Positions 1 to 64,000 of a stretch of 64,000 bases of DNA are shown one piece after another. The notes beneath the pieces were generated by a model. That model was not told the origin of the DNA, ran no database searches, and worked only from the letters and a program-made list of their open reading frames with translations. Made by a program: the position numbers and the translations under genes. This DNA is from Salinicoccus halitifaciens. Its GTDB lineage: Bacteria; Bacillota; Bacilli; Staphylococcales; Salinicoccaceae. Each line of letters begins with the position of its first letter. Position 1 is the first letter of the stretch. The DNA lies in assembly GCF_021026095.1 (NCBI RefSeq), contig NZ_JAJNCU010000001.1:372001-436000 (forward strand). Direction: 5' to 3'.

Positions 1-297
1 ATACCTGACGGCCATCAGTACGGCGTGTATGTGGAGCCGTACCTCGATATTGGTTTCGGTATGGATCCTGACCTGACGGGGAAAGGGTATGGTTATGAAT
101 TTTGTTCCTTCATCCTGAAAAGCATTGAAGAAAAATATAAGAAGACGACATTCCGTCTGACTGTCGCGAAATTCAATGCAAGAGCCATTCATCTTTACGA
201 AAAACTCGGGTTTGAAAAGACAGATGAATTTCCTGCATATTCCAGGGAATACTGGACGATGATCAAATATACAGAATCTGCAAGCATTTTAAAATGA
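1..297 (+). CDS. GNAT-family N-acetyltransferase, C-terminal part
   Basis: This is an open frame running in from the left edge with no stop, so the gene starts outside the window and only the last 98 codons are visible. The fragment carries the acetyl-CoA pyrophosphate-binding segment of the GNAT fold (TGKGYG, about residues 26-31 of the fragment) and then the usual motif-B pattern of a basic helix, 'NARAIHLYEKLGF', near its end. GNAT enzymes transfer an acetyl group from acetyl-CoA to an amine of a small molecule or protein; the acceptor cannot be told from the sequence. The internal GTG at 25 is only the first possible start inside the window, not the real start. The family call is firm and the substrate is unknown. 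Confidence 0.85.
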   Translation: MPDGHQYGVYVEPYLDIGFGMDPDLTGKGYGYEFCSFILKSIEEKYKKTTFRLTVAKFNARAIHLYEKLGFEKTDEFPAYSREYWTMIKYTESASILK

Positions 298-367
298 GCC
301 AAAACAATCTTCTAGATAATTAAGTGACTAGAAAATAAGGTACAATTAAATTTTAGTACTCCTCTGA

Positions 368-398
368 GATATACAAAGTATATCCATGGTGATATAAT
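368..398 (+). promoter_or_regulatory. mazEF promoter with palindromic operator
   Basis: A perfect -10 box TATAAT (393-398) lies 17 bases after a -35-like TATACA (370-375). A perfect inverted repeat, GATATAC-AAA-GTATATC (368-384), covers the -35 box. MazE/PemI antitoxins with the AbrB fold bind palindromes in their own promoters, so this is the expected autoregulatory operator. Binding is inferred, not shown. Confidence 0.65.
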
Positions 399-430
399 TA
401 AGTTACCAATAAAGAAGAGGAGTGAGGGTC

Positions 431-673
431 ATGATGAAAGTATCAGTCAATAGATGGGGTAACAGTAAAGGCATAAGACTCCCTAAAGCAGTGACAGAAG
501 CTCTGGAAATCGAAGAGAACGACAGCTTAAATATTGAAATTAAAGACGGGGCAGTTATTCTTTCAAAACCGAAAAAAGAGATCACTATAGAAGAGATGTT
601 CAAGGACTACAAAGGTGGGTCTTTTCAAGCAGAGATACAGGAATTTGAACCTGAAGGTAATGAAAAATGGTAA
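431..673 (+). CDS. mazE: MazE/PemI-type antitoxin (SpoVT-AbrB fold)
   Basis: An 80-residue protein with the swapped-hairpin AbrB/MazE DNA-binding domain at the N-terminus (VNRWGNSKGIRLPKAV, about residues 5-20) and an acidic, flexible C-terminal tail (about 50-80) of the kind that wraps around and blocks a MazF toxin. The ATG at 431 is chosen over the upstream GTG at 422 because the GAGGAG ribosome-binding site (about 417-422) is correctly spaced for 431 or 434. The stop overlaps the toxin start by 7 bases, giving translational coupling. It should neutralise the toxin and, with it, repress the palindromic promoter just upstream. It resembles E. coli MazE/PemI more than the ribbon-helix-helix MazE of S. 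aureus. Confidence 0.85.
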   Translation: MMKVSVNRWGNSKGIRLPKAVTEALEIEENDSLNIEIKDGAVILSKPKKEITIEEMFKDYKGGSFQAEIQEFEPEGNEKW

Positions 674-996
674 AGCAAGGTGAAATAATTAAAATAAACC
701 TCAATCCTGAGAGAGGACATGAACAACAGGGCTACCGTCCTTACATTTGTTTGAGCCATGAAATCATCAGCCAAGTATCGAATATAGCTATCTTTGCTCC
801 AATAAGTAATACAAAGAGGGACTATCCATTCTATATCCCTTTAAAAAATACCGTCACAACCGGGAAAGTTCTTTTGGATCAATTGGTAGCGGTGGATTAC
901 AATGCCCGTCAGTACGTGTCTGTAGAAACAGTGGATAACGACTTGCTGGAGGAGCTCCTGATGAAGGTGAGGGCGATATTTCAAAAAAGTTCTTAA
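667..996 (+). CDS. mazF: MazF/PemK-type endoribonuclease toxin
   Basis: A 109-residue toxin of the MazF/PemK/CcdB fold. Visible family marks are the N-terminal 'GEIIKINLNPERGHEQQGYRP' beta-hairpin pattern with the conserved Gly-His-Glu-Gln and Arg-Pro, the central 'FAPISNT' strand and 'TGKVLLDQL', which matches the conserved Gly-x-Val-x-x-Asp-Gln. MazF toxins cut single-stranded mRNA at short sequence-specific sites in the cytoplasm when the labile antitoxin is degraded. The gene overlaps mazE by 7 bases and forms a two-gene operon. No further gene is coupled to it. The length is normal for the family and all core segments are present, so it is probably functional. Confidence 0.88.
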   Translation: MVKQGEIIKINLNPERGHEQQGYRPYICLSHEIISQVSNIAIFAPISNTKRDYPFYIPLKNTVTTGKVLLDQLVAVDYNARQYVSVETVDNDLLEELLMKVRAIFQKSS

Positions 997-1193
997 AAGA
1001 AATGCTTGCTTTCACAAATATCCATGACAAATCGAGACAGCTGAAATATTTAACATTTTTGAATGAGGAATAATTGTGCAGGGATAGAGGCGCATAGCTT
1101 CTGTCCTTTTATTATAATATCATCTAAAGTTTAGAGCATTATATCCAGCCGGCCCCGGGTAATAGTAAAATAAGAAAATGAACCGGAGGGATC

Positions 1194-1766
1194 ATGATGA
1201 ACAGTATTGAAACGTTTTCCACGGAGCAGGAAGTGATTAAAAGGATAGACGAGTTGAAGTCTGAAGGTGTGGATGAAAATCAGATTACGCTCGTTGCGGG
1301 TCACGACTTAGATGCAGGAGGGGCGTTCGAGGCATATTCAGGAGTGAAGATGAAAAACTCAGAAGGCAGTGCCTGGGATAAAGTCGTGTCGTTCTTCACC
1401 GATGATCAACCTGAAGAGCGGGTGGCCGAAAGTCTGGATCTGACTGCTTCAGAAGAAGAGGAATTCATGAGATCATTGGATGCCGGTAAGATCCTGCTCT
1501 ATGTGGATAAGCAGGCGACGGTGTCGGGGCAGGATACAGGCTTTATAGGCGGCCCGGGTGCAGGGGCGGCCGGCGCCGACGGCATCAGGATGACAGGCGG
1601 AGCCGGCAGAACGGACCTCGGGGCAGCAGGACTTGCAGGCGCACTCGATTCCAATGAAGATGACACTGGAAAAGCCCGAAGCGGTGAAGGAGTCACCTCC
1701 GATGAAGAATTGCGCAGACTCCGTGAAGAGGAAAACATCGATGAAATCCTTGGCGACAGAAAGTGA
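1194..1766 (+). CDS. YflT-like general stress protein with Gly/Ala-rich tail
   Basis: A 190-residue soluble protein. Residues about 1-100 look like the YflT/GSP17M heat-induced stress domain (an N-terminal beta-alpha unit beginning IETFSTEQEVIKRIDELKSEG and a 'VAGHDLDAG' turn, followed by a segment on stress-protein-like acidic helices). Residues about 108-150 form a Gly/Ala-rich low-complexity stretch, and the last 40 residues are strongly charged (SDEELRRLREEENIDEI). The start is ATG 1194 or 1197, served by GGAGGG at 1185-1190. In Bacillus and Staphylococcus such proteins belong to the SigB stress regulon, but no well-spaced SigB promoter is visible here. Its biochemical role is unknown. 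Confidence 0.65.
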   Translation: MMNSIETFSTEQEVIKRIDELKSEGVDENQITLVAGHDLDAGGAFEAYSGVKMKNSEGSAWDKVVSFFTDDQPEERVAESLDLTASEEEEFMRSLDAGKILLYVDKQATVSGQDTGFIGGPGAGAAGADGIRMTGGAGRTDLGAAGLAGALDSNEDDTGKARSGEGVTSDEELRRLREEENIDEILGDRK

Positions 1767-2063
1767 TTGATTTTAACAACCGGTGCAGGAGGAACTTTAT
1801 TCACTATCAATATCATCTTATATAATGAACTTCAAAAGGAGAGGGACGAAGCTTCTTGTTTCTTTAACGGTGTTTTCATCATTCTGTCATCAATTTCTAG
1901 AGGGCTCTCATCTTCTCTCGGCTTAAAGCCGGAGCATATATCAGTTTTGCAGCACCGGCCATGAGTGTTATATCAGAATATTGTATATACACAACCTCTA
2001 TGCAAATCTTAAGTTTGAAATCCAAAATGTGCGGGAAAACATTTGAAAATGGAGGTAAGATGT
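1767..2063 (+). other. Gene-free gap with possible decayed ORF
   Basis: Nothing firmly identifiable lies here. A 33-codon reading frame at 1825-1926 starts like a signal peptide (basic MNFKRRGTK followed by a hydrophobic run) but lacks a ribosome-binding site and stops early. A small hairpin surrounds GGCTTAAAGCC (about 1920-1930). A TATAAT at 1821-1826 has no good -35. It may be a gene remnant. The gap ends with the GGAGGT ribosome-binding site of the next gene (2051-2056). Confidence 0.3.
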
Positions 2064-2732
2064 ATGGATATGAAAGAAACATGGAAAGCTGTGGATGCTT
2101 TCATCGATGAGGAACTCCACGTCTCGGATGAAGTCATGGAGTCGATATTGGAGAAGAATGAAGAAGCGGGGCTTCCGCCAATAGAGGTCGCTGCAACGCA
2201 CGGCAAGATGCTTTACCTTCTGGCGAAGATGAGCGGAGCGAGCTCGATTCTGGAGATTGGCACCCACGGCGGCTACAGCACAATCTGGCTTGCCCGTGCC
2301 CTGCCGAAGGACGGTCTGATGGCCACGCTTGAAGTGAGTGATAAACATGCGAATATCGCCGAAGAAAATATCAGAAACGCCGGCTTTGAAGATCAGGTGG
2401 CGGTGATCAGAGGCCAGGCGCTCGACAGCCTGCCGAAATTGATGGAGAAGGGCTATCCCAGGTTTGATTTCATCTTCATCGATGCGAATAAGGATAGCTA
2501 CCCGGAATATCTCGAGGAGGCACTTGAAGTGTCGACGACCGGAACGGTGATTGTGGCTGACAATGTCGTAAGAGGGGGACAAGTGATCGACCCCGACACT
2601 GAAGAAAAGAACATCCCGCATATCAGGAAATTCATCGAGATGTTATCGGAGAATGACGAGATCGAGACGACCATTATACAGACCGTTGGAAGAAAAGGAT
2701 ATGACGGTTTCCTGCTTGGCAGGGTGAAATAA
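2064..2732 (+). CDS. SAM-dependent O-methyltransferase (class I, YrrM/catechol-type)
   Basis: A 222-residue cytosolic enzyme of methyltransferase family 3. The SAM-binding motif I is ILEIGTHGGYS (about residues 63-72). The divalent-metal ligands of the catechol-type O-methyltransferases can be seen as D140 (FIDAN) and D166-N167 (VADNV). The start at ATG 2064 follows GGAGGT (2051-2056) at seven bases; the longer frame from TTG 2043 would place this ribosome-binding site inside the gene. Members methylate hydroxyls of catechols, flavonoids or, for the bacterial YrrM/TrmR branch, the tRNA modification 5-hydroxyuridine. Both readings are possible and the sequence alone does not decide. The GNAT gene follows after three bases, so they are cotranscribed. 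Confidence 0.82.
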   Translation: MDMKETWKAVDAFIDEELHVSDEVMESILEKNEEAGLPPIEVAATHGKMLYLLAKMSGASSILEIGTHGGYSTIWLARALPKDGLMATLEVSDKHANIAEENIRNAGFEDQVAVIRGQALDSLPKLMEKGYPRFDFIFIDANKDSYPEYLEEALEVSTTGTVIVADNVVRGGQVIDPDTEEKNIPHIRKFIEMLSENDEIETTIIQTVGRKGYDGFLLGRVK

Positions 2733-2735
2733 ATA

Positions 2736-3164
2736 ATGAATGACATCAGAGAATTGAAAACCGAAGCGGAGTTGACGGAAGCTTTTCCAATTATGCAGCA
2801 GCTACGGACACATCTTGACCTGCGCACATATCTTGAGCTCATCAAGGAGGCCCAGGAGAAGCATGATTACAGGATGCATGCACTTTATGATGCGGAAGAA
2901 ATTGTTGCAGTGATCGGATACATGCCCATGACGACGCTGTATTACGGCAGATTTCTATGGATCTGCGATTTCGTCACTGATTCGAACAAAAGGTCGAAGG
3001 GCTATGGCAGAAAATTATTATCTTTCATTGAGGATCAGGCAGCAAAAGACGGATATGAAAGTGTATCATTATCATCCGGCCTGCAAAGAAAAGATGCGCA
3101 TCGCTTTTATGAGGAAAAGATGAATTATGACAAAAAGAGTTATGTGTTCAAGTTGGATTTATAA
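2736..3164 (+). CDS. GNAT-family N-acetyltransferase
   Basis: A complete 142-residue GNAT protein. The acetyl-CoA loop is RSKGYG (residues 86-91), preceded by the beta-strand 'LWICDFVTDS', and motif B follows with the usual 'DAHRFYEEKMNY' at the C-terminus. The start codon is three bases after the stop of the methyltransferase gene, so both are read from one transcript. A strong terminator follows at 3202-3240. The family assignment is clear, while the acceptor substrate is not known. It differs from the partial GNAT gene at the left edge and is not a recent duplicate. Confidence 0.85.
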   Translation: MNDIRELKTEAELTEAFPIMQQLRTHLDLRTYLELIKEAQEKHDYRMHALYDAEEIVAVIGYMPMTTLYYGRFLWICDFVTDSNKRSKGYGRKLLSFIEDQAAKDGYESVSLSSGLQRKDAHRFYEEKMNYDKKSYVFKLDL

Positions 3165-3201
3165 AGGAAAAAACGATTTTCCTATACAACAAAAACTTAA
3201 A

Positions 3202-3240
3202 ACAGACCCGGAGATTTTACCTCCGGGTCTGTCTTTTCAT
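3202..3240. terminator. Bidirectional intrinsic terminator
   Basis: A perfect 12-bp stem (ACAGACCCGGAG / CTCCGGGTCTGT, 3202-3213 and 3221-3232) with a 7-base loop. It has a T-rich tail on the plus side (3233 onward) and an A-rich run upstream that gives a T tail on the minus strand. It lies between convergent genes and should stop both. Confidence 0.9.
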
Positions 3241-3242
3241 TA

Positions 3243-4319
3243 TTAGATCAGTTTTTTCTTCGTGTTTTTATTCGCAATCCATCGGATGGTCAGTGCAACA
3301 GCTATCGCAAGGCCGATATAACCCAGTATCGGGTAGACGAAGTTCACCAATTCAACGAATCCGATGTTTGATATCAGGAAAGCTCCGACGAGTGATAGGG
3401 CGAGCATAATCTTATACCTGCCGGAAAAAGGTTCGGTGAAGCGTGTGAGGAATGGGTACATCAGACCGACCACCGAGTTGTATATCAAGAGAATGATGAT
3501 AACTGAGTAGACTGTGCCGATCCACGGTGCAATCTGATCCGCCATTAACATTGCAGGCAGCGGTACGGTGTTGGCTTCAGGCATGATGCTGAGTACACCG
3601 ACATTGACGAGCAGCATCAGCAGCATGATGATGAGGCCGCCGTAGATGGCGCCACGGCGGGCAATCGCATGCCTGGAAGCCTCAGACCCCATGATGGATA
3701 AGAAACTGAAGGCTGTCGCGAGCGCAAGGCCTGCATAAGTAATCGCATCGAACCACCAGTATGCTGATGGTGTCCTCGTCGGATCGACGAAGTTGTCCAC
3801 TTCCGAATATGGTACGGAAGGATTCAATATGTTATAGCCTGTTATGATGATGACAGCTATGATCAATAGTGGTGTGATACCGCCGATGATGCTGATGATT
3901 TTTTCGAAATCCAAAAGCAGTGTAATTCCTGCAAGAAGGATTATGATGAGTACACCGATCTGTGGGTGGATGCCGAATGACTGGTTGAATGTTGCACCGC
4001 TTCCGGCAATCATCACGACCGCAATCCCGTAGAGGAAGAATATGAGCGCGTAGTCAACGACCAGTCCGACCTTGGGGCCGAACAACACCCTGAGCGGGGT
4101 TTCATGGGATTCTGCATTCAATCTGAATCCAAGCTTGGCCGCCTGCCTCCCTGCAAACATTAAAATCAGTGCAGCCACGATGATGCCTAAAATACTGATG
4201 AGGCCATGGCTTGCGAAGAACTGCAGCACTTCCTGGCCGGTTGAAAAACCGGCGCCCACGATGATACCCGCATATGCGAATCCGATTCTCCATGATGCAA
4301 AATTTTTTCCTTGTGACAT
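3243..4319 (-). CDS. YkvI-like polytopic membrane protein
   Basis: A 358-residue integral membrane protein with about ten hydrophobic segments spread over its whole length. The N-terminal 'AYAGIIVGAGFSTGQEVLQFFA' pattern, with a helix broken by Gly-Ala-Gly, is typical of the YkvI/COG3949 family, which is distantly related to LeuT-fold amino-acid transporters. Transport of an amino acid or similar solute is therefore likely, but no substrate is known for the family. The ATG at 4317-4319 is preceded on the minus strand by GGAGATGA at good spacing. The gene is monocistronic, divergent from the bacillithiol-transferase-like gene and convergent with the GNAT gene, sharing the terminator at 3202-3240. 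Confidence 0.75.
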   Translation of the reverse strand: MSQGKNFASWRIGFAYAGIIVGAGFSTGQEVLQFFASHGLISILGIIVAALILMFAGRQAAKLGFRLNAESHETPLRVLFGPKVGLVVDYALIFFLYGIAVVMIAGSGATFNQSFGIHPQIGVLIIILLAGITLLLDFEKIISIIGGITPLLIIAVIIITGYNILNPSVPYSEVDNFVDPTRTPSAYWWFDAITYAGLALATAFSFLSIMGSEASRHAIARRGAIYGGLIIMLLMLLVNVGVLSIMPEANTVPLPAMLMADQIAPWIGTVYSVIIILLIYNSVVGLMYPFLTRFTEPFSGRYKIMLALSLVGAFLISNIGFVELVNFVYPILGYIGLAIAVALTIRWIANKNTKKKLI

Positions 4320-4519
4320 AAGTTCATCTCCTAATTACTGTGCATAATCATCATATATACTAATGGACATGTTATAAACGCACAACTTGGAAACTTTATA
4401 CACTATAATGGTGATTTTATATTTAAGGGGCCTGATTACAGGATATAGAAGCATGGGGTGAAATGCATCAGAGTTATGATATATTAAAGAGGACAACAAT
4501 CATGAAAAGGGGTATATAA

Positions 4520-5029
4520 ATGGATGTGAAATTTCCAATCGGTAAACTCGATGTGCCGGAAGAAGTGACTCATGAGAATGTAAAGGAATGGCTCTCACAG
4601 ATTAAAACTTATACAGATCGGTTGAGGGAGACTGTCGGTGATTTGAGTGACGAGGAGCTTAACAAGATTTACCGCGAGGGCAGCTGGAACGTGCGTCAGC
4701 TTGTCCATCACATCACCGACTCACAGCTCAACATGTATCAGCGCCTGAAACTGGCACTGACGGATGATGGTCCGACGGTGCCCGGGTTCAATCAGGACGA
4801 GTGGGCAAAGCAGCCGGACAACGAACTGCCGGTGGAAGTGTCGATCAAGCTGCTGGAGGGCCTGAATGAGCGGATTATCGCCCAGTGTGAAAACCTGACT
4901 GCAGAACAGCTGGAGAGATATTTCATCCACGAAACGAACGGTAAGATCACCGTTGCAACTAAAGTTGCGAAACTGGCCTGGCATGAAGAGCATCACCTGG
5001 AGCATATCAAGATCGCTCTCTCGAAATAA
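4520..5029 (+). CDS. DinB-fold bacillithiol transferase-like protein (YfiT/BstA family)
   Basis: A 169-residue four-helix-bundle protein of the DinB/YfiT superfamily. The three metal ligands of the family are visible: a histidine in 'VRQLVHH' (H63/H64) and the pair in 'WHEEHHLEH' (H155, H159 region). The conserved 'EGSWNVRQLVHH' helix and C-terminal 'LAWHEEHHLEHI' closely follow YfiT/BstA. S. aureus BstA and B. subtilis YfiT attach bacillithiol to electrophiles, so a detoxification role in the cytoplasm is likely. The start at ATG 4520 follows AAAGGGG. The gene stands alone and ends at a strong terminator (5042-5074). Confidence 0.8.
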   Translation: MDVKFPIGKLDVPEEVTHENVKEWLSQIKTYTDRLRETVGDLSDEELNKIYREGSWNVRQLVHHITDSQLNMYQRLKLALTDDGPTVPGFNQDEWAKQPDNELPVEVSIKLLEGLNERIIAQCENLTAEQLERYFIHETNGKITVATKVAKLAWHEEHHLEHIKIALSK

Positions 5030-5041
5030 TATATGATTTCC

Positions 5042-5075
5042 GGGACCGCTCTCTTTGAGGGGCGGTCCCTTTTTG
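5042..5075 (+). terminator. Intrinsic terminator
   Basis: Stem GGGACCGC (5042-5049) pairs with GCGGTCCC (5062-5069), extended by weaker pairs toward the loop, and is followed by TTTTT. It ends the BstA-like gene. Confidence 0.9.
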
Positions 5076-5108
5076 TGATCAAAACAAGGTTTGGGGGATT
5101 ACATATCA

Positions 5109-5885
5109 ATGATTCATAAGATGTATATGAGGATGGTTTGGGCATCACTCGCAGGCATAGTGGTTTCCATCCTCCCTTTCTTAATCTACTACCTTTTTTC
5201 CGGGGACCTCGAAAGTTTCCTGGTGTTCTCCATTATCATATTGATGACCGGCCTGGTTTCAGCAGGCATCGGTCTTTATTTTGCGAAGATCACTAAAGAA
5301 CACGATGCGGGTCTAAATGAGCTGGACTACCGTTCAATCGACCATATCATCATCAAACAGGATATATGGTACTTCAAGAGGCTGATGATGTTTGATGAAA
5401 AAGGGATGTACGTCGGCATGGCGACGATGAACATTAAAACAATCAAACACTTTTTCCTCTCCTTCCTTTCGCATTTCAGCATCATCGTGCCGATCGACTA
5501 TCATCTCAGGGATCACCGGGGAAACCTCATCAGCATCTTCAAAAGAAGGGGTTTCAGAAGTGCAATTGTGGATATTTTCGATAATGAGAGGAAACCGATC
5601 GGCCGGGTGGAGTTTGACGAACTGAAGGTCATCATCAAATTCAAAGGCACGGTGTTTACCGAGGATGATTCCTACCCGGTGACGACAGAATTCCTCTTTG
5701 AAGATGCGGATGTGAAAGGGCTGCTTCACTTGTCGTCGTTCAGCAACGCAATCGCATACCATAATATTTTCAGGAGCATGCACAATGAAGTCGCGAAGCT
5801 GGATGAGCCCATCAGCACCGATACCGGGAAAGTCGCGCTCACCCTGATGGCGATACTTTACTATGTAAGATGGAACACTAATTGA
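5109..5885 (+). CDS. Membrane protein of unknown function, two TM helices plus cytosolic domain
   Basis: Not recognised. It has 258 residues if started at ATG 5109, which is ten bases after GGGGGA (5093-5098); the longer frame begins with a TTG at 5091 that overlaps this site. Two hydrophobic helices lie at about residues 9-31 and 37-60, then a soluble region of about 195 residues rich in Asp, Lys and Phe without cysteine and with several 'D..R.PIGRVEFDE' type beta-strand patterns. The soluble part looks like a beta-rich domain similar in style to LURP/tubby-like scaffolds, though this is only an impression. The gene is alone between a terminator and an extended -10 promoter, so its context says nothing about function. 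Confidence 0.6.
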   Translation: MIHKMYMRMVWASLAGIVVSILPFLIYYLFSGDLESFLVFSIIILMTGLVSAGIGLYFAKITKEHDAGLNELDYRSIDHIIIKQDIWYFKRLMMFDEKGMYVGMATMNIKTIKHFFLSFLSHFSIIVPIDYHLRDHRGNLISIFKRRGFRSAIVDIFDNERKPIGRVEFDELKVIIKFKGTVFTEDDSYPVTTEFLFEDADVKGLLHLSSFSNAIAYHNIFRSMHNEVAKLDEPISTDTGKVALTLMAILYYVRWNTN

Positions 5886-6187
5886 CGATTTAAATGACGC
5901 GGTACAGCCGGCCATCGCCCTGTTTTTATGATATAATGAACCACAAATTATCCGGATTGCAGAAGCAGTCTCCACTTCCCTCATACAACTTTGAAAGCAT
6001 CGAAGGAGATGCAGTTCGACGGGAAAAGGATGGTGCAGGAAACGGTCGATGCTCAAGCAAAGAAGATATATCTGTATATCACAGTATCAGCTGAACGTTT
6101 TAGGTTCACCATCATGTCCATAGTCACAGTTTGAATGCATATGGTCTTTAGCGAGTATGTAAAAAACAAACGAAAAGAGGAACAGGG
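5886..6187 (+). other. Gene-free gap with extended -10 promoter
   Basis: About 300 bases without a convincing gene. An extended -10 element TGATATAAT (5929-5937) could drive the downstream coiled-coil gene with a leader of roughly 240 bases. A 66-codon frame at 5894-6094 has no ribosome-binding site and no family resemblance and is not called. No terminator or repeat is seen here. Confidence 0.35.
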
Positions 6188-6775
6188 ATGGCTGAAAATA
6201 ATTTTGAACAGCAAGTGCTTCAGATGCTTGGGAATATGAATCAAAGGTTCGACGGGATAGACCAGAGGCTTGATGGCTTTGATAAGAAGTTTGAAGAGAT
6301 GGACCGGCGGTTTGAAACAATCGACCGCCGTTTTGATGAGATTGATGAGAAGTTCGTTGTGATTGACCGCCGCTTCGATGAGATTGACGAGAAGTTCGTC
6401 GTGATTGACCGCCGTTTCGATGAGATTGATGAGAAGTTCGTCGTGATTAACCGCCGTTTTGATGAGATTGATGAGAAGTTCGTCGTGATCGACCGCCGTT
6501 TTGACGATATTGATGAGAAGTTCACCGCCATCGATAGACGTTTCGACGAAGTGAATGGAAAGTTTGTGAGCATGGACCGCCGCTTTACTGCAGTGGAAGG
6601 GCAGTTGTCGGACTTGAACCGGAAGATGGATGGCATCCAGGAGCAAGTGGTGGCCAATTCGGAAGCGCTGACCGACTTGAAGGAAGCGGGGCGGACGCAT
6701 CATTATTTAAGGGATAAGCTCGCAGAGCATGATGAGGAGATCTACCACCTCAAAAAAGCGGTTTTTGTGGAATGA
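6188..6775 (+). CDS. Coiled-coil protein built from 14-residue tandem repeats
   Basis: A 195-residue hydrophilic protein with no TM helix or signal peptide. From about residue 18 to 140 it is a continuous 7/14-residue repeat. The unit is IDRRFDEIDEKFVV, present nearly perfectly at least four times between residues 45 and 105 and degenerate on both sides (QRLDGFDKKFEEMDRR before, TAIDRRFDEVNGKF after). Hydrophobic Ile/Phe/Val recur every 3-4 positions, the mark of a long coiled coil. The C-terminal 'LRDKLAEHDEEIYHLKKAVF' is a further helix. The ribosome-binding site is AAGAGGAACAGGG. Similar repeat proteins occur in Firmicutes and phages without known function; a scaffold or tether role is only a guess. 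Confidence 0.65.
   Translation: MAENNFEQQVLQMLGNMNQRFDGIDQRLDGFDKKFEEMDRRFETIDRRFDEIDEKFVVIDRRFDEIDEKFVVIDRRFDEIDEKFVVINRRFDEIDEKFVVIDRRFDDIDEKFTAIDRRFDEVNGKFVSMDRRFTAVEGQLSDLNRKMDGIQEQVVANSEALTDLKEAGRTHHYLRDKLAEHDEEIYHLKKAVFVE
6352..6545 (+). repeat. 42-bp tandem repeat inside coiled-coil gene
   Basis: The coding sequence repeats a 42-base unit (14 codons) about four and a half times with very few changes, for example 'gattgaccgccgtttcgatg' recurring every 42 bases. The near identity at silent positions points to recent expansion, so copy number may vary among strains. Confidence 0.85.
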
Positions 6776-6811
6776 CCCCCGTAAATCAGGTTCAAGTCAT
6801 ATGAAGCCCTC

Positions 6812-6840
6812 TTGCAATGGAGGCGCCTTTAATATATGAT
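6812..6840 (+). promoter_or_regulatory. Promoter of metNPQ operon
   Basis: The -35 TTGCAA (6812-6817) and -10 TATGAT (6835-6840) are 17 bases apart. Transcription would start near 6847, just before the riboswitch. Confidence 0.5.
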
Positions 6841-6859
6841 TGACTTCAATTGTATAGCA

Positions 6860-6958
6860 ATTATCCAGAGCAGACGGAGGGGCTTGGCCCGGTGATGTCT
6901 CGGCAGCGGGCCATAAGGCACTGTGCCAATTCCAACAAGCAGATGCTTGAACGATAAT
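6860..6958 (+). promoter_or_regulatory. SAM-I (S-box) riboswitch
   Basis: The aptamer closes with P1 ATTATC (6860-6865) pairing with GATAAT (6953-6958). Inside are the S-box landmarks CAGAG, GGAGGGGCTTGGCCC, TCTCGGCAGC and GTGCCAATTCCAACA in the right order. S-box RNAs bind S-adenosylmethionine and shut off methionine genes when SAM is plentiful. The downstream metNPQ genes fit this. The expression platform is the terminator at 6968-6995 and an alternative pairing described separately. Confidence 0.93.
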
Positions 6959-6964
6959 CCATCC

Positions 6965-7000
6965 GGTCATCTGCATCAGTGCAGATGGCTTTTTTATTTT
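6965..7000 (+). terminator. SAM-dependent terminator of the S-box leader
   Basis: Stem CATCTGCA (6968-6975) and TGCAGATG (6980-6987) with loop TCAG is followed by TTTTTT. The aptamer segment GCAGATG (6939-6945) is exactly complementary to CATCTGC (6968-6974), so it can form the competing antiterminator when SAM is absent. Confidence 0.85.
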
Positions 7001-7020
7001 GAAGAAAAAGGAGTGAGTGC

Positions 7021-8034
7021 ATGTCCATCGTATTCAAGGATGTAACGAAAACCTACTTACATAAGGGTAAGGAGATCAATGCACTGCGGCCGACTTCGTT
7101 GACGATCCACGAAGGTGAAATATTCGGCCTGATCGGTTTCAGTGGTGCGGGCAAAAGTACTCTGCTCAGGCTGATCAATATGCTGGAGTCGCCGACGTCG
7201 GGGACGATCCATGTCGGTGATGATGAGATGACGGCTTTGAGCAATAAAGACCTCAGGGTCAAGCGCCGGAAGATCGGCATGATTTTCCAGCAGTTCAACC
7301 TCATCGAATCGAAGACCGTTGCTGAGAACATCAATTTTGTGCTGAAGGCTGCCGACTACCCGAAAGATAAGCGGGACGGCCGGATCGACGAACTGCTTGA
7401 ACTGGTGGGGCTGTCTGATAAGAAGACGGTCTATCCCAAAAACTTGAGCGGCGGTCAGAAGCAGCGTGTCGGCATCGCCCGGGCGCTTGCCAATGATCCC
7501 GATGTCCTTCTTAGTGACGAGGCGACAAGTGCGCTGGATCCTGATACGACGAAGACGATTTTAAGCCTTTTGAAGCGGATCAATAAGGAACTCGGCATCA
7601 CCATCGTCGTCATCACCCATGAGATGGAAGTCATCAAGGAGCTTGCAGAGCGTGTCGGCGTCATGTCGGACGGTGAAATTATCGAGCTCGGCGATGTCTA
7701 CCAAATATTCAGCGAGCCGAAGCATGAAGTGACCAGGGGATTCGTTCAGGACATCTATGATTTCGAAGTGCCGGCGCATATCGAGGAGACCGCAGAGAAC
7801 CAGATCATCACCTTGAAATTCCTGCGTGAAAGTGCAGAAGAGAACCATCTGAACAAGCTTTACAGGAACTATGACCTCTCCATCAGTATATTGAACGGGC
7901 GTGTGGAGTACATCAACGGCATCCCGCTCGGCATACTGATGCTGCAGGTGACGGGTGAGGCAGATGAAATCAGGCGGCTTATAGAAAGCATCGACAGGAC
8001 GCCGGGAGTGGAAAGGGCTGAGATTTATGACTGA
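7021..8034 (+). CDS. metN: Methionine ABC importer, ATP-binding protein MetN
   Basis: A 337-residue ATPase of the methionine uptake (MUT) ABC family. Walker A is GFSGAGKST (39-47), the signature LSGGQ (142-146) and Walker B ends at D166-E167. The C-terminal 90 residues form the NIL (ACT-like) domain, which in MetN binds methionine and inhibits transport when the cell is full. It powers import of L- and D-methionine through MetP, with MetQ as substrate receptor. The start ATG 7021 follows GGAGTGAG. The stop overlaps metP by 8 bases. The S-box riboswitch directly upstream makes expression respond to SAM. Confidence 0.95.
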   Translation: MSIVFKDVTKTYLHKGKEINALRPTSLTIHEGEIFGLIGFSGAGKSTLLRLINMLESPTSGTIHVGDDEMTALSNKDLRVKRRKIGMIFQQFNLIESKTVAENINFVLKAADYPKDKRDGRIDELLELVGLSDKKTVYPKNLSGGQKQRVGIARALANDPDVLLSDEATSALDPDTTKTILSLLKRINKELGITIVVITHEMEVIKELAERVGVMSDGEIIELGDVYQIFSEPKHEVTRGFVQDIYDFEVPAHIEETAENQIITLKFLRESAEENHLNKLYRNYDLSISILNGRVEYINGIPLGILMLQVTGEADEIRRLIESIDRTPGVERAEIYD

Positions 8035-8686
8035 TCTATCGAACTTATGGCCGCTGCTCTACAGGGCCTTCCTTGAGACGACGCTGATGGTGTCGATATC
8101 GATTTTCTTTGCGGTGCTCGTCGGACTGCCGCTCGGTGTGCTCTTATTCATCACGCAGCATCATCTGTTGTTCAAGATAAAGCCGTTGAACCAGATCCTC
8201 GGGGCGCTGGTGAACGTCATACGGTCATTCCCGTTCATCATTTTAATCGTTGCCATCATGCCGTTTGCGACATGGCTCGTTAATGCCTCACACGGTCCGG
8301 TGTTTGCGAGTGTCGCCCTGTCGATTGCTGCCGTGCCGCTGTTCGCGCGTCTCGTGGAATCGAGCTTCAACAGCATCCACAGCGGGGTGATCGAAGCGAG
8401 CATCGCAGGCGGAGCTTCGGTGTTCATGATTGTGACGGATGTCCTGATTCCGGAAGCGAAGAAGGGCATCATCCAGGCGATCACGCTCACGATCATCACC
8501 ATCATCGCATTCAGTGCGACGGCAGGTGTGGTCGGCGGCGGCGGCATCGGGGACCTTGCGATACGTTACGGCTACTACAGGTACGACACGCTCACGATGG
8601 TGGTCACGGTGATACTGCTGATCATCATCGTGCAGCTGATACAATGGATCGGTGACTTCCTCAGTCGCCGCGAGGAGGGGAAATAG
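8027..8686 (+). CDS. metP: Methionine ABC importer permease MetP (MetI)
   Basis: A 219-residue permease of the BPD type I family with five predicted TM helices. The EAA loop that docks on MetN is seen as EASIAGGA (123-130). The length matches MetI/MetP proteins. It forms the membrane channel of the methionine importer. The gene overlaps metN by 8 bases, and its TAG stop directly abuts the metQ ATG, so the three subunits are translationally coupled. Confidence 0.95.
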   Translation: MTDLSNLWPLLYRAFLETTLMVSISIFFAVLVGLPLGVLLFITQHHLLFKIKPLNQILGALVNVIRSFPFIILIVAIMPFATWLVNASHGPVFASVALSIAAVPLFARLVESSFNSIHSGVIEASIAGGASVFMIVTDVLIPEAKKGIIQAITLTIITIIAFSATAGVVGGGGIGDLAIRYGYYRYDTLTMVVTVILLIIIVQLIQWIGDFLSRREEGK

Positions 8687-9493
8687 ATGCGCGGAATCTT
8701 ATTGTTTCTCGCAGGCACTCTCGGTGTGATCATACTATCGAGTGTTTTGTTATATGAAGATGAAGGTGAAGTCATCACGATCGGCGCCTCGACCGGCCCT
8801 TTCAGTGATATGGTGAACTTCGCGCTGAAGCCGCCGCTTGAAGAGATGGGCTATTCGGTGGAAATCATTGAATACACCGATTATGTACAGCCGAACAACG
8901 CGCTCCACAATGGCGATCTCGATGCGAACCTTTACCAGAACGTGCTGTTCATGGAAGATTTCAATGAAGAGAACGGCACGGATCTGGAAGCACTGGTCCA
9001 GGTGCCGACGGCGCCGATGGGTCTTTATTCAGGTGAATATGACAGCATCGAAGCGATAGAAAACGGCAGTGAAGTGGCGCTGCCGCTCGACCCCGTCAAT
9101 GCGTCCAGAGGGTTCCTCACGCTCGAGGAGGCCGGACTGATCAGCATCAGCGAGGTTGCGAACACGTTCGCAATCGAAGAGGCGGACATTACAGCGAACA
9201 ATAAAAACCTTGAATTCGTCTTCCAGGATGCCGGGCAGCTGCCGAGGAGCGTGGACCAGATCGGACTGTCGCTTGTGCCGGGGAACTTTGCCCTTGCCAG
9301 TGGCATGGACCTGAATGATGCGCTCGCCCTTGAAGTCATGAATGAATATGTCAGGAACCAGGTAGTCATCAATGCCTCCGATGCCGACAGCCAGCTTGCA
9401 GAGGATCTGGTGACGGCTGTACAGTCCGATTATTTTGACCAGGTCATCGATGAAGAGTTCGACGGTTTCGATAAACCTGAAGAGGAGGAGTAG
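8687..9493 (+). CDS. metQ: Methionine-binding protein MetQ, non-lipidated
   Basis: A 268-residue NlpA/MetQ-family substrate receptor. Family marks include ITIGASTGPFSDM near residue 26 and the 'LHNGDLDANLYQN' ligand-binding segment. The N-terminus has a hydrophobic helix (about 3-22) but no cysteine at all, so the lipobox expected for a Gram-positive binding protein is missing. It may stay membrane-anchored by the uncleaved helix. The protein is very acidic and ends in a Glu-rich tail, consistent with a halophile's cell surface. The start ATG follows GAGGAGGGG and abuts the metP stop. It delivers methionine to MetNP. Confidence 0.92.
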   Translation: MRGILLFLAGTLGVIILSSVLLYEDEGEVITIGASTGPFSDMVNFALKPPLEEMGYSVEIIEYTDYVQPNNALHNGDLDANLYQNVLFMEDFNEENGTDLEALVQVPTAPMGLYSGEYDSIEAIENGSEVALPLDPVNASRGFLTLEEAGLISISEVANTFAIEEADITANNKNLEFVFQDAGQLPRSVDQIGLSLVPGNFALASGMDLNDALALEVMNEYVRNQVVINASDADSQLAEDLVTAVQSDYFDQVIDEEFDGFDKPEEEE

Positions 9494-9496
9494 GCG

Positions 9497-10654
9497 ATGA
9501 ATGAATTATTGAAGTCGGTGCCCGACAGTTACTTTGCCAGTGTCAATACATTGAGTGACGATCTCGATATCGGGGAGAAGCCGCTGATCAATATGGCGGT
9601 CGGCATACCCGACGGGCCGGCGCCTGACACCGTCACGGAAACGGTCAAATCGGCGGTCGATAACCCGGAGAACCACAAGTATCCCGGGTTCCGCGGGCGT
9701 CCGGAATTCAAAAAAGCGATCATCGATTTTTACAGAAGGCATTACGGCGTGGAACTGAAGGATGAGAACATTGCGATCCTTTACGGGACGAAAAGCATGC
9801 TCGTCCAGTTCCCGATGATTTTCATCGAACCGGGGGAGGGCGTCTATCTGCCGAATCCGGGTTATGCGGATTATGCCGCAGGTGTGGACCTTGCGAGGGG
9901 CGTCGAGTATGAGCTGCCGCTTCTGGAAGAGAACGACTTCCTGCCGGATTATGATGCATTGAAGCAGGAAGAGCTGGATAATGCCCGGCTGATCTATTTA
10001 AATTATCCTTCCAATCCGCTCGGCACCGTCGCTTCAAAAGATTTCTTCGACGACACCATACGGCGTTTCAGGGACACCGGCATTAAAATCGTCCATGACT
10101 TCGCCTATGCAGCGTTCGGTTATGATAATAAACATCCGAGCATCCTCCAGAGCGATCCGGAATTCTCGACCTCTATTGAAGTTTACTCATTTTCGAAAAG
10201 CTATAATATGTCGGGGTTCCGGTCCGGTTTTGCGGTCGGCAATAAAGAGATGATTGAAGCAATCAACACTTATCAGGATCATACGCAGACCGGCATGTGG
10301 GGTGTGCTGCAGGAAGCTTCCATCGCTGCGTTGGATGAAGGGGATGAATTCCTCCTTTGTCAGAATGAAATCTTTGAATCAAGGAAAGAGAAAGTGGTTC
10401 AGGCACTTTCAGAATCGGGCATCCCGATCCGTCCGATTGAAGGCGGCATATTCGGTTGGATCCGTGTGCCGGAAGGATTCGACGGCGAGAGTTTTGTGAC
10501 ATACCTCCTCAAGGAGCAATCCATTCTGGCGACACCGGGCATCCCGTTCGGCTCAAGAGGGAAGGATTTCATACGCATCTCCCTTGCCGTCGAAGATGGC
10601 AAGCTCGATGAGTGCATAGAAAGATTCAAAAGCATTGCAGAGCTATGGAAATGA
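9497..10654 (+). CDS. PLP-dependent aminotransferase (class I/II) in S-box operon
   Basis: A 385-residue fold-type I aminotransferase. The PLP-binding lysine is K234 in SFSKSYNMSGFRSGF, with the conserved Asn-Pro segment 'YPSNPLG' and 'HDFAYAAFG' upstream and a C-terminal Arg region 'FIRISLAVE' that binds the substrate carboxylate. It sits three bases after metQ in the SAM-riboswitch operon, so it is likely to act on a methionine-related amino or keto acid, for example the last transamination of methionine salvage (2-keto-4-methylthiobutyrate to methionine) or a related step. This is inferred from context. An aspartate-type aminotransferase of other specificity is the main alternative. A terminator follows directly. 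Confidence 0.85.
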   Translation: MNELLKSVPDSYFASVNTLSDDLDIGEKPLINMAVGIPDGPAPDTVTETVKSAVDNPENHKYPGFRGRPEFKKAIIDFYRRHYGVELKDENIAILYGTKSMLVQFPMIFIEPGEGVYLPNPGYADYAAGVDLARGVEYELPLLEENDFLPDYDALKQEELDNARLIYLNYPSNPLGTVASKDFFDDTIRRFRDTGIKIVHDFAYAAFGYDNKHPSILQSDPEFSTSIEVYSFSKSYNMSGFRSGFAVGNKEMIEAINTYQDHTQTGMWGVLQEASIAALDEGDEFLLCQNEIFESRKEKVVQALSESGIPIRPIEGGIFGWIRVPEGFDGESFVTYLLKEQSILATPGIPFGSRGKDFIRISLAVEDGKLDECIERFKSIAELWK

Positions 10655-10674
10655 TGACTACTCTTATTGAGAAG

Positions 10675-10708
10675 AAGACCGTAAATTATTAAGTTTACGG
10701 TCTTTTAT
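10675..10708 (+). terminator. Intrinsic terminator of met operon
   Basis: An 11-bp perfect stem AAGACCGTAAA (10675-10685) and TTTACGGTCTT (10694-10704), followed by TTTATT. It ends the metNPQ-aminotransferase transcript. Confidence 0.9.
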
Positions 10709-10859
10709 TGTTCAGACGAATAATAAGAAGGTAAATATCTGAACATCGCCCTCTCAAAAGAAATTACTCTTCTATTTTATTGATTTACATAAATACTAAA
10801 AACGATTATTTATATAGAGTGCTGGATTAAATTTTTCGTACATGCCGTATAGGCAGTTT

Positions 10860-10890
10860 TTCACAGTGGATAAGATTCAAATGTTATAAT
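10860..10890 (+). promoter_or_regulatory. Promoter of SDR gene
   Basis: An extended -10, TGTTATAAT (10882-10890), with a TTCACA at 10860-10865 at a long 19-base spacing. The gap before it is AT-rich and holds only a 7-bp inverted repeat, GTTCAGA/TCTGAAC, at 10710-10744. Confidence 0.5.
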
Positions 10891-10934
10891 ATGGATATAA
10901 AATCGTTAATATAAATAAAGGATGAGTTACTGTA

Positions 10935-11693
10935 ATGGGTAGATTAGATGGTAAAGTTGCAATTGTTACCGGTGCAGCACAGGGATTAGGCGAAGCACTT
11001 GTTAAGCGTATTGCTGAAGAAGGTGCGAAAGTTGTCGGAGTAGATCTGAACGAAGAAAAGTTGAAAGAGACGATGGCTAAATATGGCGAGCATACTCTCG
11101 GTTTAAAGTTGGATGTAACTGACGAAAACGGTTGGCAGGAAATTGTAGATACTACAATCGAAACATTTGGGAAAGTCGATGTTTTGGTCAACAACGCAGC
11201 CATGATGTCAAACAAAGGGGTGCTGGACCTGAAACCGGAAGAATATATGAAAGTTATGCAGGTTAATTCTCTCGGCACACTTTTGGGGATCCAAAAAAGT
11301 ATTCCGAAGATGCAGGAAAACGGTGGGGGATCCATTGTGAATATTGCATCGATCGGCGCTTTGAAATCAGGTGCAGCTGATGGTGGAGATGCTGCTTATT
11401 CAGCATCCAAAGGCAGCGTTCGTGCGTTATCTAAACATGTTGCACATAATTTCGCCAAGGATAATATCCGTTGCAACTCTGTATACCCGGGCGGAATCAT
11501 GACGGATATGTTGAAAAAAGTTTTTGACGAAAGCCCGGACCTTTGGGAGAGTAATAAAGCTGCAAGTCCACTTCCGAACCACATTGCTGACCCGGTAGAT
11601 ATTGCAAATGGCGTAGTTTACCTGGCGAGTGATGATGCGAAGGCTGTAACAGGAACCGAACTCATCATCGATAACGGAAATATGACTCACTAA
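10935..11693 (+). CDS. Short-chain dehydrogenase/reductase
   Basis: A 252-residue classical SDR. The cofactor loop is TGAAQGLG (12-19), the adenine-site motif is VNNAA (85-89), and the catalytic tetrad is N111, S139, Y155 and K159 (YSASK). D37 at the end of beta-2 suggests NAD(H) rather than NADP(H). The sequence is of the glucose-1-dehydrogenase / hydroxysteroid-dehydrogenase type, where annotation of the substrate is unreliable. It is monocistronic, with its own extended -10 promoter and a strong terminator at 11801-11832. The codon use is more AT-rich than that of most neighbours. Confidence 0.9.
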   Translation: MGRLDGKVAIVTGAAQGLGEALVKRIAEEGAKVVGVDLNEEKLKETMAKYGEHTLGLKLDVTDENGWQEIVDTTIETFGKVDVLVNNAAMMSNKGVLDLKPEEYMKVMQVNSLGTLLGIQKSIPKMQENGGGSIVNIASIGALKSGAADGGDAAYSASKGSVRALSKHVAHNFAKDNIRCNSVYPGGIMTDMLKKVFDESPDLWESNKAASPLPNHIADPVDIANGVVYLASDDAKAVTGTELIIDNGNMTH

Positions 11694-11800
11694 TTCCAGA
11701 AGGAAAACTCCATAAAAAATGGCTGAAGTATATTGATTATCCTGTGCATTCAATAATGCTACGAGATAATTTTAATTTAAATCTAATATATTTAAATGAT

Positions 11801-11834
11801 AAACCCCGCAAGCCGTAAGGCTTGCGGGGTTTAT
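11801..11834. terminator. Strong symmetrical intrinsic terminator
   Basis: A 14-bp perfect stem, AAACCCCGCAAGCC (11801-11814) and GGCTTGCGGGGTTT (11819-11832), with a GTAA tetraloop. It sits between the convergent SDR and universal-stress genes and can serve both. Confidence 0.88.
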
Positions 11835-11987
11835 GTGTTCAGGTCTGTGGCTTCCTTTCGCGTCGTGCGCCTAGAGGGACCGGCGGCATCATTGATGCGG
11901 ACAGTCTGGATGAAGAGTGGAAGCGGCCTGAAGGATCTGGTCATCGTACGTAATTCTTGGGAACATGTGATTTTAGCGTAAAAGTGA
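11835..11987 (+). other. GC-rich gap, possible gene remnant
   Basis: Between the terminator and the stress-protein gene is about 150 bases of GC-rich, coding-like sequence without a usable start or ribosome-binding site. One short frame reads like the end of an acidic protein (GGIIDADSLDEEWKRPEG) and then stops. It may be the tail of a lost gene. No RNA or repeat is recognised. Confidence 0.25.
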
Positions 11988-12410
11988 TTATTTGACGATC
12001 ATAACCGGCTTATTGGAACGTTTCGCAATCTTGTGTGTAACCTGGCCCAGGACATGTTTAATTTCACGCTTTGCACGCTTGTTGCTCATGACGACGACAT
12101 CGTAATTGTTGTTGTTGATCTTTCTTAATATCGTCTGCTTGATCATTCCGGATTCGAACTCCACCTGATAATTCAGGCCGAGTTCTTCAAGGCGCGTGAG
12201 GAAAGGTTCTAAACGTTCTGCCCTCTCACTGATGATGAAATCAAGATGCTTTCTTCTATACTGGACGCTGTCTGCATGCTCACCTTCAGATATGACATTG
12301 AAAACTGTGATCATATGCTCTGGCTCGTTACGGACGAGTTTCTCCAGCTGTTCCGGGACGTTATCGAATGAATTGCTGAAATCATAGGGCAACAAGATAT
12401 TTTTGTACAT
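11988..12410 (-). CDS. Universal stress protein (UspA family)
   Basis: A 140-residue UspA-fold protein: 'YKNILLPYDFS' at the N-terminus and 'NNYDVVVMSNKRAKREIKHVLGQVTHKIAKRSNKPVMIVK'-like C-terminus (last strand 'KPVMIVK'). The ATP-binding USPs have a Gly-x2-Gly-x9-Gly-(Ser/Thr) loop. Here the first glycines are replaced (NKRAKRE), so this is probably of the non-ATP-binding type. The ATG at 12410 is chosen because GAGGTG on the minus strand overlaps the alternative GTG at 12419. Such proteins help survival under stress by unknown means. The gene is monocistronic and divergent from the ABC-exporter leader. Confidence 0.82.
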   Translation of the reverse strand: MYKNILLPYDFSNSFDNVPEQLEKLVRNEPEHMITVFNVISEGEHADSVQYRRKHLDFIISERAERLEPFLTRLEELGLNYQVEFESGMIKQTILRKINNNNYDVVVMSNKRAKREIKHVLGQVTHKIAKRSNKPVMIVK

Positions 12411-12582
12411 GGTTCCCACCTCTAGGTATTTGTTATTAAAGTATAAGGTACTAGGGTTTTATAAAATAAGCAATCACTTTGACCCAACTTTTTTTAATTT
12501 TTTTCTGCGGGCTCCATTTAAGACAATCTTTAATCGGGCAAAACGTTGATGTGACGCGGCAAATTGAAAAATTAACATCTTA

Positions 12583-12611
12583 TTGAAATTTTACCCTTTT
12601 TGAAATATAAT
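12583..12611 (+). promoter_or_regulatory. Promoter of leader ORF and ABC exporter operon
   Basis: The -35 TTGAAA (12583-12588) and -10 TATAAT (12606-12611) are separated by exactly 17 bases. The transcript would begin near 12618, just before the leader ORF ribosome-binding site. Confidence 0.75.
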
Positions 12612-12641
12612 AAAACCATCATGGAAAAGGAGGACGAAGAC

Positions 12642-12725
12642 ATGACTCATCCAAAAGCTCATTATCATGACAACATTGAACTGAATAGTGCCTCCTGCCG
12701 GGATATTTGCAAACGGATCAGCTAA
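12642..12725 (+). CDS. 27-residue leader peptide upstream of ABC exporter pair
   Basis: A short ORF beginning ATG ACT CAT CCA with a near-perfect AAAGGAGG (12626-12632) nine bases before it. The peptide is MTHPKAHYHDNIELNS followed by ASCRDICKRIS; it has two cysteines and no signal or TM segment. It is followed by two intrinsic terminators before the exporter genes. The end of the ORF contains GCCTCC (12690-12695), which can pair with GGAGGC in the first terminator's 5' arm (12752-12757). This is the layout of a ribosome-mediated attenuator such as BmrB of B. subtilis. Stalled translation near the start would expose GCCTCC and favour antitermination. This mechanism is inferred. The peptide product itself may have no role. 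Confidence 0.6.
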   Translation: MTHPKAHYHDNIELNSASCRDICKRIS

Positions 12726-12750
12726 AAGTGATCAACCCGATATACACCGT

Positions 12751-12777
12751 GGGAGGCGTGCGTCTCCCTGTTTTTAT
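12751..12777 (+). terminator. Leader terminator 1 (attenuator)
   Basis: Stem GGGAGGC (12751-12757) and GTCTCCC (12762-12768) with loop GTGC, followed by TGTTTTT. Its 5' arm can alternatively pair with GCCTCC inside the leader ORF. Confidence 0.7.
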
Positions 12778-12790
12778 GCCTGATTCAAGT

Positions 12791-12818
12791 GTGCACAAAA
12801 ATAGTGTGCACTTTTTTT
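12791..12818 (+). terminator. Leader terminator 2
   Basis: Stem GTGCACA (12791-12797) and TGTGCAC (12805-12811) with a 7-base loop, followed by seven T residues (12812-12818). It is the second terminator between the leader ORF and the exporter genes. Confidence 0.7.
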
Positions 12819-12856
12819 ATGGCAAAATTCTATCATCTTAAGAAAGTGGGTTAATC

Positions 12857-14596
12857 ATGCTGGATTTCATATTTAAATTAAAGTGGTACTTTTCAGAACA
12901 TAAATTCAAGTATCTGCTGGTCATCCTGCTCGCCGTCATCTCCAACCTGATGGAAGTGATTCCGCCGCAGCTGATCGGGTGGACGATCGACCTCATCGAC
13001 ACGGGCGAAATGACGCAGGGCTATATGTGGATGATTTTTATAATATTCGTGATTGTGATCATACTGACTTACTTCCTGCTCTACACCTGGTTTTCTCTGT
13101 TATTCGGGAACGCCTACAATATAGAAAGGATTTTAAGGCTGAGGATGATGCAGAAGTTCCTCACCCTCTCCCCGGGTTTTTATGAACGGAACAAGACCGG
13201 GGAGCTGATGGCGAAGGCGACCAACGATATGCGCAGCATCAACAAGGCCATGGGCTTCGGCCTCATCACGCTCCTCGATGCGAGTACTTTCCTCGGAACG
13301 ATCGTGCTGGTGATGGCCTTCACCATCAGTCTGGAACTCACGGTGTTTGCACTGCTGCCGCTCCCGCTGCTCATCATCATCGAAGTCCAGCTCGGCCGCC
13401 TCATCAATAAACACCATGCGGAAAGTCAGAAATCGTTCGGATATATGAATGATTCGGCTCTTGAAGCGGTGGAGGGTGTGAGGCTGACACGCAGCTATGT
13501 ACAGGAGGACGCGGAGGCCGGGCGTTTCACAAGGATGACCGATGATTATTTGAGGAAATTCATGAAGGTCGAAAGACTCGATGCATTATTTCAGCCGCTT
13601 ACGATCTTCGTCGTTTCACTCAGTTTCATCATCGCCTTCGGATACGGGGCGGTGCTGGTCAACGAAGGCCGCATGTCGGTCGGGGATGTGGTCACTTTCA
13701 ACATATATCTTAATATGCTCATATGGCCGATGTTCGCCATGGGCATGCTGTTCAATATCATGCAGCGCGGCAATGCCTCGCTTGCCCGCATCTATGAAAT
13801 CCTCGATACGGAGGATGATGTGCCGGATGCGGGCACCGGTCATATCTCTTCACATGCAATCGATTTTGATGCAGTGTCGTTCAGCTATCCTTCGAGCAGC
13901 GGCCGGAATTTAAAAGACATCAATATACGCCTTGGGGCAGGGGAGACCCTCGGCATCGTCGGCAGGACCGGCAGCGGGAAGACCACGCTGATCAAGCAGC
14001 TTCTGCGGCTGTATCCGCCGGGCGGGGGCAGCCTGATCATCGACGGCATCAACATCACCCGGCTCGACAGGAAGGAACTGAGGGAAAGGATCGGCTATGT
14101 CTCCCAGGAAAATATTTTATTTTCAAGGACGGTCAGGGAGAATATATTGTTCGGCAATCCCGGGGCGGATGAGGAAACATTGCAACGTGCAATAGAACTC
14201 AGCGCCCTCGATACGGATCTTGAAAGGATGCCGGAGGGGCTTGATACGATGGTCGGTGAAAAAGGTGTCGCATTGAGCGGCGGCCAGAAGCAGCGCATAT
14301 CCATCGCCAGGAGCCTCGTCAAAGATCCGGATATCCTCATCCTGGATGATGCACTCAGCGCAGTGGATGCGAAAACCGAGGCGAGGATCATCCGGGGCAT
14401 ACGCGAAAGCCGGAAAGGCAGGACGACGATCATCGTCACCCACCGGCTGTCAGCAGTCCAGCATGCGGACATGATCGTCGTCATGGATGAAGGTGAAATC
14501 GTGGAGGCGGGCCGCCATGATGAACTGGCAGGCGGCAGGGGATGGTATGCAGAGCAGAATCAATACTACCGGAGCGGGGGTGACGGGAATGGATGA
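12857..14596 (+). CDS. ABC exporter half-transporter with degenerate catalytic site (BmrC-like)
   Basis: A 579-residue type IV ABC exporter subunit: six TM helices in the first 310 residues, then a nucleotide-binding domain. Walker A is GRTGSGKT (369-376), the signature LSGGQKQ is canonical, and the H-loop is THRLS. The Walker B motif ends D497-D498, so the catalytic Glu is replaced by Asp. Heterodimeric multidrug exporters such as BmrC/BmrD and TM287/288 have exactly this degenerate site in one partner; BmrC has Asp at residue 500. It should pair with the next gene to export drugs or toxic compounds. The weak ribosome-binding site (AAAGTGGG) follows the leader attenuator. The stop overlaps the second subunit by 8 bases. 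Confidence 0.88.
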   Translation: MLDFIFKLKWYFSEHKFKYLLVILLAVISNLMEVIPPQLIGWTIDLIDTGEMTQGYMWMIFIIFVIVIILTYFLLYTWFSLLFGNAYNIERILRLRMMQKFLTLSPGFYERNKTGELMAKATNDMRSINKAMGFGLITLLDASTFLGTIVLVMAFTISLELTVFALLPLPLLIIIEVQLGRLINKHHAESQKSFGYMNDSALEAVEGVRLTRSYVQEDAEAGRFTRMTDDYLRKFMKVERLDALFQPLTIFVVSLSFIIAFGYGAVLVNEGRMSVGDVVTFNIYLNMLIWPMFAMGMLFNIMQRGNASLARIYEILDTEDDVPDAGTGHISSHAIDFDAVSFSYPSSSGRNLKDINIRLGAGETLGIVGRTGSGKTTLIKQLLRLYPPGGGSLIIDGINITRLDRKELRERIGYVSQENILFSRTVRENILFGNPGADEETLQRAIELSALDTDLERMPEGLDTMVGEKGVALSGGQKQRISIARSLVKDPDILILDDALSAVDAKTEARIIRGIRESRKGRTTIIVTHRLSAVQHADMIVVMDEGEIVEAGRHDELAGGRGWYAEQNQYYRSGGDGNG

Positions 14597-16340
14597 AATT
14601 AAAAGACTGTTGAAGTATTTCATGGCTCATAAATGGATGTTCATGCTCGGCATTGTGCTGATGGGCATGATGGTCGCTTTTGAGCTCGCCGGGCCGCTCG
14701 TCATCATGAGGATACTTGATGAACATATCGGTCTCGGTGCCGGAAACATCGGCATCCAGCCGGTCATCCAGCTTCTGGGGCTCTATGCAGTGATTAAACT
14801 GTTCCATGCCTTTGCGGCATATTTTGCACAAATCGTGCTCCAGTCGACCGGGGCGAAAGTGGTGCAGGGCATCCGCCATGAGCTGTTCCGCCATATCCAG
14901 AAACTGCCGATCAAATACTTCGATGATCTGCCGGCGGGGAAGGTTGTGGCAAGGATCACCAATGACACGGAGGCCATGCTCGAGTTCTTCACGTTTGTGC
15001 TTCCGATGTTCCTCATAAACGGCCTGACGATGCTCGCAATCACCATCGCAATATTTATCGTCAATGTATATGCAGGCATCGTCATGCTCATATTCGTACC
15101 GGTCATACTGCTCTGGATCGTCATGTACCGGAAATGGTCCAATGACTACAACCACCAAAAGCGTGAAAGGAACAGCGATATGAATGCGATGATCAATGAA
15201 TCCATCAGCGGCATGCCGGTGATCCAAATATTCAACCGGGAGAGCATGGTGGAGCGTGATTTTGCAAAGCTGAATGATGAATACACCGACAGTGCCACAA
15301 GACTCGTCCGTTTGAACGGCCTGACCGGTGATAATCTCGCGGGCACGATGCAGTCGATCGTCTTCGCCCTGATGGTGCTCGTCTTTTCCTCCACTTTCCT
15401 GAGTCCCGGCCAGGCGCTGACGGTGGGGACGATGTATCTGCTCGTGGATTACATCACGCGCTTCTTCAACCCACTATATGAAGTCGTCGGACAAATCGAA
15501 ATTCTGGAACAGGCCAGGGTGGCTGCGGTGAAAGTATTTGAAATGCTGGATGAAGCGGAGGAGAAGACCGATGCGGGCAGGCTTCGTGATTTCGATGGCG
15601 GGATTGAATTCCAGAATGTCGGCTTCAGCTATTACGGTGAACACAGTGTGCTTGAAAACATCAGCATCAAAGTGTCGAAAGGGCAGACGCTGGCGCTTGT
15701 CGGCCACACCGGATCCGGGAAAAGCTCCATCATCAACCTGCTGATGCGCTTTTACGACCCCGATGAAGGGAGAATTTTATTCTCCGGCCAGGACACGTCG
15801 GTGATAAATAAGAAAGACTTGAGGTCGCATATCTCCATCGTACTTCAGGACCCTTTCATATATGCAGGGACGCTGCTGTATAACATCAGGCTGGATGACA
15901 GCAATATCAGCCCGGAAGATGCGGAACAGGCATTGACCGCCGTCGGCGGCAGAGCGCTCCTCGACCGTTTGGACGATGGATTGGACAGCGAGCTCCCTGA
16001 AAGGGGTGCGACACTTTCCCTCGGGGAGAGGCAGCTCATATCCTTTGCGCGGGCCCTTGCATTCAATCCCGACGTGCTCGTCCTCGACGAGGCGACGAGC
16101 AATGTCGACAGCGAGACGGAACAGCTGATCCAGCATGCCATGCAAGTCGTCAGCCGGGAACGCACGACATTCATCATCGCCCACCGGCTGTCCACCATCA
16201 AACACGCAGACCGGATCATCCTGCTTGAGGAAGGGCGGATCAAAGAGGCGGGCGATCATCATGAGCTGATGGCCGCAGGCGGCAGCTATGCCGAGCTGTT
16301 CAACATGCAGTTGATGCCTTCAAATATGTCAGGTTTATGA
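14589..16340 (+). CDS. ABC exporter half-transporter, catalytic partner (BmrD-like)
   Basis: A 583-residue partner subunit with six TM helices and a nucleotide-binding domain. Walker A is GHTGSGKS (K378), Walker B ends D500-E501 with the proper catalytic Glu, and the H-loop is AHRLS. Its signature is LSLGERQ rather than LSGGQ. This is the expected complement of the other subunit: the degenerate ATP site uses the partner's Asp Walker B and this altered signature, and the active site uses this Glu and the partner's LSGGQ. ATG 14589 is chosen, after GGAGCGGGGG. The upstream in-frame starts lie deep within the previous gene. BmrD of Bacillus is longer, with an N-terminal addition absent here. Confidence 0.88.
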   Translation: MDEIKRLLKYFMAHKWMFMLGIVLMGMMVAFELAGPLVIMRILDEHIGLGAGNIGIQPVIQLLGLYAVIKLFHAFAAYFAQIVLQSTGAKVVQGIRHELFRHIQKLPIKYFDDLPAGKVVARITNDTEAMLEFFTFVLPMFLINGLTMLAITIAIFIVNVYAGIVMLIFVPVILLWIVMYRKWSNDYNHQKRERNSDMNAMINESISGMPVIQIFNRESMVERDFAKLNDEYTDSATRLVRLNGLTGDNLAGTMQSIVFALMVLVFSSTFLSPGQALTVGTMYLLVDYITRFFNPLYEVVGQIEILEQARVAAVKVFEMLDEAEEKTDAGRLRDFDGGIEFQNVGFSYYGEHSVLENISIKVSKGQTLALVGHTGSGKSSIINLLMRFYDPDEGRILFSGQDTSVINKKDLRSHISIVLQDPFIYAGTLLYNIRLDDSNISPEDAEQALTAVGGRALLDRLDDGLDSELPERGATLSLGERQLISFARALAFNPDVLVLDEATSNVDSETEQLIQHAMQVVSRERTTFIIAHRLSTIKHADRIILLEEGRIKEAGDHHELMAAGGSYAELFNMQLMPSNMSGL

Positions 16341-16630
16341 AAAGTGTCATTTGTAAATTATATCTTGCTGTATCCCCTTGATTCATAAGTGATATATAGT
16401 TAACATATAGTTATACAAAGACGACATAACAAGGTCACTTGTTCACAGGGACAACACCTTTTGATAGAACACTCTGTTCTAGATATCATATATTATATTA
16501 TTATCTTTCAATAGAGGGGCCGGGAAACCGGCCCCTGTTTTTATGTGATTTTTCCGTAATATATATATTTATTAAGCGTGCCTGGATATGGTATTCTTTT
16601 ATATACATGGTTTACCGGAGGAGTGGCTCA
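16341..16630 (+). other. AT-rich gap with a palindrome and a terminator
   Basis: Contains a perfect inverted repeat TAGAACA-CTC-TGTTCTA (16465-16481) followed by an AT-rich TATATTATATTATTA run, the terminator at 16515-16541 and the promoter region of mreC. No gene is seen. The palindrome is unexplained; its half-sites are one base too far apart for a Gram-positive LexA box. Confidence 0.5.
16515..16542 (+). terminator. Intrinsic terminator after ABC exporter genes
   Basis: Perfect 9-bp stem AGGGGCCGG (16515-16523) and CCGGCCCCT (16528-16536) with a GAAA tetraloop, followed by GTTTTT. Confidence 0.92.
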
Positions 16631-17479
16631 GTGAATAAACTTTTAAACAGGAATAAGATGCTGATCATCTTATTCGGAATCATTATATTGATAGTATTCA
16701 TAGGATTTTCCATGACGGACAGGTCGTCGACGACGAAGGCTGAACAGTTTACAGGGGATACGGTCGCCGCCTCCCAGTCCATCATCGGGGCACCCGTCCA
16801 ATTCGTTTCGAATATATTCTCGAGCGTGACGGGGATGTTCGGGGCTGCGACGGAAAACGAGGCGCTCCGCGCCCAGCTGGAAATGATGCCCCAGATGTAT
16901 GCGGATATCGAACGTCTGGAGGCTGAAAACGAAAAGCTGCGGGATGCCCTTGAAGTCAGTGCAAAAAGGAAGTACAACACGATCAATTCAAGGGTGATAT
17001 CCCGTTCCCAGGACCAGTGGCTGAATAACTTCACCATCGATAAAGGCGAGAATGACGGTATAGAGGAAGGGATGGCCGTCATGACACCTGAAGGCCTGAT
17101 CGGCACGGTCAAACGGGTCAACGGCAACTCGAGCTTTGTCGAAATGATCACGACCAGTGTTTCCCAGAACAACTTATCGGTGGAAATCCATAATGGCGAT
17201 GACACGATTTACGGTGCAATCGACCGGTATGACAGTGAAAAGGGACTGCTTGTCATCGACAACATACAAAATACTGCGACCGTCGAGGCAGGCGACCCGG
17301 TGTTCACAAGCGGCCTAACGGGGGACTTCCCGGAAGGTCTTAACGTCGGGGAAGTGGTGCAGGTTGAAAATGATGAATACGGATTGAGTCAGAATGCATT
17401 CATCCAGCTCTTCAGCGATCCATCCGAAGTGGATGTCGTGTTCGTGCTGGAGCGCGATCCGGAATCGCAGGTCGATTGA
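16631..17479 (+). CDS. mreC: Rod shape-determining protein MreC
   Basis: A 282-residue bitopic membrane protein: one TM helix (about 8-29), a coiled coil (about 78-115, 'ADIERLEAENEKLRDALEV') and the double beta-barrel MreC domain (about 120-270, 'SRSQDQWLNNFTIDKGENDGIEEGMAVMTPEGLIG' type pattern). It is a scaffold for peptidoglycan synthesis at the outer face of the membrane. The GTG start at 16631 follows GGAGGAG at proper spacing. The longer open frame from 16439 runs through the terminator and is not used. As in Staphylococcus, mreC is kept with mreD although MreB is absent from this window. MreD follows after one base. Confidence 0.93.
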   Translation: MNKLLNRNKMLIILFGIIILIVFIGFSMTDRSSTTKAEQFTGDTVAASQSIIGAPVQFVSNIFSSVTGMFGAATENEALRAQLEMMPQMYADIERLEAENEKLRDALEVSAKRKYNTINSRVISRSQDQWLNNFTIDKGENDGIEEGMAVMTPEGLIGTVKRVNGNSSFVEMITTSVSQNNLSVEIHNGDDTIYGAIDRYDSEKGLLVIDNIQNTATVEAGDPVFTSGLTGDFPEGLNVGEVVQVENDEYGLSQNAFIQLFSDPSEVDVVFVLERDPESQVD

Positions 17480-17480
17480 T

Positions 17481-17999
17481 ATGAGGGTCGTTGTAATATT
17501 CATGATGGCGCTCGTACTGATGTACGGAGATTTTTTATTCGCGGAATTCAGCCCCTTCAATCTTGGCCAGCTTACCGTATATACGGTACCGAAGCTCCTC
17601 CTCATGTTCATCCTCCTGATGTCGGTCTACATCAATCCGTCGATCAGCAGCTTCTTTGCGATCGTCTTCGGTGTGCTGATCGATATATACAGCGGACTTG
17701 TCTACGGGGTGCATACATTCGGCATGGTGGCCTTCGTGCTCTTCATGCATACGGCATTCAGGGTGTTCTATAAGGACTTTGTGGCGATGGGTTTCGTCGT
17801 GTTGGTCCTCACATTCCTGTATGATGCCTACGTTTATATGATCTACAGGATACTCGGCCTTGTCACGCTGCCTGTGTTCGACTACATCGCCCTCCGGGGT
17901 CTGCCCAGCCTGATATTGAATGCGCTGCTGTTCATCATCGTATTCATCATCACACTGAAGACTTCCAAAGTGCGTAAAAACCTGCTGCCCAAACATTGA
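17481..17999 (+). CDS. mreD: Rod shape-determining protein MreD
   Basis: A 172-residue integral membrane protein with about five TM helices, of the MreD family ('[19 protein letters not shown]' and '[19 protein letters not shown]' segments are typical). It works with MreC in the cell-wall elongation/septal machinery. The start ATG 17481 is directly after the mreC stop, so both are cotranscribed. Its stop codon overlaps the -35 box of the rplU promoter. Confidence 0.9.
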
Positions 18000-18024
18000 C
18001 ACGGGGTGTGGCGGTTGGTATAAT
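17996..18024 (+). promoter_or_regulatory. Consensus sigma-A promoter of rplU operon
   Basis: Perfect TTGACA (17996-18001), 17-base spacer and perfect TATAAT (18019-18024). The -35 box includes the stop codon of mreD. Confidence 0.92.
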
Positions 18025-18029
18025 CTAGA

Positions 18030-18126
18030 AGTTGATAAATTTGTAAACATCAACCGCTCAATCATGGGTCCAAGTGATGAATCCACCTGTGGATGGCGTG
18101 TCTTAAACAAATCAGGAGGTGTAAGT
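18030..18126 (+). promoter_or_regulatory. Probable L21 ribosomal-protein leader
   Basis: About 95 bases of structured 5' leader before rplU in the position of the Firmicute L21 autoregulatory leader. It includes the hairpin ATCCA-CCTG-TGGAT (18081-18094) and ends in AGGAGGTG. The identification rests mainly on position. Confidence 0.5.
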
Positions 18127-18435
18127 ATGTTTGCAATCATTGAAACCGGCGGTAAGCAGGTTAAAGTGGAAGAAGGTCAGACGATCTTCGTTGAAAAGCT
18201 GGAAGCAGAAGAAGGTGCAACGTTCACTTTTGACAAGGTGCTTCTCGTAGGAGGAGACAGTGTCAAAGTAGGTGCCCCTACAGTGGAAGGTGCAACTGTA
18301 TCGGCGAAAGTTGAAAAACACGGCCGCGGCAAGAAGATCACAGTTGTCAAATTCAAACGCAGAAAGAACTACAAGCGTAAACAAGGTCATCGTCAGCCTT
18401 ATACAAAACTGACAATCGAAAAGATCGAAGCTTAA
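18127..18435 (+). CDS. rplU: 50S ribosomal protein L21
   Basis: A 102-residue L21 protein, starting [18 protein letters not shown] and ending with the basic '[24 protein letters not shown]' type RNA-binding tail. It binds 23S rRNA domain V and helps assemble the large subunit. The ATG 18127 follows AGGAGGTG; the longer frame from 18064 is not used. The order rplU-prp-rpmA is universal in Firmicutes. Its stop overlaps the prp start by one base. Confidence 0.98.
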
Positions 18436-18755
18436 TGATTAAAGTCAATATTCATGAAGACGCCCATGGCCGCGTCAAATCATTCGAGATGAGCGGGCAT
18501 GCGGATTTTGATGAGTATGGGAAAGATATTGTCTGTGCGGGTGCCTCGGCAGTCGTGTTCGGCAATGTCAATGCAGTGCTTTCCATGACGGAATCGGATC
18601 CGGAGATTGATCTCGGGGAAGACGGGGGATATCTTCATTTCAACGTCGCCGATCCGGATGATGAAAAACTGCAGACGATTCTTGGAGCGATGATCATTTC
18701 ATTGAAGACGATTGAAGAAGAATACAATGAGTATATAAGAATCGAATATTTGTGA
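18435..18755 (+). CDS. prp: Ribosomal-processing cysteine protease Prp
   Basis: A 106-residue protein of the YsxB/Prp family. The catalytic dyad is H22 (SGHA) and C34 (DIVCAGASAV), both at the positions known in S. aureus Prp. Prp removes the short N-terminal extension of ribosomal protein L27, an essential step in staphylococci. The substrate gene rpmA lies immediately downstream and keeps the cleavage motif, so enzyme and substrate agree. The start codon overlaps the rplU stop by one base. Confidence 0.95.
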   Translation: MIKVNIHEDAHGRVKSFEMSGHADFDEYGKDIVCAGASAVVFGNVNAVLSMTESDPEIDLGEDGGYLHFNVADPDDEKLQTILGAMIISLKTIEEEYNEYIRIEYL

Positions 18756-18766
18756 GGTGAATGACA

Positions 18767-19051
18767 ATGCTAAAATTAAACTTACAGTTCTTTGCATCGA
18801 AAAAAGGTGTAGGTTCGACAAGAAACGGACGTGACTCCGAATCAAAACGCCTTGGTGCGAAAAGGGCGGACGGTCAATACGTCACAGGTGGATCCATCTT
18901 ATTCCGTCAGCGCGGTACGAAAATCCATCCGGGTGAAAATGTAGGTCGCGGCGGCGATGATACATTGTTTGCAAAAATTGACGGCGTGGTTAAATACGAA
19001 CGTCTTGGACGCAACAAAAAACGCGTTTCCGTTTATCAGGAAGCGAAATAA
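18767..19051 (+). CDS. rpmA: 50S ribosomal protein L27 with Prp-cleaved N-terminus
   Basis: A 94-residue L27 protein. It begins [20 protein letters not shown]: the first nine residues are the Firmicute extension that Prp cuts after the Phe-Phe, leaving ASKKG as the mature N-terminus that reaches toward the peptidyl-transferase centre. ATG 18767 is preferred to ATG 18761 because of spacing to GAGGTG (18754-18759) and homology with S. aureus L27. A terminator follows at 19064-19091. Confidence 0.97.
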
Positions 19052-19063
19052 TTTTTGTAACCT

Positions 19064-19096
19064 AAAGCATCAGCGGCTGCTGATGCTTTTTATTTT
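19064..19096 (+). terminator. Intrinsic terminator after rpmA
   Basis: An 11-bp perfect stem AAAGCATCAGC (19064-19074) and GCTGATGCTTT (19079-19089) with loop GGCT and a T-rich tail. Confidence 0.92.
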
Positions 19097-19128
19097 GATT
19101 GCATAAAAGTACATAGTATTTTTATCAA

Positions 19129-19137
19129 TGGTATAAT
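19129..19137 (+). promoter_or_regulatory. Extended -10 promoter of obg operon
   Basis: TGGTATAAT (19129-19137) matches the TG-N-TATAAT extended -10 and lacks a good -35. It lies 24 bases before obg. Confidence 0.55.
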
Positions 19138-19160
19138 ATTAAAGTGATTGAGGTGAGAAT

Positions 19161-20441
19161 ATGTTCGTAGATCAGGTAAAAATATTCTTAAAGTCAGGCG
19201 ACGGCGGCAATGGACTCGTCGCATACAGGAGAGAGAAGTATGTGCCGATGGGCGGACCGGCCGGCGGCGACGGCGGTGACGGGGCAAGCATCATTTTCGA
19301 AGTGGATGAAGGTTTGAGGACGCTGCTTGATTTCCGCTACCAGCGCCATTTCAAGGCGAAACGCGGGGAAAACGGCATGAGTTCGAATATGCACGGTAAA
19401 AACAGCGAACCGCTCATTTTGAAAGTGCCGCCGGGCACCGTCATCAAGAAGGTCGAAGACGGTGAGACACTTGCGGACCTTACGACGCACGGCCAGCAGG
19501 CGGTCATCGCTAAAGGTGGACGCGGCGGACGCGGGAACTCGCGTTTTGCATCCAGCCGCAATCCGGCACCGGATTTTGCGGAAAACGGTGAACCGGGTGA
19601 AGAATTCGAAGTCACACTTGAACTGAAGCTGATGGCTGATGTCGGGCTGATCGGATTCCCGAGCGTCGGCAAATCGACGATTTTGAACAGTGTATCGAGG
19701 GCGAAGCCGAAGATCGGCGCCTACCACTTCACGACGATTGCACCGAATCTCGGTGTCGTGCAGTCGGGCGACGGCCGTTCATTCGTCATGGCGGATCTTC
19801 CGGGGCTCATCGAAGGGGCTGCGGAAGGCTCCGGACTCGGTCACCAGTTCCTGCGTCACATCGAGCGGACGCGTGTCATCGTCCATGTGGTGGACATCAG
19901 TGAAATGGAAGGCCGCGATGCTGTGGAGGATTACCACGCCATCCGCAGGGAACTCGGTGAATACAATCCGGTGCTCCTTGAACGTCCTGAAATCATCGTC
20001 CTGAACAAGACGGATCTGCTGGAGGATAAGGAAGTCATCGACTTGTTCATCGAGGAAGTCGGCAGTGATAAGGAAATCATCCCGATATCCGCTGCGACCA
20101 ATGAAAACCTGCAGCCGCTGCTCTACAGGATTGCCGACGCACTTGATGCCGCAGAAGAGGCGGAAGTGGAAATCGATGAGACTGAAGAGCGTGTCGTATA
20201 CAGGCATGAAAAAGACCCGGATGCATTCAAGATCAGCCGTGATGATGACGGTGCCTATGTTGTCAGCGGGCCGAGCATCGAGCGGATGTTCATGATGACC
20301 GATTTCAACCGGGATGCTGCAGTCAGGAGATTTGCCCGCCAGATGCGTTCAATGGGCATTGATGATGCCCTTCGCGAAAGAGGGATCCAGACAGGGGATA
20401 CTGTGAGGATACTTGGCGGAGAATTTGAATTTGTAGAATAG
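19161..20441 (+). CDS. obg: Obg-family ribosome-assembly GTPase
   Basis: A 426-residue GTPase with three domains: the glycine-rich Obg fold (1-158), the G domain (about 159-325) and the C-terminal OCT domain (about 350-426). The G domain shows G1 GFPSVGKST (165-173), G3 DLPG (212-215), G4 NKTD (282-285) and the G5 ISAA. Obg binds the maturing 50S subunit and is linked with the stringent response and stress signalling. It is essential in Firmicutes. The operon continues with ruvA, ruvB, queA and tgt. Confidence 0.97.
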
Positions 20442-20449
20442 GTGAGGAA

Positions 20450-21025
20450 ATGTATCAGTATATAGAAGGTACCGTGGCAAAAGTGTCCCCCCACAACATC
20501 ACGATAGACGTCTCGGGTGTCGGGTATTTGATTCATGTCCCGAACCCATTCCGTTTTGAGAGTGATCTGGGGACGAAGCTCCGCATATTCACTGAATTGA
20601 TCATCAGGGATGACAGCCACACTTTGTACGGTTTCAAGGAGGAGGAAGAAAAGTCACTCTTCCAGAACCTGCTCAAAGTGAAGGGCATCGGCCCGAAAAG
20701 TGCACTTGCCATACTGGCATCGAGTGCACCGGACGATATCATCACTGCAATCGAGCGGGAAGATCAGGCGTTCATGAGCAAGTTCCCGGGGATCGGGAAA
20801 AAGACCGCAAGCCAGATCATCCTTGATCTGAAAGGTAAACTTGAAGCGGGCGGCGGATCTTCCGCACCGGTGGATGACGATCATGTCAAAGAAGCGGTGC
20901 TTGCACTTGAAGCCCTCGGCTACAGCAGGAGGGAACTTGCCAAAGTGGAGAAGAAACTGCATGCAGAAAGCTTTGAATCGGTGGATGCCGCAGTGAAGGC
21001 AGGCCTGAAATTATTAGTTCAATAG
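20450..21025 (+). CDS. ruvA: Holliday junction DNA-binding subunit RuvA
   Basis: A 191-residue RuvA: N-terminal OB fold (1-62, [20 protein letters not shown]), two helix-hairpin-helix motifs (about 70-140, '[13 protein letters not shown]' and '[19 protein letters not shown]') and the C-terminal domain (about 145-191) that contacts RuvB. RuvA tetramers hold Holliday junctions in the square-planar form for branch migration. It follows obg after nine bases and precedes ruvB by ten bases. Confidence 0.97.
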
Positions 21026-21035
21026 AGGTGTTATT

Positions 21036-22064
21036 ATGAATGTACATGATGACAGAATTTTAGATGAACATCAGAATGTGGATGATATGGATATTGAAAT
21101 GTCCCTCCGTCCCGAGTATTTGAAGCAGTATATCGGACAGAGTGCGATGAAGAGGAATCTTGAAGTGTTCATTGAAGCTGCAAAAATCCGCGGGGAAGCG
21201 CTCGACCATGTCATTTTGCACGGCCCGCCGGGTCTCGGCAAGACGACGCTTTCGAACATCATCGCCCGGGAGATGGAAGTCAATATCCGCACGACTTCCG
21301 GGCCGGCCATAGAGCGTGCGGGGGATCTCGCCGCCATTTTGTCGAGCCTTGAGCCCGGGGACGTCCTGTTCATTGATGAAATCCATCGTCTGCCGCGTGC
21401 TGTCGAGGAAATCCTGTATTCAGCCATGGAAGACTTTTTCATCGACGTCGTGATCGGCAAGGGCGAAGAGGCGAGGAGCATCCGCATCGACCTGCCGCCG
21501 TTCACACTCGTCGGTGCGACCACGCGTTTCGGCAGCCTGAGTGCGCCGCTGCGCGACCGTTTCGGCGTCCAGCTGAGGCTTGAGTACTATGATATCGACA
21601 GCCTGATCACCATCGTGCACAGGACATCTGAAATCTTCAACATCGATATCGATGAAGACAGTGCCATCGAACTTGCGAAGCGTTCGAGGGGGACGCCGAG
21701 GATCGCGAACCGCCTCCTCAGACGGGTCAGGGACTTTTCCATGGTCAAAAATGAGACGTCGGTCTCCCTTGAGACGACCAACCACGCCCTGAAGGTGCTT
21801 GAAGTCGATCCGATGGGTCTCGATCCGGTGGACCACCGCATCATGAACACCATCATCGATACATATAATGGCGGTCCGGTCGGACTGGAGACGGTTGCTG
21901 TATCGATAGGGGAGGAAGTCATCACCCTGCTTGATGTATACGAGCCTTTCCTGATCCAGCAGGGCTTCCTTGAGCGGACGCCGAGGGGCCGCAGGGCGAC
22001 GGCGAAAAGTTATGAGTATTTCAAACAGGGCGTACAGCCGAAAGTTTTTGGAAATGAGGAATGA
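21036..22064 (+). CDS. ruvB: Holliday junction helicase motor RuvB
   Basis: A 342-residue AAA+ ATPase. Walker A is GPPGLGKT (63-70), Walker B contains FIDEIHR, sensor 1 is [10 protein letters not shown] with the arginine finger in 'LRDRFG', and the C-terminal winged helix (about 265-340) ends near '[13 protein letters not shown]'. Hexamers pump DNA through the RuvA-held junction. The stop overlaps the queA region (ATGA). Confidence 0.98.
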
Positions 22065-22066
22065 TT

Positions 22067-24245
<2,179 letters not shown>

Positions 24246-24263
24246 AGGAGTGTTATAAGAAGA

Positions 24264-24524
24264 ATGGAATTTATCATGCCACTATTACCTTTTATTGCAA
24301 TCATCCTGGTAATGTATTTCCTGATGATCCGCCCTGCCCAAAAGAAGCAGCGTGAGGTCCAGCAAATGCAGGAATCATTGCAGAAGGGCGATGACATCAT
24401 CACCATCGGCGGTGTTCACGGCCGTGTCGAGTCATTCGACCAGAAGCATATGTACATCCTCACGGATGATCAGGGTACAGTACTCAAGTTCGAAAGAGTT
24501 GCATTAAAAGAAGTTGTTAAATAA
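24264..24524 (+). CDS. yajC: Preprotein translocase accessory protein YajC
   Basis: An 86-residue single-TM protein: a membrane helix at about residues 4-22 followed by a cytosolic domain with 'IRPAQKKQREVQQMQESLQKGDDIITIGGVHG' pattern, typical of YajC. YajC associates with SecDF and the Sec/YidC machinery. The gene sits between tgt and secDF, as in other staphylococci, and is closed by a terminator at 24529-24551. Confidence 0.95.
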   Translation: MEFIMPLLPFIAIILVMYFLMIRPAQKKQREVQQMQESLQKGDDIITIGGVHGRVESFDQKHMYILTDDQGTVLKFERVALKEVVK

Positions 24525-24528
24525 TCCA

Positions 24529-24560
24529 AAGTCGGCACTCGTTGTCGGCTTTTATATTTT
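24529..24560 (+). terminator. Intrinsic terminator after yajC
   Basis: Nine-bp stem AAGTCGGCA (24529-24537) and TGTCGGCTT (24543-24551) with two G-T pairs and loop CTCGT, followed by a T-rich tail. Confidence 0.75.
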
Positions 24561-24622
24561 AATTTGGCATCATTAACGTTATAATGGGTACGTTAAGTTG
24601 TGAAAAAATAGAGGTGTCACAT

Positions 24623-26902
24623 TTGAGGAATAAGTTAAGTTACATAATTTTGGCTTTGATCGTGAGCATCGGCCTGGTGACGGTCGTCTCACTCACTGCA
24701 GAAGATGTTGGGGAGGACGTCAGTCTCGGGCTCGACCTGCAGGGCGGATTCGAAGTGCTGTACGAAGTGGAACCGCTGAATGAGGGGGACGAAATTGATG
24801 ATACGGCAGTCACCAGCACTGCGAGTACACTGGATTCCCGTGTGAACGTCCTCGGGGTCTCGGAACCCAATATACAGATAGAAGAGGGGAACAGGATCAG
24901 GGTCCAGCTTGCCGGCGTGGAGGATCAGACTGAGGCGAGGGAGCTGCTCAGCACACAGGCTGAACTGACCATCCGGGATGTGGAGGACAATCTCCTCCTG
25001 TCGGGTGCCGACCTGGTCGAAGGTGGTGCAAGCCAGAACTTCGATGAATTCAACAACCCGATTGTCTCCTTGGAACTGAGGGATGCGGAGCAGTTCAGGG
25101 ACATCACGGAAGAGATTTCCGAGCGCCCGCCGGGTGAGAACCTGATGGTCATCTGGATGGACTTCGTCGAAGGGGAGGATTCCTTCATCGAGGAAGCCCA
25201 GAAGGAAGATCCGAAATTCATCTCCGCTCCGACTGTGAGTGAGCCGATCTACTCGACGGAAGTCATGATTTCCGGCGGTTTTGAAGGCCAGGAAGGCGTG
25301 GAGCGTGCACAGAATATCGCGGCACTTTTGAACTCCGGTTCCCTGCCTGTGCAGCTCACCGAGGTGTATTCGACTTCCGTCGGGGCGCAGTTCGGTGAGC
25401 AGGCGCTGCAGGAGACGCTCATCGCGGGCCTGATCGGTGTCGTGCTCGTATTCATATACATGATTGGATTTTACAGGCTGCCGGGTCTGGTGGCGACGGT
25501 CACGCTGATCGTCTATATCTACCTGACGGTTTTGGGCTTCAATATGATCAACGGGGTCCTGACACTCCCGGGAATCGCCGCCCTCATACTCGGGGTCGGG
25601 ATGGCGGTCGATGCCAACATCATTTTATATGAACGGCTGAAAGACGAACTGCGGATCGGCCGCAACATAAAGACGGCTTACAAAAAAGCGGCGCAGAATT
25701 CGATCTGGACGATCCTGGATGCAAACATCACCACCTTGATAGCAGGCCTTGTGCTGTTTGCATTCGGCACGAGCAGTGTGAAAGGGTTCGCCACCATGCT
25801 GATCCTTTCCATCGTGATGAGCTTCGTCACTGCTGTATTCCTGACAAGGGTGCTGATGAGGCTCATCATCCATTCCGGTTACCTGAACGACAAATTGTGG
25901 TTGTTCGGAATCAGGGAAAAAGACAGGTTCAAACTGAGCGAAGGCAAGGATATCGAAGATCTGAAGACACCTTGGGATCGATTCGATTTCGTGAAGCATA
26001 CGAAGAAATACTTCATCTTCAGCGGGGTGCTCCTGCTGCTCGGCCTTGGCGCACTCGCCGTCTTCAACCTTAACCTCGGTGTGGATTTCACAAGCGGCAC
26101 AAGGGCGGATATCGAGACGACCGATGAAGCCGGTGTGGACGAAGTGGAAGCCACACTCGCAGAACTCGGCACGCCGCCGGACAGCATCACCACCTCCGGT
26201 GAAAATATCGTGGTGGCACGGTACACCGTTGATCTGTCGCAGGATGAAGTGACGATGCTCCAGGACACTTTCGAAGAAATGTACGGCACGGTCCCTATGA
26301 TCAGCACCGTCAGCCCGACCATCGGCCAGGAACTGGTGCGGAATGCGATACTCGCCCTGCTGATCGCGTCGGCCGGCATCATCATTTATGCATCCATTCG
26401 CTTCGAGTGGCGGATGGCATTGCCGGCGGTCATTGCGCTGATGCATGATGTGTTCATAATGGTCGCTTTGTTCTCAATACTCAGGATAGAAGTGAACATC
26501 ACGTTCATCGCTGCCGTCCTGACCATCGTCGGTTATTCCATAAATGACACGATTGTGACATTTGACAGGATCCGTGAGAACCTGCGCAAAATCAAGGTGA
26601 TCCGGAGCGAGGAGACGATCGATATGATCATCAACCGGTCACTCAGGCAGACGGCGACCCGGTCCATCAATACGGTGCTTACAGTCTTCCTGGTCGTACT
26701 GCTTCTCGTGATGTTCGGAAGCAGTTCGATATTCGGCTTCAGCCTCGGTCTGCTGATCGGGCTGGTGAGCGGGGTCTATTCCTCCTTCTTCATCGCCATC
26801 CAGCTGTGGGGCGTCCTGAAGAAGCGCCAGCTCAGGAAGAACGATGGTGAACTGGTCGTCTATGAAGACAGCAAAACGAATGATGAGAAGATCTTAGTTT
26901 AA
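24623..26902 (+). CDS. secDF: Fused protein translocase subunit SecDF
   Basis: A 759-residue fusion of SecD and SecF, the usual arrangement in Staphylococcus and Bacillus. It has about 12 TM helices in two sets, with large extracytoplasmic domains after TM1 (about 35-260) and TM7. SecD marks such as 'LGLDLQGGFEVLYEV' and 'GVGMAVDANIILYERLKDE', and SecF marks 'LGVDFTSGT' and 'YSINDTIVTFDRIREN' are visible. It uses the proton motive force to complete protein export. The TTG start at 24623 is six bases after GAGGTG (24611-24616). Upstream in-frame starts lack a ribosome-binding site. The extracytoplasmic domains are notably acidic. Confidence 0.96.
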   Translation: MRNKLSYIILALIVSIGLVTVVSLTAEDVGEDVSLGLDLQGGFEVLYEVEPLNEGDEIDDTAVTSTASTLDSRVNVLGVSEPNIQIEEGNRIRVQLAGVEDQTEARELLSTQAELTIRDVEDNLLLSGADLVEGGASQNFDEFNNPIVSLELRDAEQFRDITEEISERPPGENLMVIWMDFVEGEDSFIEEAQKEDPKFISAPTVSEPIYSTEVMISGGFEGQEGVERAQNIAALLNSGSLPVQLTEVYSTSVGAQFGEQALQETLIAGLIGVVLVFIYMIGFYRLPGLVATVTLIVYIYLTVLGFNMINGVLTLPGIAALILGVGMAVDANIILYERLKDELRIGRNIKTAYKKAAQNSIWTILDANITTLIAGLVLFAFGTSSVKGFATMLILSIVMSFVTAVFLTRVLMRLIIHSGYLNDKLWLFGIREKDRFKLSEGKDIEDLKTPWDRFDFVKHTKKYFIFSGVLLLLGLGALAVFNLNLGVDFTSGTRADIETTDEAGVDEVEATLAELGTPPDSITTSGENIVVARYTVDLSQDEVTMLQDTFEEMYGTVPMISTVSPTIGQELVRNAILALLIASAGIIIYASIRFEWRMALPAVIALMHDVFIMVALFSILRIEVNITFIAAVLTIVGYSINDTIVTFDRIRENLRKIKVIRSEETIDMIINRSLRQTATRSINTVLTVFLVVLLLVMFGSSSIFGFSLGLLIGLVSGVYSSFFIAIQLWGVLKKRQLRKNDGELVVYEDSKTNDEKILV

Positions 26903-26913
26903 TACTATTTAAG

Positions 26914-26945
26914 AATGCCTGGAGGTTCCGGGCATTTTTTTGAAG
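26914..26945 (+). terminator. Intrinsic terminator after secDF
   Basis: Ten-bp stem AATGCCTGGA (26914-26923) and TCCGGGCATT (26927-26936) with loop GGT, followed by TTTTT. Confidence 0.88.
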
Positions 26946-26957
26946 GATGAAGAATCT

Positions 26958-29231
26958 ATGTTTAAATCCAAGTATGAATGGAAAGTCCGTAATACTGGCG
27001 AAGTGCTGCCGGAGTCACTCAAAAAAAAATACCGCCTGAACAGCTTAGAGCAGCATATATTGGAAAACCGGGGCTATACGACCGACGAACAGCTTAAAAG
27101 CCTCTACGAAACCGGGACCCATGATGAGAATGGCATCTTCTCCATGGATGAGGCCGTCTCGAGAATAGAAACAGCTGTGGCCGGAGGGGAAGGCATCCTC
27201 ATATACGGCGACTTCGATGCGGATGGCATCACGAGCACCGCGATTCTTTACTCGGCACTGAAAAGTGCCGGTGCGGTTGTGGATTATATCATCCCAAACA
27301 GGATCGAGCATGGGTACGGTCCGAATATCGATCTCTTCAAATCACGGGTCGTCGGCCGCTATGATCTTGTGATCACGGTGGACAACGGCGTTGCTGCAGT
27401 GGATGAGATCGGATTCTTGAAAAGTGAAGGCATCGATGTGATTGTAGCGGATCACCATGAGTTTGCACATACACTGCCTGATGCAATCATCGTCCACGCT
27501 GCACATCCGGAAGGGGAGTATCCGTTTGAACACCTTGCCGGTGTCGGGATCACCTATAAACTGATCACCGCCCTCGGGCTCGCCACTGCCGACATGCTCC
27601 AGCTCGTGGCCATCGGCACGGTCGCGGATATGGTCAGCATCACCGGTGAAAATAAAAAGCTCGTCATCGACGGTCTGCAGCAGATCAACGCAAACCCTTC
27701 GACGGGGGTAAGGACGCTGCTGTCCGTTTCGGGACACACGGGTTCCGTGGATGAGGAAACCATCGGCTTCGGCATTGCCCCGAGGCTGAACAGTTCAGGG
27801 CGGATTGCAGATGCGGAAATCGCAGTCGAATTACTGCTGACGGAAGATCGTACGAAAGCTTTCGAGCTGGCCTCGGAACTTGAGGCCCTGAACGATGAAA
27901 GGAAAGAGATCGTCATTGAAACATTCACCGATGCAACCGGACTCTATGAAGAGGATGAGGACATCATCATCGTCCGCGGTGAAGACTATCATCCCGGTGT
28001 CATCGGCATCGTCGCCTCGAAACTGACGGAGGCTTACGGCAAGCCCGCCATCGTCTTCACTTTGGACGGTGCCGTATACAGGGGCTCCGCCCGTTCGATC
28101 GACGGGTTGAACCTGCTTGAGGCTGTGAGGGAAAAGGATGGATTCATCAGCAAAATCGGCGGCCATTCACAGGCGTTCGGCATCGAAGTGGCGGCTCATG
28201 AATTCAATGAATTCAAAGAGGCCGTCGAACAGCATTTCAAGGACAAGGAACTGTCACTCAAACCCGTGAAATACATCGACATGATGATTGAAAAAGATGA
28301 GTTCAAATTGGCCGAATTCGAACGGTTCGAAAATTTGAAGCCTTTCGGGCAGGGTTTCACCAGGCCCATCTTCATGATCAATCAGGGCCGCATCGAGAGC
28401 GTGCGGCAGGTCGGCAAAGACAGGAACCACATCAAAATCACCTTTCAGGACATATCCATCGACACCATCGGCTTCAACTTCGGGCATCTCTTCCATGAAG
28501 TGTCCGCCGGGGACAGGATCAGCCTTGTCGGGACGGTCAACATCAATGAATTCAACCAGACGAGGTCACTTCAGATGATCATCCAGGATGCGGAAATATC
28601 CAATGTCCAGATCATTGATATGCGCAGCCGGGTGAACCAGAACTTCGACATGATATCGGTTGAAGATCATTTTTTGATCAACCGCGGCAGGGAGAAGAAG
28701 TCCCAAAACTATTACCATTACGGTGAGCAGCTACCTTTTGCGATTGACACGCTCGTGCTGCGTGATCTGCCGGAGTCACTCGAGCTGCTCGGAGAATCGA
28801 TCAGAAACATCCACGTCTCCAAGATCATCATGATCTTCAATACGAAGGAAGAATTTTATTTCACCGGGGCGCCGGACTTCGGCCTTGTGGAAGGCGTATA
28901 CCAGCTGATCGGCAACAGGGAGGACGGTTCCATCAATCTGGCCACCGACGCCCATGCTTTTGCGGCACACTTCAATATCAGCATGAAAATATTAAAAATG
29001 GTCACAGATATACTGGAAGAACTCGGGAAAATCGAAGTGAAAAATGGTATAATCAATAAGAAAGATACAAATAACGAACTCACTGAAAGTGAAGTCGAAA
29101 ATTCGAAGGTTAAATCTGCCATCGATCAGAGGATTCAATCAGAGGCTAAATTGAAAATGTCCTCGACACAGGAATTGAAGAACTACATTAAGATATTGAT
29201 TGCAGATGATGGAGGAAATAATGAATCTTAA
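26958..29231 (+). CDS. recJ: Single-stranded-DNA-specific exonuclease RecJ
   Basis: A 757-residue DHH-family exonuclease. Metal ligands of motif I are D85, D87 and D89 (GDFDADG), and the DHH motif is D165-H166-H167 (VADHHEF). A DHHA1 domain follows (about 330-430, '[14 protein letters not shown]' and '[11 protein letters not shown]') and then the OB-fold and a long C-terminal Firmicute region (about 560-757). It degrades single-stranded DNA 5' to 3' in recombination and mismatch repair. ATG 26958 follows AAGGATG. It overlaps apt by 11 bases. Confidence 0.96.
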
Positions 29232-29739
29232 AGAGTATGTATCAGAAGTACAGGATTGGCCCAAGAAGGGTGTAAGCTTCAAGGACATCACGACGATCAT
29301 GGACAACGGCGAGGCGTATGGCTACGCGACCGACCAGATCGTCGAGTTTGCCAGGGAAAAGGAAGTCGATATCGTCGTCGGACCGGAGGCGAGGGGGTTC
29401 ATCATCGGATGTCCCGTGGCGTACAGCATGGGCATCGGTTTTGCGCCTGTCAGGAAAGCGGGCAAGCTGCCGCGAGAAGTCATAGAGTATGAATATGACC
29501 TCGAGTACGGCTCGAACACGCTGGCGATGCACAAAGATGCGATCAAACCGGGTCAGCGGGTGCTGATCACAGACGATCTGCTCGCCACAGGCGGAACGAT
29601 CGTCGCGACGATCAAGCTCGTCGAGGCACTCGGCGGCATCGTCGCCGGAATCGCGTTTCTGATCGAGCTTGAATACCTTGGCGGCAGGAAGCTGCTTGAA
29701 GGTTATGATGCGATATCATTAATCTCATATGATTCTTAA
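29221..29739 (+). CDS. apt: Adenine phosphoribosyltransferase
   Basis: A 172-residue PRTase, the same length as S. aureus Apt. The PRPP loop is [13 protein letters not shown] and the adenine-specific hood includes 'PEARGF'. It makes AMP from adenine and PRPP in purine salvage. ATG 29221 follows GGAGG (29211-29215) and overlaps the recJ end. The recJ-apt-rel order is conserved in staphylococci. A terminator at 29738-29766 separates it from rel. Confidence 0.97.
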
Positions 29740-29768
29740 AAAGTCTGTAAAACCAGGCTTTTTTTTAT
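29738..29768 (+). terminator. Intrinsic terminator after apt
   Basis: Ten-bp stem AAAAAGTCTG (29738-29747) and CAGGCTTTTT (29754-29763) with a 6-base loop and a continuing T run. Confidence 0.85.
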
Positions 29769-29840
29769 AGCGGGATTTATTTGTTTTATGAATTATAGTA
29801 TGATGGTTCTATCTATTTTAATATAAGGGCGGTGAAGGTC

Positions 29841-31997
29841 ATGAGCAGGGAATATCCATATACGAGAGACGATGTCATAAAAATGTGTGAAGCTTATTTG
29901 TCCGACGATGACTTGAAGATGATCAAAAAAGCTTATGACCTGGCATTTGAAGCACATGACGGGCAGTTCAGGAAAAACGGTTTGCCTTACATACTCCATC
30001 CGGTCCAGGTGGCGGGGATATTGGCTGAACTGAAGCTGGACGGCCCGACGATCATCGCAGGGTTCCTGCATGATGTCGTCGAGGATACAATCTACACTTA
30101 TGATGATCTCGTCGAGATGTTCAATGAAGAGGTCGCAATCATCGTGGACGGCGTGACAAAGCTCGAGAAGGTGAAATACCGTTCCCGCCAGCAGCAGCAG
30201 GCCGAAAACCACCGTAAATTATTCGTGGCCATCGCAAAGGACATCCGGGTCATATTAGTGAAGCTCGCCGACCGGCTGCACAACATGCGGACGCTGAAGG
30301 CCATGCCTGAAGACAAACAGTACAGAACATCGCTTGAAACGCTTGAAATCTACGCACCGCTCGCTCACAGGCTCGGTATTTCAAGCATCAAATGGGAGCT
30401 TGAGGATACGGCGCTCCGTTACATTGAACCGAAGCAGTATTTCAAGATCGTGAGCATGATGAAGAAGAAGCGCAGCGAGCGTGAGGACGTCATCAGCGAG
30501 GCCATCGATAAAATCGAAGCGGAAATGAAGAAGACGAATATCGAGGGCAGCCTGTCGGGCAGGCCGAAACACATCTACAGTATATACAAGAAGATGAAGA
30601 AGCAGAGCAAGCAGTTCGACCAGATATTCGACCTGCTGGCTGTCCGGGTTCTGGTGGATAACATCAAGGACTGCTACGCGGTCCTCGGCGTGATCCATAC
30701 GATCTGGAAGCCGCTGCCGGGACGGTTCAAGGATTATATCGCGATGCCGAAGCCGAACATGTACCAGTCTCTGCATACGACGGTCGTCGGGCCGCAGGGT
30801 GACCCGCTTGAGATACAGATCAGGACTTATGAAATGCATGAAATAGCGGAGCACGGGGTTGCTGCTCACTGGGCTTACAAAGAAGGCAAGGATACGGGCA
30901 TCGACTGGTTCAAGGAACTCGTCGACCAGGAAACGTCATCACCCGATGCCGAGGAATTCATGGAAGCGCTGAAGACGGATCTTTTGAGTGATAAAGTCTA
31001 CGTCTTCACGCCGAACGGCGATGTGATCGAACTGCCGAAAGGTGCGGTGCCGATCGACTTTGCCTATCAGGTGCACTCGGAAGTCGGCAACCGGATGATC
31101 GGCGCCAAGGTGAACGGGAAAATCGTCACGATCGACCATCCGCTGGAAACGGGGGACATCGTCGAGATCAGGACGAGCAAGCAGTCGTACGGGCCGAGCA
31201 TGGACTGGCTGAAGCTTGTGAAATCAAGCAGCGCCAAAAATAAAATCAGATCATTCTTCAAAAAGCAGGACCGGGCAAGCAATATTGAAAAGGGCAGGCT
31301 CGCGGTCGAAGCGGAAATCAAAAAGCGCGAACACAAGCCGGATGATATATTGAAGGATAAGTACATCGAACCGGTGCTCGACAGGTACAACCTGAACAAT
31401 GAAGAGGATTTGTATGCGATGATTGGCTTTGGCGGTGTGACCGCACAGCAGGTGGCGAACCGCCTGATGGAGAAATTCAAGTCATCCGAAGGTGCCACGG
31501 CCAATGATGTAGAGGATATCGACCGGTCGCATCACTATAAGGAGATATCCACCGAATCCGGAGTTTATGTGGAAGGTATGGACAACCTGCTCATCAACTT
31601 ATCCAAATGCTGCAACCCCATACCTGGTGACGACATCACCGGTTACATCACAAAAGGGCACGGGGTCAAAGTCCACGTATCGAGCTGCCCGAATATCGTC
31701 AACGAAACGGAACGCATCATCGATGTGGGCTGGGTCAAAAATAAGAATAAGGACCGGAAATATCAGGCGGACCTTGAAATCAGAGGATATGACCGTGCAG
31801 GCCTCGTGAACGAAATATTGAATGTCATCGCCAGCACCAAATTCCCGATTACCCACGTAAATGCCAAAAGCGACGTGGATAAATATGCCAAGGTCAATGT
31901 GTCCGTGATGGTCCAGAATACGACCGACCTGTACCGGATCGTCGATAAGATCAAACAGCTTAAAGATATTTACAGTGTCGAGCGAGTATTTAAATGA
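29841..31997 (+). CDS. rel: Bifunctional (p)ppGpp synthetase/hydrolase Rel
   Basis: A 718-residue long RelA/SpoT homologue. The hydrolase domain keeps H53, H77-D78 (HDVVED) and D144, at the same numbers as in streptococcal Rel. The synthetase domain follows (about 215-340, '[13 protein letters not shown]'). The TGS domain is near 395-450, a zinc-finger/CC region '[12 protein letters not shown]' near 590 and an ACT domain at the end. It makes and destroys the alarmone (p)ppGpp on starved ribosomes. ATG 29841 is chosen over GTG 29832 by alignment with S. aureus Rel. Nine bases separate it from dtd. Confidence 0.97.
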
Positions 31998-32006
31998 GGT
32001 GAAAAG

Positions 32007-32459
32007 ATGAAGGTGGTTCTACAGAAAGTCAGGGATGCCCGTGTGGTGAAACAGGATCTGTATAATGAGATCAATCACGGATATGTACTCCTTGTAGGTG
32101 TCAGTGAAGAATCGACGTCGGCGGATGCAGTGAAGCTTGCCGAAAAGATCGCAAAATCCAGGAACTTCGAAGATGATGAAGATAAAATCAACCTTTCGAT
32201 CGATGATGTCAAAGGCGAAATTTTGAGCATTTCCCAGTTCACCCTGTATGCCGATGTCAAAAAGGGCAACCGGCCGAGCTTCACTCGGGCTGCCAAGAGT
32301 GACCGTGCAATCGAATTGTACAAAGAATTCAATACGGCACTCGAAAGCTATGGCCTGACGGTGAAAGAGGGCTTTTTCGGCGAGCACATGAATGTTTACA
32401 TCAATAACGACGGCCCCATCACCATCATTTACGAGTCCAGGGACGGCAAGATCCTCTGA
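32007..32459 (+). CDS. dtd: D-aminoacyl-tRNA deacylase
   Basis: A 150-residue DTD-fold protein. It removes D-amino acids and glycine from mischarged tRNAs. The active-site signatures are [17 protein letters not shown] (about residues 78-94) and the C-terminal 'NDGPITI', the equivalent of the cross-subunit Gly-Pro motif (here Asp-Gly-Pro). The gene lies between rel and lytH as in S. aureus, with its stop overlapping the lytH start. Confidence 0.95.
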
Positions 32460-33205
32460 TGAACAGTGTAAGGAAAGGTGCGGATGGGTTCGTACAAACA
32501 TTCATCCGGTTTTTAAAGAACAGGAAGCCTGCCTACCTTATCCCGCTCTTCTTCATTTTATCTGCAGTTGCGGTCATATCAATTGTCTACTTCATGTTTT
32601 TGACCGTGTCGGCCCTTGCCGGGGGCGGGGATGATGAAGAATGGACTTACGTCGCGATGGATTTTGACCAGGAAGCGGATATATCATTCGACGGGGAGAC
32701 AATCATCATCGATCCCGGCCACGGTGGCAGGGACCCCGGCGCTCCGAGCGTATCGGGCAAGACGGAGGCTGAAATCGTCTACAGCATCGCCCTCAAGACT
32801 GCAGAAACGCTTGAAGCTGCAGGCGCCGATGTCGAATTCACGAGAGGGCAGGATGAATATGCCTCGCTCGATGACAGGGAAGTCCAGGGGGACTTATTCA
32901 TCAGCCTGCATAGTGATGCGATGAACGACGCTTCCATCACCGGCTTCACGACATATTACACGTATGAATACCAGCGTGAATTTGCGGAAACGATGAACAC
33001 TGCACTGGACGGATATTCAAAGTTCCGCAACCGCGGTACGCATCAGTCGAATTATCAGGTCACATGGCAGCTCGATTATCCCGCAGTCCTGATCGAACTG
33101 GGTTATTTGAGCAATGAAATCGACGACAGGCTGTTATCCGATGAAGCATACCAGGACTTGATGGCCCGGGCCATCGTCGAAGGCATACACGATTATTTGT
33201 ATTGA
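32459..33205 (+). CDS. lytH: Membrane-anchored N-acetylmuramoyl-L-alanine amidase, LytH-like without SH3b
   Basis: A 248-residue amidase_3 protein: one TM helix (about 26-50), a short linker (51-80) and the zinc amidase domain (81-248). Zinc ligands are H88 (DPGHGG), E103 and H151 (SLHSDA), and the catalytic Glu is E213 (LIELGYLSN). S. aureus LytH removes stem peptides from uncross-linked glycan and works with the membrane protein ActH. S. aureus LytH has an SH3b domain between the anchor and the amidase; here only about 30 residues separate them, so SH3b is missing. The position between dtd and hisS supports orthology. It overlaps dtd by one base. Confidence 0.88.
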   Translation: MNSVRKGADGFVQTFIRFLKNRKPAYLIPLFFILSAVAVISIVYFMFLTVSALAGGGDDEEWTYVAMDFDQEADISFDGETIIIDPGHGGRDPGAPSVSGKTEAEIVYSIALKTAETLEAAGADVEFTRGQDEYASLDDREVQGDLFISLHSDAMNDASITGFTTYYTYEYQREFAETMNTALDGYSKFRNRGTHQSNYQVTWQLDYPAVLIELGYLSNEIDDRLLSDEAYQDLMARAIVEGIHDYLY

Positions 33206-33210
33206 TTGTC

Positions 33211-33239
33211 TTGACTTTGAATGGCCGAATGACTAATAT
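33211..33239 (+). promoter_or_regulatory. Promoter of T-box-hisS-aspS
   Basis: The -35 TTGACT (33211-33216), 17-base spacer, and a weak -10 TAATAT (33234-33239). It starts six bases after the lytH stop. Confidence 0.55.
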
Positions 33240-33261
33240 ATACATTAATATAAATGAAAAT

Positions 33262-33500
33262 CATTTGATCTGAAGAGGGTATATCACAGCGGGTTCCAGA
33301 GATGTTCACATATGCTGAAAGTGAACACCCGTAAAATATATCTGCCGACACTTCGGAGGAGATGCTGTCATTGACAGACGGTGGCAATCGTTATCATGCC
33401 AAAGGATCGATCCGGAGCGGGATCGGTCAAATTAGGGTGGCAACACGGCAATTTCGTCCCTTATACCTTTCGAGGTATAAGGGGCTTTTTTTATTTTATG
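33262..33500 (+). promoter_or_regulatory. T-box riboswitch of hisS-aspS, reading tRNA-Asp
   Basis: A complete T-box leader. Stem I has the distal arm GTTCAC/GTGAAC with the AG-rich bulge CCAGAGA and loop GCTGAAA. The lower helix is CTGAAG (33270-33275) with CTTCGG (33351-33356). Between the helices, on the 3' strand, lies GACAC (33347-33351). The T-box bulge is AGGGTGGCAACACGG (33434-33448), and the terminator stem CCCTTATACC (33458-33467) pairs with GGTATAAGGG (33474-33483) before a T run. The specifier GAC followed by A, and the bulge base C after TGG, which pairs with discriminator G73, both point to tRNA-Asp. Confidence 0.88.
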
Positions 33501-33514
33501 AGGAGTGGTGAAGA

Positions 33515-34774
33515 ATGATTCAAATACCAAGAGGGACGCAGGACATACTGCCCGGGGAAAGTTACAAGTGGCAGGTCATAGAAGAGAAGTTGAGGGAAAT
33601 CGCTGCAAATTACAATTACCGGGAAATCCGCACCCCTGTCTTTGAAGCGACAGAGCTGTTCGTGAGGGGCGTCGGCGGCTCGACGGATATCGTGAACAAG
33701 GAAATGTACACTTTCGAGGACAAGGGCGGGCGCAGCCTGACTTTGAGGCCTGAAGGCACGGCACCGGTCGTGAGGAGCTATATCGAAAACAAGATGCAGC
33801 ACGACGTCAACCAGCCGGTGAAAGTGTTCTACAAGGAACCGATGTTCAGATACGAGCGGAAACAGAAGGGACGCTACCGCCAGTTCGTACAGTTCGGCAT
33901 TGAAGCCATCGGTGTGGAAGATCCGCTGATTGATGTCGAGGTGCTGAGCATGCTCATGCACATTTACCAGTCGTTCGGACTGAAGAACCTGAAACTCTAT
34001 ATCAACTCGATCGGCGACCATCAGAGCCGGAAGGAATACAACGATGCGCTCGTCAGCCATTTTGAACCGAGGATCGATGAATTCTGTGCCGACTGCCAAT
34101 CCAGAATCGACACAAACCCGATGAGGATCCTCGACTGCAAAAAAGACAGGGATCACGAACTGGTCAAAACAGCGCCCGTCATCTATAACTTCCTGAATGA
34201 AGAGTCCAAGGCATATTTCGAGACGGTGAAGGAAAAGCTGACCGATATAGGCATCGAATATGAAGTGGATTACAACCTGGTCAGGGGGCTCGATTATTAT
34301 ACACATACCGCTTTCGAGCTGATGAGTGATGCTGAAGGCTTCGGCGCGATCACCACGCTTTGCGGCGGCGGCCGGTATAACGGCCTGCTCGAACTGCTGG
34401 ACGGCCCGCACGAGACCGGCATCGGATTTGCACTCAGCATAGAGCGGCTGCTGATGGCCCTGGAGGCGGAAGGCATTGAGCTTGAACAGCCTAAAGGCAT
34501 CAAGCTGTACATCTGCACGATGGATGACAATTCATTTGATAAGGCCGGCACTCTGCTGCATGAGCTCAGGACGAAGGGCATCAGCGCCGATATGGATTAT
34601 AAGCGCAGGAAATTGAAAGCCCAGATGAAAGATGCCGACAGGAAACGTGCTGAACATGTCATCGTCCTCGGGGAAGATGAAATCAATTCCGGCGAGGTCG
34701 AGCTCAAGAGCATGCAGGACGGGGCGTCCCAGAAGATGAACATAGATGAACTGAAAAACTACTTGGAGGATTAA
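33515..34774 (+). CDS. hisS: Histidine-tRNA ligase
   Basis: A 419-residue class II synthetase. Motif 2 is visible in 'MFRYERKQKGRYRQFVQFG', the histidine-specific motif HisA in 'LVRGLDYYTHTAFE', and motif 3 near 'GIGFALSIERLL'. The C-terminal anticodon-binding domain covers about 325-419. It charges tRNA-His. The gene is under T-box control and is followed after three bases by aspS, so both enzymes are made from one regulated transcript. Confidence 0.98.
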   Translation: MIQIPRGTQDILPGESYKWQVIEEKLREIAANYNYREIRTPVFEATELFVRGVGGSTDIVNKEMYTFEDKGGRSLTLRPEGTAPVVRSYIENKMQHDVNQPVKVFYKEPMFRYERKQKGRYRQFVQFGIEAIGVEDPLIDVEVLSMLMHIYQSFGLKNLKLYINSIGDHQSRKEYNDALVSHFEPRIDEFCADCQSRIDTNPMRILDCKKDRDHELVKTAPVIYNFLNEESKAYFETVKEKLTDIGIEYEVDYNLVRGLDYYTHTAFELMSDAEGFGAITTLCGGGRYNGLLELLDGPHETGIGFALSIERLLMALEAEGIELEQPKGIKLYICTMDDNSFDKAGTLLHELRTKGISADMDYKRRKLKAQMKDADRKRAEHVIVLGEDEINSGEVELKSMQDGASQKMNIDELKNYLED

Positions 34775-34777
34775 AAA

Positions 34778-36538
34778 ATGACTAGAGCATTCATTTCAGA
34801 AACGATTGGCAAAGAGGCGGGGGCATCCGTCCAACTATCCGGCTGGGTCCAGAGAAGGCGCGACCTCGGCGGACTGATCTTCATTGACCTCAGGGACCGG
34901 AGCGGTGTCATCCAGATCGTCTTCAATCCGGAAGTTTCGGAAAAGGCGCTGAACACAGCGGAAGATGTACGGAGTGAATACGTCATCAATATAAACGGTA
35001 CGATATCAAAGAGGGATGCATCACAGGTCAATCCGAATATCGATACCGGGGAAATCGAGGTCATCGTTGATGAAATCGATGTGATTTCAAAGGCGAAAAC
35101 ACCGCCGTTCCATATTCAGGACGAGACCGTCACCGAAGACGTCAAACTGAAGTACAGATATCTGGACTTGAGGCGGCCGAAACTGCAGAACATCCTGAAG
35201 CTGCGTCACCGCCTGAAGCAGAGTGTGAGCCGCTTTTTGGATGAAGAAGGTTTCATCGATGTTGAGACGCCTGTACTTTCAAAATCAACACCGGAAGGTG
35301 CACGGGATTATCTCGTCCCATCACGCGTGCATGAAGGTGAATTTTACGCACTCCCGCAGTCGCCGCAGATTTACAAGCAGCTGCTGATGCTTTCCGGAAT
35401 GGAGAAGTACTATCAGATCGTCAAATGTTTCAGGGATGAGGACCTGCGCGCCGACAGGCAGCCGGAATTCACGCAGATCGATATCGAACAGTCATTCGTC
35501 GGTCAGGAAGATGTCATCGCACTGAATGAAAGAATGATCACGCAGATCATGAAAGACGTCAAGGGCGTGGAAGTCACCACACCGTTCCAGAGAATCACCT
35601 ATGATGAAGCCATGGCGAAGTACGGCGTGGATAAACCGGATACACGGTTCGGTCTGTACCTTCAGGACATCACCGAATTCAGCAGGACGACGGAATTCAA
35701 AGTATTCAAATCCACGGCGGAATCGGGCGGCATGGTGAACGCACTTGTCGTGCCGGATCAGGCGGATGCTTATTCAAGGAAAGACATAGACAAGCTTGAA
35801 AGCTTTGTGAAGACATATGGCGCCAAAGGTCTCGCGTGGATGAAATCTTCGGAAGATGGATTCACCGGGCCGATTGCGAAATTCTTTGATGAAGAAAAAC
35901 AGGCTGAGCTCAAATCTTTGCTCGGCATCGGCTCAAACGACCTGGTGCTGTTTGTGGCTGATAAGAAAAAAGTCGTCCATGCATCACTCGGGAACCTGCG
36001 CAACAAGCTCGGGAAAGATCTTGGACTGATCGATAAGGAACAGTTCAACTTCCTGTGGGTGACGGACTGGCCGCTCCTTGAGTATGATGAGGACAATGAC
36101 CGTTACGTCGCCGCCCACCATCCATTCACCTCACCGAAGAAAGAGGATGAAGACAAGCTTGAGACTGCACCGGAAGAAGTGAAGGCCAATGCCTACGACA
36201 TCGTCTTGAACGGCTATGAACTCGGCGGGGGCTCTATCCGCATCCACGACAGGGTGCTGCAGGAGCGGATGTTCCGTGCACTCGGATTCACCGATGAAGA
36301 GCGGGATGAGCAGTTCGGATTCCTGCTTGAGGCATTCACATACGGTGCACCGCCCCATGGCGGCATCGCCTACGGCTTCGACCGCTTCGTCATGCTGCTT
36401 GCAGGCACCGACAACATCAGGGACGTCATCGCATTCCCTAAAACCGCAAGTGCAAGCGATCTGATGATGAACGCACCGTCAGCCGTATCCGAAGATCAGC
36501 TGGAGGAACTGCACATCAGCGTGAAAACAGAAGAGTGA
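34778..36538 (+). CDS. aspS: Aspartate-tRNA ligase
   Basis: A 586-residue bacterial-type AspRS: the N-terminal OB anticodon domain (1-105, '[22 protein letters not shown]' pattern), class II core with motif 2 '[18 protein letters not shown]', the bacterial GAD insertion (about 285-420) and motif 3 'GGIAYGFDR' near the end. It charges tRNA-Asp. The length fits the family. It shares the T-box with hisS and ends at a terminator (36588-36614). Confidence 0.98.
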
Positions 36539-36587
36539 TATACTTGCCTGCTGCAGGAGATTTCATATAAGAATAGTTTTACCCCGG

Positions 36588-36618
36588 AACCGTACAGAAT
36601 AGCTCTGTACGGTTTATT
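36588..36618 (+). terminator. Intrinsic terminator after aspS
   Basis: An 11-bp perfect stem AACCGTACAGA (36588-36598) and TCTGTACGGTT (36604-36614), followed by TATTTA. The T tract is short. Confidence 0.8.
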
Positions 36619-36764
36619 TATGTGAAAAATTTACTATTTACATTATACTTGCATGTTTATTATGGTTTTCACATTTCTGACATATAGGTCTACAATTTGA
36701 AGTTTATTCCACTGTTGGAAGCGGGAAGACACGGGTTGAATGATTATATGGAAAGGTGATATAA

Positions 36765-38408
36765 ATGTTGGAATCAGGAAACCAGGAAATGGATTTTTTG
36801 GAAACCGGCAGAAGTCCTGCGACAGGAAAGCGCGGAGCCGTGACAACGCCGCATTACCTTGCGACGCAGGCCGGTGAGAACATCATAAGAAGAGGCGGCC
36901 ATGCTGTAGAAGCAGCGATTGCTTCGAATGCTGTGCTGTCGGTTGTATATCCCCATATGGCAGGTATCGGCGGGGATTTATTCGCCCTCATCAAAGACGG
37001 GAATGAGGACAATGTACGTGCCATGAACGGCAGCGGTAAAGCTGCAGGGAAGGCGACGATCGATTTTTTCAAAGAGAAAGGATATGACAGCATACCCGAG
37101 GAAGGGCCGCTGTCGAGCGGGACCGTGCCGGGTACGGTTGCGGCATGGGAAGCGATGCATGAAAAATACGGCCGTCTGGAATGGGCGGAGCTTTTTGAAG
37201 AAGCCGTTTATCACGCGGAAGAAGGTTTTCCGGTGACGGAGAAGCTTGCGGATTTCATAATCCAGGAGAAGGATAAGATCGATCAGCATGATAAGACTGC
37301 TGCTGTTTTCATACCGGACGGAGAGCCATTGAAAACGAATGATATTTTAGTGCAGAGTGAGCTTGCCGAAACATTGAAAAGCATCGCAAAAGAAGGTGCT
37401 TCGGCTTTCTATGAAGGAGAAGTGGGAGAGAAGATGACTGCTTCACTTCAGGATGCAGGCGGACTGCTGTCGATGGAGGATCTGAAAAATCATAAAAGTG
37501 AATGGCAGGATCCGATATCCACGACTTACCGTGATGACTATGAAGTTTATCAATTGAAGCCCAATACACAGGGCGTTGCAGCATTGATGATGCTGAATAT
37601 TTTCAACCAATTTGATTTCAACCGCTTAAGAGATAACACCCCTCAATATTACCACCTCATGGCAGAAGCAGCTAAGATTACATTTCAATACAGGGACCAG
37701 TGGGTGACAGATCCTGATAAGGAACATGTACCCGTCGATGAACTGCTCTCGGATGAACAGACCACCCGGATGCTGGATCATTTCAGTGAAGACAAAGCGA
37801 ATTTACAGGAAGATCTGAATCGTCTGCCTGCGCTTAAAACCAACAGGGATACGACGTATTTCGCAGCAGTCGATGGAGAGGGCAATGCCGTGTCCATGAT
37901 ACAGAGCGTTTACCATGAATTCGGCTCAGGATTCATGGCAGACGGCGGCTTCCTGCTGCAGAACAGGGGCTCGTTCTTTTCCCTGGACGGCAATCACATC
38001 AACAGGCTGGAACCAGGCAAGAAGACGTTCCATACAATCATGCCGGCCATGGTGATGAAGAACGGCAGACCTTATCTTCTGATGGGTTCAATGGGCGGCG
38101 AAGGACAGCCGCAGACCCAGAGTGCCCTCATCACAAGGATCGTCGACTTCGGCTACAACGTCCAGCAGGCGATTGAAGCACCGAGATGGCTGTACGGCCG
38201 CACATGGGGCGATGACAGTGACTCGCTGAAATTCGAAAAGCGTGTTGCGGACAGCAACATAGAGGCACTTGAAAGCCTCGGCCACGAAGTGGAGATACTG
38301 CCTGCCTATTCCCAGACGATGGGGCATGCGCAGGCCATACGGATTGAAGACGGACTTTACGAAGCGGGTGCAGACCCGAGAGGGGACGGCATCGCTCTCA
38401 GCTGGTAA
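36765..38408 (+). CDS. Gamma-glutamyltransferase-family protein, cytosolic
   Basis: A 547-residue Ntn-hydrolase of the gamma-glutamyltranspeptidase family. The self-cleavage/nucleophile threonine is T363 in NRDTTYFAAVDG, where classical GGTs have DTTHFSVVD. The large-subunit pattern 'GAVTTPHYLATQAGENIIRRGG' and the 'MGSMGGEGQPQTQ' glycine loop are present. There is no signal peptide, unlike secreted GGTs of Bacillus, so it should act inside the cell on an imported compound. It starts an apparent operon with an LctP-type permease and an FmdA-type amidase, which suggests use of an amide or gamma-glutamyl compound. The exact substrate is unknown. ATG 36765 follows AAAGGTGAT. Confidence 0.85.
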   Translation: MLESGNQEMDFLETGRSPATGKRGAVTTPHYLATQAGENIIRRGGHAVEAAIASNAVLSVVYPHMAGIGGDLFALIKDGNEDNVRAMNGSGKAAGKATIDFFKEKGYDSIPEEGPLSSGTVPGTVAAWEAMHEKYGRLEWAELFEEAVYHAEEGFPVTEKLADFIIQEKDKIDQHDKTAAVFIPDGEPLKTNDILVQSELAETLKSIAKEGASAFYEGEVGEKMTASLQDAGGLLSMEDLKNHKSEWQDPISTTYRDDYEVYQLKPNTQGVAALMMLNIFNQFDFNRLRDNTPQYYHLMAEAAKITFQYRDQWVTDPDKEHVPVDELLSDEQTTRMLDHFSEDKANLQEDLNRLPALKTNRDTTYFAAVDGEGNAVSMIQSVYHEFGSGFMADGGFLLQNRGSFFSLDGNHINRLEPGKKTFHTIMPAMVMKNGRPYLLMGSMGGEGQPQTQSALITRIVDFGYNVQQAIEAPRWLYGRTWGDDSDSLKFEKRVADSNIEALESLGHEVEILPAYSQTMGHAQAIRIEDGLYEAGADPRGDGIALSW

Positions 38409-38437
38409 TTAAATAATAGTAAAGGAGTTTATTGGAA

Positions 38438-40051
38438 ATGGATCATTCACTACCATTGGATATACTACATTGGTCGATGGCCGCGCTGCCGCTGGCACTG
38501 CTTTTAATCATGCTGGTGGTCTTCAGATGGTCGGGCGGCACATCCGGCTGGATTGCCGCAGCAGTCGCTGCGGCAATCGCATATTTCCTTTACGAGGCAC
38601 CGCTCGACAACATGGCGGTCGGTGTAGGTAAAGGGTTATGGGAAGCGCTGTTCATACTACTGGTCGTCTGGACAGCCTTATTCCTTTATCATTCCTCGAA
38701 AAAAGCCGGGGCATTTGAAGTGATCAGGGAAGATATAGAGGATTACAGCCAGAACTATCTGTTCCTCGTCCTTGCATTCGGTTGGGTATTTTCATCCTTC
38801 CTGCAGGGTGTGGCAGGGTTCGGTGTTCCGATTGCAGTGGTGGCACCTTTACTTATAGGAATCGGCGTCAAACCCGTAGCTGCGGTCGTCATCCCATTGA
38901 TAGGACACTTGTGGGCCAACATGTTCGGTACGGTCGGCGTCGGATGGATAGCGACCATCAACGCGGTTGAAATAGAAAATATCACTGCAACGCTGTTTTA
39001 CACCACCCTCATGCTGTGGGCGGTGAACCTGCTCTCAGGCCTGTCAATTGCATTCATATATGCTGGATGGCAGGGCATCAAAGACGGTTTCCTGCTCATC
39101 ATCACCATCTCGATCATCCATGGCGGAGGCCAGATGATAGTTGCGATGTTCAGCCCTGAGCTCAGCGCCTTCATACCGGCTGCGATTGCCATGGCTGCAT
39201 TGATCCTGTTTGCGAAAACCAAGAAATACGGTGAAAAATCGAAGTCTGATGAAAAGACGAAGATCATGCAGGATCCAGAGGACCGGGAGGAAACAGAGGA
39301 GGAGAGGCCGGACATCTCCATCCATAAGGCATTCATGCCATACTATGTCCTTACTGTCCTGACAGTCGTCGCACTCGGCGTGCCGACGATCAGCAATTTC
39401 CTGGATCAGATTGAATTCGGCCCGCCGTTCCCTGAGACAGAGACGGGTTACGGCTTCACCGAGGAGGGGACAGCGGAGTATTCTCCAATATCCCTCACGC
39501 ATCCGGCCATCTATATACTCCTTGGTGCAATATTCGGCGTCATCTGGTATAAGCGGCTCGGTTTATATGATTCCGGCTACGGGAAGGAAATTTGGGACGG
39601 CGTGAAAGACAACGCCCTGGGTGCATCCCTGGCGATTGCCGGTTTCCTGACCATGACAGAAGTCATGGGCGCTTCAGGGCAGATTACAGTGCTTGCTCTG
39701 GGCATCGGCACCGTGGCCAACCCGCCGGTATACCTTGCTCTGGCGAACTTCATCGGCCTCATCGGTTCATTCATGACATCCTCGAACACTTCTTCAAACG
39801 TGGTGTTCGCGCCATTGCACGGCTCGGTCGCCAATGCGATGGACGGATTGTCGCTGCCGCAGGCCATTGCTGCACAATCGACCGGTGGTGCAATCGGTAA
39901 TGCAATCGCACCTTCGAATATCATACTTGCAACAAGTACCGCCGGTATCCAGGATAAGATTGCAGATGTCTATAAACAGACACTGATATTCACGCTCATT
40001 GCCGCACTGATGGTCTCCGGAATATCACTGATCATTTATTTCCTGGTATAA
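38438..40051 (+). CDS. LctP-family (L-lactate permease type) transporter
   Basis: A 537-residue polytopic membrane protein with about 13 TM helices and one long hydrophilic loop (about 265-295, rich in Lys and Glu). The segments 'FLQGVAGFGVPIAVVAPLLIGIGVKP' and the C-terminal 'SSNTSSNVVFAPLHG' are typical of the lactate permease family. Family members carry lactate, glycolate or other carboxylates. Here it lies 30 bases after the GGT-like gene and before an amidase, so another carboxylate or amide-acid may be the cargo. ATG 38438 is preferred over TTG 38432 by spacing to AAGGAG. Confidence 0.85.
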   Translation: MDHSLPLDILHWSMAALPLALLLIMLVVFRWSGGTSGWIAAAVAAAIAYFLYEAPLDNMAVGVGKGLWEALFILLVVWTALFLYHSSKKAGAFEVIREDIEDYSQNYLFLVLAFGWVFSSFLQGVAGFGVPIAVVAPLLIGIGVKPVAAVVIPLIGHLWANMFGTVGVGWIATINAVEIENITATLFYTTLMLWAVNLLSGLSIAFIYAGWQGIKDGFLLIITISIIHGGGQMIVAMFSPELSAFIPAAIAMAALILFAKTKKYGEKSKSDEKTKIMQDPEDREETEEERPDISIHKAFMPYYVLTVLTVVALGVPTISNFLDQIEFGPPFPETETGYGFTEEGTAEYSPISLTHPAIYILLGAIFGVIWYKRLGLYDSGYGKEIWDGVKDNALGASLAIAGFLTMTEVMGASGQITVLALGIGTVANPPVYLALANFIGLIGSFMTSSNTSSNVVFAPLHGSVANAMDGLSLPQAIAAQSTGGAIGNAIAPSNIILATSTAGIQDKIADVYKQTLIFTLIAALMVSGISLIIYFLV

Positions 40052-40087
40052 GAGGGTAAAGATATCATAAACGAAGGGGGTGGAAAA

Positions 40088-41167
40088 ATGCGTTATTCAA
40101 ATTTGAAAAGCAGTTTGGCAGACCTTATAAAAGATGCAAAGCTTCATGTACTGGAAGCGGACTCCGGCACGGTCCACTGGGGGCACTGGGATAATTCCCT
40201 CGCCCCGGTGCTCACTGTCGAGTCTGGAGATTTCGTCTTTGTGGAAACGATCACCCACCAGGCCGGTGATGCACCAGAGCTGATGATGGACGAGACGACG
40301 AAGGAAATATACCGTAATATCCCGGAAGAGTCTAGAAAGCCCGGGCCGCACCTGCTTACAGGGCCGATTGAAGTGAAGGGTGCAGAACCAGGCGATATGC
40401 TGGAGGTCCAGATTCTCGATATTGAGCCGAGACAGCCATACGGCTCTAATCTGTCGGCACCTTGGGGCTTTTTATTCCATAGAGAGAAGTATGAGGAAAA
40501 TGAGCACGTCATGATTTATGAATTGGATGATCATGCCCAGTGGCTGACCCAGAAATACAAATACGAATATCCGGGCGCCTATGACGTAAACGGCCGGATC
40601 GTTGACGAAAGTGAAATCACAAAAGAAGAAGGGTTTCGGGGAATGCGGATCCCGGCCCAGCTCCATATGGGCACGATCGGTGTCGCCCCGGAGGAGGACG
40701 GGAAGATCAGTACCGTGCCACCTTCAAATTTCGGGGGCAACATCGACAACTGGAGGATCGGGGCGGATACAACGATGTATTATCCCGTTTTCAACAAAGG
40801 TGCACTCCTCTCCCTCGGGGATGCCCACCTCGCACAGGGCGACAGCGAACTGAACGGTACGGGCGTCGAAGCTTCGGCAAACTGCCTGATCAGAGTGAAG
40901 GTGAGGAAGGATTTTCACTTTTCGCAGCCTCTGCTCGAGACGGAGGATGCGTGGCATATCCATGCGTTCAATGAAAACCTGGATGATGCGGCAGAAGAGG
41001 CTTCCTTGAAGGCCATCGAGTTTTTGGAGGAATATCAGGACATGACGGAACAGGAAGCCTATTCATTCCTTGCCCTGGCGGGGGAGCTTCAAATCACACA
41101 GGTGGTCAATACGAACAAGGGCGTCCATGTCACTATACCGAAAGATGCTTTTGTACCTGAAGTCTGA
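40088..41167 (+). CDS. Acetamidase/formamidase family protein (FmdA-like)
   Basis: A 359-residue amidohydrolase of the FmdA/AmdA family. Typical marks are 'GTVHWGHWDNSLAPVLTVESGD', 'TGPIEVKGAEPGDMLEVQILD', 'MGTIGVAP' and 'GGNIDNW', and 'GDAHLAQGDSELNGTGVE', which hold the metal-binding Asp/His residues. It hydrolyses short amides to ammonia and a carboxylate. It follows the permease after 36 bases with a strong GGGGGTGG ribosome-binding site and ends at a terminator. With the GGT-like gene and the permease it forms a probable uptake-and-hydrolysis unit. Confidence 0.85.
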   Translation: MRYSNLKSSLADLIKDAKLHVLEADSGTVHWGHWDNSLAPVLTVESGDFVFVETITHQAGDAPELMMDETTKEIYRNIPEESRKPGPHLLTGPIEVKGAEPGDMLEVQILDIEPRQPYGSNLSAPWGFLFHREKYEENEHVMIYELDDHAQWLTQKYKYEYPGAYDVNGRIVDESEITKEEGFRGMRIPAQLHMGTIGVAPEEDGKISTVPPSNFGGNIDNWRIGADTTMYYPVFNKGALLSLGDAHLAQGDSELNGTGVEASANCLIRVKVRKDFHFSQPLLETEDAWHIHAFNENLDDAAEEASLKAIEFLEEYQDMTEQEAYSFLALAGELQITQVVNTNKGVHVTIPKDAFVPEV

Positions 41168-41173
41168 TGTTAT

Positions 41174-41212
41174 AAAAGGCCGTAAACTGTATGGGTTTAC
41201 GGCCTTTTATCA
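41174..41212 (+). terminator. Intrinsic terminator after amidase gene
   Basis: Perfect 14-bp stem AAAAGGCCGTAAAC (41174-41187) and GTTTACGGCCTTTT (41195-41208) with a 7-base loop. Confidence 0.92.
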
Positions 41213-41272
41213 TTTTGCTTTAAGTTTTCAAAAAATTTGATATCATTAAATAAAAAACGGAGTGGAGCCGAG

Positions 41273-41545
41273 ATGAAATATTTTGCAGTTTTCTTATCGA
41301 TGCTGGACGAAGAAAAGAGCAGCATCCACAGGGAGGAACATTTGAAATTCCTTGATGGCCTGAGGGAAAAAGATGTGGTGGTGATGAACGGGCGCTTTAC
41401 GGACGGCGCCGGTGGACTTGTGATATACAAGGGGCAGGACGGGGAAGAAATCGAAAAACTCGTCAAGCAGGACCCTTACATTATAAATGGTGCGAGGGAT
41501 TACGAGCTGCATGAATGGGAAATGGTGACCGAATACGAAATATAG
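41273..41545 (+). CDS. YciI-like protein
   Basis: A 90-residue protein of the YciI/YCII dimeric alpha-beta barrel family: 'MKYFAVFLSMLDEEKSSIHREEHLKFLDGLREKD' start pattern with the conserved His (REEH) and the 'GGLVIYKGQDGEEIEKLVKQDPY' segment with the conserved Asp-Pro. Family members are often partner domains or small enzymes of unclear activity. ATG 41273 follows GGAGTGGAG. It is ten bases before the dehydrogenase gene and probably cotranscribed with it. Confidence 0.75.
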   Translation: MKYFAVFLSMLDEEKSSIHREEHLKFLDGLREKDVVVMNGRFTDGAGGLVIYKGQDGEEIEKLVKQDPYIINGARDYELHEWEMVTEYEI

Positions 41546-41555
41546 GAGTGGTTCA

Positions 41556-42425
41556 ATGAATATCGGATTTATCGGCCTCGGCATCATGGGGAAGCCGATG
41601 TGTGCCAATCTGCTTAAAAGCGGGCATGACGTATATATCAGCAGCTCCAATGATCATACGAATGATGAACTGTCGCATCACGGTGCAGCAGTTTTGGAAT
41701 ATTATGAAGCGGTCGCGCAGAAATCGGAAGTCATCATACTCATGCTTCCCGATTCCGCCGAGGTGCAGGAAGTCATTGTGGAAAGCGGCCTCCATGAAAA
41801 ATTCAACCCCGGGACGACAGTGATCGATATGAGCTCCATCAACCCTGAAACGAGCAGGGAAGTCTCTGAAGTGCTCAACGCACACGGTCATCAGTATATT
41901 GATGCACCGGTGAGCGGCGGGGAAGAAAAAGCGATCGAGGGCACTTTATCAATCATGGCCGGCGGTGATGAGGAAGCAATCGGCAAAGTCATGCCGCTAC
42001 TTGAGTGCATGGGTGCAGGCATCGTGCATACGGGCCCGGTCGGCTCCGGGAATGCCGTGAAGCTGGTCAATCAGGTGATCGTCGCCAACAACATCGCAGC
42101 ACTTTCAGAAGGGGTGGCCCTTGCAGAAGCGCTGGATCTTGACCTGGACACGGTCTATGATGCAATCAGCGGCGGCCTGGCAGGCAGTGCCGTGATGGAC
42201 ACCAAATTCCCGAAGATGGCCGCTGGAAAGTATGACCCCGGCTTTAAGATGAAACTGCATGTGAAAGACTTGAACAATGCATTCGGCAGCGTGGATGCAG
42301 AGACAATTGAAAGATTACCGGTCACACGGCAGACGAAAGCGATGATGACGGAACTTATGGATGACCCTGACGTTCAGGAGGAGGACCACAGTGCCTTATA
42401 CAGGCACTATGAAAAGGGCCGCTGA
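41556..42425 (+). CDS. NAD(P)-dependent beta-hydroxyacid dehydrogenase (GarR/HIBADH family)
   Basis: A 289-residue dehydrogenase. The Rossmann loop is GFIGLGIMGKPM (4-15), the substrate loop is 'DAPVSGGEEKAIEGTLSIMAGG', and the catalytic lysine lies in 'GSGNAVKLVNQ'. Members reduce or oxidise tartronate semialdehyde, 3-hydroxyisobutyrate or similar acids. The neighbours do not decide which. It ends the accessory block just before the 6S RNA. Confidence 0.87.
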   Translation: MNIGFIGLGIMGKPMCANLLKSGHDVYISSSNDHTNDELSHHGAAVLEYYEAVAQKSEVIILMLPDSAEVQEVIVESGLHEKFNPGTTVIDMSSINPETSREVSEVLNAHGHQYIDAPVSGGEEKAIEGTLSIMAGGDEEAIGKVMPLLECMGAGIVHTGPVGSGNAVKLVNQVIVANNIAALSEGVALAEALDLDLDTVYDAISGGLAGSAVMDTKFPKMAAGKYDPGFKMKLHVKDLNNAFGSVDAETIERLPVTRQTKAMMTELMDDPDVQEEDHSALYRHYEKGR

Positions 42426-42489
42426 GCAGCAGTTGCGGCTGTTGTCTGAGTGTCTTCAGCGGATAACTTCATTTTAAAAACCTTTTTGC

Positions 42490-42518
42490 TTCTCAAAGTT
42501 TTTGGCCTGTGCTATAAT
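42490..42518 (+). promoter_or_regulatory. Promoter of 6S RNA
   Basis: An extended -10 TGCTATAAT (42510-42518) and a -35-like TTCTCA (42490-42495) with a 17-base spacer. Transcription would start close to 42525. Confidence 0.65.
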
Positions 42519-42525
42519 GTCCTTA

Positions 42526-42722
42526 ATAGAAATATCTGAGAAGTTCGTGATGTGTTGAATTATATTTTGACCTAACACCAATTTAAACGGGAGTCCAATA
42601 GGTTTTCCTTCAAAAAACAAGCCTGTTCGCCAGGACGTTTGGAGTTGGAAACAGGACACCCACCTGCAATTAGCAGGCCAAAATAATCAACAGATACACA
42701 CGGCTTAGCTTGGATATTTCGA
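42526..42722 (+). ncRNA. ssrS: 6S RNA
   Basis: A gene-free stretch that folds as a long rod. The ends close by GAAATATC (42529-42536) with GATATTTC (42713-42720), then TGTTGA (42553-42558) with TCAACA (42687-42692), and CCTGTT (42622-42627) with AACAGG (42650-42655), with hairpins ACCTA/TAGGT and CCTGC-AATTA-GCAGG. Rod shape, length near 195 bases, its own promoter and the site next to rarA, where Firmicutes carry 6S RNA, support the call. 6S RNA imitates an open promoter and holds the housekeeping RNA polymerase. No open frame with a ribosome-binding site exists here. Confidence 0.8.
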
Positions 42723-42729
42723 TGATAAG

Positions 42730-42764
42730 CACCGGACGCAAATGCGTCCGGTGTTTATTTTTTT
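42730..42764 (+). terminator. Intrinsic terminator of 6S RNA
   Basis: Perfect 10-bp stem CACCGGACGC (42730-42739) and GCGTCCGGTG (42744-42753), followed by TTTATTTTTTTTT on the plus strand. Confidence 0.92.
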
Positions 42765-42779
42765 TTAATTTTACTATCG

Positions 42780-44054
42780 TTATTTGCGGAGTATCGTCCT
42801 GAGCTTCGAGTAGATCTCTTCAAGCTGCCCTTCGTATTTCGTGTCCTTCGAAGGGATGAAATACTGCCTGTCCTTTAAGGTGTCAGGCATATACTGCTGG
42901 GCCACGACGTTATTTGGAAAGTTATGGGGATATTTGTAGCCGACGGCATTGCCGAGCTTTTCGGCACTTGCATAATGCCCGTCTTTCAGATGTTTAGGCA
43001 CTGTGCCGGCCTTTCCTTTCTTAATGTCTGCAATTGCACTGTCAAGGCTCTTGTAGGCACTGTTCGATTTCGGGGAGAGTGCAAGTTCGATTGCAGCATT
43101 GGCGAGCGGTATCCGAGCTTCCGGAAAGCCGAGCCTTTCCGCCGAAATGATGGCATTCAATGTCCTTGTTGCAAGCTGGGGGTTCGCAAGTCCGATGTCT
43201 TCATAGGCGATCACGAGCATCCGGCGAGCAATCGTCACGAGGTCTCCCGCTTCGATCAGTCTCGCCAAGTAGTGCAGGCTCGCGTCCACATCACTGCCCC
43301 TGATCGATTTTTGGAACGCGCTCATCACGTCATAGTGTGCGTCACCGTCCTTGTCATGCAGGAAGGCGGACTGCTGCATGCAGGCTTTCGCATCATCCAG
43401 CGTGATGCGGACTTTATCCCCGTCGGGTTTTGTGCTGAGGGCCGCAAGTTCCAAGGCATTCAGTGCACTCCTGACATCCCCCTGGGCGGACAAGGTGAAG
43501 TGTTCCATCGCTTCCTCATTTACCTCAAGGCTCATCCTGCCGAGCCCGCGTTCCTCATCTGCGATGGCTCTTGTGAGGGCGAGCCTGATATCGTCCTGGT
43601 CCAGGGAATCGAGCTCGAATATCTGTGACCTCGACCTGATGGCCGGATTGATGGCATGGTAAGGGTTGGAAGTCGTGGCGCCGATCAGGATGATCGTACC
43701 TTTCTCGAGGTGCGGCAGAAGGAAATCCTGCTTGGCCTTATCCAGACGGTGGATTTCATCCAGCAGGAGGATGACCGTGCCGCTCATTTTCCCTTCTTCC
43801 ACAATCTGCTGCATATCTTTTTTCGTATTTGAAACTGCGTTCAATGTCCTGAACATATATTTCGTGGACCCTGCAATGGCGCTCGCGATGCTTGTCTTGC
43901 CGATGCCCGGCGGTCCGTACAGGATCATGGATGTCAGGCGCCTGGCCTCCACCATGCGTCTGATGATGCCGCCTTCGCCCACCAGATGTTCCTGTGAAAT
44001 CACTTCGTCGATCGTTCTTGGCCGCATGCGGTAACTCAATGGTTGTGTACTCAT
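42780..44054 (-). CDS. rarA: Replication-associated recombination ATPase RarA (MgsA)
   Basis: A 424-residue AAA+ protein of the clamp-loader-like RarA/MgsA/WRNIP1 family. Walker A is GPPGIGKTS, Walker B 'LLLDEIHRLDKAKQD', sensor 1 'GATTSNPYHAINPAIRSR', and the C-terminal half is the tetramerisation domain ('KGKAGTVPKHLKDGHY' is typical). It acts at stalled forks. ATG 44054 is used after GGGTGA; the longer frame begins with a TTG at 44066. It is encoded on the minus strand, convergent with the 6S RNA and divergent from cymR, as in S. aureus. Confidence 0.96.
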   Translation of the reverse strand: MSTQPLSYRMRPRTIDEVISQEHLVGEGGIIRRMVEARRLTSMILYGPPGIGKTSIASAIAGSTKYMFRTLNAVSNTKKDMQQIVEEGKMSGTVILLLDEIHRLDKAKQDFLLPHLEKGTIILIGATTSNPYHAINPAIRSRSQIFELDSLDQDDIRLALTRAIADEERGLGRMSLEVNEEAMEHFTLSAQGDVRSALNALELAALSTKPDGDKVRITLDDAKACMQQSAFLHDKDGDAHYDVMSAFQKSIRGSDVDASLHYLARLIEAGDLVTIARRMLVIAYEDIGLANPQLATRTLNAIISAERLGFPEARIPLANAAIELALSPKSNSAYKSLDSAIADIKKGKAGTVPKHLKDGHYASAEKLGNAVGYKYPHNFPNNVVAQQYMPDTLKDRQYFIPSKDTKYEGQLEEIYSKLRTILRK

Positions 44055-44141
44055 ATTTTCACCCAACTGTTTTATTATGATATATTTAATATATTACAAC
44101 ATAAATGGATTTATTAAAAAGTTTATATTCTGAGGTGTATT

Positions 44142-44558
44142 ATGAAAATATCCACACGTGGAAGATATGGTTTATATTTTATGCTCGAGCTTGCCCGGGA
44201 TTACGGCGAGCAGAGAAGAAGTGTCAAATCCGTGGCAACGGAGCGCGGGATCAGTGATCTCTACCTGGAGCAGATCGTTGCCAGTTTGAAGAAGGAGAAT
44301 CTGGTGAAGAGTACAAGAGGTGCATACGGCGGTTATGAATTGAACCATCCGCCCGAAGAAATCACTGTTGGCCAGATTTTCAAAAGTGTAGAGGAAAATA
44401 TCGTCGCAGTTGAAAGTGATGAAAAGGACGGCAAGAATGAGAGGTTCCTCTGGGGCAGGATTAGGGATGCAATCAGCGATGTGCTGGACCATACGACGCT
44501 TAAGGACATGATCGATTATGACGGTGAGGGTCTCGATGACTATATGTTCCATATATAA
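44142..44558 (+). CDS. cymR: Rrf2-family regulator CymR
   Basis: A 138-residue Rrf2-type winged helix repressor. It begins MKISTRGRYGLYFMLELA, with the recognition helix in 'ISDLYLEQIVASLKKENLVKSTRGAYGGYEL'. It lacks the three-cysteine Fe-S cluster of IscR/NsrR, and in fact has no cysteine. CymR with CysK controls cysteine uptake and synthesis genes in Bacillus and Staphylococcus. S. aureus CymR has a redox-sensing Cys25 that is absent here. The place beside rarA supports orthology. In staphylococci the cysteine desulfurase gene follows directly, but here 11 kb lie between. Confidence 0.85.
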   Translation: MKISTRGRYGLYFMLELARDYGEQRRSVKSVATERGISDLYLEQIVASLKKENLVKSTRGAYGGYELNHPPEEITVGQIFKSVEENIVAVESDEKDGKNERFLWGRIRDAISDVLDHTTLKDMIDYDGEGLDDYMFHI

Positions 44559-44580
44559 ATAATTATTCTGGAGTTTTTAT

Positions 44581-46263
44581 ATGATAATAAAAAAACGTAT
44601 CGAATACATCAACCGTTACAGGGAAATCGCCATAAACTTCTCATATGCGGGATTCGGCTTCCTGGTAGAGGAACTCGGCCTGGACGAGCTTTTGAGCCTG
44701 CCGAAGCGCATCATCCTGAGGCAGCAGAAAAGTGTTGAGGAGAAATCAAGGGGAGAGCGGGTCCGTCTGTTCATCGAGGAGATGGGGCCGACGTTCATCA
44801 AACTCGGCCAGATTGCGAGCACCCGCCCGGACCTGATTCCAAAAGACATCATCGAAGAGCTTGAAAAGCTGCAGAGTGATGTCCCGCCGTTCAGCTTTGA
44901 AGAGGTGACAAGGGTGATTGAAGAGTCACTCGGCGTGAAGACTGAAGATGTCTTTTTGAATATGGATGAAAAGCCGCTCGGTTCGGCTTCGACGGGCCAG
45001 GTCCACAAGGCCCAGACCGTGGAGGGCCAGATCGTTGCGGTGAAAGTCCAGCGTCCGGGCATCGAGAAGACGATGCGCAACGACCTTGAAATACTCCATC
45101 ATCTCGCGACCTTGGCTGAGCAGCGTATGGAGTGGGCGAAACGGTATCATCTGAAGGATATGATCGAGGAATTTTCAGAAGCGATCCTGGATGAGCTCGA
45201 CTATACGATCGAAGCCAATAATGCGGATAAGATACGCAAGCAGTTTGAAAATGATGACAGCATCAAGATTCCTGAGATGGTCAGGGAACTATCCACAAAG
45301 AATGTGCTGGTCATGGAATATATCGACGGCATACCGATCAACCACCACGATGAACTTGAAGACAAGGGTTTCTCCCGGAAAGCATTGGCTGAAAAGCTGT
45401 CGGATGCCATGTTCCATCAGATCATCGTCGAAGGGTTCTTCCACGGGGATCCGCATCCCGGGAATGTCAGCGTGCTTGAAGACGGCAGCATCACCTTCAT
45501 GGACTTCGGCATGGTCGGCAGGCTGTCGAGCGAGATGAAATATAACTTCGGCACGCTCCTGATCGGCATGATGAGGAAGGATGCATCCGCTGTCGTCCGG
45601 GCAATCACCAAAATGGGCATCGTGCCCCAGAGCGTCGATATGACCGTCCTGAACCGCGATGCCGAGAAGATCAGGGATAAGTATTACGAAGTCCCCCTCG
45701 GAGATGTGAATCTCGGTGAAGCGGTGCAGGATATCTTCCATATTGCCAATAAACACCGTATCGGTCTGCCGCAGGATTTCACCATCCTGGGGAAATCGAT
45801 CATGACCCTTGAAAGTGTGGTCAGCAGCCTGGATCCGGATTTCAGCATCATTGATGTTGCAGAACCTTTCGGCCGGCTGCTCGTCAGGGAAAAGTACGAT
45901 CCAAGGAACATAGCATCCCGGGCCTACAGCAATTTACAGGACGTAGGTGACACCGCTGTGGACGTCACGGACAACTTGAGGATATTCTCAGAATCCCTCA
46001 GGGATAAAAAGCTGCCGGTGCAGCTGTCTTTACGCCGTTTTGATGAATTGTTCAGAAGGATGGACCGGATCGGCAACCGGCTGTCGTTCAGCATCGTCCT
46101 CCTGTCCTTCAGCATCATAATGGTCGGTCTGATCGTCGGTGCCGCAATCGCGGGCCAGACGACGGTGATCTGGCAAATACCTGCGATCGAGATCGGTTTT
46201 GTGCTCGCCGTATTCCTGTTCCTCGGCCTGTTGTACTCGATTTTCAAATCAGGCAGGTTTTGA
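44581..46263 (+). CDS. ABC1/UbiB/AarF-family atypical kinase
   Basis: A 560-residue protein of the UbiB kinase-like family. The family-specific KxGQ motif is IKLGQIASTRPDLIP (near residue 78), the Ala-rich nucleotide loop is 'GSASTGQVHKA', the lysine strand 'VAVKVQRPGI', the catalytic 'FFHGDPHPGN' and the metal-binding 'FMDFGMVGRL'. Two TM helices lie at the C-terminus (about 500-522 and 530-552). UbiB proteins support quinone lipid synthesis by an ATPase activity. The gene follows cymR after 22 bases and may be cotranscribed. It ends at a shared terminator (46278-46303). Confidence 0.88.
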   Translation: MIIKKRIEYINRYREIAINFSYAGFGFLVEELGLDELLSLPKRIILRQQKSVEEKSRGERVRLFIEEMGPTFIKLGQIASTRPDLIPKDIIEELEKLQSDVPPFSFEEVTRVIEESLGVKTEDVFLNMDEKPLGSASTGQVHKAQTVEGQIVAVKVQRPGIEKTMRNDLEILHHLATLAEQRMEWAKRYHLKDMIEEFSEAILDELDYTIEANNADKIRKQFENDDSIKIPEMVRELSTKNVLVMEYIDGIPINHHDELEDKGFSRKALAEKLSDAMFHQIIVEGFFHGDPHPGNVSVLEDGSITFMDFGMVGRLSSEMKYNFGTLLIGMMRKDASAVVRAITKMGIVPQSVDMTVLNRDAEKIRDKYYEVPLGDVNLGEAVQDIFHIANKHRIGLPQDFTILGKSIMTLESVVSSLDPDFSIIDVAEPFGRLLVREKYDPRNIASRAYSNLQDVGDTAVDVTDNLRIFSESLRDKKLPVQLSLRRFDELFRRMDRIGNRLSFSIVLLSFSIIMVGLIVGAAIAGQTTVIWQIPAIEIGFVLAVFLFLGLLYSIFKSGRF

Positions 46264-46277
46264 ATACCGGACATACA

Positions 46278-46304
46278 AAAAAGAGGCCCTTGGGCCTCTT
46301 TTTA
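46278..46304. terminator. Bidirectional intrinsic terminator
   Basis: Stem AAAAAGAGGCCC and GGGCCTCTTTTT (46278-46303) with a short TT/CTTG loop. It has A and T runs on both sides and serves the UbiB-like gene on plus and lysC on minus. Confidence 0.9.
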
Positions 46305-47663
46305 ATTTACGTTTCTGAAGTATTCATTGTAGACCGCGTTCAGCGCCTTCTGGTAATCACTCATCTTCACTGCGAAGACCATGCTCGACTCCGAAGCACC
46401 CTGGTTCATCATCCTGATGTTGATGCCGTTTTCAGTCAGTGCCTTGGTCGCCTTATTGGCAAGGCCGACGGTATACTCCATGCCTTCACCGACGATGACA
46501 AGGAGGGCGAGATCGCCTTCGGTTTCCACCTTTTCCGGCTCTAGCTGGTCATTGATGTCCTCTGTGATCTGCTCGATCTTGTTGCTGCCGTCGAGGTTCC
46601 TGTTGCGGACGATGATCGAGATGTTATCGATGCCCGATGGCATATGTTCCACGGATACCCGGTGGTTTTCAAATATCTGCAGAAGCTTCCTCATATAGCC
46701 GACCTGGCGGTTCATCAGATAGTCCTTGACGGAGATCGCGGTGAAGCCCACATCACAGCTGATGCCGATCACCGGGATGTCTTTCAGGAGCTCACGCTTT
46801 GCCACAATTTTTGTACCTTCGATATGCGGTGCATTCGTATTTTTGATCATCACCGGTATCTCCACCTGATACAGCGGCTCGAGCGCCTCATCATGGAAGA
46901 TGCCGAACCCAGAGTAGGAGAGCTCCCGCATTTCACGGTAAGTCAGCTCCTCGATTGCATGCGGGTTCTCGATGAAGCCGGGATGTGCCGAATAGATATG
47001 GCTCTGATCTGTATAGTTTTCATAGATTTCCGCATCCAGGCCGCGTGCCACGATCGCACCGGAAATATCGGATCCGCCCCTCGGGAACGTGACGATATTG
47101 CCATTTTTAGACATGCCGAAGAATCCCGGTATGACGATGACTTCTTCAGCATCCTTCAATCTGGCGATGTTTTCGTATGACTCGTTCAGCAGATGCGCAT
47201 TGCTTGCCTCATCGGTGACATAGATTCCGGCTTCCTCCGGCGAATAATATTTCGCAGGCGTACCTTCGGCCGTCAGATATTCTGCAAGCATCTGGGCATT
47301 GAAGTCCTCACCGCATGATTTCAATGCATCAAGGAGCCTTGCATTATCACTGATGTTCTGGAGGTATGAGAGGATCGTGTTCCTGAATTTCTCCAGCATG
47401 GCAAGGTCGATGCCGAGGCCGGTGATGATTTCCTCATACCTGCTTAAAATCGCATCGAGCGCCTCATTATACGGAAGCCCGGTGATTTTATTCGCATGAA
47501 GCGCGATGAGCAGATCCGTCACTTTGATGTCATCGTCAAAACGCCGTCCAGGTGCACTGACGACCACTGCACCGATATCCGGATCATTCTGGATGATATT
47601 TGATACTTTTTTCAGTTGGTTGGATGATGACAATGAACTGCCACCGAATTTTGCTACTTTCAC
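46302..47663 (-). CDS. lysC: Aspartate kinase
   Basis: A 453-residue monofunctional aspartokinase of the long single-gene type (like YclM/ThrD or LysC III). The N-terminal kinase motif is KFGGSSL (5-11), the active-site segments 'FPRGGSDISGAIVARGL' and 'YTDQSHIYSAHP' are present, and two ACT domains occupy about 300-453. It phosphorylates aspartate, the first step to lysine, methionine and threonine. It starts with GTG at 47663 after AGGGTG. The gene is divergent from hom-thrC-thrB with 146 bases between, so the two transcripts probably share regulation. Confidence 0.93.
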   Translation of the reverse strand: MKVAKFGGSSLSSSNQLKKVSNIIQNDPDIGAVVVSAPGRRFDDDIKVTDLLIALHANKITGLPYNEALDAILSRYEEIITGLGIDLAMLEKFRNTILSYLQNISDNARLLDALKSCGEDFNAQMLAEYLTAEGTPAKYYSPEEAGIYVTDEASNAHLLNESYENIARLKDAEEVIVIPGFFGMSKNGNIVTFPRGGSDISGAIVARGLDAEIYENYTDQSHIYSAHPGFIENPHAIEELTYREMRELSYSGFGIFHDEALEPLYQVEIPVMIKNTNAPHIEGTKIVAKRELLKDIPVIGISCDVGFTAISVKDYLMNRQVGYMRKLLQIFENHRVSVEHMPSGIDNISIIVRNRNLDGSNKIEQITEDINDQLEPEKVETEGDLALLVIVGEGMEYTVGLANKATKALTENGINIRMMNQGASESSMVFAVKMSDYQKALNAVYNEYFRNVN

Positions 47664-47809
47664 TTGGCTGACACCCTTTTATAGAAATTTAGACTTAATA
47701 ATACACGAAATAAAAGAAAATGTGTAGATTAAGACAATATTATCTTGAATTTTTAAACTTTTCAATCTAATATGAGTATCTATAAGTATTTAATTGGAGG
47801 ATTCTAGTT

Positions 47810-49009
47810 ATGAAAATTGCTGTCTTAGGAATGGGCACCGTAGGAACTGGTGTCGTCAAAGTATTGAACACCAACAAAGAAAAGATAGAGTCATTGACCG
47901 GTGAAGAGATCAAAATCACCCACGTGTTCGCCAAAAATGTCGATAAAGCACGTGATGTGGACCTTTCCGGCATTGAGATCACGGATGATATCAATGACAT
48001 TTACAACGCGGACATCGATGCGGCCATAGAAGTGATGGGCGGAATCGACCATACATATGACATTATGATGGAGCTGCTGAATAACGGAATCCATATCGTC
48101 ACCGCAAATAAAGACCTGCTTGCTGAGAAGATCGACGACCTCACTGAAGCTGCAAATAAAAACAATGTCCATCTGAATTATGAAGCGGCCGTCGCAGGCG
48201 GCGTCCCGATCATCAGGACGATCGAAAATTCATTGAATGCAAATCAGATATCCGAAGTGATGGGCATACTGAACGGAACGACCAACTATATACTGACGAA
48301 GATGACTGTCGACGGCTGGTCTTATGAAGATGCACTCGATGATGCGAAGGCGAAAGGTTACGCAGAAGCCGATCCGACCAATGATGTGGAAGGCATCGAT
48401 GCACTGAGGAAGATCGTTCTGCTTTCGAGGCTCGCCTTCAACAGGAAAGTGGATATCAAAGACGTGCCGAGCACGGGCATCTCGAACGTCGATGCGGCGG
48501 ATATACAGATCGCGAAGGACCTCGGCTACATCATGAAGCTCGTCGGCATCAGCAAATACGACGACAGCATCAGTGCAAGCGTCGAGCCGATATTCCTGAA
48601 AGCGGACCATCAGCTCGCATCCGTCAATTATGAGAAGAATGCCGTTTACGTCAACGGCAATGCGGTGGGCGAGACGATGTACTACGGTCCCGGTGCGGGG
48701 AGCCTCGAGACTGCGAGCGCCGTCGTGTCCGATCTGATCCATGTACTGACACAGCCGGCGAACGGCAACTTCCAGCCGGCAGAAGATGCAGTGATAAAGA
48801 ACAAAGCGGTCGAATACCAGTACTACCTGCGTTTTGGCGATTCCGAGGCGGATGTCAAAAAAGCGCTTGATGGGAAAGTCGACTATAAATTGAACACTGC
48901 ACACGAATCCGTCGTCGCCGTGACGGCGAAGCTGAACATCGACCAGCTGCAAGACGCATTGGAAGGGCTCGATGTAAAAGCCAAATACCCTGTTATTGGA
49001 GATGAGTGA
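47810..49009 (+). CDS. hom: Homoserine dehydrogenase with shortened C-terminal domain
   Basis: A 399-residue homoserine dehydrogenase. The NAD(P) loop is GMGTVGTGV (7-15), the catalytic Lys/Asp segments include 'NKDLLAE', '[12 protein letters not shown]', '[10 protein letters not shown]' and '[13 protein letters not shown]'. Typical Firmicute enzymes have about 425-435 residues with a C-terminal ACT domain. Here only about 60 residues follow '[10 protein letters not shown]', too few for a complete ACT fold, and the usual Pro-Gly-Val turn is missing. Feedback by threonine may be weakened. GGAGG precedes the ATG 47810. It begins the hom-thrC-thrB operon. Confidence 0.95.
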
Positions 49010-49010
49010 G

Positions 49011-50087
49011 ATGGCCTACTGGAAAGGTTTATTGGAGGAATTCAAAGAATATCTGCCGGTGACTGATGCGACACCTGCATTGTCACTGCAGGAAGGCAAC
49101 ACGCCGCTCATCCCACTGAACTCGTTCAGCGAGGAATACGGCATCAACGTATTTGCGAAATTCGAAGGGCTGAACCCTACAGGCTCGTTCAAGGACCGCG
49201 GCATGGTCCTTGCTGTCGCCAAAGCGAAAGAGGAGGGGGCACATACGGTGATCTGTGCATCGACCGGCAACACTTCCGCCTCCGCTGCAGCATATGCATC
49301 AAGGCTCGGGATGAATACGATCGTGGTCATCCCTGAAGGCAAGGTGGCGCTCGGCAAGATCGCCCAGGCCATCGTGTACGGTGCGAAGATCGTCTCCATC
49401 CAGGGCAACTTCGACGATGCACTGAAGATCGTCCGCAAAGTCGCGGAAAACAATGAAGGTGTCACGCTCGTCAACTCGGTCAACCCCTACAGGATCGAAT
49501 GCCAGAAGACGTCCGCATTTGAAATCGTGGACGCACTGGATGAGGCGCCGGACTACCTGTTCATACCGGTCGGCAATGCCGGCAACATCTCCGCCTACTG
49601 GAAAGGGTTCAAGGAGTATCATGAGAAGAAGGGTTCGAAGCTTCCTAAAATGTTCGGCTACGAAGCGGAAGGCTCGGCGGCGATCACGAAAGATAAAGTG
49701 ATTGAGAACCCGGAAACAGTCGGCACCGCCATCAGGATCGGCAATCCGACAAGCTGGCACCTCGCAACGGCGGCACGGGACGAATCCGGCGGCCTCATCG
49801 ATTCCGTGACCGATGATGAAATACTGGAAGCATATTCAAGGCTTGCAAGGAAAGAGGGGCTCTTCGCAGAACCGGGTTCCAACGCAAGCATAGCAGGACT
49901 GATCAAGGCAGTGTCCGAAGGGCGTGTGGAAAAGGGCAGCACGGTCGTCACGATCCTTACAGGCAACGGATTGAAAGACCCGCAGACTGCAGTCGACGAA
50001 GCGGCGGTGCAGCCGAAAGTGCTGCCGAACGATGAAACGGTGATCACGGAATATATCGAAAGTCTGAACGACGATGAAGCAAATTAA
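49011..50087 (+). CDS. thrC: Threonine synthase
   Basis: A 358-residue PLP enzyme of fold type II. The PLP lysine is K61 in [11 protein letters not shown], with the phosphate-binding glycine loop '[15 protein letters not shown]'. It converts O-phosphohomoserine to threonine. ATG 49011 is nine bases after GGAG (48998-49001) and directly after the hom stop. The frame overlaps thrB by 14 bases, so the final two steps are translationally coupled. Confidence 0.96.
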
Positions 50088-50943
50088 TCTAAAAATCCCG
50101 GCCACGAGCGCAAACCTCGGCCTGGGTTTTGATTCCATCGGTGTTGCCGTCACAAAGTTTTTAAAGATCAAAGCTTATCCAAGTGAAGCTTTCAAAATAG
50201 AGTTCCTGAACCCCGAACTGAAAGTGCTGCCGCCGGGCGAGGACAACCTCGTCATCTCCACCGCGAAAAGCATCGCCCTGAAATACAATAAGGAGATGCC
50301 GCCGGTGACGGTGGAGATGGATAGTGAAATACCGCTCGCACACGGGCTCGGCAGTTCATCGTCCGCAATCGTCGCAGGCATTGAACTGGCTGCCTACTTC
50401 TGTGATTTGAATTTGACCGACCATGATAAAATCATGCTCGGGTGTGATATCGAAGGCCATCCGGACAATATCGGCCCGTGCATCACGGGCGGGGTCTTCG
50501 TCGGTTATTACAACCACGGTGAGCTCTACTACCATGTACTGGATGACATCGATTTTTCACTGATCGTCTCCGTGCCGAATTATATGATCAACACGAATGA
50601 AGCAAGGCGGGCGCTGCCGGATTCATATGACAGGCAGACCGCGGTGAACCAGAATGCCATCAACAACGTCATGCTGTTCTCTTTATTCAACAAAGAATAC
50701 ATCGATATGGGCAGGCTGATGATGAAGGATCAGTTTCATGAAATCTACCGCCGGCCGCTCATCAAGGAATTCGATGACATCAAGGACAGTGCCCTGAAAA
50801 ACGGCGCCTATGCGACCGTCATCAGCGGTGCTGGACCAAGTGTCATGACGCTGTGCGATCAGAAGGATGTCAGCGGCATCCTGAACGATTTGAAGAAAAT
50901 ACGGAATGTCGAGCATGAAGAGCTCGAAATCTATACGAAATGA
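50074..50943 (+). CDS. thrB: Homoserine kinase
   Basis: A 289-residue GHMP kinase. The ATP loop is [13 protein letters not shown] (about 88-100), motif 1 is '[16 protein letters not shown]' at the N-terminus and motif 3 is 'GAGPSVMTL'. It phosphorylates homoserine for ThrC. It ends the threonine operon and is followed by a strong terminator. Confidence 0.96.
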
Positions 50944-50970
50944 CAGGCGGCTTCCGCCTGTCTTTTTTTA
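50942..50970 (+). terminator. Intrinsic terminator of thr operon
   Basis: Perfect 9-bp stem GACAGGCGG (50942-50950) and CCGCCTGTC (50954-50962), CTT loop and seven T residues. Confidence 0.93.
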
Positions 50971-51048
50971 TGACCGGCCGTTCTGAATGCAATTCTCATT
51001 TTATGTTAGAATGATTTATTGAGAACATAATGCAAAGGAACGATGATG

Positions 51049-51813
51049 ATGAGTCAGTTGAAAAATAAAGGTTATGCAATTTATGATTATATGGACGCCT
51101 TGAATTATAAAGGCATTGAAGAGGATTATAAGGCGCTGCTTGAGTACTTTGAATATCTGCCGGTCGATGACTACGCCCCTGAGCTGAACCGGTACAGGAG
51201 ATATTCACGTGCGCTCGTGCTGCCGGCTTCAAAAAACATCGAGTGGCTGCCGAATGTGGTGAGGGACGGCCGGGAGTATGCCGCCTATTTCCAGGGGAAA
51301 TTCAATCCGGAACACCCCGGCTCCTACCGTGAATTCCATGCGATCGACCCGCACATCCTCGAAAATACGCTGCTTAAGAAGATCATCATGGCAGACTATG
51401 AAGAAACTTTCTGGGGCGAAGAGGATATGATCATGCCGATACATGTCGGGGTGCACTTCGTCAAATTGGAAGTGGATGAAGAAGGGGAGCGTGCAGTATC
51501 CTCCCCGGACTGCCTGCATCAGGACGGGGAGCCGTTCACTTTCGCTCACCTGATTGAAAGAAGGAATGCAGAAGGCGGCATCAATGCCATCGGCGTTCCT
51601 TCAGTCAGCGGCAGGCAGCCGGAGGAAGTGGATGAGGATAAACTTCACGAGGTGTTTGAACTGAACCGTCCGCTTGAATCCTACGGTGTGGAAGATTCAT
51701 CCGTGAGCCATTATGTCGGTCCGATAACGAAAGGCGGGGGAGAGGGTCCTGCCGTCCGTTCGGTGATATTGATCGATTACCAGCTGACCGTCGTTGCGGA
51801 TATGGATGAGTGA
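51049..51813 (+). CDS. 2OG-Fe(II) dioxygenase, BsmA/isoleucine-dioxygenase family
   Basis: A 254-residue cytosolic protein of the BsmA-type 2-oxoglutarate/iron dioxygenase family. The iron site is H157-x-D159 (LHQDG), with H221 as likely distal His and R237 (RSVILID) as likely 2-oxoglutarate ligand. The best-known relative is the L-isoleucine 4-hydroxylase (IDO) of Bacillus thuringiensis, so hydroxylation of a free amino acid is plausible. It lies after the threonine operon terminator, so the link to threonine/isoleucine is suggestive only. Three tandem ATGs (51043, 51046, 51049) follow AAAGGA; the last has the best spacing. Confidence 0.75.
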   Translation: MSQLKNKGYAIYDYMDALNYKGIEEDYKALLEYFEYLPVDDYAPELNRYRRYSRALVLPASKNIEWLPNVVRDGREYAAYFQGKFNPEHPGSYREFHAIDPHILENTLLKKIIMADYEETFWGEEDMIMPIHVGVHFVKLEVDEEGERAVSSPDCLHQDGEPFTFAHLIERRNAEGGINAIGVPSVSGRQPEEVDEDKLHEVFELNRPLESYGVEDSSVSHYVGPITKGGGEGPAVRSVILIDYQLTVVADMDE

Positions 51814-51815
51814 AT

Positions 51816-51856
51816 AAAAAAGCACTGCCTGAAGATATCAGGCAGTGCTTTTTTGG
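51816..51856. terminator. Bidirectional intrinsic terminator
   Basis: A 17-bp perfect stem between 51816-51832 and 51838-51854 (core GCACTGCCTGA / TCAGGCAGTGC) with A and T runs at its ends. It separates convergent genes. Confidence 0.94.
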
Positions 51857-51872
51857 TTTTGTTCAATTTCAT

Positions 51873-52910
51873 TTATTTTGAGCGCGATTCTGATCTTCGG
51901 TCGGTCACCCGCGGGAGGATCTTATCCAGAATATCATTGATGGTGACGATCCCGATGAAATCGGAACCGTCCATGATGACGGCAAATTGCTCGCTGGACT
52001 TCCTCATTGTTGTGAGGGCCTCATGGACGAGTGTGCCGCTCTGCAGGACGAATGCGGGGCGGGAGAGATCCTTGACGGCCCGGCCCGGCGGTTCAAGCAA
52101 TGTATCACGTACATGCACTATACCGGGTGTTGCTTTATCATCGTCGATGACCAGGATCCGTTTATGGCCCGTGGACTCCGTCGCCTTTTGAATATCATGG
52201 GCTGTGGCGTCTGATTTCACGGATGTTGGATCACTGTCTGCCGTAACCAGATCGTCGACTTTCAATGTTTCCAGTTCAAGTGCACCGGAAATCGGGGTCC
52301 GGAATGAAGCGTCAAGCGCACCGACATTAGCGGAATGTTCGACAAGGTAACGGAGGGTTGCAGCATCCTGCCCCCCGACTGCGGCGCTGTCTACTGGTTC
52401 GACACCGGATGCTTTTACGAGACGGTTTGCGATTTCATTGACCCAGGTCAGTAAAGGCCTGAACAGCCAGATGAAGCCGCGTGCAGGCAGGCCGACTATG
52501 GTTGCCGAAAGTTCAGGATGGGCAATTGCCCATGATTTAGGTGCCATTTCACCGACCACCAGATGCAGGAACGTGACAATCAGCAATGATAAAAAGAATG
52601 AGGCGCCGCCTGCGAGCCAGATCGGCAGCCCGATATCAGCAAGCAGAGGTGACAACCAGGAATCCACAGCGGGCTTGGTGATCGCACCGAGTGCAAAGGT
52701 ACATGCTGTAATTCCCAATTGTGCGCCGGCAAGCATGATTGTCAGCTCGTTCACAGAGCGCAGTGCTGCACGGGCACCCCGGCTGTTGACAGCCGCCTCT
52801 TCAAGCCTGTGTCTGCGCGCACCGAGAAGTGCAAATTCTATAATGACAAAAAATGCGCTTAAAACAATGAGCAGTATTGTTGCTGCCAGAACTATCCATG
52901 GATTAGTCAT
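51873..52910 (-). CDS. DUF21/CBS-domain membrane protein (CNNM/HlyC family), short
   Basis: A 345-residue protein: DUF21 (CNNM) membrane domain with four TM helices (1-170, 'FFVIIEFALLGARRHRLEE', 'AGAQLGITACTFALGA', 'HLVVGEMAPKSWAIAHPE') and a pair of CBS domains (about 200-330). CNNM/CorC proteins export Mg2+ or Co2+. It lacks the C-terminal CorC/HlyC domain. The style of the protein (Arg-Arg-His-Arg-Leu-Glu-Glu, Ala-rich helices) is like actinobacterial tandem pairs. It overlaps the upstream longer paralogue by 8 bases, so the two likely form one unit. Confidence 0.85.
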   Translation of the reverse strand: MTNPWIVLAATILLIVLSAFFVIIEFALLGARRHRLEEAAVNSRGARAALRSVNELTIMLAGAQLGITACTFALGAITKPAVDSWLSPLLADIGLPIWLAGGASFFLSLLIVTFLHLVVGEMAPKSWAIAHPELSATIVGLPARGFIWLFRPLLTWVNEIANRLVKASGVEPVDSAAVGGQDAATLRYLVEHSANVGALDASFRTPISGALELETLKVDDLVTADSDPTSVKSDATAHDIQKATESTGHKRILVIDDDKATPGIVHVRDTLLEPPGRAVKDLSRPAFVLQSGTLVHEALTTMRKSSEQFAVIMDGSDFIGIVTINDILDKILPRVTDRRSESRSK

Positions 52911-54309
52911 TAGAGTCCCTCCTCACCAGATTATCACCAGAAGCTGAAACATCGTTCCCGGAAGTTTTATGCAGGGTCAGATGGACCAGTGTCGGAACTC
53001 TTCTTTCCACTTCGATCACCCGGGCATTCAGGTAGCGTTCAACAGGTTCGTCATAAACCAGGTCCGAAGGATCATCAGGCAGTCTGACCGTGACTGTATC
53101 ATCAATTTCGGGCAGGGCGCCGCGATGGGCGATGAGCAGGCCTGCAAGGGTTTCATAATCTCCCCGCGGCAAATCCCATCCTATTTCACGTTCTGCTTCA
53201 TCAATATGGACATCTCCGCTCATCTGCCAGATGCCTTCCCCTTGAACGGCTATAGGTTGTTCCGGTTCCGGATCGTGCTCGTCGGTAATTTCACCGACGA
53301 TTTCCTCTGCGAGGTCTTCCGTCGTCAGAATGCCTGCAAATCCCCCGTACTCGTCAATGACACAGATGAGATCGTCACCCGATTCAATCATCAGCATCCT
53401 TGCTTCGGGCAGGGGCATTACTGTGGGCACCACTACAGGCGGTGCCATGATTTCACTGATGGGGGCATCTTCATCCAGTGATGTCGCCAGTATATCCGCG
53501 AGATGCACGACACCGACGGGTTCATCCTCATCGTTTATGACCGGATAGCGGGTATGCGCCGCAGCCATCAGAGCACGCACTTCTCCGATCGTCATATCCG
53601 GTTCGACGGAATCTGCTCTTGAACGGGGAATCATGGCATGTTCGACATCGCGTTCCGGGAAATCCAGAATCCGGTCAAGCATCAGTGACAGACCTTTCGG
53701 AAGGTCACCGCTTTCACGGGAATCCGCGACGATGTGTTCAAGATCACGCACGGTTGCACTGCTGTCCACATCATGGACAGGCTCGATCCTGAACAATTTC
53801 AGCAGGGCATTGGCCGAGTAATCGAAAATTTTAATCAGCCATCCGAAGACACCGAGGTAAATATTTGTTGAACGGGCAAGAGAAAGTGATAACGGTTCGG
53901 GGTTGGCAATCGCGAGGTTCTTTGGATATAATTCGCCGAAAATCATCTGGACGATCGTCGATATTGCCAATGCGAGGATGGTGCCGACGGATATACTGAC
54001 AGCAGCAGGCACTCCGATACCACCGAACAATGTGGCCAGACTCTGACCGACAAGCGGTTCGGCAACATAACCGACCATCAGGCCTGTGACGGTGATGCCG
54101 AGCTGGGCACCTGAAAGCATGAATGAAGTCCGCTTCGTCACTTTCAGCGCAGACTCGGCTGCTTTATCACCATTATCAGCCTTGACGGCGAGCCGCGTGC
54201 GGTCGACTGACATATAGGCAAACTCCTGGGCGACGAAATAACCATTGGCTGCAATGATCGCAAGAATGACGATGATGCCAAGCAGCAGTGTCAGCAAGGC
54301 TGTAATCAT
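52903..54309 (-). CDS. DUF21/CBS/CorC-domain membrane protein (CNNM/HlyC family), long
   Basis: A 468-residue paralogue of the next gene: DUF21 membrane domain (1-180), two CBS domains (about 215-335, 'AMIPRSRADSVEP' and 'VIDEYGGFAGILTTEDLAEEIVGEI') and a C-terminal CorC/HlyC transporter-associated domain (about 355-440). It is a probable Mg2+/Co2+ efflux or magnesium homeostasis protein. Its ATG overlaps the stop of a 33-residue ORF, giving a three-gene coupled operon. Tandem long/short pairs are common in actinobacteria and less usual in staphylococci, so acquisition is possible. Confidence 0.85.
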   Translation of the reverse strand: MITALLTLLLGIIVILAIIAANGYFVAQEFAYMSVDRTRLAVKADNGDKAAESALKVTKRTSFMLSGAQLGITVTGLMVGYVAEPLVGQSLATLFGGIGVPAAVSISVGTILALAISTIVQMIFGELYPKNLAIANPEPLSLSLARSTNIYLGVFGWLIKIFDYSANALLKLFRIEPVHDVDSSATVRDLEHIVADSRESGDLPKGLSLMLDRILDFPERDVEHAMIPRSRADSVEPDMTIGEVRALMAAAHTRYPVINDEDEPVGVVHLADILATSLDEDAPISEIMAPPVVVPTVMPLPEARMLMIESGDDLICVIDEYGGFAGILTTEDLAEEIVGEITDEHDPEPEQPIAVQGEGIWQMSGDVHIDEAEREIGWDLPRGDYETLAGLLIAHRGALPEIDDTVTVRLPDDPSDLVYDEPVERYLNARVIEVERRVPTLVHLTLHKTSGNDVSASGDNLVRRDSND

Positions 54310-54407
54310 AAGCGCTCCACCGCCTGTACACTGCAGTCATGCGCCTTTAAATCATCCGGCTCTTCGCCGGTCTGACCTTCACACGATACTTTTGAATTTT
54401 TCTTCAT
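54306..54407 (-). CDS. 33-residue small ORF coupled to CBS-protein genes
   Basis: A short reading frame on the minus strand, MKKNSKVSCEGQTGEEPDDL followed by KAHDCSVQAVERL, ending TGA that overlaps the next ATG (TTATGATT). It has an excellent AAAGGAGGAAGG ribosome-binding site eight to ten bases before the ATG, better than that of the next gene. It is hydrophilic, with two cysteines and no TM helix. Its likely role is to load ribosomes for the DUF21/CBS genes, or it could be a small regulator. It contains a CCGGC-TCTTC-GCCGG hairpin. A TATAAT upstream on the minus strand (about 54443-54448) could be its -10. Confidence 0.55.
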   Translation of the reverse strand: MKKNSKVSCEGQTGEEPDDLKAHDCSVQAVERL

Positions 54408-54520
54408 ACTTTCTTTCCTTCCTCCTTTTTCTCTAACGATTATTATACCCTGAATGTCGTTTTATAATACAAAATAAGCAGGTTCAAAATAAAGAAAGTC
54501 AATCTGGTATATGCGGCAGA

Positions 54521-54546
54521 AAAAAATACCGGGCAGACCTGCCCGG
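54521..54546 (-). terminator. Intrinsic terminator of luciferase-like gene
   Basis: Stem CCGGGCAG (54529-54536) and CTGCCCGG (54539-54546), followed on the minus strand by TATTTTTT. Confidence 0.85.
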
Positions 54547-54553
54547 CATAGTG

Positions 54554-55552
54554 TCATCCATTATATTCCCCGACCAGTTCCTCGAACAGGTCGTACGATT
54601 TCTTAAGGTCATTCATATCGTAAATATAGGATACGGCCATGATTTCATCAACGTTGAACTGGCTCTGGAACAGCCTGAGTTCTTCCATCGCCTTTTTCTT
54701 ATCCCCTGAAAAAGCGATCGGGAACTGCGTCTTCACTGCCTGCTCCTCCCTCGGGGACCATCTGTCCTCCATATTTTCAACCGGTTTCGGCAGTTGTCCG
54801 CGGGTGTTCCTGATCAGGTTCAGTATATTGAGGTAGTGGGTGGTCTTGATGAATTCCGCCTCTTCATTTGTATCCGCCATGATCACATTCAGACTCGCCA
54901 TTTTGTAAGGCGCATCAAGCTGATTCGACGGCTTGAAATTCTCCTCATAGATTTTAAAGGCATTTTCCATCTGGGCCGGGGCAAAATGCGCGGCGAATGC
55001 ATACGGCAGGCCGAGTTCCGCTGCGATATGCGCAGAATCCGTCGATGATCCGAGAATGTACAACGGGATTTCCGTGCCCTTCCCGGGGTAGGCGATGACA
55101 TGGGTCGGCACGGACGACAGGTATCTTTTCAGCTCTTCGATTTCACTTTTGAATGAAAACACGCCGTCATGGTTGCTCCGCCTGATGGCATTGGCAGTCG
55201 CCATATCCGTGCCCGGCGCCCGTCCGAGGCCGATATCGAGGCGGTCGCCGTATATGGCATGCATCGTACCGAACTCCTCCGCCACGATCAGCGGTGAGTG
55301 GTTCGGCAGCATCACACCGCCGCTCCCGACCCGGAGGTGTTCCGTGTTCTCCAGAATGTGCTTGATGAGTATTCTTGTTGCAGATGATGCGATGGATGTC
55401 ATATTATGGTGTTCGGATATCCAGTACCTTTGATAATTGGAGCCGTCGATATGTTCGGCGAGGTCGACCATATCTTCAATCGCCTGTGAGGCATTGGTCC
55501 CCGCCCTTACGGGAACGAGGTTCAGTGCTGAAATATTCAACTTTTTAGGCAT
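54554..55552 (-). CDS. LLM-class flavin-dependent oxidoreductase
   Basis: A 332-residue TIM-barrel protein of the bacterial luciferase-like monooxygenase family, the YvbT/YtmO-like subgroup. Typical segments are 'YWISEHHNMTSIASSATRILI', 'LRVGSGGVMLPNHSPLIVAEEFG', 'DIGLGRAPGTD' and 'ILGSSTDSAHIAAELGLPYAFA'. Such enzymes use reduced flavin and oxygen, but most subgroup members have no known substrate. It starts at ATG 55552 after GGAGATG and is divergent from the cysteine desulfurase gene. It stands alone with its own terminator. Confidence 0.9.
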   Translation of the reverse strand: MPKKLNISALNLVPVRAGTNASQAIEDMVDLAEHIDGSNYQRYWISEHHNMTSIASSATRILIKHILENTEHLRVGSGGVMLPNHSPLIVAEEFGTMHAIYGDRLDIGLGRAPGTDMATANAIRRSNHDGVFSFKSEIEELKRYLSSVPTHVIAYPGKGTEIPLYILGSSTDSAHIAAELGLPYAFAAHFAPAQMENAFKIYEENFKPSNQLDAPYKMASLNVIMADTNEEAEFIKTTHYLNILNLIRNTRGQLPKPVENMEDRWSPREEQAVKTQFPIAFSGDKKKAMEELRLFQSQFNVDEIMAVSYIYDMNDLKKSYDLFEELVGEYNG

Positions 55553-55701
55553 TCTTTCATCTCCTGTTTTGTGGTGTCTATATGAAATTGTACAAATGAA
55601 TGCCTATTTTCGCGAACAATTGGTTTCAAACATTATAAATTTACATTGAAACATGTTAAAATATATTAGTTAATAATTTAAAGTGGTTAAGGGTGAATGA
55701 A

Positions 55702-56829
55702 ATGTCAGTATATGTCGACTATGCATCGACGACACCGTTCGACAAGGAAATAATGGAAAAAGTCATGGCCGGCGCAGATGTCTTCGGCAATCCGTCAAGC
55801 ATCCACCGGGTCGGCAAGGATGCTAAAGCGAAGCTTCAGGCCCACCGCACCCGCATTGCAGAATCAATCAATGCGAAACCTAAAGAAATCATCATCACAA
55901 GCGGTGCGACCGAAGCGAACAACCTCGCGATCAAAGGCACGGCGGGCCGGCATGAAAAGCCGCATATGATCACGACTGACATTGAACATGCCTCCGTCAG
56001 GACGACGTATCAGGATTTAAGTGAACAGTATGATGTCACTTTCCTCAAAGCTTCCGAAAACGGACTGATAGACGTCGATGATCTGAAGAAAAGCCTGCAG
56101 AGCAATACAGTGCTCGTATCCATCATGCTCGTCAATAATGAGACAGGCAGCATACAGCCTGTATATGAAATTGCCAAAGTGCTCAAGGATCACCAGGCGC
56201 TCTTCCACATCGATGCCGTCCAGGCATTCGGCCATATGGAAGTTAATGTCCATGCTCTGGGGGCGGACATGCTGACGTTGAGCGGACACAAGATATACGG
56301 CCCGAAAGGCATCGGCATGCTCTATTTAAGGGAAGGGACGAAGCTGTCCGCCCAGATCACCGGCGGCTCCCACGAGTTGTCAAGGCGGGCGGGGACGGAA
56401 AACACCATGTGGGTTGAAGCGCTGGCACTCGCTATGGAGAAGGCGGATTCTAAACGGGCTGCAAGAAGCTTAAAGGAGATGCAGCTGAAGGAACGGTTCC
56501 TCAATGAGCTCACCGCAGAAGAGATCCCATTTGAAGTGAATGGCGATGTCAACCGCCAGGCGAGCCACATAGTGAATCTGCACTTTCCGTGGAGCGAGGC
56601 GGAATTCCTGCTCACTGCCCTTGATATGACGGGGGTATACGTTTCGGCAGGCTCGGCCTGCAACGCCGGCACGGTGCAGCCGTCACACGTCATACAAGCA
56701 ATGTATGGTGATGAGGAAAGGGCCTTGAAATCCATCCGCTTCAGTTTCTCCCACTTGATGGAGGAAGAGGATATTTTGGAGATTGTCAGCCAGCTAAAAG
56801 CGATATATGAAAGACTATATGGAAATTAG
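55702..56829 (+). CDS. Cysteine desulfurase (YrvO/IscS-like)
   Basis: A 375-residue NifS/IscS-type PLP enzyme. The PLP lysine is K197 (LSGHKIYGPKG) and the sulfur-carrying cysteine is C320 (SAGSACNAGTVQPS). It takes sulfur from cysteine and hands it as persulfide to a partner. It lies 29 bases before mnmA, and in B. subtilis the equivalent YrvO donates sulfur only to MnmA. ATG 55702 follows AAGGGTGA at six bases; the GTG at 55693 overlaps this site. Confidence 0.94.
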   Translation: MSVYVDYASTTPFDKEIMEKVMAGADVFGNPSSIHRVGKDAKAKLQAHRTRIAESINAKPKEIIITSGATEANNLAIKGTAGRHEKPHMITTDIEHASVRTTYQDLSEQYDVTFLKASENGLIDVDDLKKSLQSNTVLVSIMLVNNETGSIQPVYEIAKVLKDHQALFHIDAVQAFGHMEVNVHALGADMLTLSGHKIYGPKGIGMLYLREGTKLSAQITGGSHELSRRAGTENTMWVEALALAMEKADSKRAARSLKEMQLKERFLNELTAEEIPFEVNGDVNRQASHIVNLHFPWSEAEFLLTALDMTGVYVSAGSACNAGTVQPSHVIQAMYGDEERALKSIRFSFSHLMEEEDILEIVSQLKAIYERLYGN

Positions 56830-56858
56830 AGATTTGAATTAAGAAAGGAATGTTTTGA

Positions 56859-58603
<1,745 letters not shown>

Positions 58604-58628
58604 TATATTTTAAACGGCGGTGATCAGG

Positions 58629-61004
58629 ATGGAACAGTCGTCAATTTACGATGAGAAATATATTATCGGTGAAGTCGAGCGTGTCATTTTTCAAAGCGAA
58701 AAAACACGCTTTTTTGTATTGAAAGTCAACATAGATGAAACGAACACCAACTTCGTTTTTGACGCCATCGTCACCGGTTACTTCCATGATATAACCGAGG
58801 GGGAGACGTACAGGTTCTCCGGCACCATCAAGAACCACGCAAGGTTCGGCGAGCAGTTCAACGCCACACAGTTCAAACTCGAACTCCCGAAGACGGATGA
58901 GGGTGTGATCCAGTATTTGGCAAGTGATACCTTCAAGGGCATCGGTTTGAAGACTGCCAAAAAAATAGTGGATACACTCGGGTCTGATGCCCTTGAGATC
59001 ATATCCGACGATAAAAACGCATTGAAGTCGGTCGGCGGCCTGTCAAAAGCCAAAATCGACATGATCCATCACACCATTCTGGAGAATAAAAAGACCGAGG
59101 AGATCATCATACGGCTGAATGAACTCGGATTCGGCGCCAGGATGAGCGCGAAGATCCTGAGACATTACGGTGACCATACGCTCAAAATCCTCGAACAGTC
59201 ACCTTACAGGATGGTGGCGGACATCGACGGCGTCGGTTTCAATACCGCGGATAAGATCGCGCTTGCACAGGGCATCATGCCGAACGACCTCGGCCGGCTG
59301 AAGGCGGGGCTGTTATACATCGTCGAGGACATCACGCTCTCCACGGGGCATACTTATATAGACCGTGATATCCTGAATGTCGAGCTGAAGCGGCTCCTTG
59401 AGTACAACGGCCGTGACCAGTTTGAAGATCGGGATATCGACGGTGTGCTCACCGAGCTTAAGGAAGATGAAAAGATCGTCGTATTCGAAGACAGGATATA
59501 CCTGCCGACGATCTTCTATGCCGAGCATAAATCGGCGGTTGAAATCCACCGTATTTTGAACTTTTCGGCGGACGATCCGTTTGATGAGGAAGAAGTCGAC
59601 GGTGAGCTGGAAGAGATCGAACGAAATGAACGCATCACATATAATGAGGAGCAGATTTCTGCGATCCACAGTGCTGTGAATGAAAAAATCTCCATCATCA
59701 CCGGGGGGCCCGGCACCGGCAAGACGACAATCGTCAAAGGAATCATCGGCTGTTATCATGCCCTTGAAGGTTTCGAAGATTTCGAGGAATATGATGAAGG
59801 CGAATATCCGATCAAACTGGTGGCCCCGACGGGGCGCGCGGCAAAACGCCTGAGCGAATCGACGGGAATCGAAGCCTCGACAATCCACCGCCTCATCGGC
59901 TGGGGGCAGGATACGGAAAAAGATGATTTCCTGGATATAGAGCTGAATGCAAAGATGATCATCATCGACGAGATGTCGATGGTGGACACATGGTTGTTCT
60001 ACCAGCTGCTCAGAAATGTGCCGAGTGAGACGAGGCTCGTATTCGTCGGCGACCGGGATCAGCTCCCTTCCGTCGGGCCGGGAAAGGTCTTCAACGATCT
60101 GATCGAATCGGATGTCATCAAGGTGACGGAGCTCACCAAGATCTACCGGCAGGGTGAAGGTTCATCCATCATCAAGCTCGCCCATGACATCAAGGAGGAA
60201 CAGCCGATTGATATCCGGCAGAAATTCAAGGACCGGGTGTTCATAACGGCAAACATCTCCCAGATTTCCGGACTGGTGGACAATATCGTGAGCCGTGCCG
60301 TGGATAAGGGTTATGATATGCGGGACATCCAGGTGCTTGCACCGATCTACCGCGGTAATGCCGGCATCAACAAGCTCAACCAGGTGCTCCAGGAAATATT
60401 GAACCCCCTCGACGATGGGAAAAGGGAGATCAAATTCGGCGATATCCACTTCCGCACGGGGGATAAGGTGCTGCAGCTGATCAACCGCCGCGAAGACAAC
60501 ATCTTCAACGGTGACTCAGGGATCATCGACGAGATCATACTTAAAGACGAGGACGGGCAGGCGGAGAAGGATATGGTGATCGTCGATTACGACGGCAAGC
60601 ATATCGCCTACGAGCGCAAAGATTTAAGCGAGCTCGCCCATGCCTACTGTACGAGCATCCATAAGGCGCAGGGCAGCGAATATCCGATCGTCATCATGCC
60701 GCTGGTCAAGAGCTACAGGCATATGCTGATCAAAAACATCATATACACCGGCATCACGCGGGCGAAGGAGTCACTGATCCTGTGCGGGGATGAGAATGCC
60801 TTCTATGATGCGCTGGATAATGAGGGCATCACCCGGCATACGACGCTGGTCGATGCACTGCATGCCAAGTTTAATGTCAGAACTCCCGGCGGGGCGGATG
60901 AAGCCCCTGAAAAAGATGAAAGCCCCGGATATTTGACAGAGGAGAACCTCTTTAAAATCCCTGCGATGATCAACGTGGAGAAGACACCCTACGATTTTAT
61001 TTGA
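58629..61004 (+). CDS. recD2: ATP-dependent RecD2-like DNA helicase
   Basis: A 791-residue SF1B helicase acting 5' to 3' without RecBC. The N-terminal region (1-330) includes an OB-like domain and helix-hairpin-helix repeats (VGGLSKAKID and 'DIDGVGFNTADKIAL'). Walker A is GGPGTGKTT (K365), Walker B is 'IIIDEMSMVD', and the C-terminal motifs 'AYCTSIHKAQGSEYP' and 'YTGITRAKESL' are complete. RecD2 limits recombination at stalled forks. ATG 58629 follows GGTGATC, a perfect match to the 16S rRNA end. Its stop lies inside the -35 of the alaS promoter. Confidence 0.96.
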   Translation: MEQSSIYDEKYIIGEVERVIFQSEKTRFFVLKVNIDETNTNFVFDAIVTGYFHDITEGETYRFSGTIKNHARFGEQFNATQFKLELPKTDEGVIQYLASDTFKGIGLKTAKKIVDTLGSDALEIISDDKNALKSVGGLSKAKIDMIHHTILENKKTEEIIIRLNELGFGARMSAKILRHYGDHTLKILEQSPYRMVADIDGVGFNTADKIALAQGIMPNDLGRLKAGLLYIVEDITLSTGHTYIDRDILNVELKRLLEYNGRDQFEDRDIDGVLTELKEDEKIVVFEDRIYLPTIFYAEHKSAVEIHRILNFSADDPFDEEEVDGELEEIERNERITYNEEQISAIHSAVNEKISIITGGPGTGKTTIVKGIIGCYHALEGFEDFEEYDEGEYPIKLVAPTGRAAKRLSESTGIEASTIHRLIGWGQDTEKDDFLDIELNAKMIIIDEMSMVDTWLFYQLLRNVPSETRLVFVGDRDQLPSVGPGKVFNDLIESDVIKVTELTKIYRQGEGSSIIKLAHDIKEEQPIDIRQKFKDRVFITANISQISGLVDNIVSRAVDKGYDMRDIQVLAPIYRGNAGINKLNQVLQEILNPLDDGKREIKFGDIHFRTGDKVLQLINRREDNIFNGDSGIIDEIILKDEDGQAEKDMVIVDYDGKHIAYERKDLSELAHAYCTSIHKAQGSEYPIVIMPLVKSYRHMLIKNIIYTGITRAKESLILCGDENAFYDALDNEGITRHTTLVDALHAKFNVRTPGGADEAPEKDESPGYLTEENLFKIPAMINVEKTPYDFI

Positions 61005-61029
61005 CAGTGCACCGATTAAAATTTATAAT
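61001..61029 (+). promoter_or_regulatory. Consensus promoter of T-box-alaS
   Basis: Perfect TTGACA (61001-61006), 17-base spacer and perfect TATAAT (61024-61029). The -35 covers the recD2 stop codon. Confidence 0.92.
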
Positions 61030-61039
61030 CATTATCATT

Positions 61040-61235
61040 AACGATCAAAGTCGGAGTGATCGAGTGTATATGCGGTATTTGACAGAGACATTGTGGCCGG
61101 TGAGAACAATGATACGCATATATACGTGCTGCACCCCGGCAGGTAAAAATATTTAGAGTGATGGCCTTGCCATAACCTGGGTGGTACCGCGGAATATTTC
61201 GTCCCTATATTTAATATAGGGGCTTTTTTTATTTA
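61040..61235 (+). promoter_or_regulatory. T-box riboswitch of alaS (tRNA-Ala)
   Basis: A full T-box: stem I with ACAGAGA bulge, distal helix CATTGT/ACAATG with GGCCGGTGAGA loop, specifier GCT (61128-61130) followed by G, the T-box bulge GGGTGGTACCGCGG (61179-61192) and a terminator stem CCCTATAT (61203-61210) with ATATAGGG (61214-61221) before a T run. The bulge base T after TGG pairs with discriminator A73 of tRNA-Ala. Uncharged tRNA-Ala should stabilise the antiterminator and raise alaS expression. Confidence 0.93.
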
Positions 61236-61253
61236 AATTGAGGAGTGAATGTC

Positions 61254-63878
61254 ATGAAAAAATTAACCGGCAACGAAATCAGGGATTTATTCATTGAATT
61301 TTTCAAAGGGAAAGACCATATGGTGGAACCGAGCGCACCGCTCGTACCGATCGATGATGATTCACTGCTGTGGATCAACTCCGGCGTCGCCACGCTGAAG
61401 AAATACTTTGACGGGCGGATCACGCCTGAGAACCCGAGGATTGTGAATGCGCAGAAATCCATACGGACAAATGATATTGAAAATGTGGGCTTCACTGCAA
61501 GGCACCATACATTTTTCGAGATGCTCGGTAATTTCTCGATCGGGGATTACTTTAAAAAGGAATCCATCGCGCTCGCATGGGAATTTTTGACCAGCGAGGA
61601 GTGGATGGCACTGGATGAATCCCTCTTGTATATCACCGTCCATCCTGAAGACATGGATGCGTACAATATATGGCGCGACGAAATCGGTCTGAGTGAAGAC
61701 CGCATCATAAGGATAGAAGGCAACTTCTGGGACATCGGCGAAGGCCCGTGCGGACCGAACAGTGAAATCTTTTACGACCGCGGTCCGGATTATGAATACG
61801 GCGCACCTGCAGAAGAGATGTATCCGGGCGGCGAAAATGAAAGGTATCTTGAAATATGGAACCTCGTATTCAGTGAATTCAACCATAACAGTGACGGCAG
61901 CTATACACCGCTGCCGAAGAAGAACATCGATACCGGCATGGGGCTCGAGAGGATGGCGAGCATCGTCCAGAACGTGCCGACGAACTTTGATACGGACCTC
62001 TTCACACCGCTGATTAAAAAAATCGAAGAGGTGTCAGGAAAAACATACGGTGAAGATGATGCCCGGGATGCTGCGTTCAAAGTGATCAGTGACCATATCA
62101 GGACGGTCAGCTTTGCGATTGCGGACGGTGCCCTGCCGTCGAATGAAGGCCGGGGTTATGTGCTCCGCCGCCTGCTGCGCCGCGCCGTCAGATTTTCAAA
62201 AGAGCTCGGCATCAATGAAGCGTTCATGTTCTCGCTTGTCGATACGGTGGCGGATATCATGGAAGACTTTTACCCGAACGTCAAGGAGAAGAGCGACTTC
62301 ATCAAGGAGGTCGTGAGGAAAGAGGAGGAACGCTTCCTGTCCACTCTGGATGAAGGCATCCGCATTTATGAGTCATTCAGAGCATCCGTAAAAGACACTA
62401 CAGGCGTCATTTCAGGCGAAGATGCATTCAAGCTGTATGACACATACGGGTTCCCTTATGAACTCACCAAGGAATATGCAGAGAATGACGGCCTCACCGT
62501 CGATGAAGAAGGATTCATGGAAGAGATGAAGAAGCAGAGGGAACGTGCAAGGAGTGCACGCAAAGCGGGCGAATCAATGCAGGTCCAGTCCAAAACACTG
62601 GCAAACTTCACCAAACCGAGCACTTTTACGGGCTACAGCTCGATGAATGAAGAGGCGGAACTCCTTCTGATCGTAAAGGATGACGAGGCGCTCGATTCGT
62701 ATGACGGTGAAGAAACCGTTGAACTCATCTTCGACAGGACACCGTTTTACGCGGTGAGCGGCGGTCAGATCGCAGATACCGGCGTGATCAAAAATGATAC
62801 GGCGGAAATTCATGTCGAAGGGGTCTACAAGGGGCCGAACAACCAAAACGTCCATATCGCAAGGGTCGTGAGCGGCGCCGTCGAAGCAGGGGAGAGATAC
62901 CGCCTGCATGTCAATGAGGAAAAGCGCAGATTCATTATCAAAAACCACTCTGCAACGCATTTGATGCATCAGGCATTAAAGGATGCGGTCGGTGAGCATG
63001 CCAACCAGGCCGGTTCACTTGTTGAAGCGGAGCGACTCCGTTTCGACTTCTCCCACCTGAACCCTTTGACCGAAGAGGAGATCAGGACGATTGAAGATGC
63101 GGTGAACGAAAGGATATACGAAGGCCTCGACGTGAGAATTTCCGAAATGCCGATAGAAGAGGCAAGGGAAAAGGGTGCGATGGCTTTATTCGGTGAAAAA
63201 TACGGGGATGTCGTGCGTGTCGTCGATATGGAAGAATACTCCGTTGAACTGTGCGGCGGTATCCACGTCCGTAATACCGCGGATATCGGGCTTTTCAAAA
63301 TCGTTTCCGAAACAGGCATCGGCGCCGGCATCCGCAGGATCGAGGCGGTCACGAGCAGATATGCCGTCGAATACTACAAGGAAAAAGAGAAGCTGATTGG
63401 GGAAGTGGCATCCAGCCTTAAAGTCAAAGAAGAGAACATCACCAAGAAAATCACCCAGCTGTATGATGAAAGAGCTGCATTGAAGCAGGAGATCAAGGAA
63501 CTGAAGTCCGCTTCAGCGAAGGAGAAATTGTCGGATCTCAAAGACATCAAGCAGGAAGTGGGCGGTGTCGAGCTGATCGCAACTGAAGTCGATGCGAAGA
63601 ACGCAAAGGAACTCCGGTCGGTCATGGATGATGTGAAATCGGCCAACCAGGATGCCGTCATCGCGCTCGGCAGCGCGTCGGATGGAAAAGTCTCACTCGT
63701 CGTCACCGTGCCGAAGGACCTGACGGATAAGTTCAAAGCCGGGGACATCATGAAAGGCATGGCTGAACGCGTCGGCGGAAAAGGTGGCGGCCGGCCGGAT
63801 ATGGCCCAGGGCGGCGGCACCAAGCCTGCCAATTTAACAAAAGCATTACAGTTTGTTAACGAGTATATTAATAACTAA
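61254..63878 (+). CDS. alaS: Alanine-tRNA ligase
   Basis: A 874-residue class II synthetase with aminoacylation domain (1-240), tRNA-recognition domain (to about 450), editing domain (about 550-710) and C-terminal oligomerisation/C-Ala domain. The N-terminal '[23 protein letters not shown]' and motif 2 '[19 protein letters not shown]' are clear. The editing site has [11 protein letters not shown] and the zinc-like motif 'CGGIHV'. ATG 61254 is eight bases after AGGAG (61241-61245). It is controlled by the T-box. The alaS-UPF0297 order is typical for Firmicutes. Confidence 0.98.
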
Positions 63879-63895
63879 CTTAATGGGGGCTTAAG

Positions 63896-63904
63896 TGATA
63901 TAAT
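63896..63904 (+). promoter_or_regulatory. Extended -10 promoter of UPF0297 gene
   Basis: TGATATAAT (63896-63904) is an extended -10 element 35 bases before the last gene. No good -35 is present. Confidence 0.5.
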
Positions 63905-63938
63905 GGGGACAAATCAATAGGGAGTTAGGAGTGCTTGT

Positions 63939-64000
63939 GTGGGACAATTTGATGAGACTGTACAATTCAATGTAGATGAATCCCGGGCGAAACATGTCAA
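63939..64000 (+). CDS. UPF0297 (IreB/YrzL) family protein, N-terminal part
   Basis: A gene cut by the right edge; only the first 20 codons are visible. It starts GTG at 63939, six bases after AGGAG (63928-63932), and reads MGQFDETVQFNVDESRAKHV. The 'FD-T-x-FN' opening and the location directly after alaS match the UPF0297/IreB family, normally followed by ruvX (yrrK). In Enterococcus IreB is a substrate of the Ser/Thr kinase IreK. The identification rests on this short start and the conserved order. Confidence 0.75.
   Translation, partial: MGQFDETVQFNVDESRAKHV

Follow-up and report, generated by a model that had tools for sequence, protein, structure and literature searches.

The window, a 64,000-nucleotide stretch of Salinicoccus halitifaciens contig NZ_JAJNCU010000001.1, contains two overlapping genes for a BmrC-type and a BmrD-type half exporter and, directly upstream of the BmrC-type gene, a leader with a promoter, a short open reading frame (ORF) and two terminators, T1 and T2 (Table 1). 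The length of the BmrD-type protein was counted from the ATG at 14589, a start codon that we chose. A first-pass annotation of this DNA had placed the promoter, the 27-codon ORF and the two terminators before the exporter genes, and all of these were recovered base for base. The complementarity that it had noted between GCCTCC within the ORF (12690 to 12695) and GGAGGC (12752 to 12757) was found in the same place, and the pairing was observed to extend further, to GTGCCTCCTGCCGGG and CCGTGGGAGGCGTGC. Pairings between the numbered segments of Table 1 are written below as 1:2, 2:3 and 3:4.

Table 1. Positions of the leader features and exporter genes within the window of contig NZ_JAJNCU010000001.1
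Feature	Positions	Strand	Remarks
Promoter TTGAAA-17-TATAAT	12583..12611	+	TTGAAA 12583-12588, 17 bases, TATAAT 12606-12611
Segment 1: leader Shine-Dalgarno sequence (SD) up to start codon	12622..12644	+	SD AAGGAGG 12627-12633
Leader ORF, 27 codons plus stop, MTHPKAHYHDNIELNSASCRDICKRIS	12642..12725	+	Own strong SD; translation predicted
Segment 2, GTGCCTCCTGCCGGG, inside ORF; putative 5' arm of antiterminator	12688..12702	+	Folding, co-variation
Segment 3, CCGTGGGAGGCGTGC; putative 3' arm of antiterminator, overlaps 5' arm of T1	12747..12761	+	Folding, co-variation
T1: hairpin 3:4 (stem 12751-12768) plus U-tract	12751..12775	+	T-run 12771-12775
Segment 4: 3' arm of T1	12762..12768	+	Co-variation
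T2: second terminator, stem 12787-12813 plus U-tract	12787..12818	+	Seven-T run from 12812
BmrC-type half exporter, 579 aa	12857..14596	+	Best solved match B. subtilis YheI/BmrC, E 1e-181
BmrD-type half exporter, 583 aa	14589..16340	+	Best solved match B. subtilis YheH/BmrD, E 4.6e-150

The promoter had 11 of 12 consensus matches and was the top of 10 promoter-like sites in 12400 to 16600 (shuffles gave 5.9); a comparable TTGAAA-17-TATACT was seen by eye in two relatives from the genus, L004 and L005. The leader was present as a single copy in its own genome, and the stop codon of its ORF (12725) precedes both T1 and T2. Three matches to Rfam 15 were obtained in the window at the gathering threshold, none of them inside 12583 to 12856. 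Ordinary Rfam matches elsewhere in the window were a SAM riboswitch (6858-6960), an L21 leader (18042-18113) and 6S RNA (42530-42720).

Fold energies of the window leader were unexceptional (z values of -0.29, -0.90 and -1.19), and whole-leader fold stability (z of -0.29) was rejected as evidence. The complementarity of the SD to the ORF (1:2) was also ordinary, with 12 of 41 SD-bearing ORFs of the window having an equally strong match in a comparison for which the leader's own windows were placed one base off, and a dominant 1:2 structure in the window was rejected on these grounds. As both the fold z values and the SD:ORF complementarity were ordinary, the window alone did not go beyond chance, and the evidence consisted of conservation and co-variation in relatives.

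Distribution of the leader

Ortholog searches, with the own genome counted, gave 4 matches at an E value of ≤1e-150 in the 6 genomes of the genus, 25 at ≤1e-220 in the 33 genomes of the family and 50 at ≤1e-190 in the 157 genomes of the order. An SD and a short leader ORF were detected by script upstream of 46 of the 50 order-level orthologs, and a leader ORF cut by the contig end was visible by eye in one further case (L050). Three loci from small genomes (L048, L053 and L054) were without a leader ORF, yet one terminator was kept before bmrC. Wider leaders were obtained from a class search (23 matches at ≤1e-195 in 398 genomes), from the use of a 101-residue BmrC piece as query (8 of the 398 class genomes and 21 of 44 in the genus of one match) and from a scan of named genomes with common ATPase motifs, which yielded many other exporters among at least 80 loci, of which 15 were inspected. 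The same build was found in many Bacillales, including Planococcus, Neobacillus, Alkalihalobacillus, Pseudalkalibacillus, Gracilibacillus and Halobacillus; it was not seen in the stretches examined of L061, L067, L074, L084, L089 and L105.

The leader design is conserved across the order of the window (taken to be Staphylococcales) and in other Bacillales. Comparison of relatives, which the first-pass annotation had named as a check on its proposal, was in its favor both in the frequency of the leader ORF among order-level orthologs and in the co-variation of the pairings. A single published case thereby becomes a comparative family spanning the window's order and other Bacillales, whose members, B. 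subtilis probably among them, retain the RNA design as the encoded peptide varies freely.

Co-varying RNA segments and leader peptides

Co-variation was examined by comparing the duplex energy of segment pairs from the same leader with that of swapped partners, with permutation within four clades, a procedure that lessens the effect of shared ancestry without removing it. Leaders were picked by hand over genera, first 32 and then 42, of which 41 were used (L082, with a cut segment 1, was excluded), and 18 pair types were compared. Own partners paired better than swapped partners for 1:2, 2:3, 3:4 and the arms of T2 (P = 5e-5 for each; 41 leaders). The 1:2 and 2:3 pairings were significant in all four clades (P values of 0.0002 to 0.0052), and a P value of 0.0001 was obtained when one leader was used per genus label (26 leaders). 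Examples of co-varying pairings are GGAGGAAAAUA with UAUUUUCCUCC in L035, GGUAGUGA with UCACUACC in L045 and GGGUUUGC with GCAAACCC in L153. Values for 1:4 and for segment 1 with the T2 loop were 0.042 and 0.088, respectively, across the 41 leaders, and apart from segment 4 with the T2 loop (see below) the remaining pair types gave P values of at least 0.14.

These three pairings fit an attenuator with an anti-antiterminator (1:2), an antiterminator (2:3) and a terminator (3:4). The core of 1:2, 2:3 and 3:4 was well supported over the group, as were 2:3 and 3:4 in the window; the putative anti-antiterminator co-varied over the 41 leaders and was no stronger in the window than in ordinary genes. 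The co-variation of 1:2 over the group suggests that the SD of the leader itself serves as an arm of the switch. The SD is proposed here as the partner of segment 2, which goes beyond the published bmrB model. The first-pass annotation had described the 2:3 pairing correctly and had overlooked that of the SD with the GCCTCC-type segment, ordinary as this is in the window.

Leader peptides differed from genus to genus, from MTHPKAHYHDNIELNSASCRDICKRIS in the window to MINVILSSVNQFYSVASFDRF, MKLLIQQTHQISISQPNIHTSLISQL, MNKLRRLVTTQQEIQYFPPAVHKSM and others elsewhere. A CCUCC motif lay inside the ORF in 14 of 42 analyzed leaders and was read in frame 1 in seven, in frame 0 in five and in frame 2 in two of these. 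The pN/pS ratio, a rough value as silent sites are under RNA constraint, was obtained for nine groups of at least three leaders with one genus label and one length, pairs more than 35% different being excluded; the window's own leader differs in length and belongs to none of these groups. The ratios were 1.19, 1.84, 0.61, 0.44, 1.03, 1.86, 0.58, 1.21 and 1.11, that is, near or above 1 (1.03 to 1.86) in six groups and 0.44 to 0.61 in three, with the value of 0.44 coming from three relatives in the window's genus. The comparison separates what is kept, the RNA segments, from what is mostly free, the peptide, and the pattern suggested that the conserved element is mainly the former. The peptide of the window had been called unrelated to BmrB in the first-pass annotation; it does differ, a fact that is unremarkable given that the peptide varies between genera and the RNA segment is kept.

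Erm leaders act by peptide-specific arrest of the drug-bound ribosome. Were the leader peptide to stall a drug-bound ribosome at one codon in this manner, its sequence would matter, as might be suggested by the ratio of 0.44 in the three relatives from the window's genus, by those of 0.58 and 0.61 in two other groups and by the retention of NSAS in all four members of the genus examined. The NSAS residues, however, carry segment 2, which was read in three frames across genera, and such arrest is at odds both with the divergence of the peptides between genera and with the ratios of 1.03 to 1.86 in six of the nine groups; we regard it as unlikely. An amino acid starvation attenuator that senses charged tRNA-His would account for the three His codons among the first nine of the window leader (H3, H7 and H9). 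It is extremely improbable, as relatives in the genus (e.g., MLKIIAAKSHNKESNSASLHGCF) and other genera have no His run and keep the rest of the design and as the controlled gene is of a drug-exporter type.

The identity of the leader frame was also examined in B. subtilis. Locus L161 was called B. subtilis-type on two grounds: its 101-residue piece has the same sequence as the solved BmrC, and its bmrB-like frame, of 162 bp with a GTG start and ending 119 bp before bmrC, matched the published geometry (PMC4191407). Among the leaders of its genus (21 in number, with L178 excluded as cut during extraction), an ATG frame of 23 to 32 codons was present behind a strong SD in 20 of 20. In L161 this is a 23-codon frame, MPRNLRVYQTVSYWRGKPFVLFS, the ATG of which lies 16 nt upstream of the annotated GTG in a different, overlapping frame. 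In 8 of 20 leaders the annotated BmrB frame, when looked for 16 nt on without alignment, had a start at the matching place and ran for 50 codons or more without a stop; five of these leaders were among the eight closest relatives. The annotated frame was rejected as the conserved one, being intact in 8 of 20 leaders versus 20 of 20 for the ATG frame. When variable columns were counted by codon position in the B. subtilis group, the two frames gave 7/5/5 and 4/5/6 and could not be told apart.

An in-frame BmrB-GFP fusion was reported to be fluorescent from a plasmid and dark at the native locus, and its authors concluded that the annotated frame is translated (PMC4191407). The translation-null construct also carried four 5' UTR changes that removed alternative starts or ribosome binding sites (PMC4191407), so that the published data are compatible with the 23-codon frame. 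Sequence comparison suggested that, even in B. subtilis-type genomes, the conserved leader frame is probably a different one from the annotated BmrB frame, which had served as the reference leader in the first-pass annotation, and the leader reading frame of this model organism is hence put in question. As described in the available part of PMC4191407, bmrB has 53 codons, a GTG start and a terminator inside the frame, unlike the window, in which both terminators lie outside the leader ORF. Because the annotated frame was intact in 8 of 20 leaders, a terminator inside a 53-codon frame probably does not define the bmrB type.

Ribosome position and two serial terminators

Transcripts were folded up to T1 with a ribosome footprint of 31 nt. 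In the window, the probability of T1 was 0 to 0.1 when the RNA was ribosome-free or the P site was placed at codons 2 to 12, rose to 0.5 to 1.0 for codons 13 to 25 and was ∼0 when the ribosome stood at the stop or at either of the last two codons; in the folding model, T1 formed only when segment 2 was covered. The model suggested that translation through the middle of the ORF would make T1 in the window and that one ribosome waiting at the stop would not. The first-pass annotation had proposed folding with and without a ribosome-covered leader; T1 depended on ribosome position in these folds, and no T1 formed without a ribosome.

The hairpin 3:4 was usually formed without a ribosome when all 41 leaders were folded (mean of 0.84). 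A drop of at least 0.3 was detected in 19 of 41 leaders with a ribosome at codons 1 to 4 versus 1 of 41 with a ribosome at codons 6 to 9 (Wilcoxon P = 4.5e-9). In another 19 leaders the hairpin was present without a ribosome and an early ribosome lowered it by less than 0.3, and in 3 of the 41, including the window, it was already disfavored without a ribosome. Hence, the start-specific response of the relatives was absent from the window fold, in which T1 did not form without a ribosome. By eye, folds with a stall at codon 7 contained 2:3 in 8 of 14 leaders and lacked it in 6. Lincosamides act early in elongation. The group pattern fits, by inference from the folding model, a sensor that detects ribosome arrest near the start and needs no particular peptide.

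We consider it probable that this leader is a ribosome-mediated transcription attenuator of the bmrCD operon in which the position of the ribosome, and not the sequence of the peptide, is sensed. Segment 2 would pair either back with the SD of segment 1, as an anti-antiterminator, or forward with segment 3, as an antiterminator, and segment 3 would otherwise pair with segment 4 to give T1. A ribosome at mid-ORF would cover segment 2, T1 would form and transcription would stop; a ribosome arrested near the start would leave segment 2 free to form 2:3, T1 would fail and the polymerase would proceed towards the exporter. The signal would then be drugs that arrest the ribosome early, as we infer from this arrangement. 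In B. subtilis, bmrCD is induced by lincomycin, erythromycin and chloramphenicol by way of a terminator corresponding to T2, and blocking of bmrB leader translation lowers expression and abolishes induction (PMC4191407). The latter result would be predicted by a 1:2 default. If ribosome position is what is sensed, one exporter could respond to 50S inhibitors from several chemical classes.

A U-tract followed T2 in 42 of 42 analyzed leaders. With a criterion of at least 5 U in 6, a U-tract was also found after hairpin 3:4 in 8 of 9 leaders from the window's family, 0 of 10 from other families of the order, 8 of 13 from Bacillaceae-like and other Bacillales and 2 of 10 from the B. subtilis group. 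T1 is thus hairpin 3:4 with an added U-tract, and T2 is the terminator that all 42 leaders share. Two terminators in series, as first annotated for the window, are real and occur in several lineages; the extra U-tract that makes hairpin 3:4 a terminator distinguishes the window from bmrB. Mutations C136 and C140 of bmrB raise expression and abolish lincomycin control (PMC4191407). Both fall within T2 of L161 (bmrB nt 118 to 141), and T2 is for this reason the positional counterpart of the drug-controlled bmrB terminator.

In minimum-energy folds, T2 was formed in every state of 21 of 21 leaders (14 plus 7), so that loss of T1 by itself should not be enough to turn on the exporter. For T1, folding and co-variation both gave an antiterminator that excludes the terminator; no structure exclusive with T2 was found in the minimum-energy folds of the 21 leaders. 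The BmrB-type logic claimed in the first-pass annotation held for the leader ORF, for the competition between antiterminator and terminator and for the BmrC/BmrD-type exporter, but the folds contained no exclusive structure by which T2 would be opened. The predicted persistence of T2, together with the single terminator kept by L048, L053 and L054 without a leader ORF, would agree with two constitutive, leaky terminators that insulate the exporter and with an incidental leader ORF. This reading is very unlikely, as segment 2 of the ORF co-varied with the SD and with the T1 arm and as the B. subtilis equivalent of T2 is controlled by lincomycin and needs leader translation (PMC4191407).

One candidate for the opening of T2 within a ribosome-sensing attenuator was detected by co-variation. 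Segment 4 co-varied with the apical loop of T2 (P = 0.001 for 41 leaders, with a Bonferroni value over 18 pair types of ∼0.02, and P = 0.0038 with one leader per genus label [26 leaders]). The values by clade were 0.0092 (f4), 0.047 (Bacillaceae-like; marginal), 0.18 (f1) and 0.19 (B. subtilis group). Relative to single-base shuffles, this pairing stood out in 11 of 31 leaders, compared with 3 of 31 for a control that paired the T2 loop with segment 3. The window value for segment 4 with the T2 loop equaled that of the shuffles (z of -0.02). Invasion of the T2 apical loop by segment 4 is a possible means of opening T2 and was the sole candidate found. We tentatively suggest, as a possibility that falls short of being likely, a relay attenuator in which the place of the ribosome is sensed and two serial terminators are placed under one event. 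The SD would do the sensing: segment 2 would be released only by a ribosome standing on the first few codons and would then capture segment 3, leaving segment 4 unpaired to invade the apical loop of a T2 that is otherwise too stable. The same design would operate in B. subtilis bmrCD by way of the 23-codon frame.

Other pairings were rejected as means of opening T2. Segments 2 or 3 with the T2 arms, and segments 1, 2 or 3 with the T2 loop, gave P values of 0.09 to 1.0, a range that also held the two reversed controls of the co-variation test, and the T1 tail alone with the T2 loop gave a P value of 0.48. The T2 3' arm with its own segment 3 (P = 0.998) and the T2 5' arm with its own segment 2 (P = 0.993) leaned to avoidance; their own segments gave weaker pairing than swapped segments did, as though the T2 arms were shielded from cross-pairing with the switch.

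Related leaders and second short ORFs

The window resembles bmrB/bmrCD, as described in the available part of PMC4191407, in the type of exporter, in the set of terminator, antiterminator and putative anti-antiterminator and in the position of the published terminator, which is that of T2. The traits of the B. subtilis bmrB type also include an AbrB-repressed promoter and induction by 50S drugs. Induction of the BmrD protein by lincomycin has been reported (PMC9226507). The drug-resistance leader erm(K) contains two adjacent Rho-independent terminators (PMC4335068, citing Kwak 1991), and the window is similar, by this description, in having two adjacent intrinsic terminators after its leader ORF; the erm(K) attenuator controls a methylase and not an exporter, and membership is not claimed. 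In B. subtilis vmlR, an anti-antiterminator is blocked when an antibiotic stalls the ribosome on a very short uORF, and there is a further translational layer (PMC9226507). Unlike the window, vmlR has a three-codon uORF, a different gene and, in the portion of that report available, one described intrinsic terminator. Salmonella mgtCBR resembles the window in having two control elements in one leader and differs in having two separate ORFs that sense two signals (PMC3641672). A uORF that senses several classes of ribosome drugs has been described (PMC12121999). Further literature drawn on was PMC5418344, PMC10898510 and PMC4319486.

A second short frame of 12 to 40 codons was detected between T2 and bmrC in 45 of 50 Bacillales leaders (among L060 to L083 and L153 to L178; 54 leaders, with L074, L084, L089 and L105 excluded as unrelated or mis-started), a count from a script that demanded no SD and had no chance control and in which 22 of the 45 came from one genus label. 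The last two residues of these frames were G-G, G-D or S-G, with an E or D before them in the listed cases, as in MPSIRKNEIKDCKEKLEGG and an ending of IMIKESLEGD. The window had no such frame between T2 and the exporter. The stretch between bmrB and bmrC has been termed an intergenic region (PMC4191407), and a second short ORF was not mentioned in the available parts of that report and of the bmrB-type literature, in a literature search that was not aimed at such an ORF. The second short ORF may perhaps be a translational layer.

In genus g6 of the window's family (L010 to L015 and L018 to L021), a different second short ORF was seen by eye between T2 and the exporter. A CCCUGGU-type segment in these leaders can pair with the end of the second ORF or with the SD of the exporter, in the manner of a translational attenuator. 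By eye, the second ORF of L020 was apparently one base short compared to that of L018 and so ended in a different frame.
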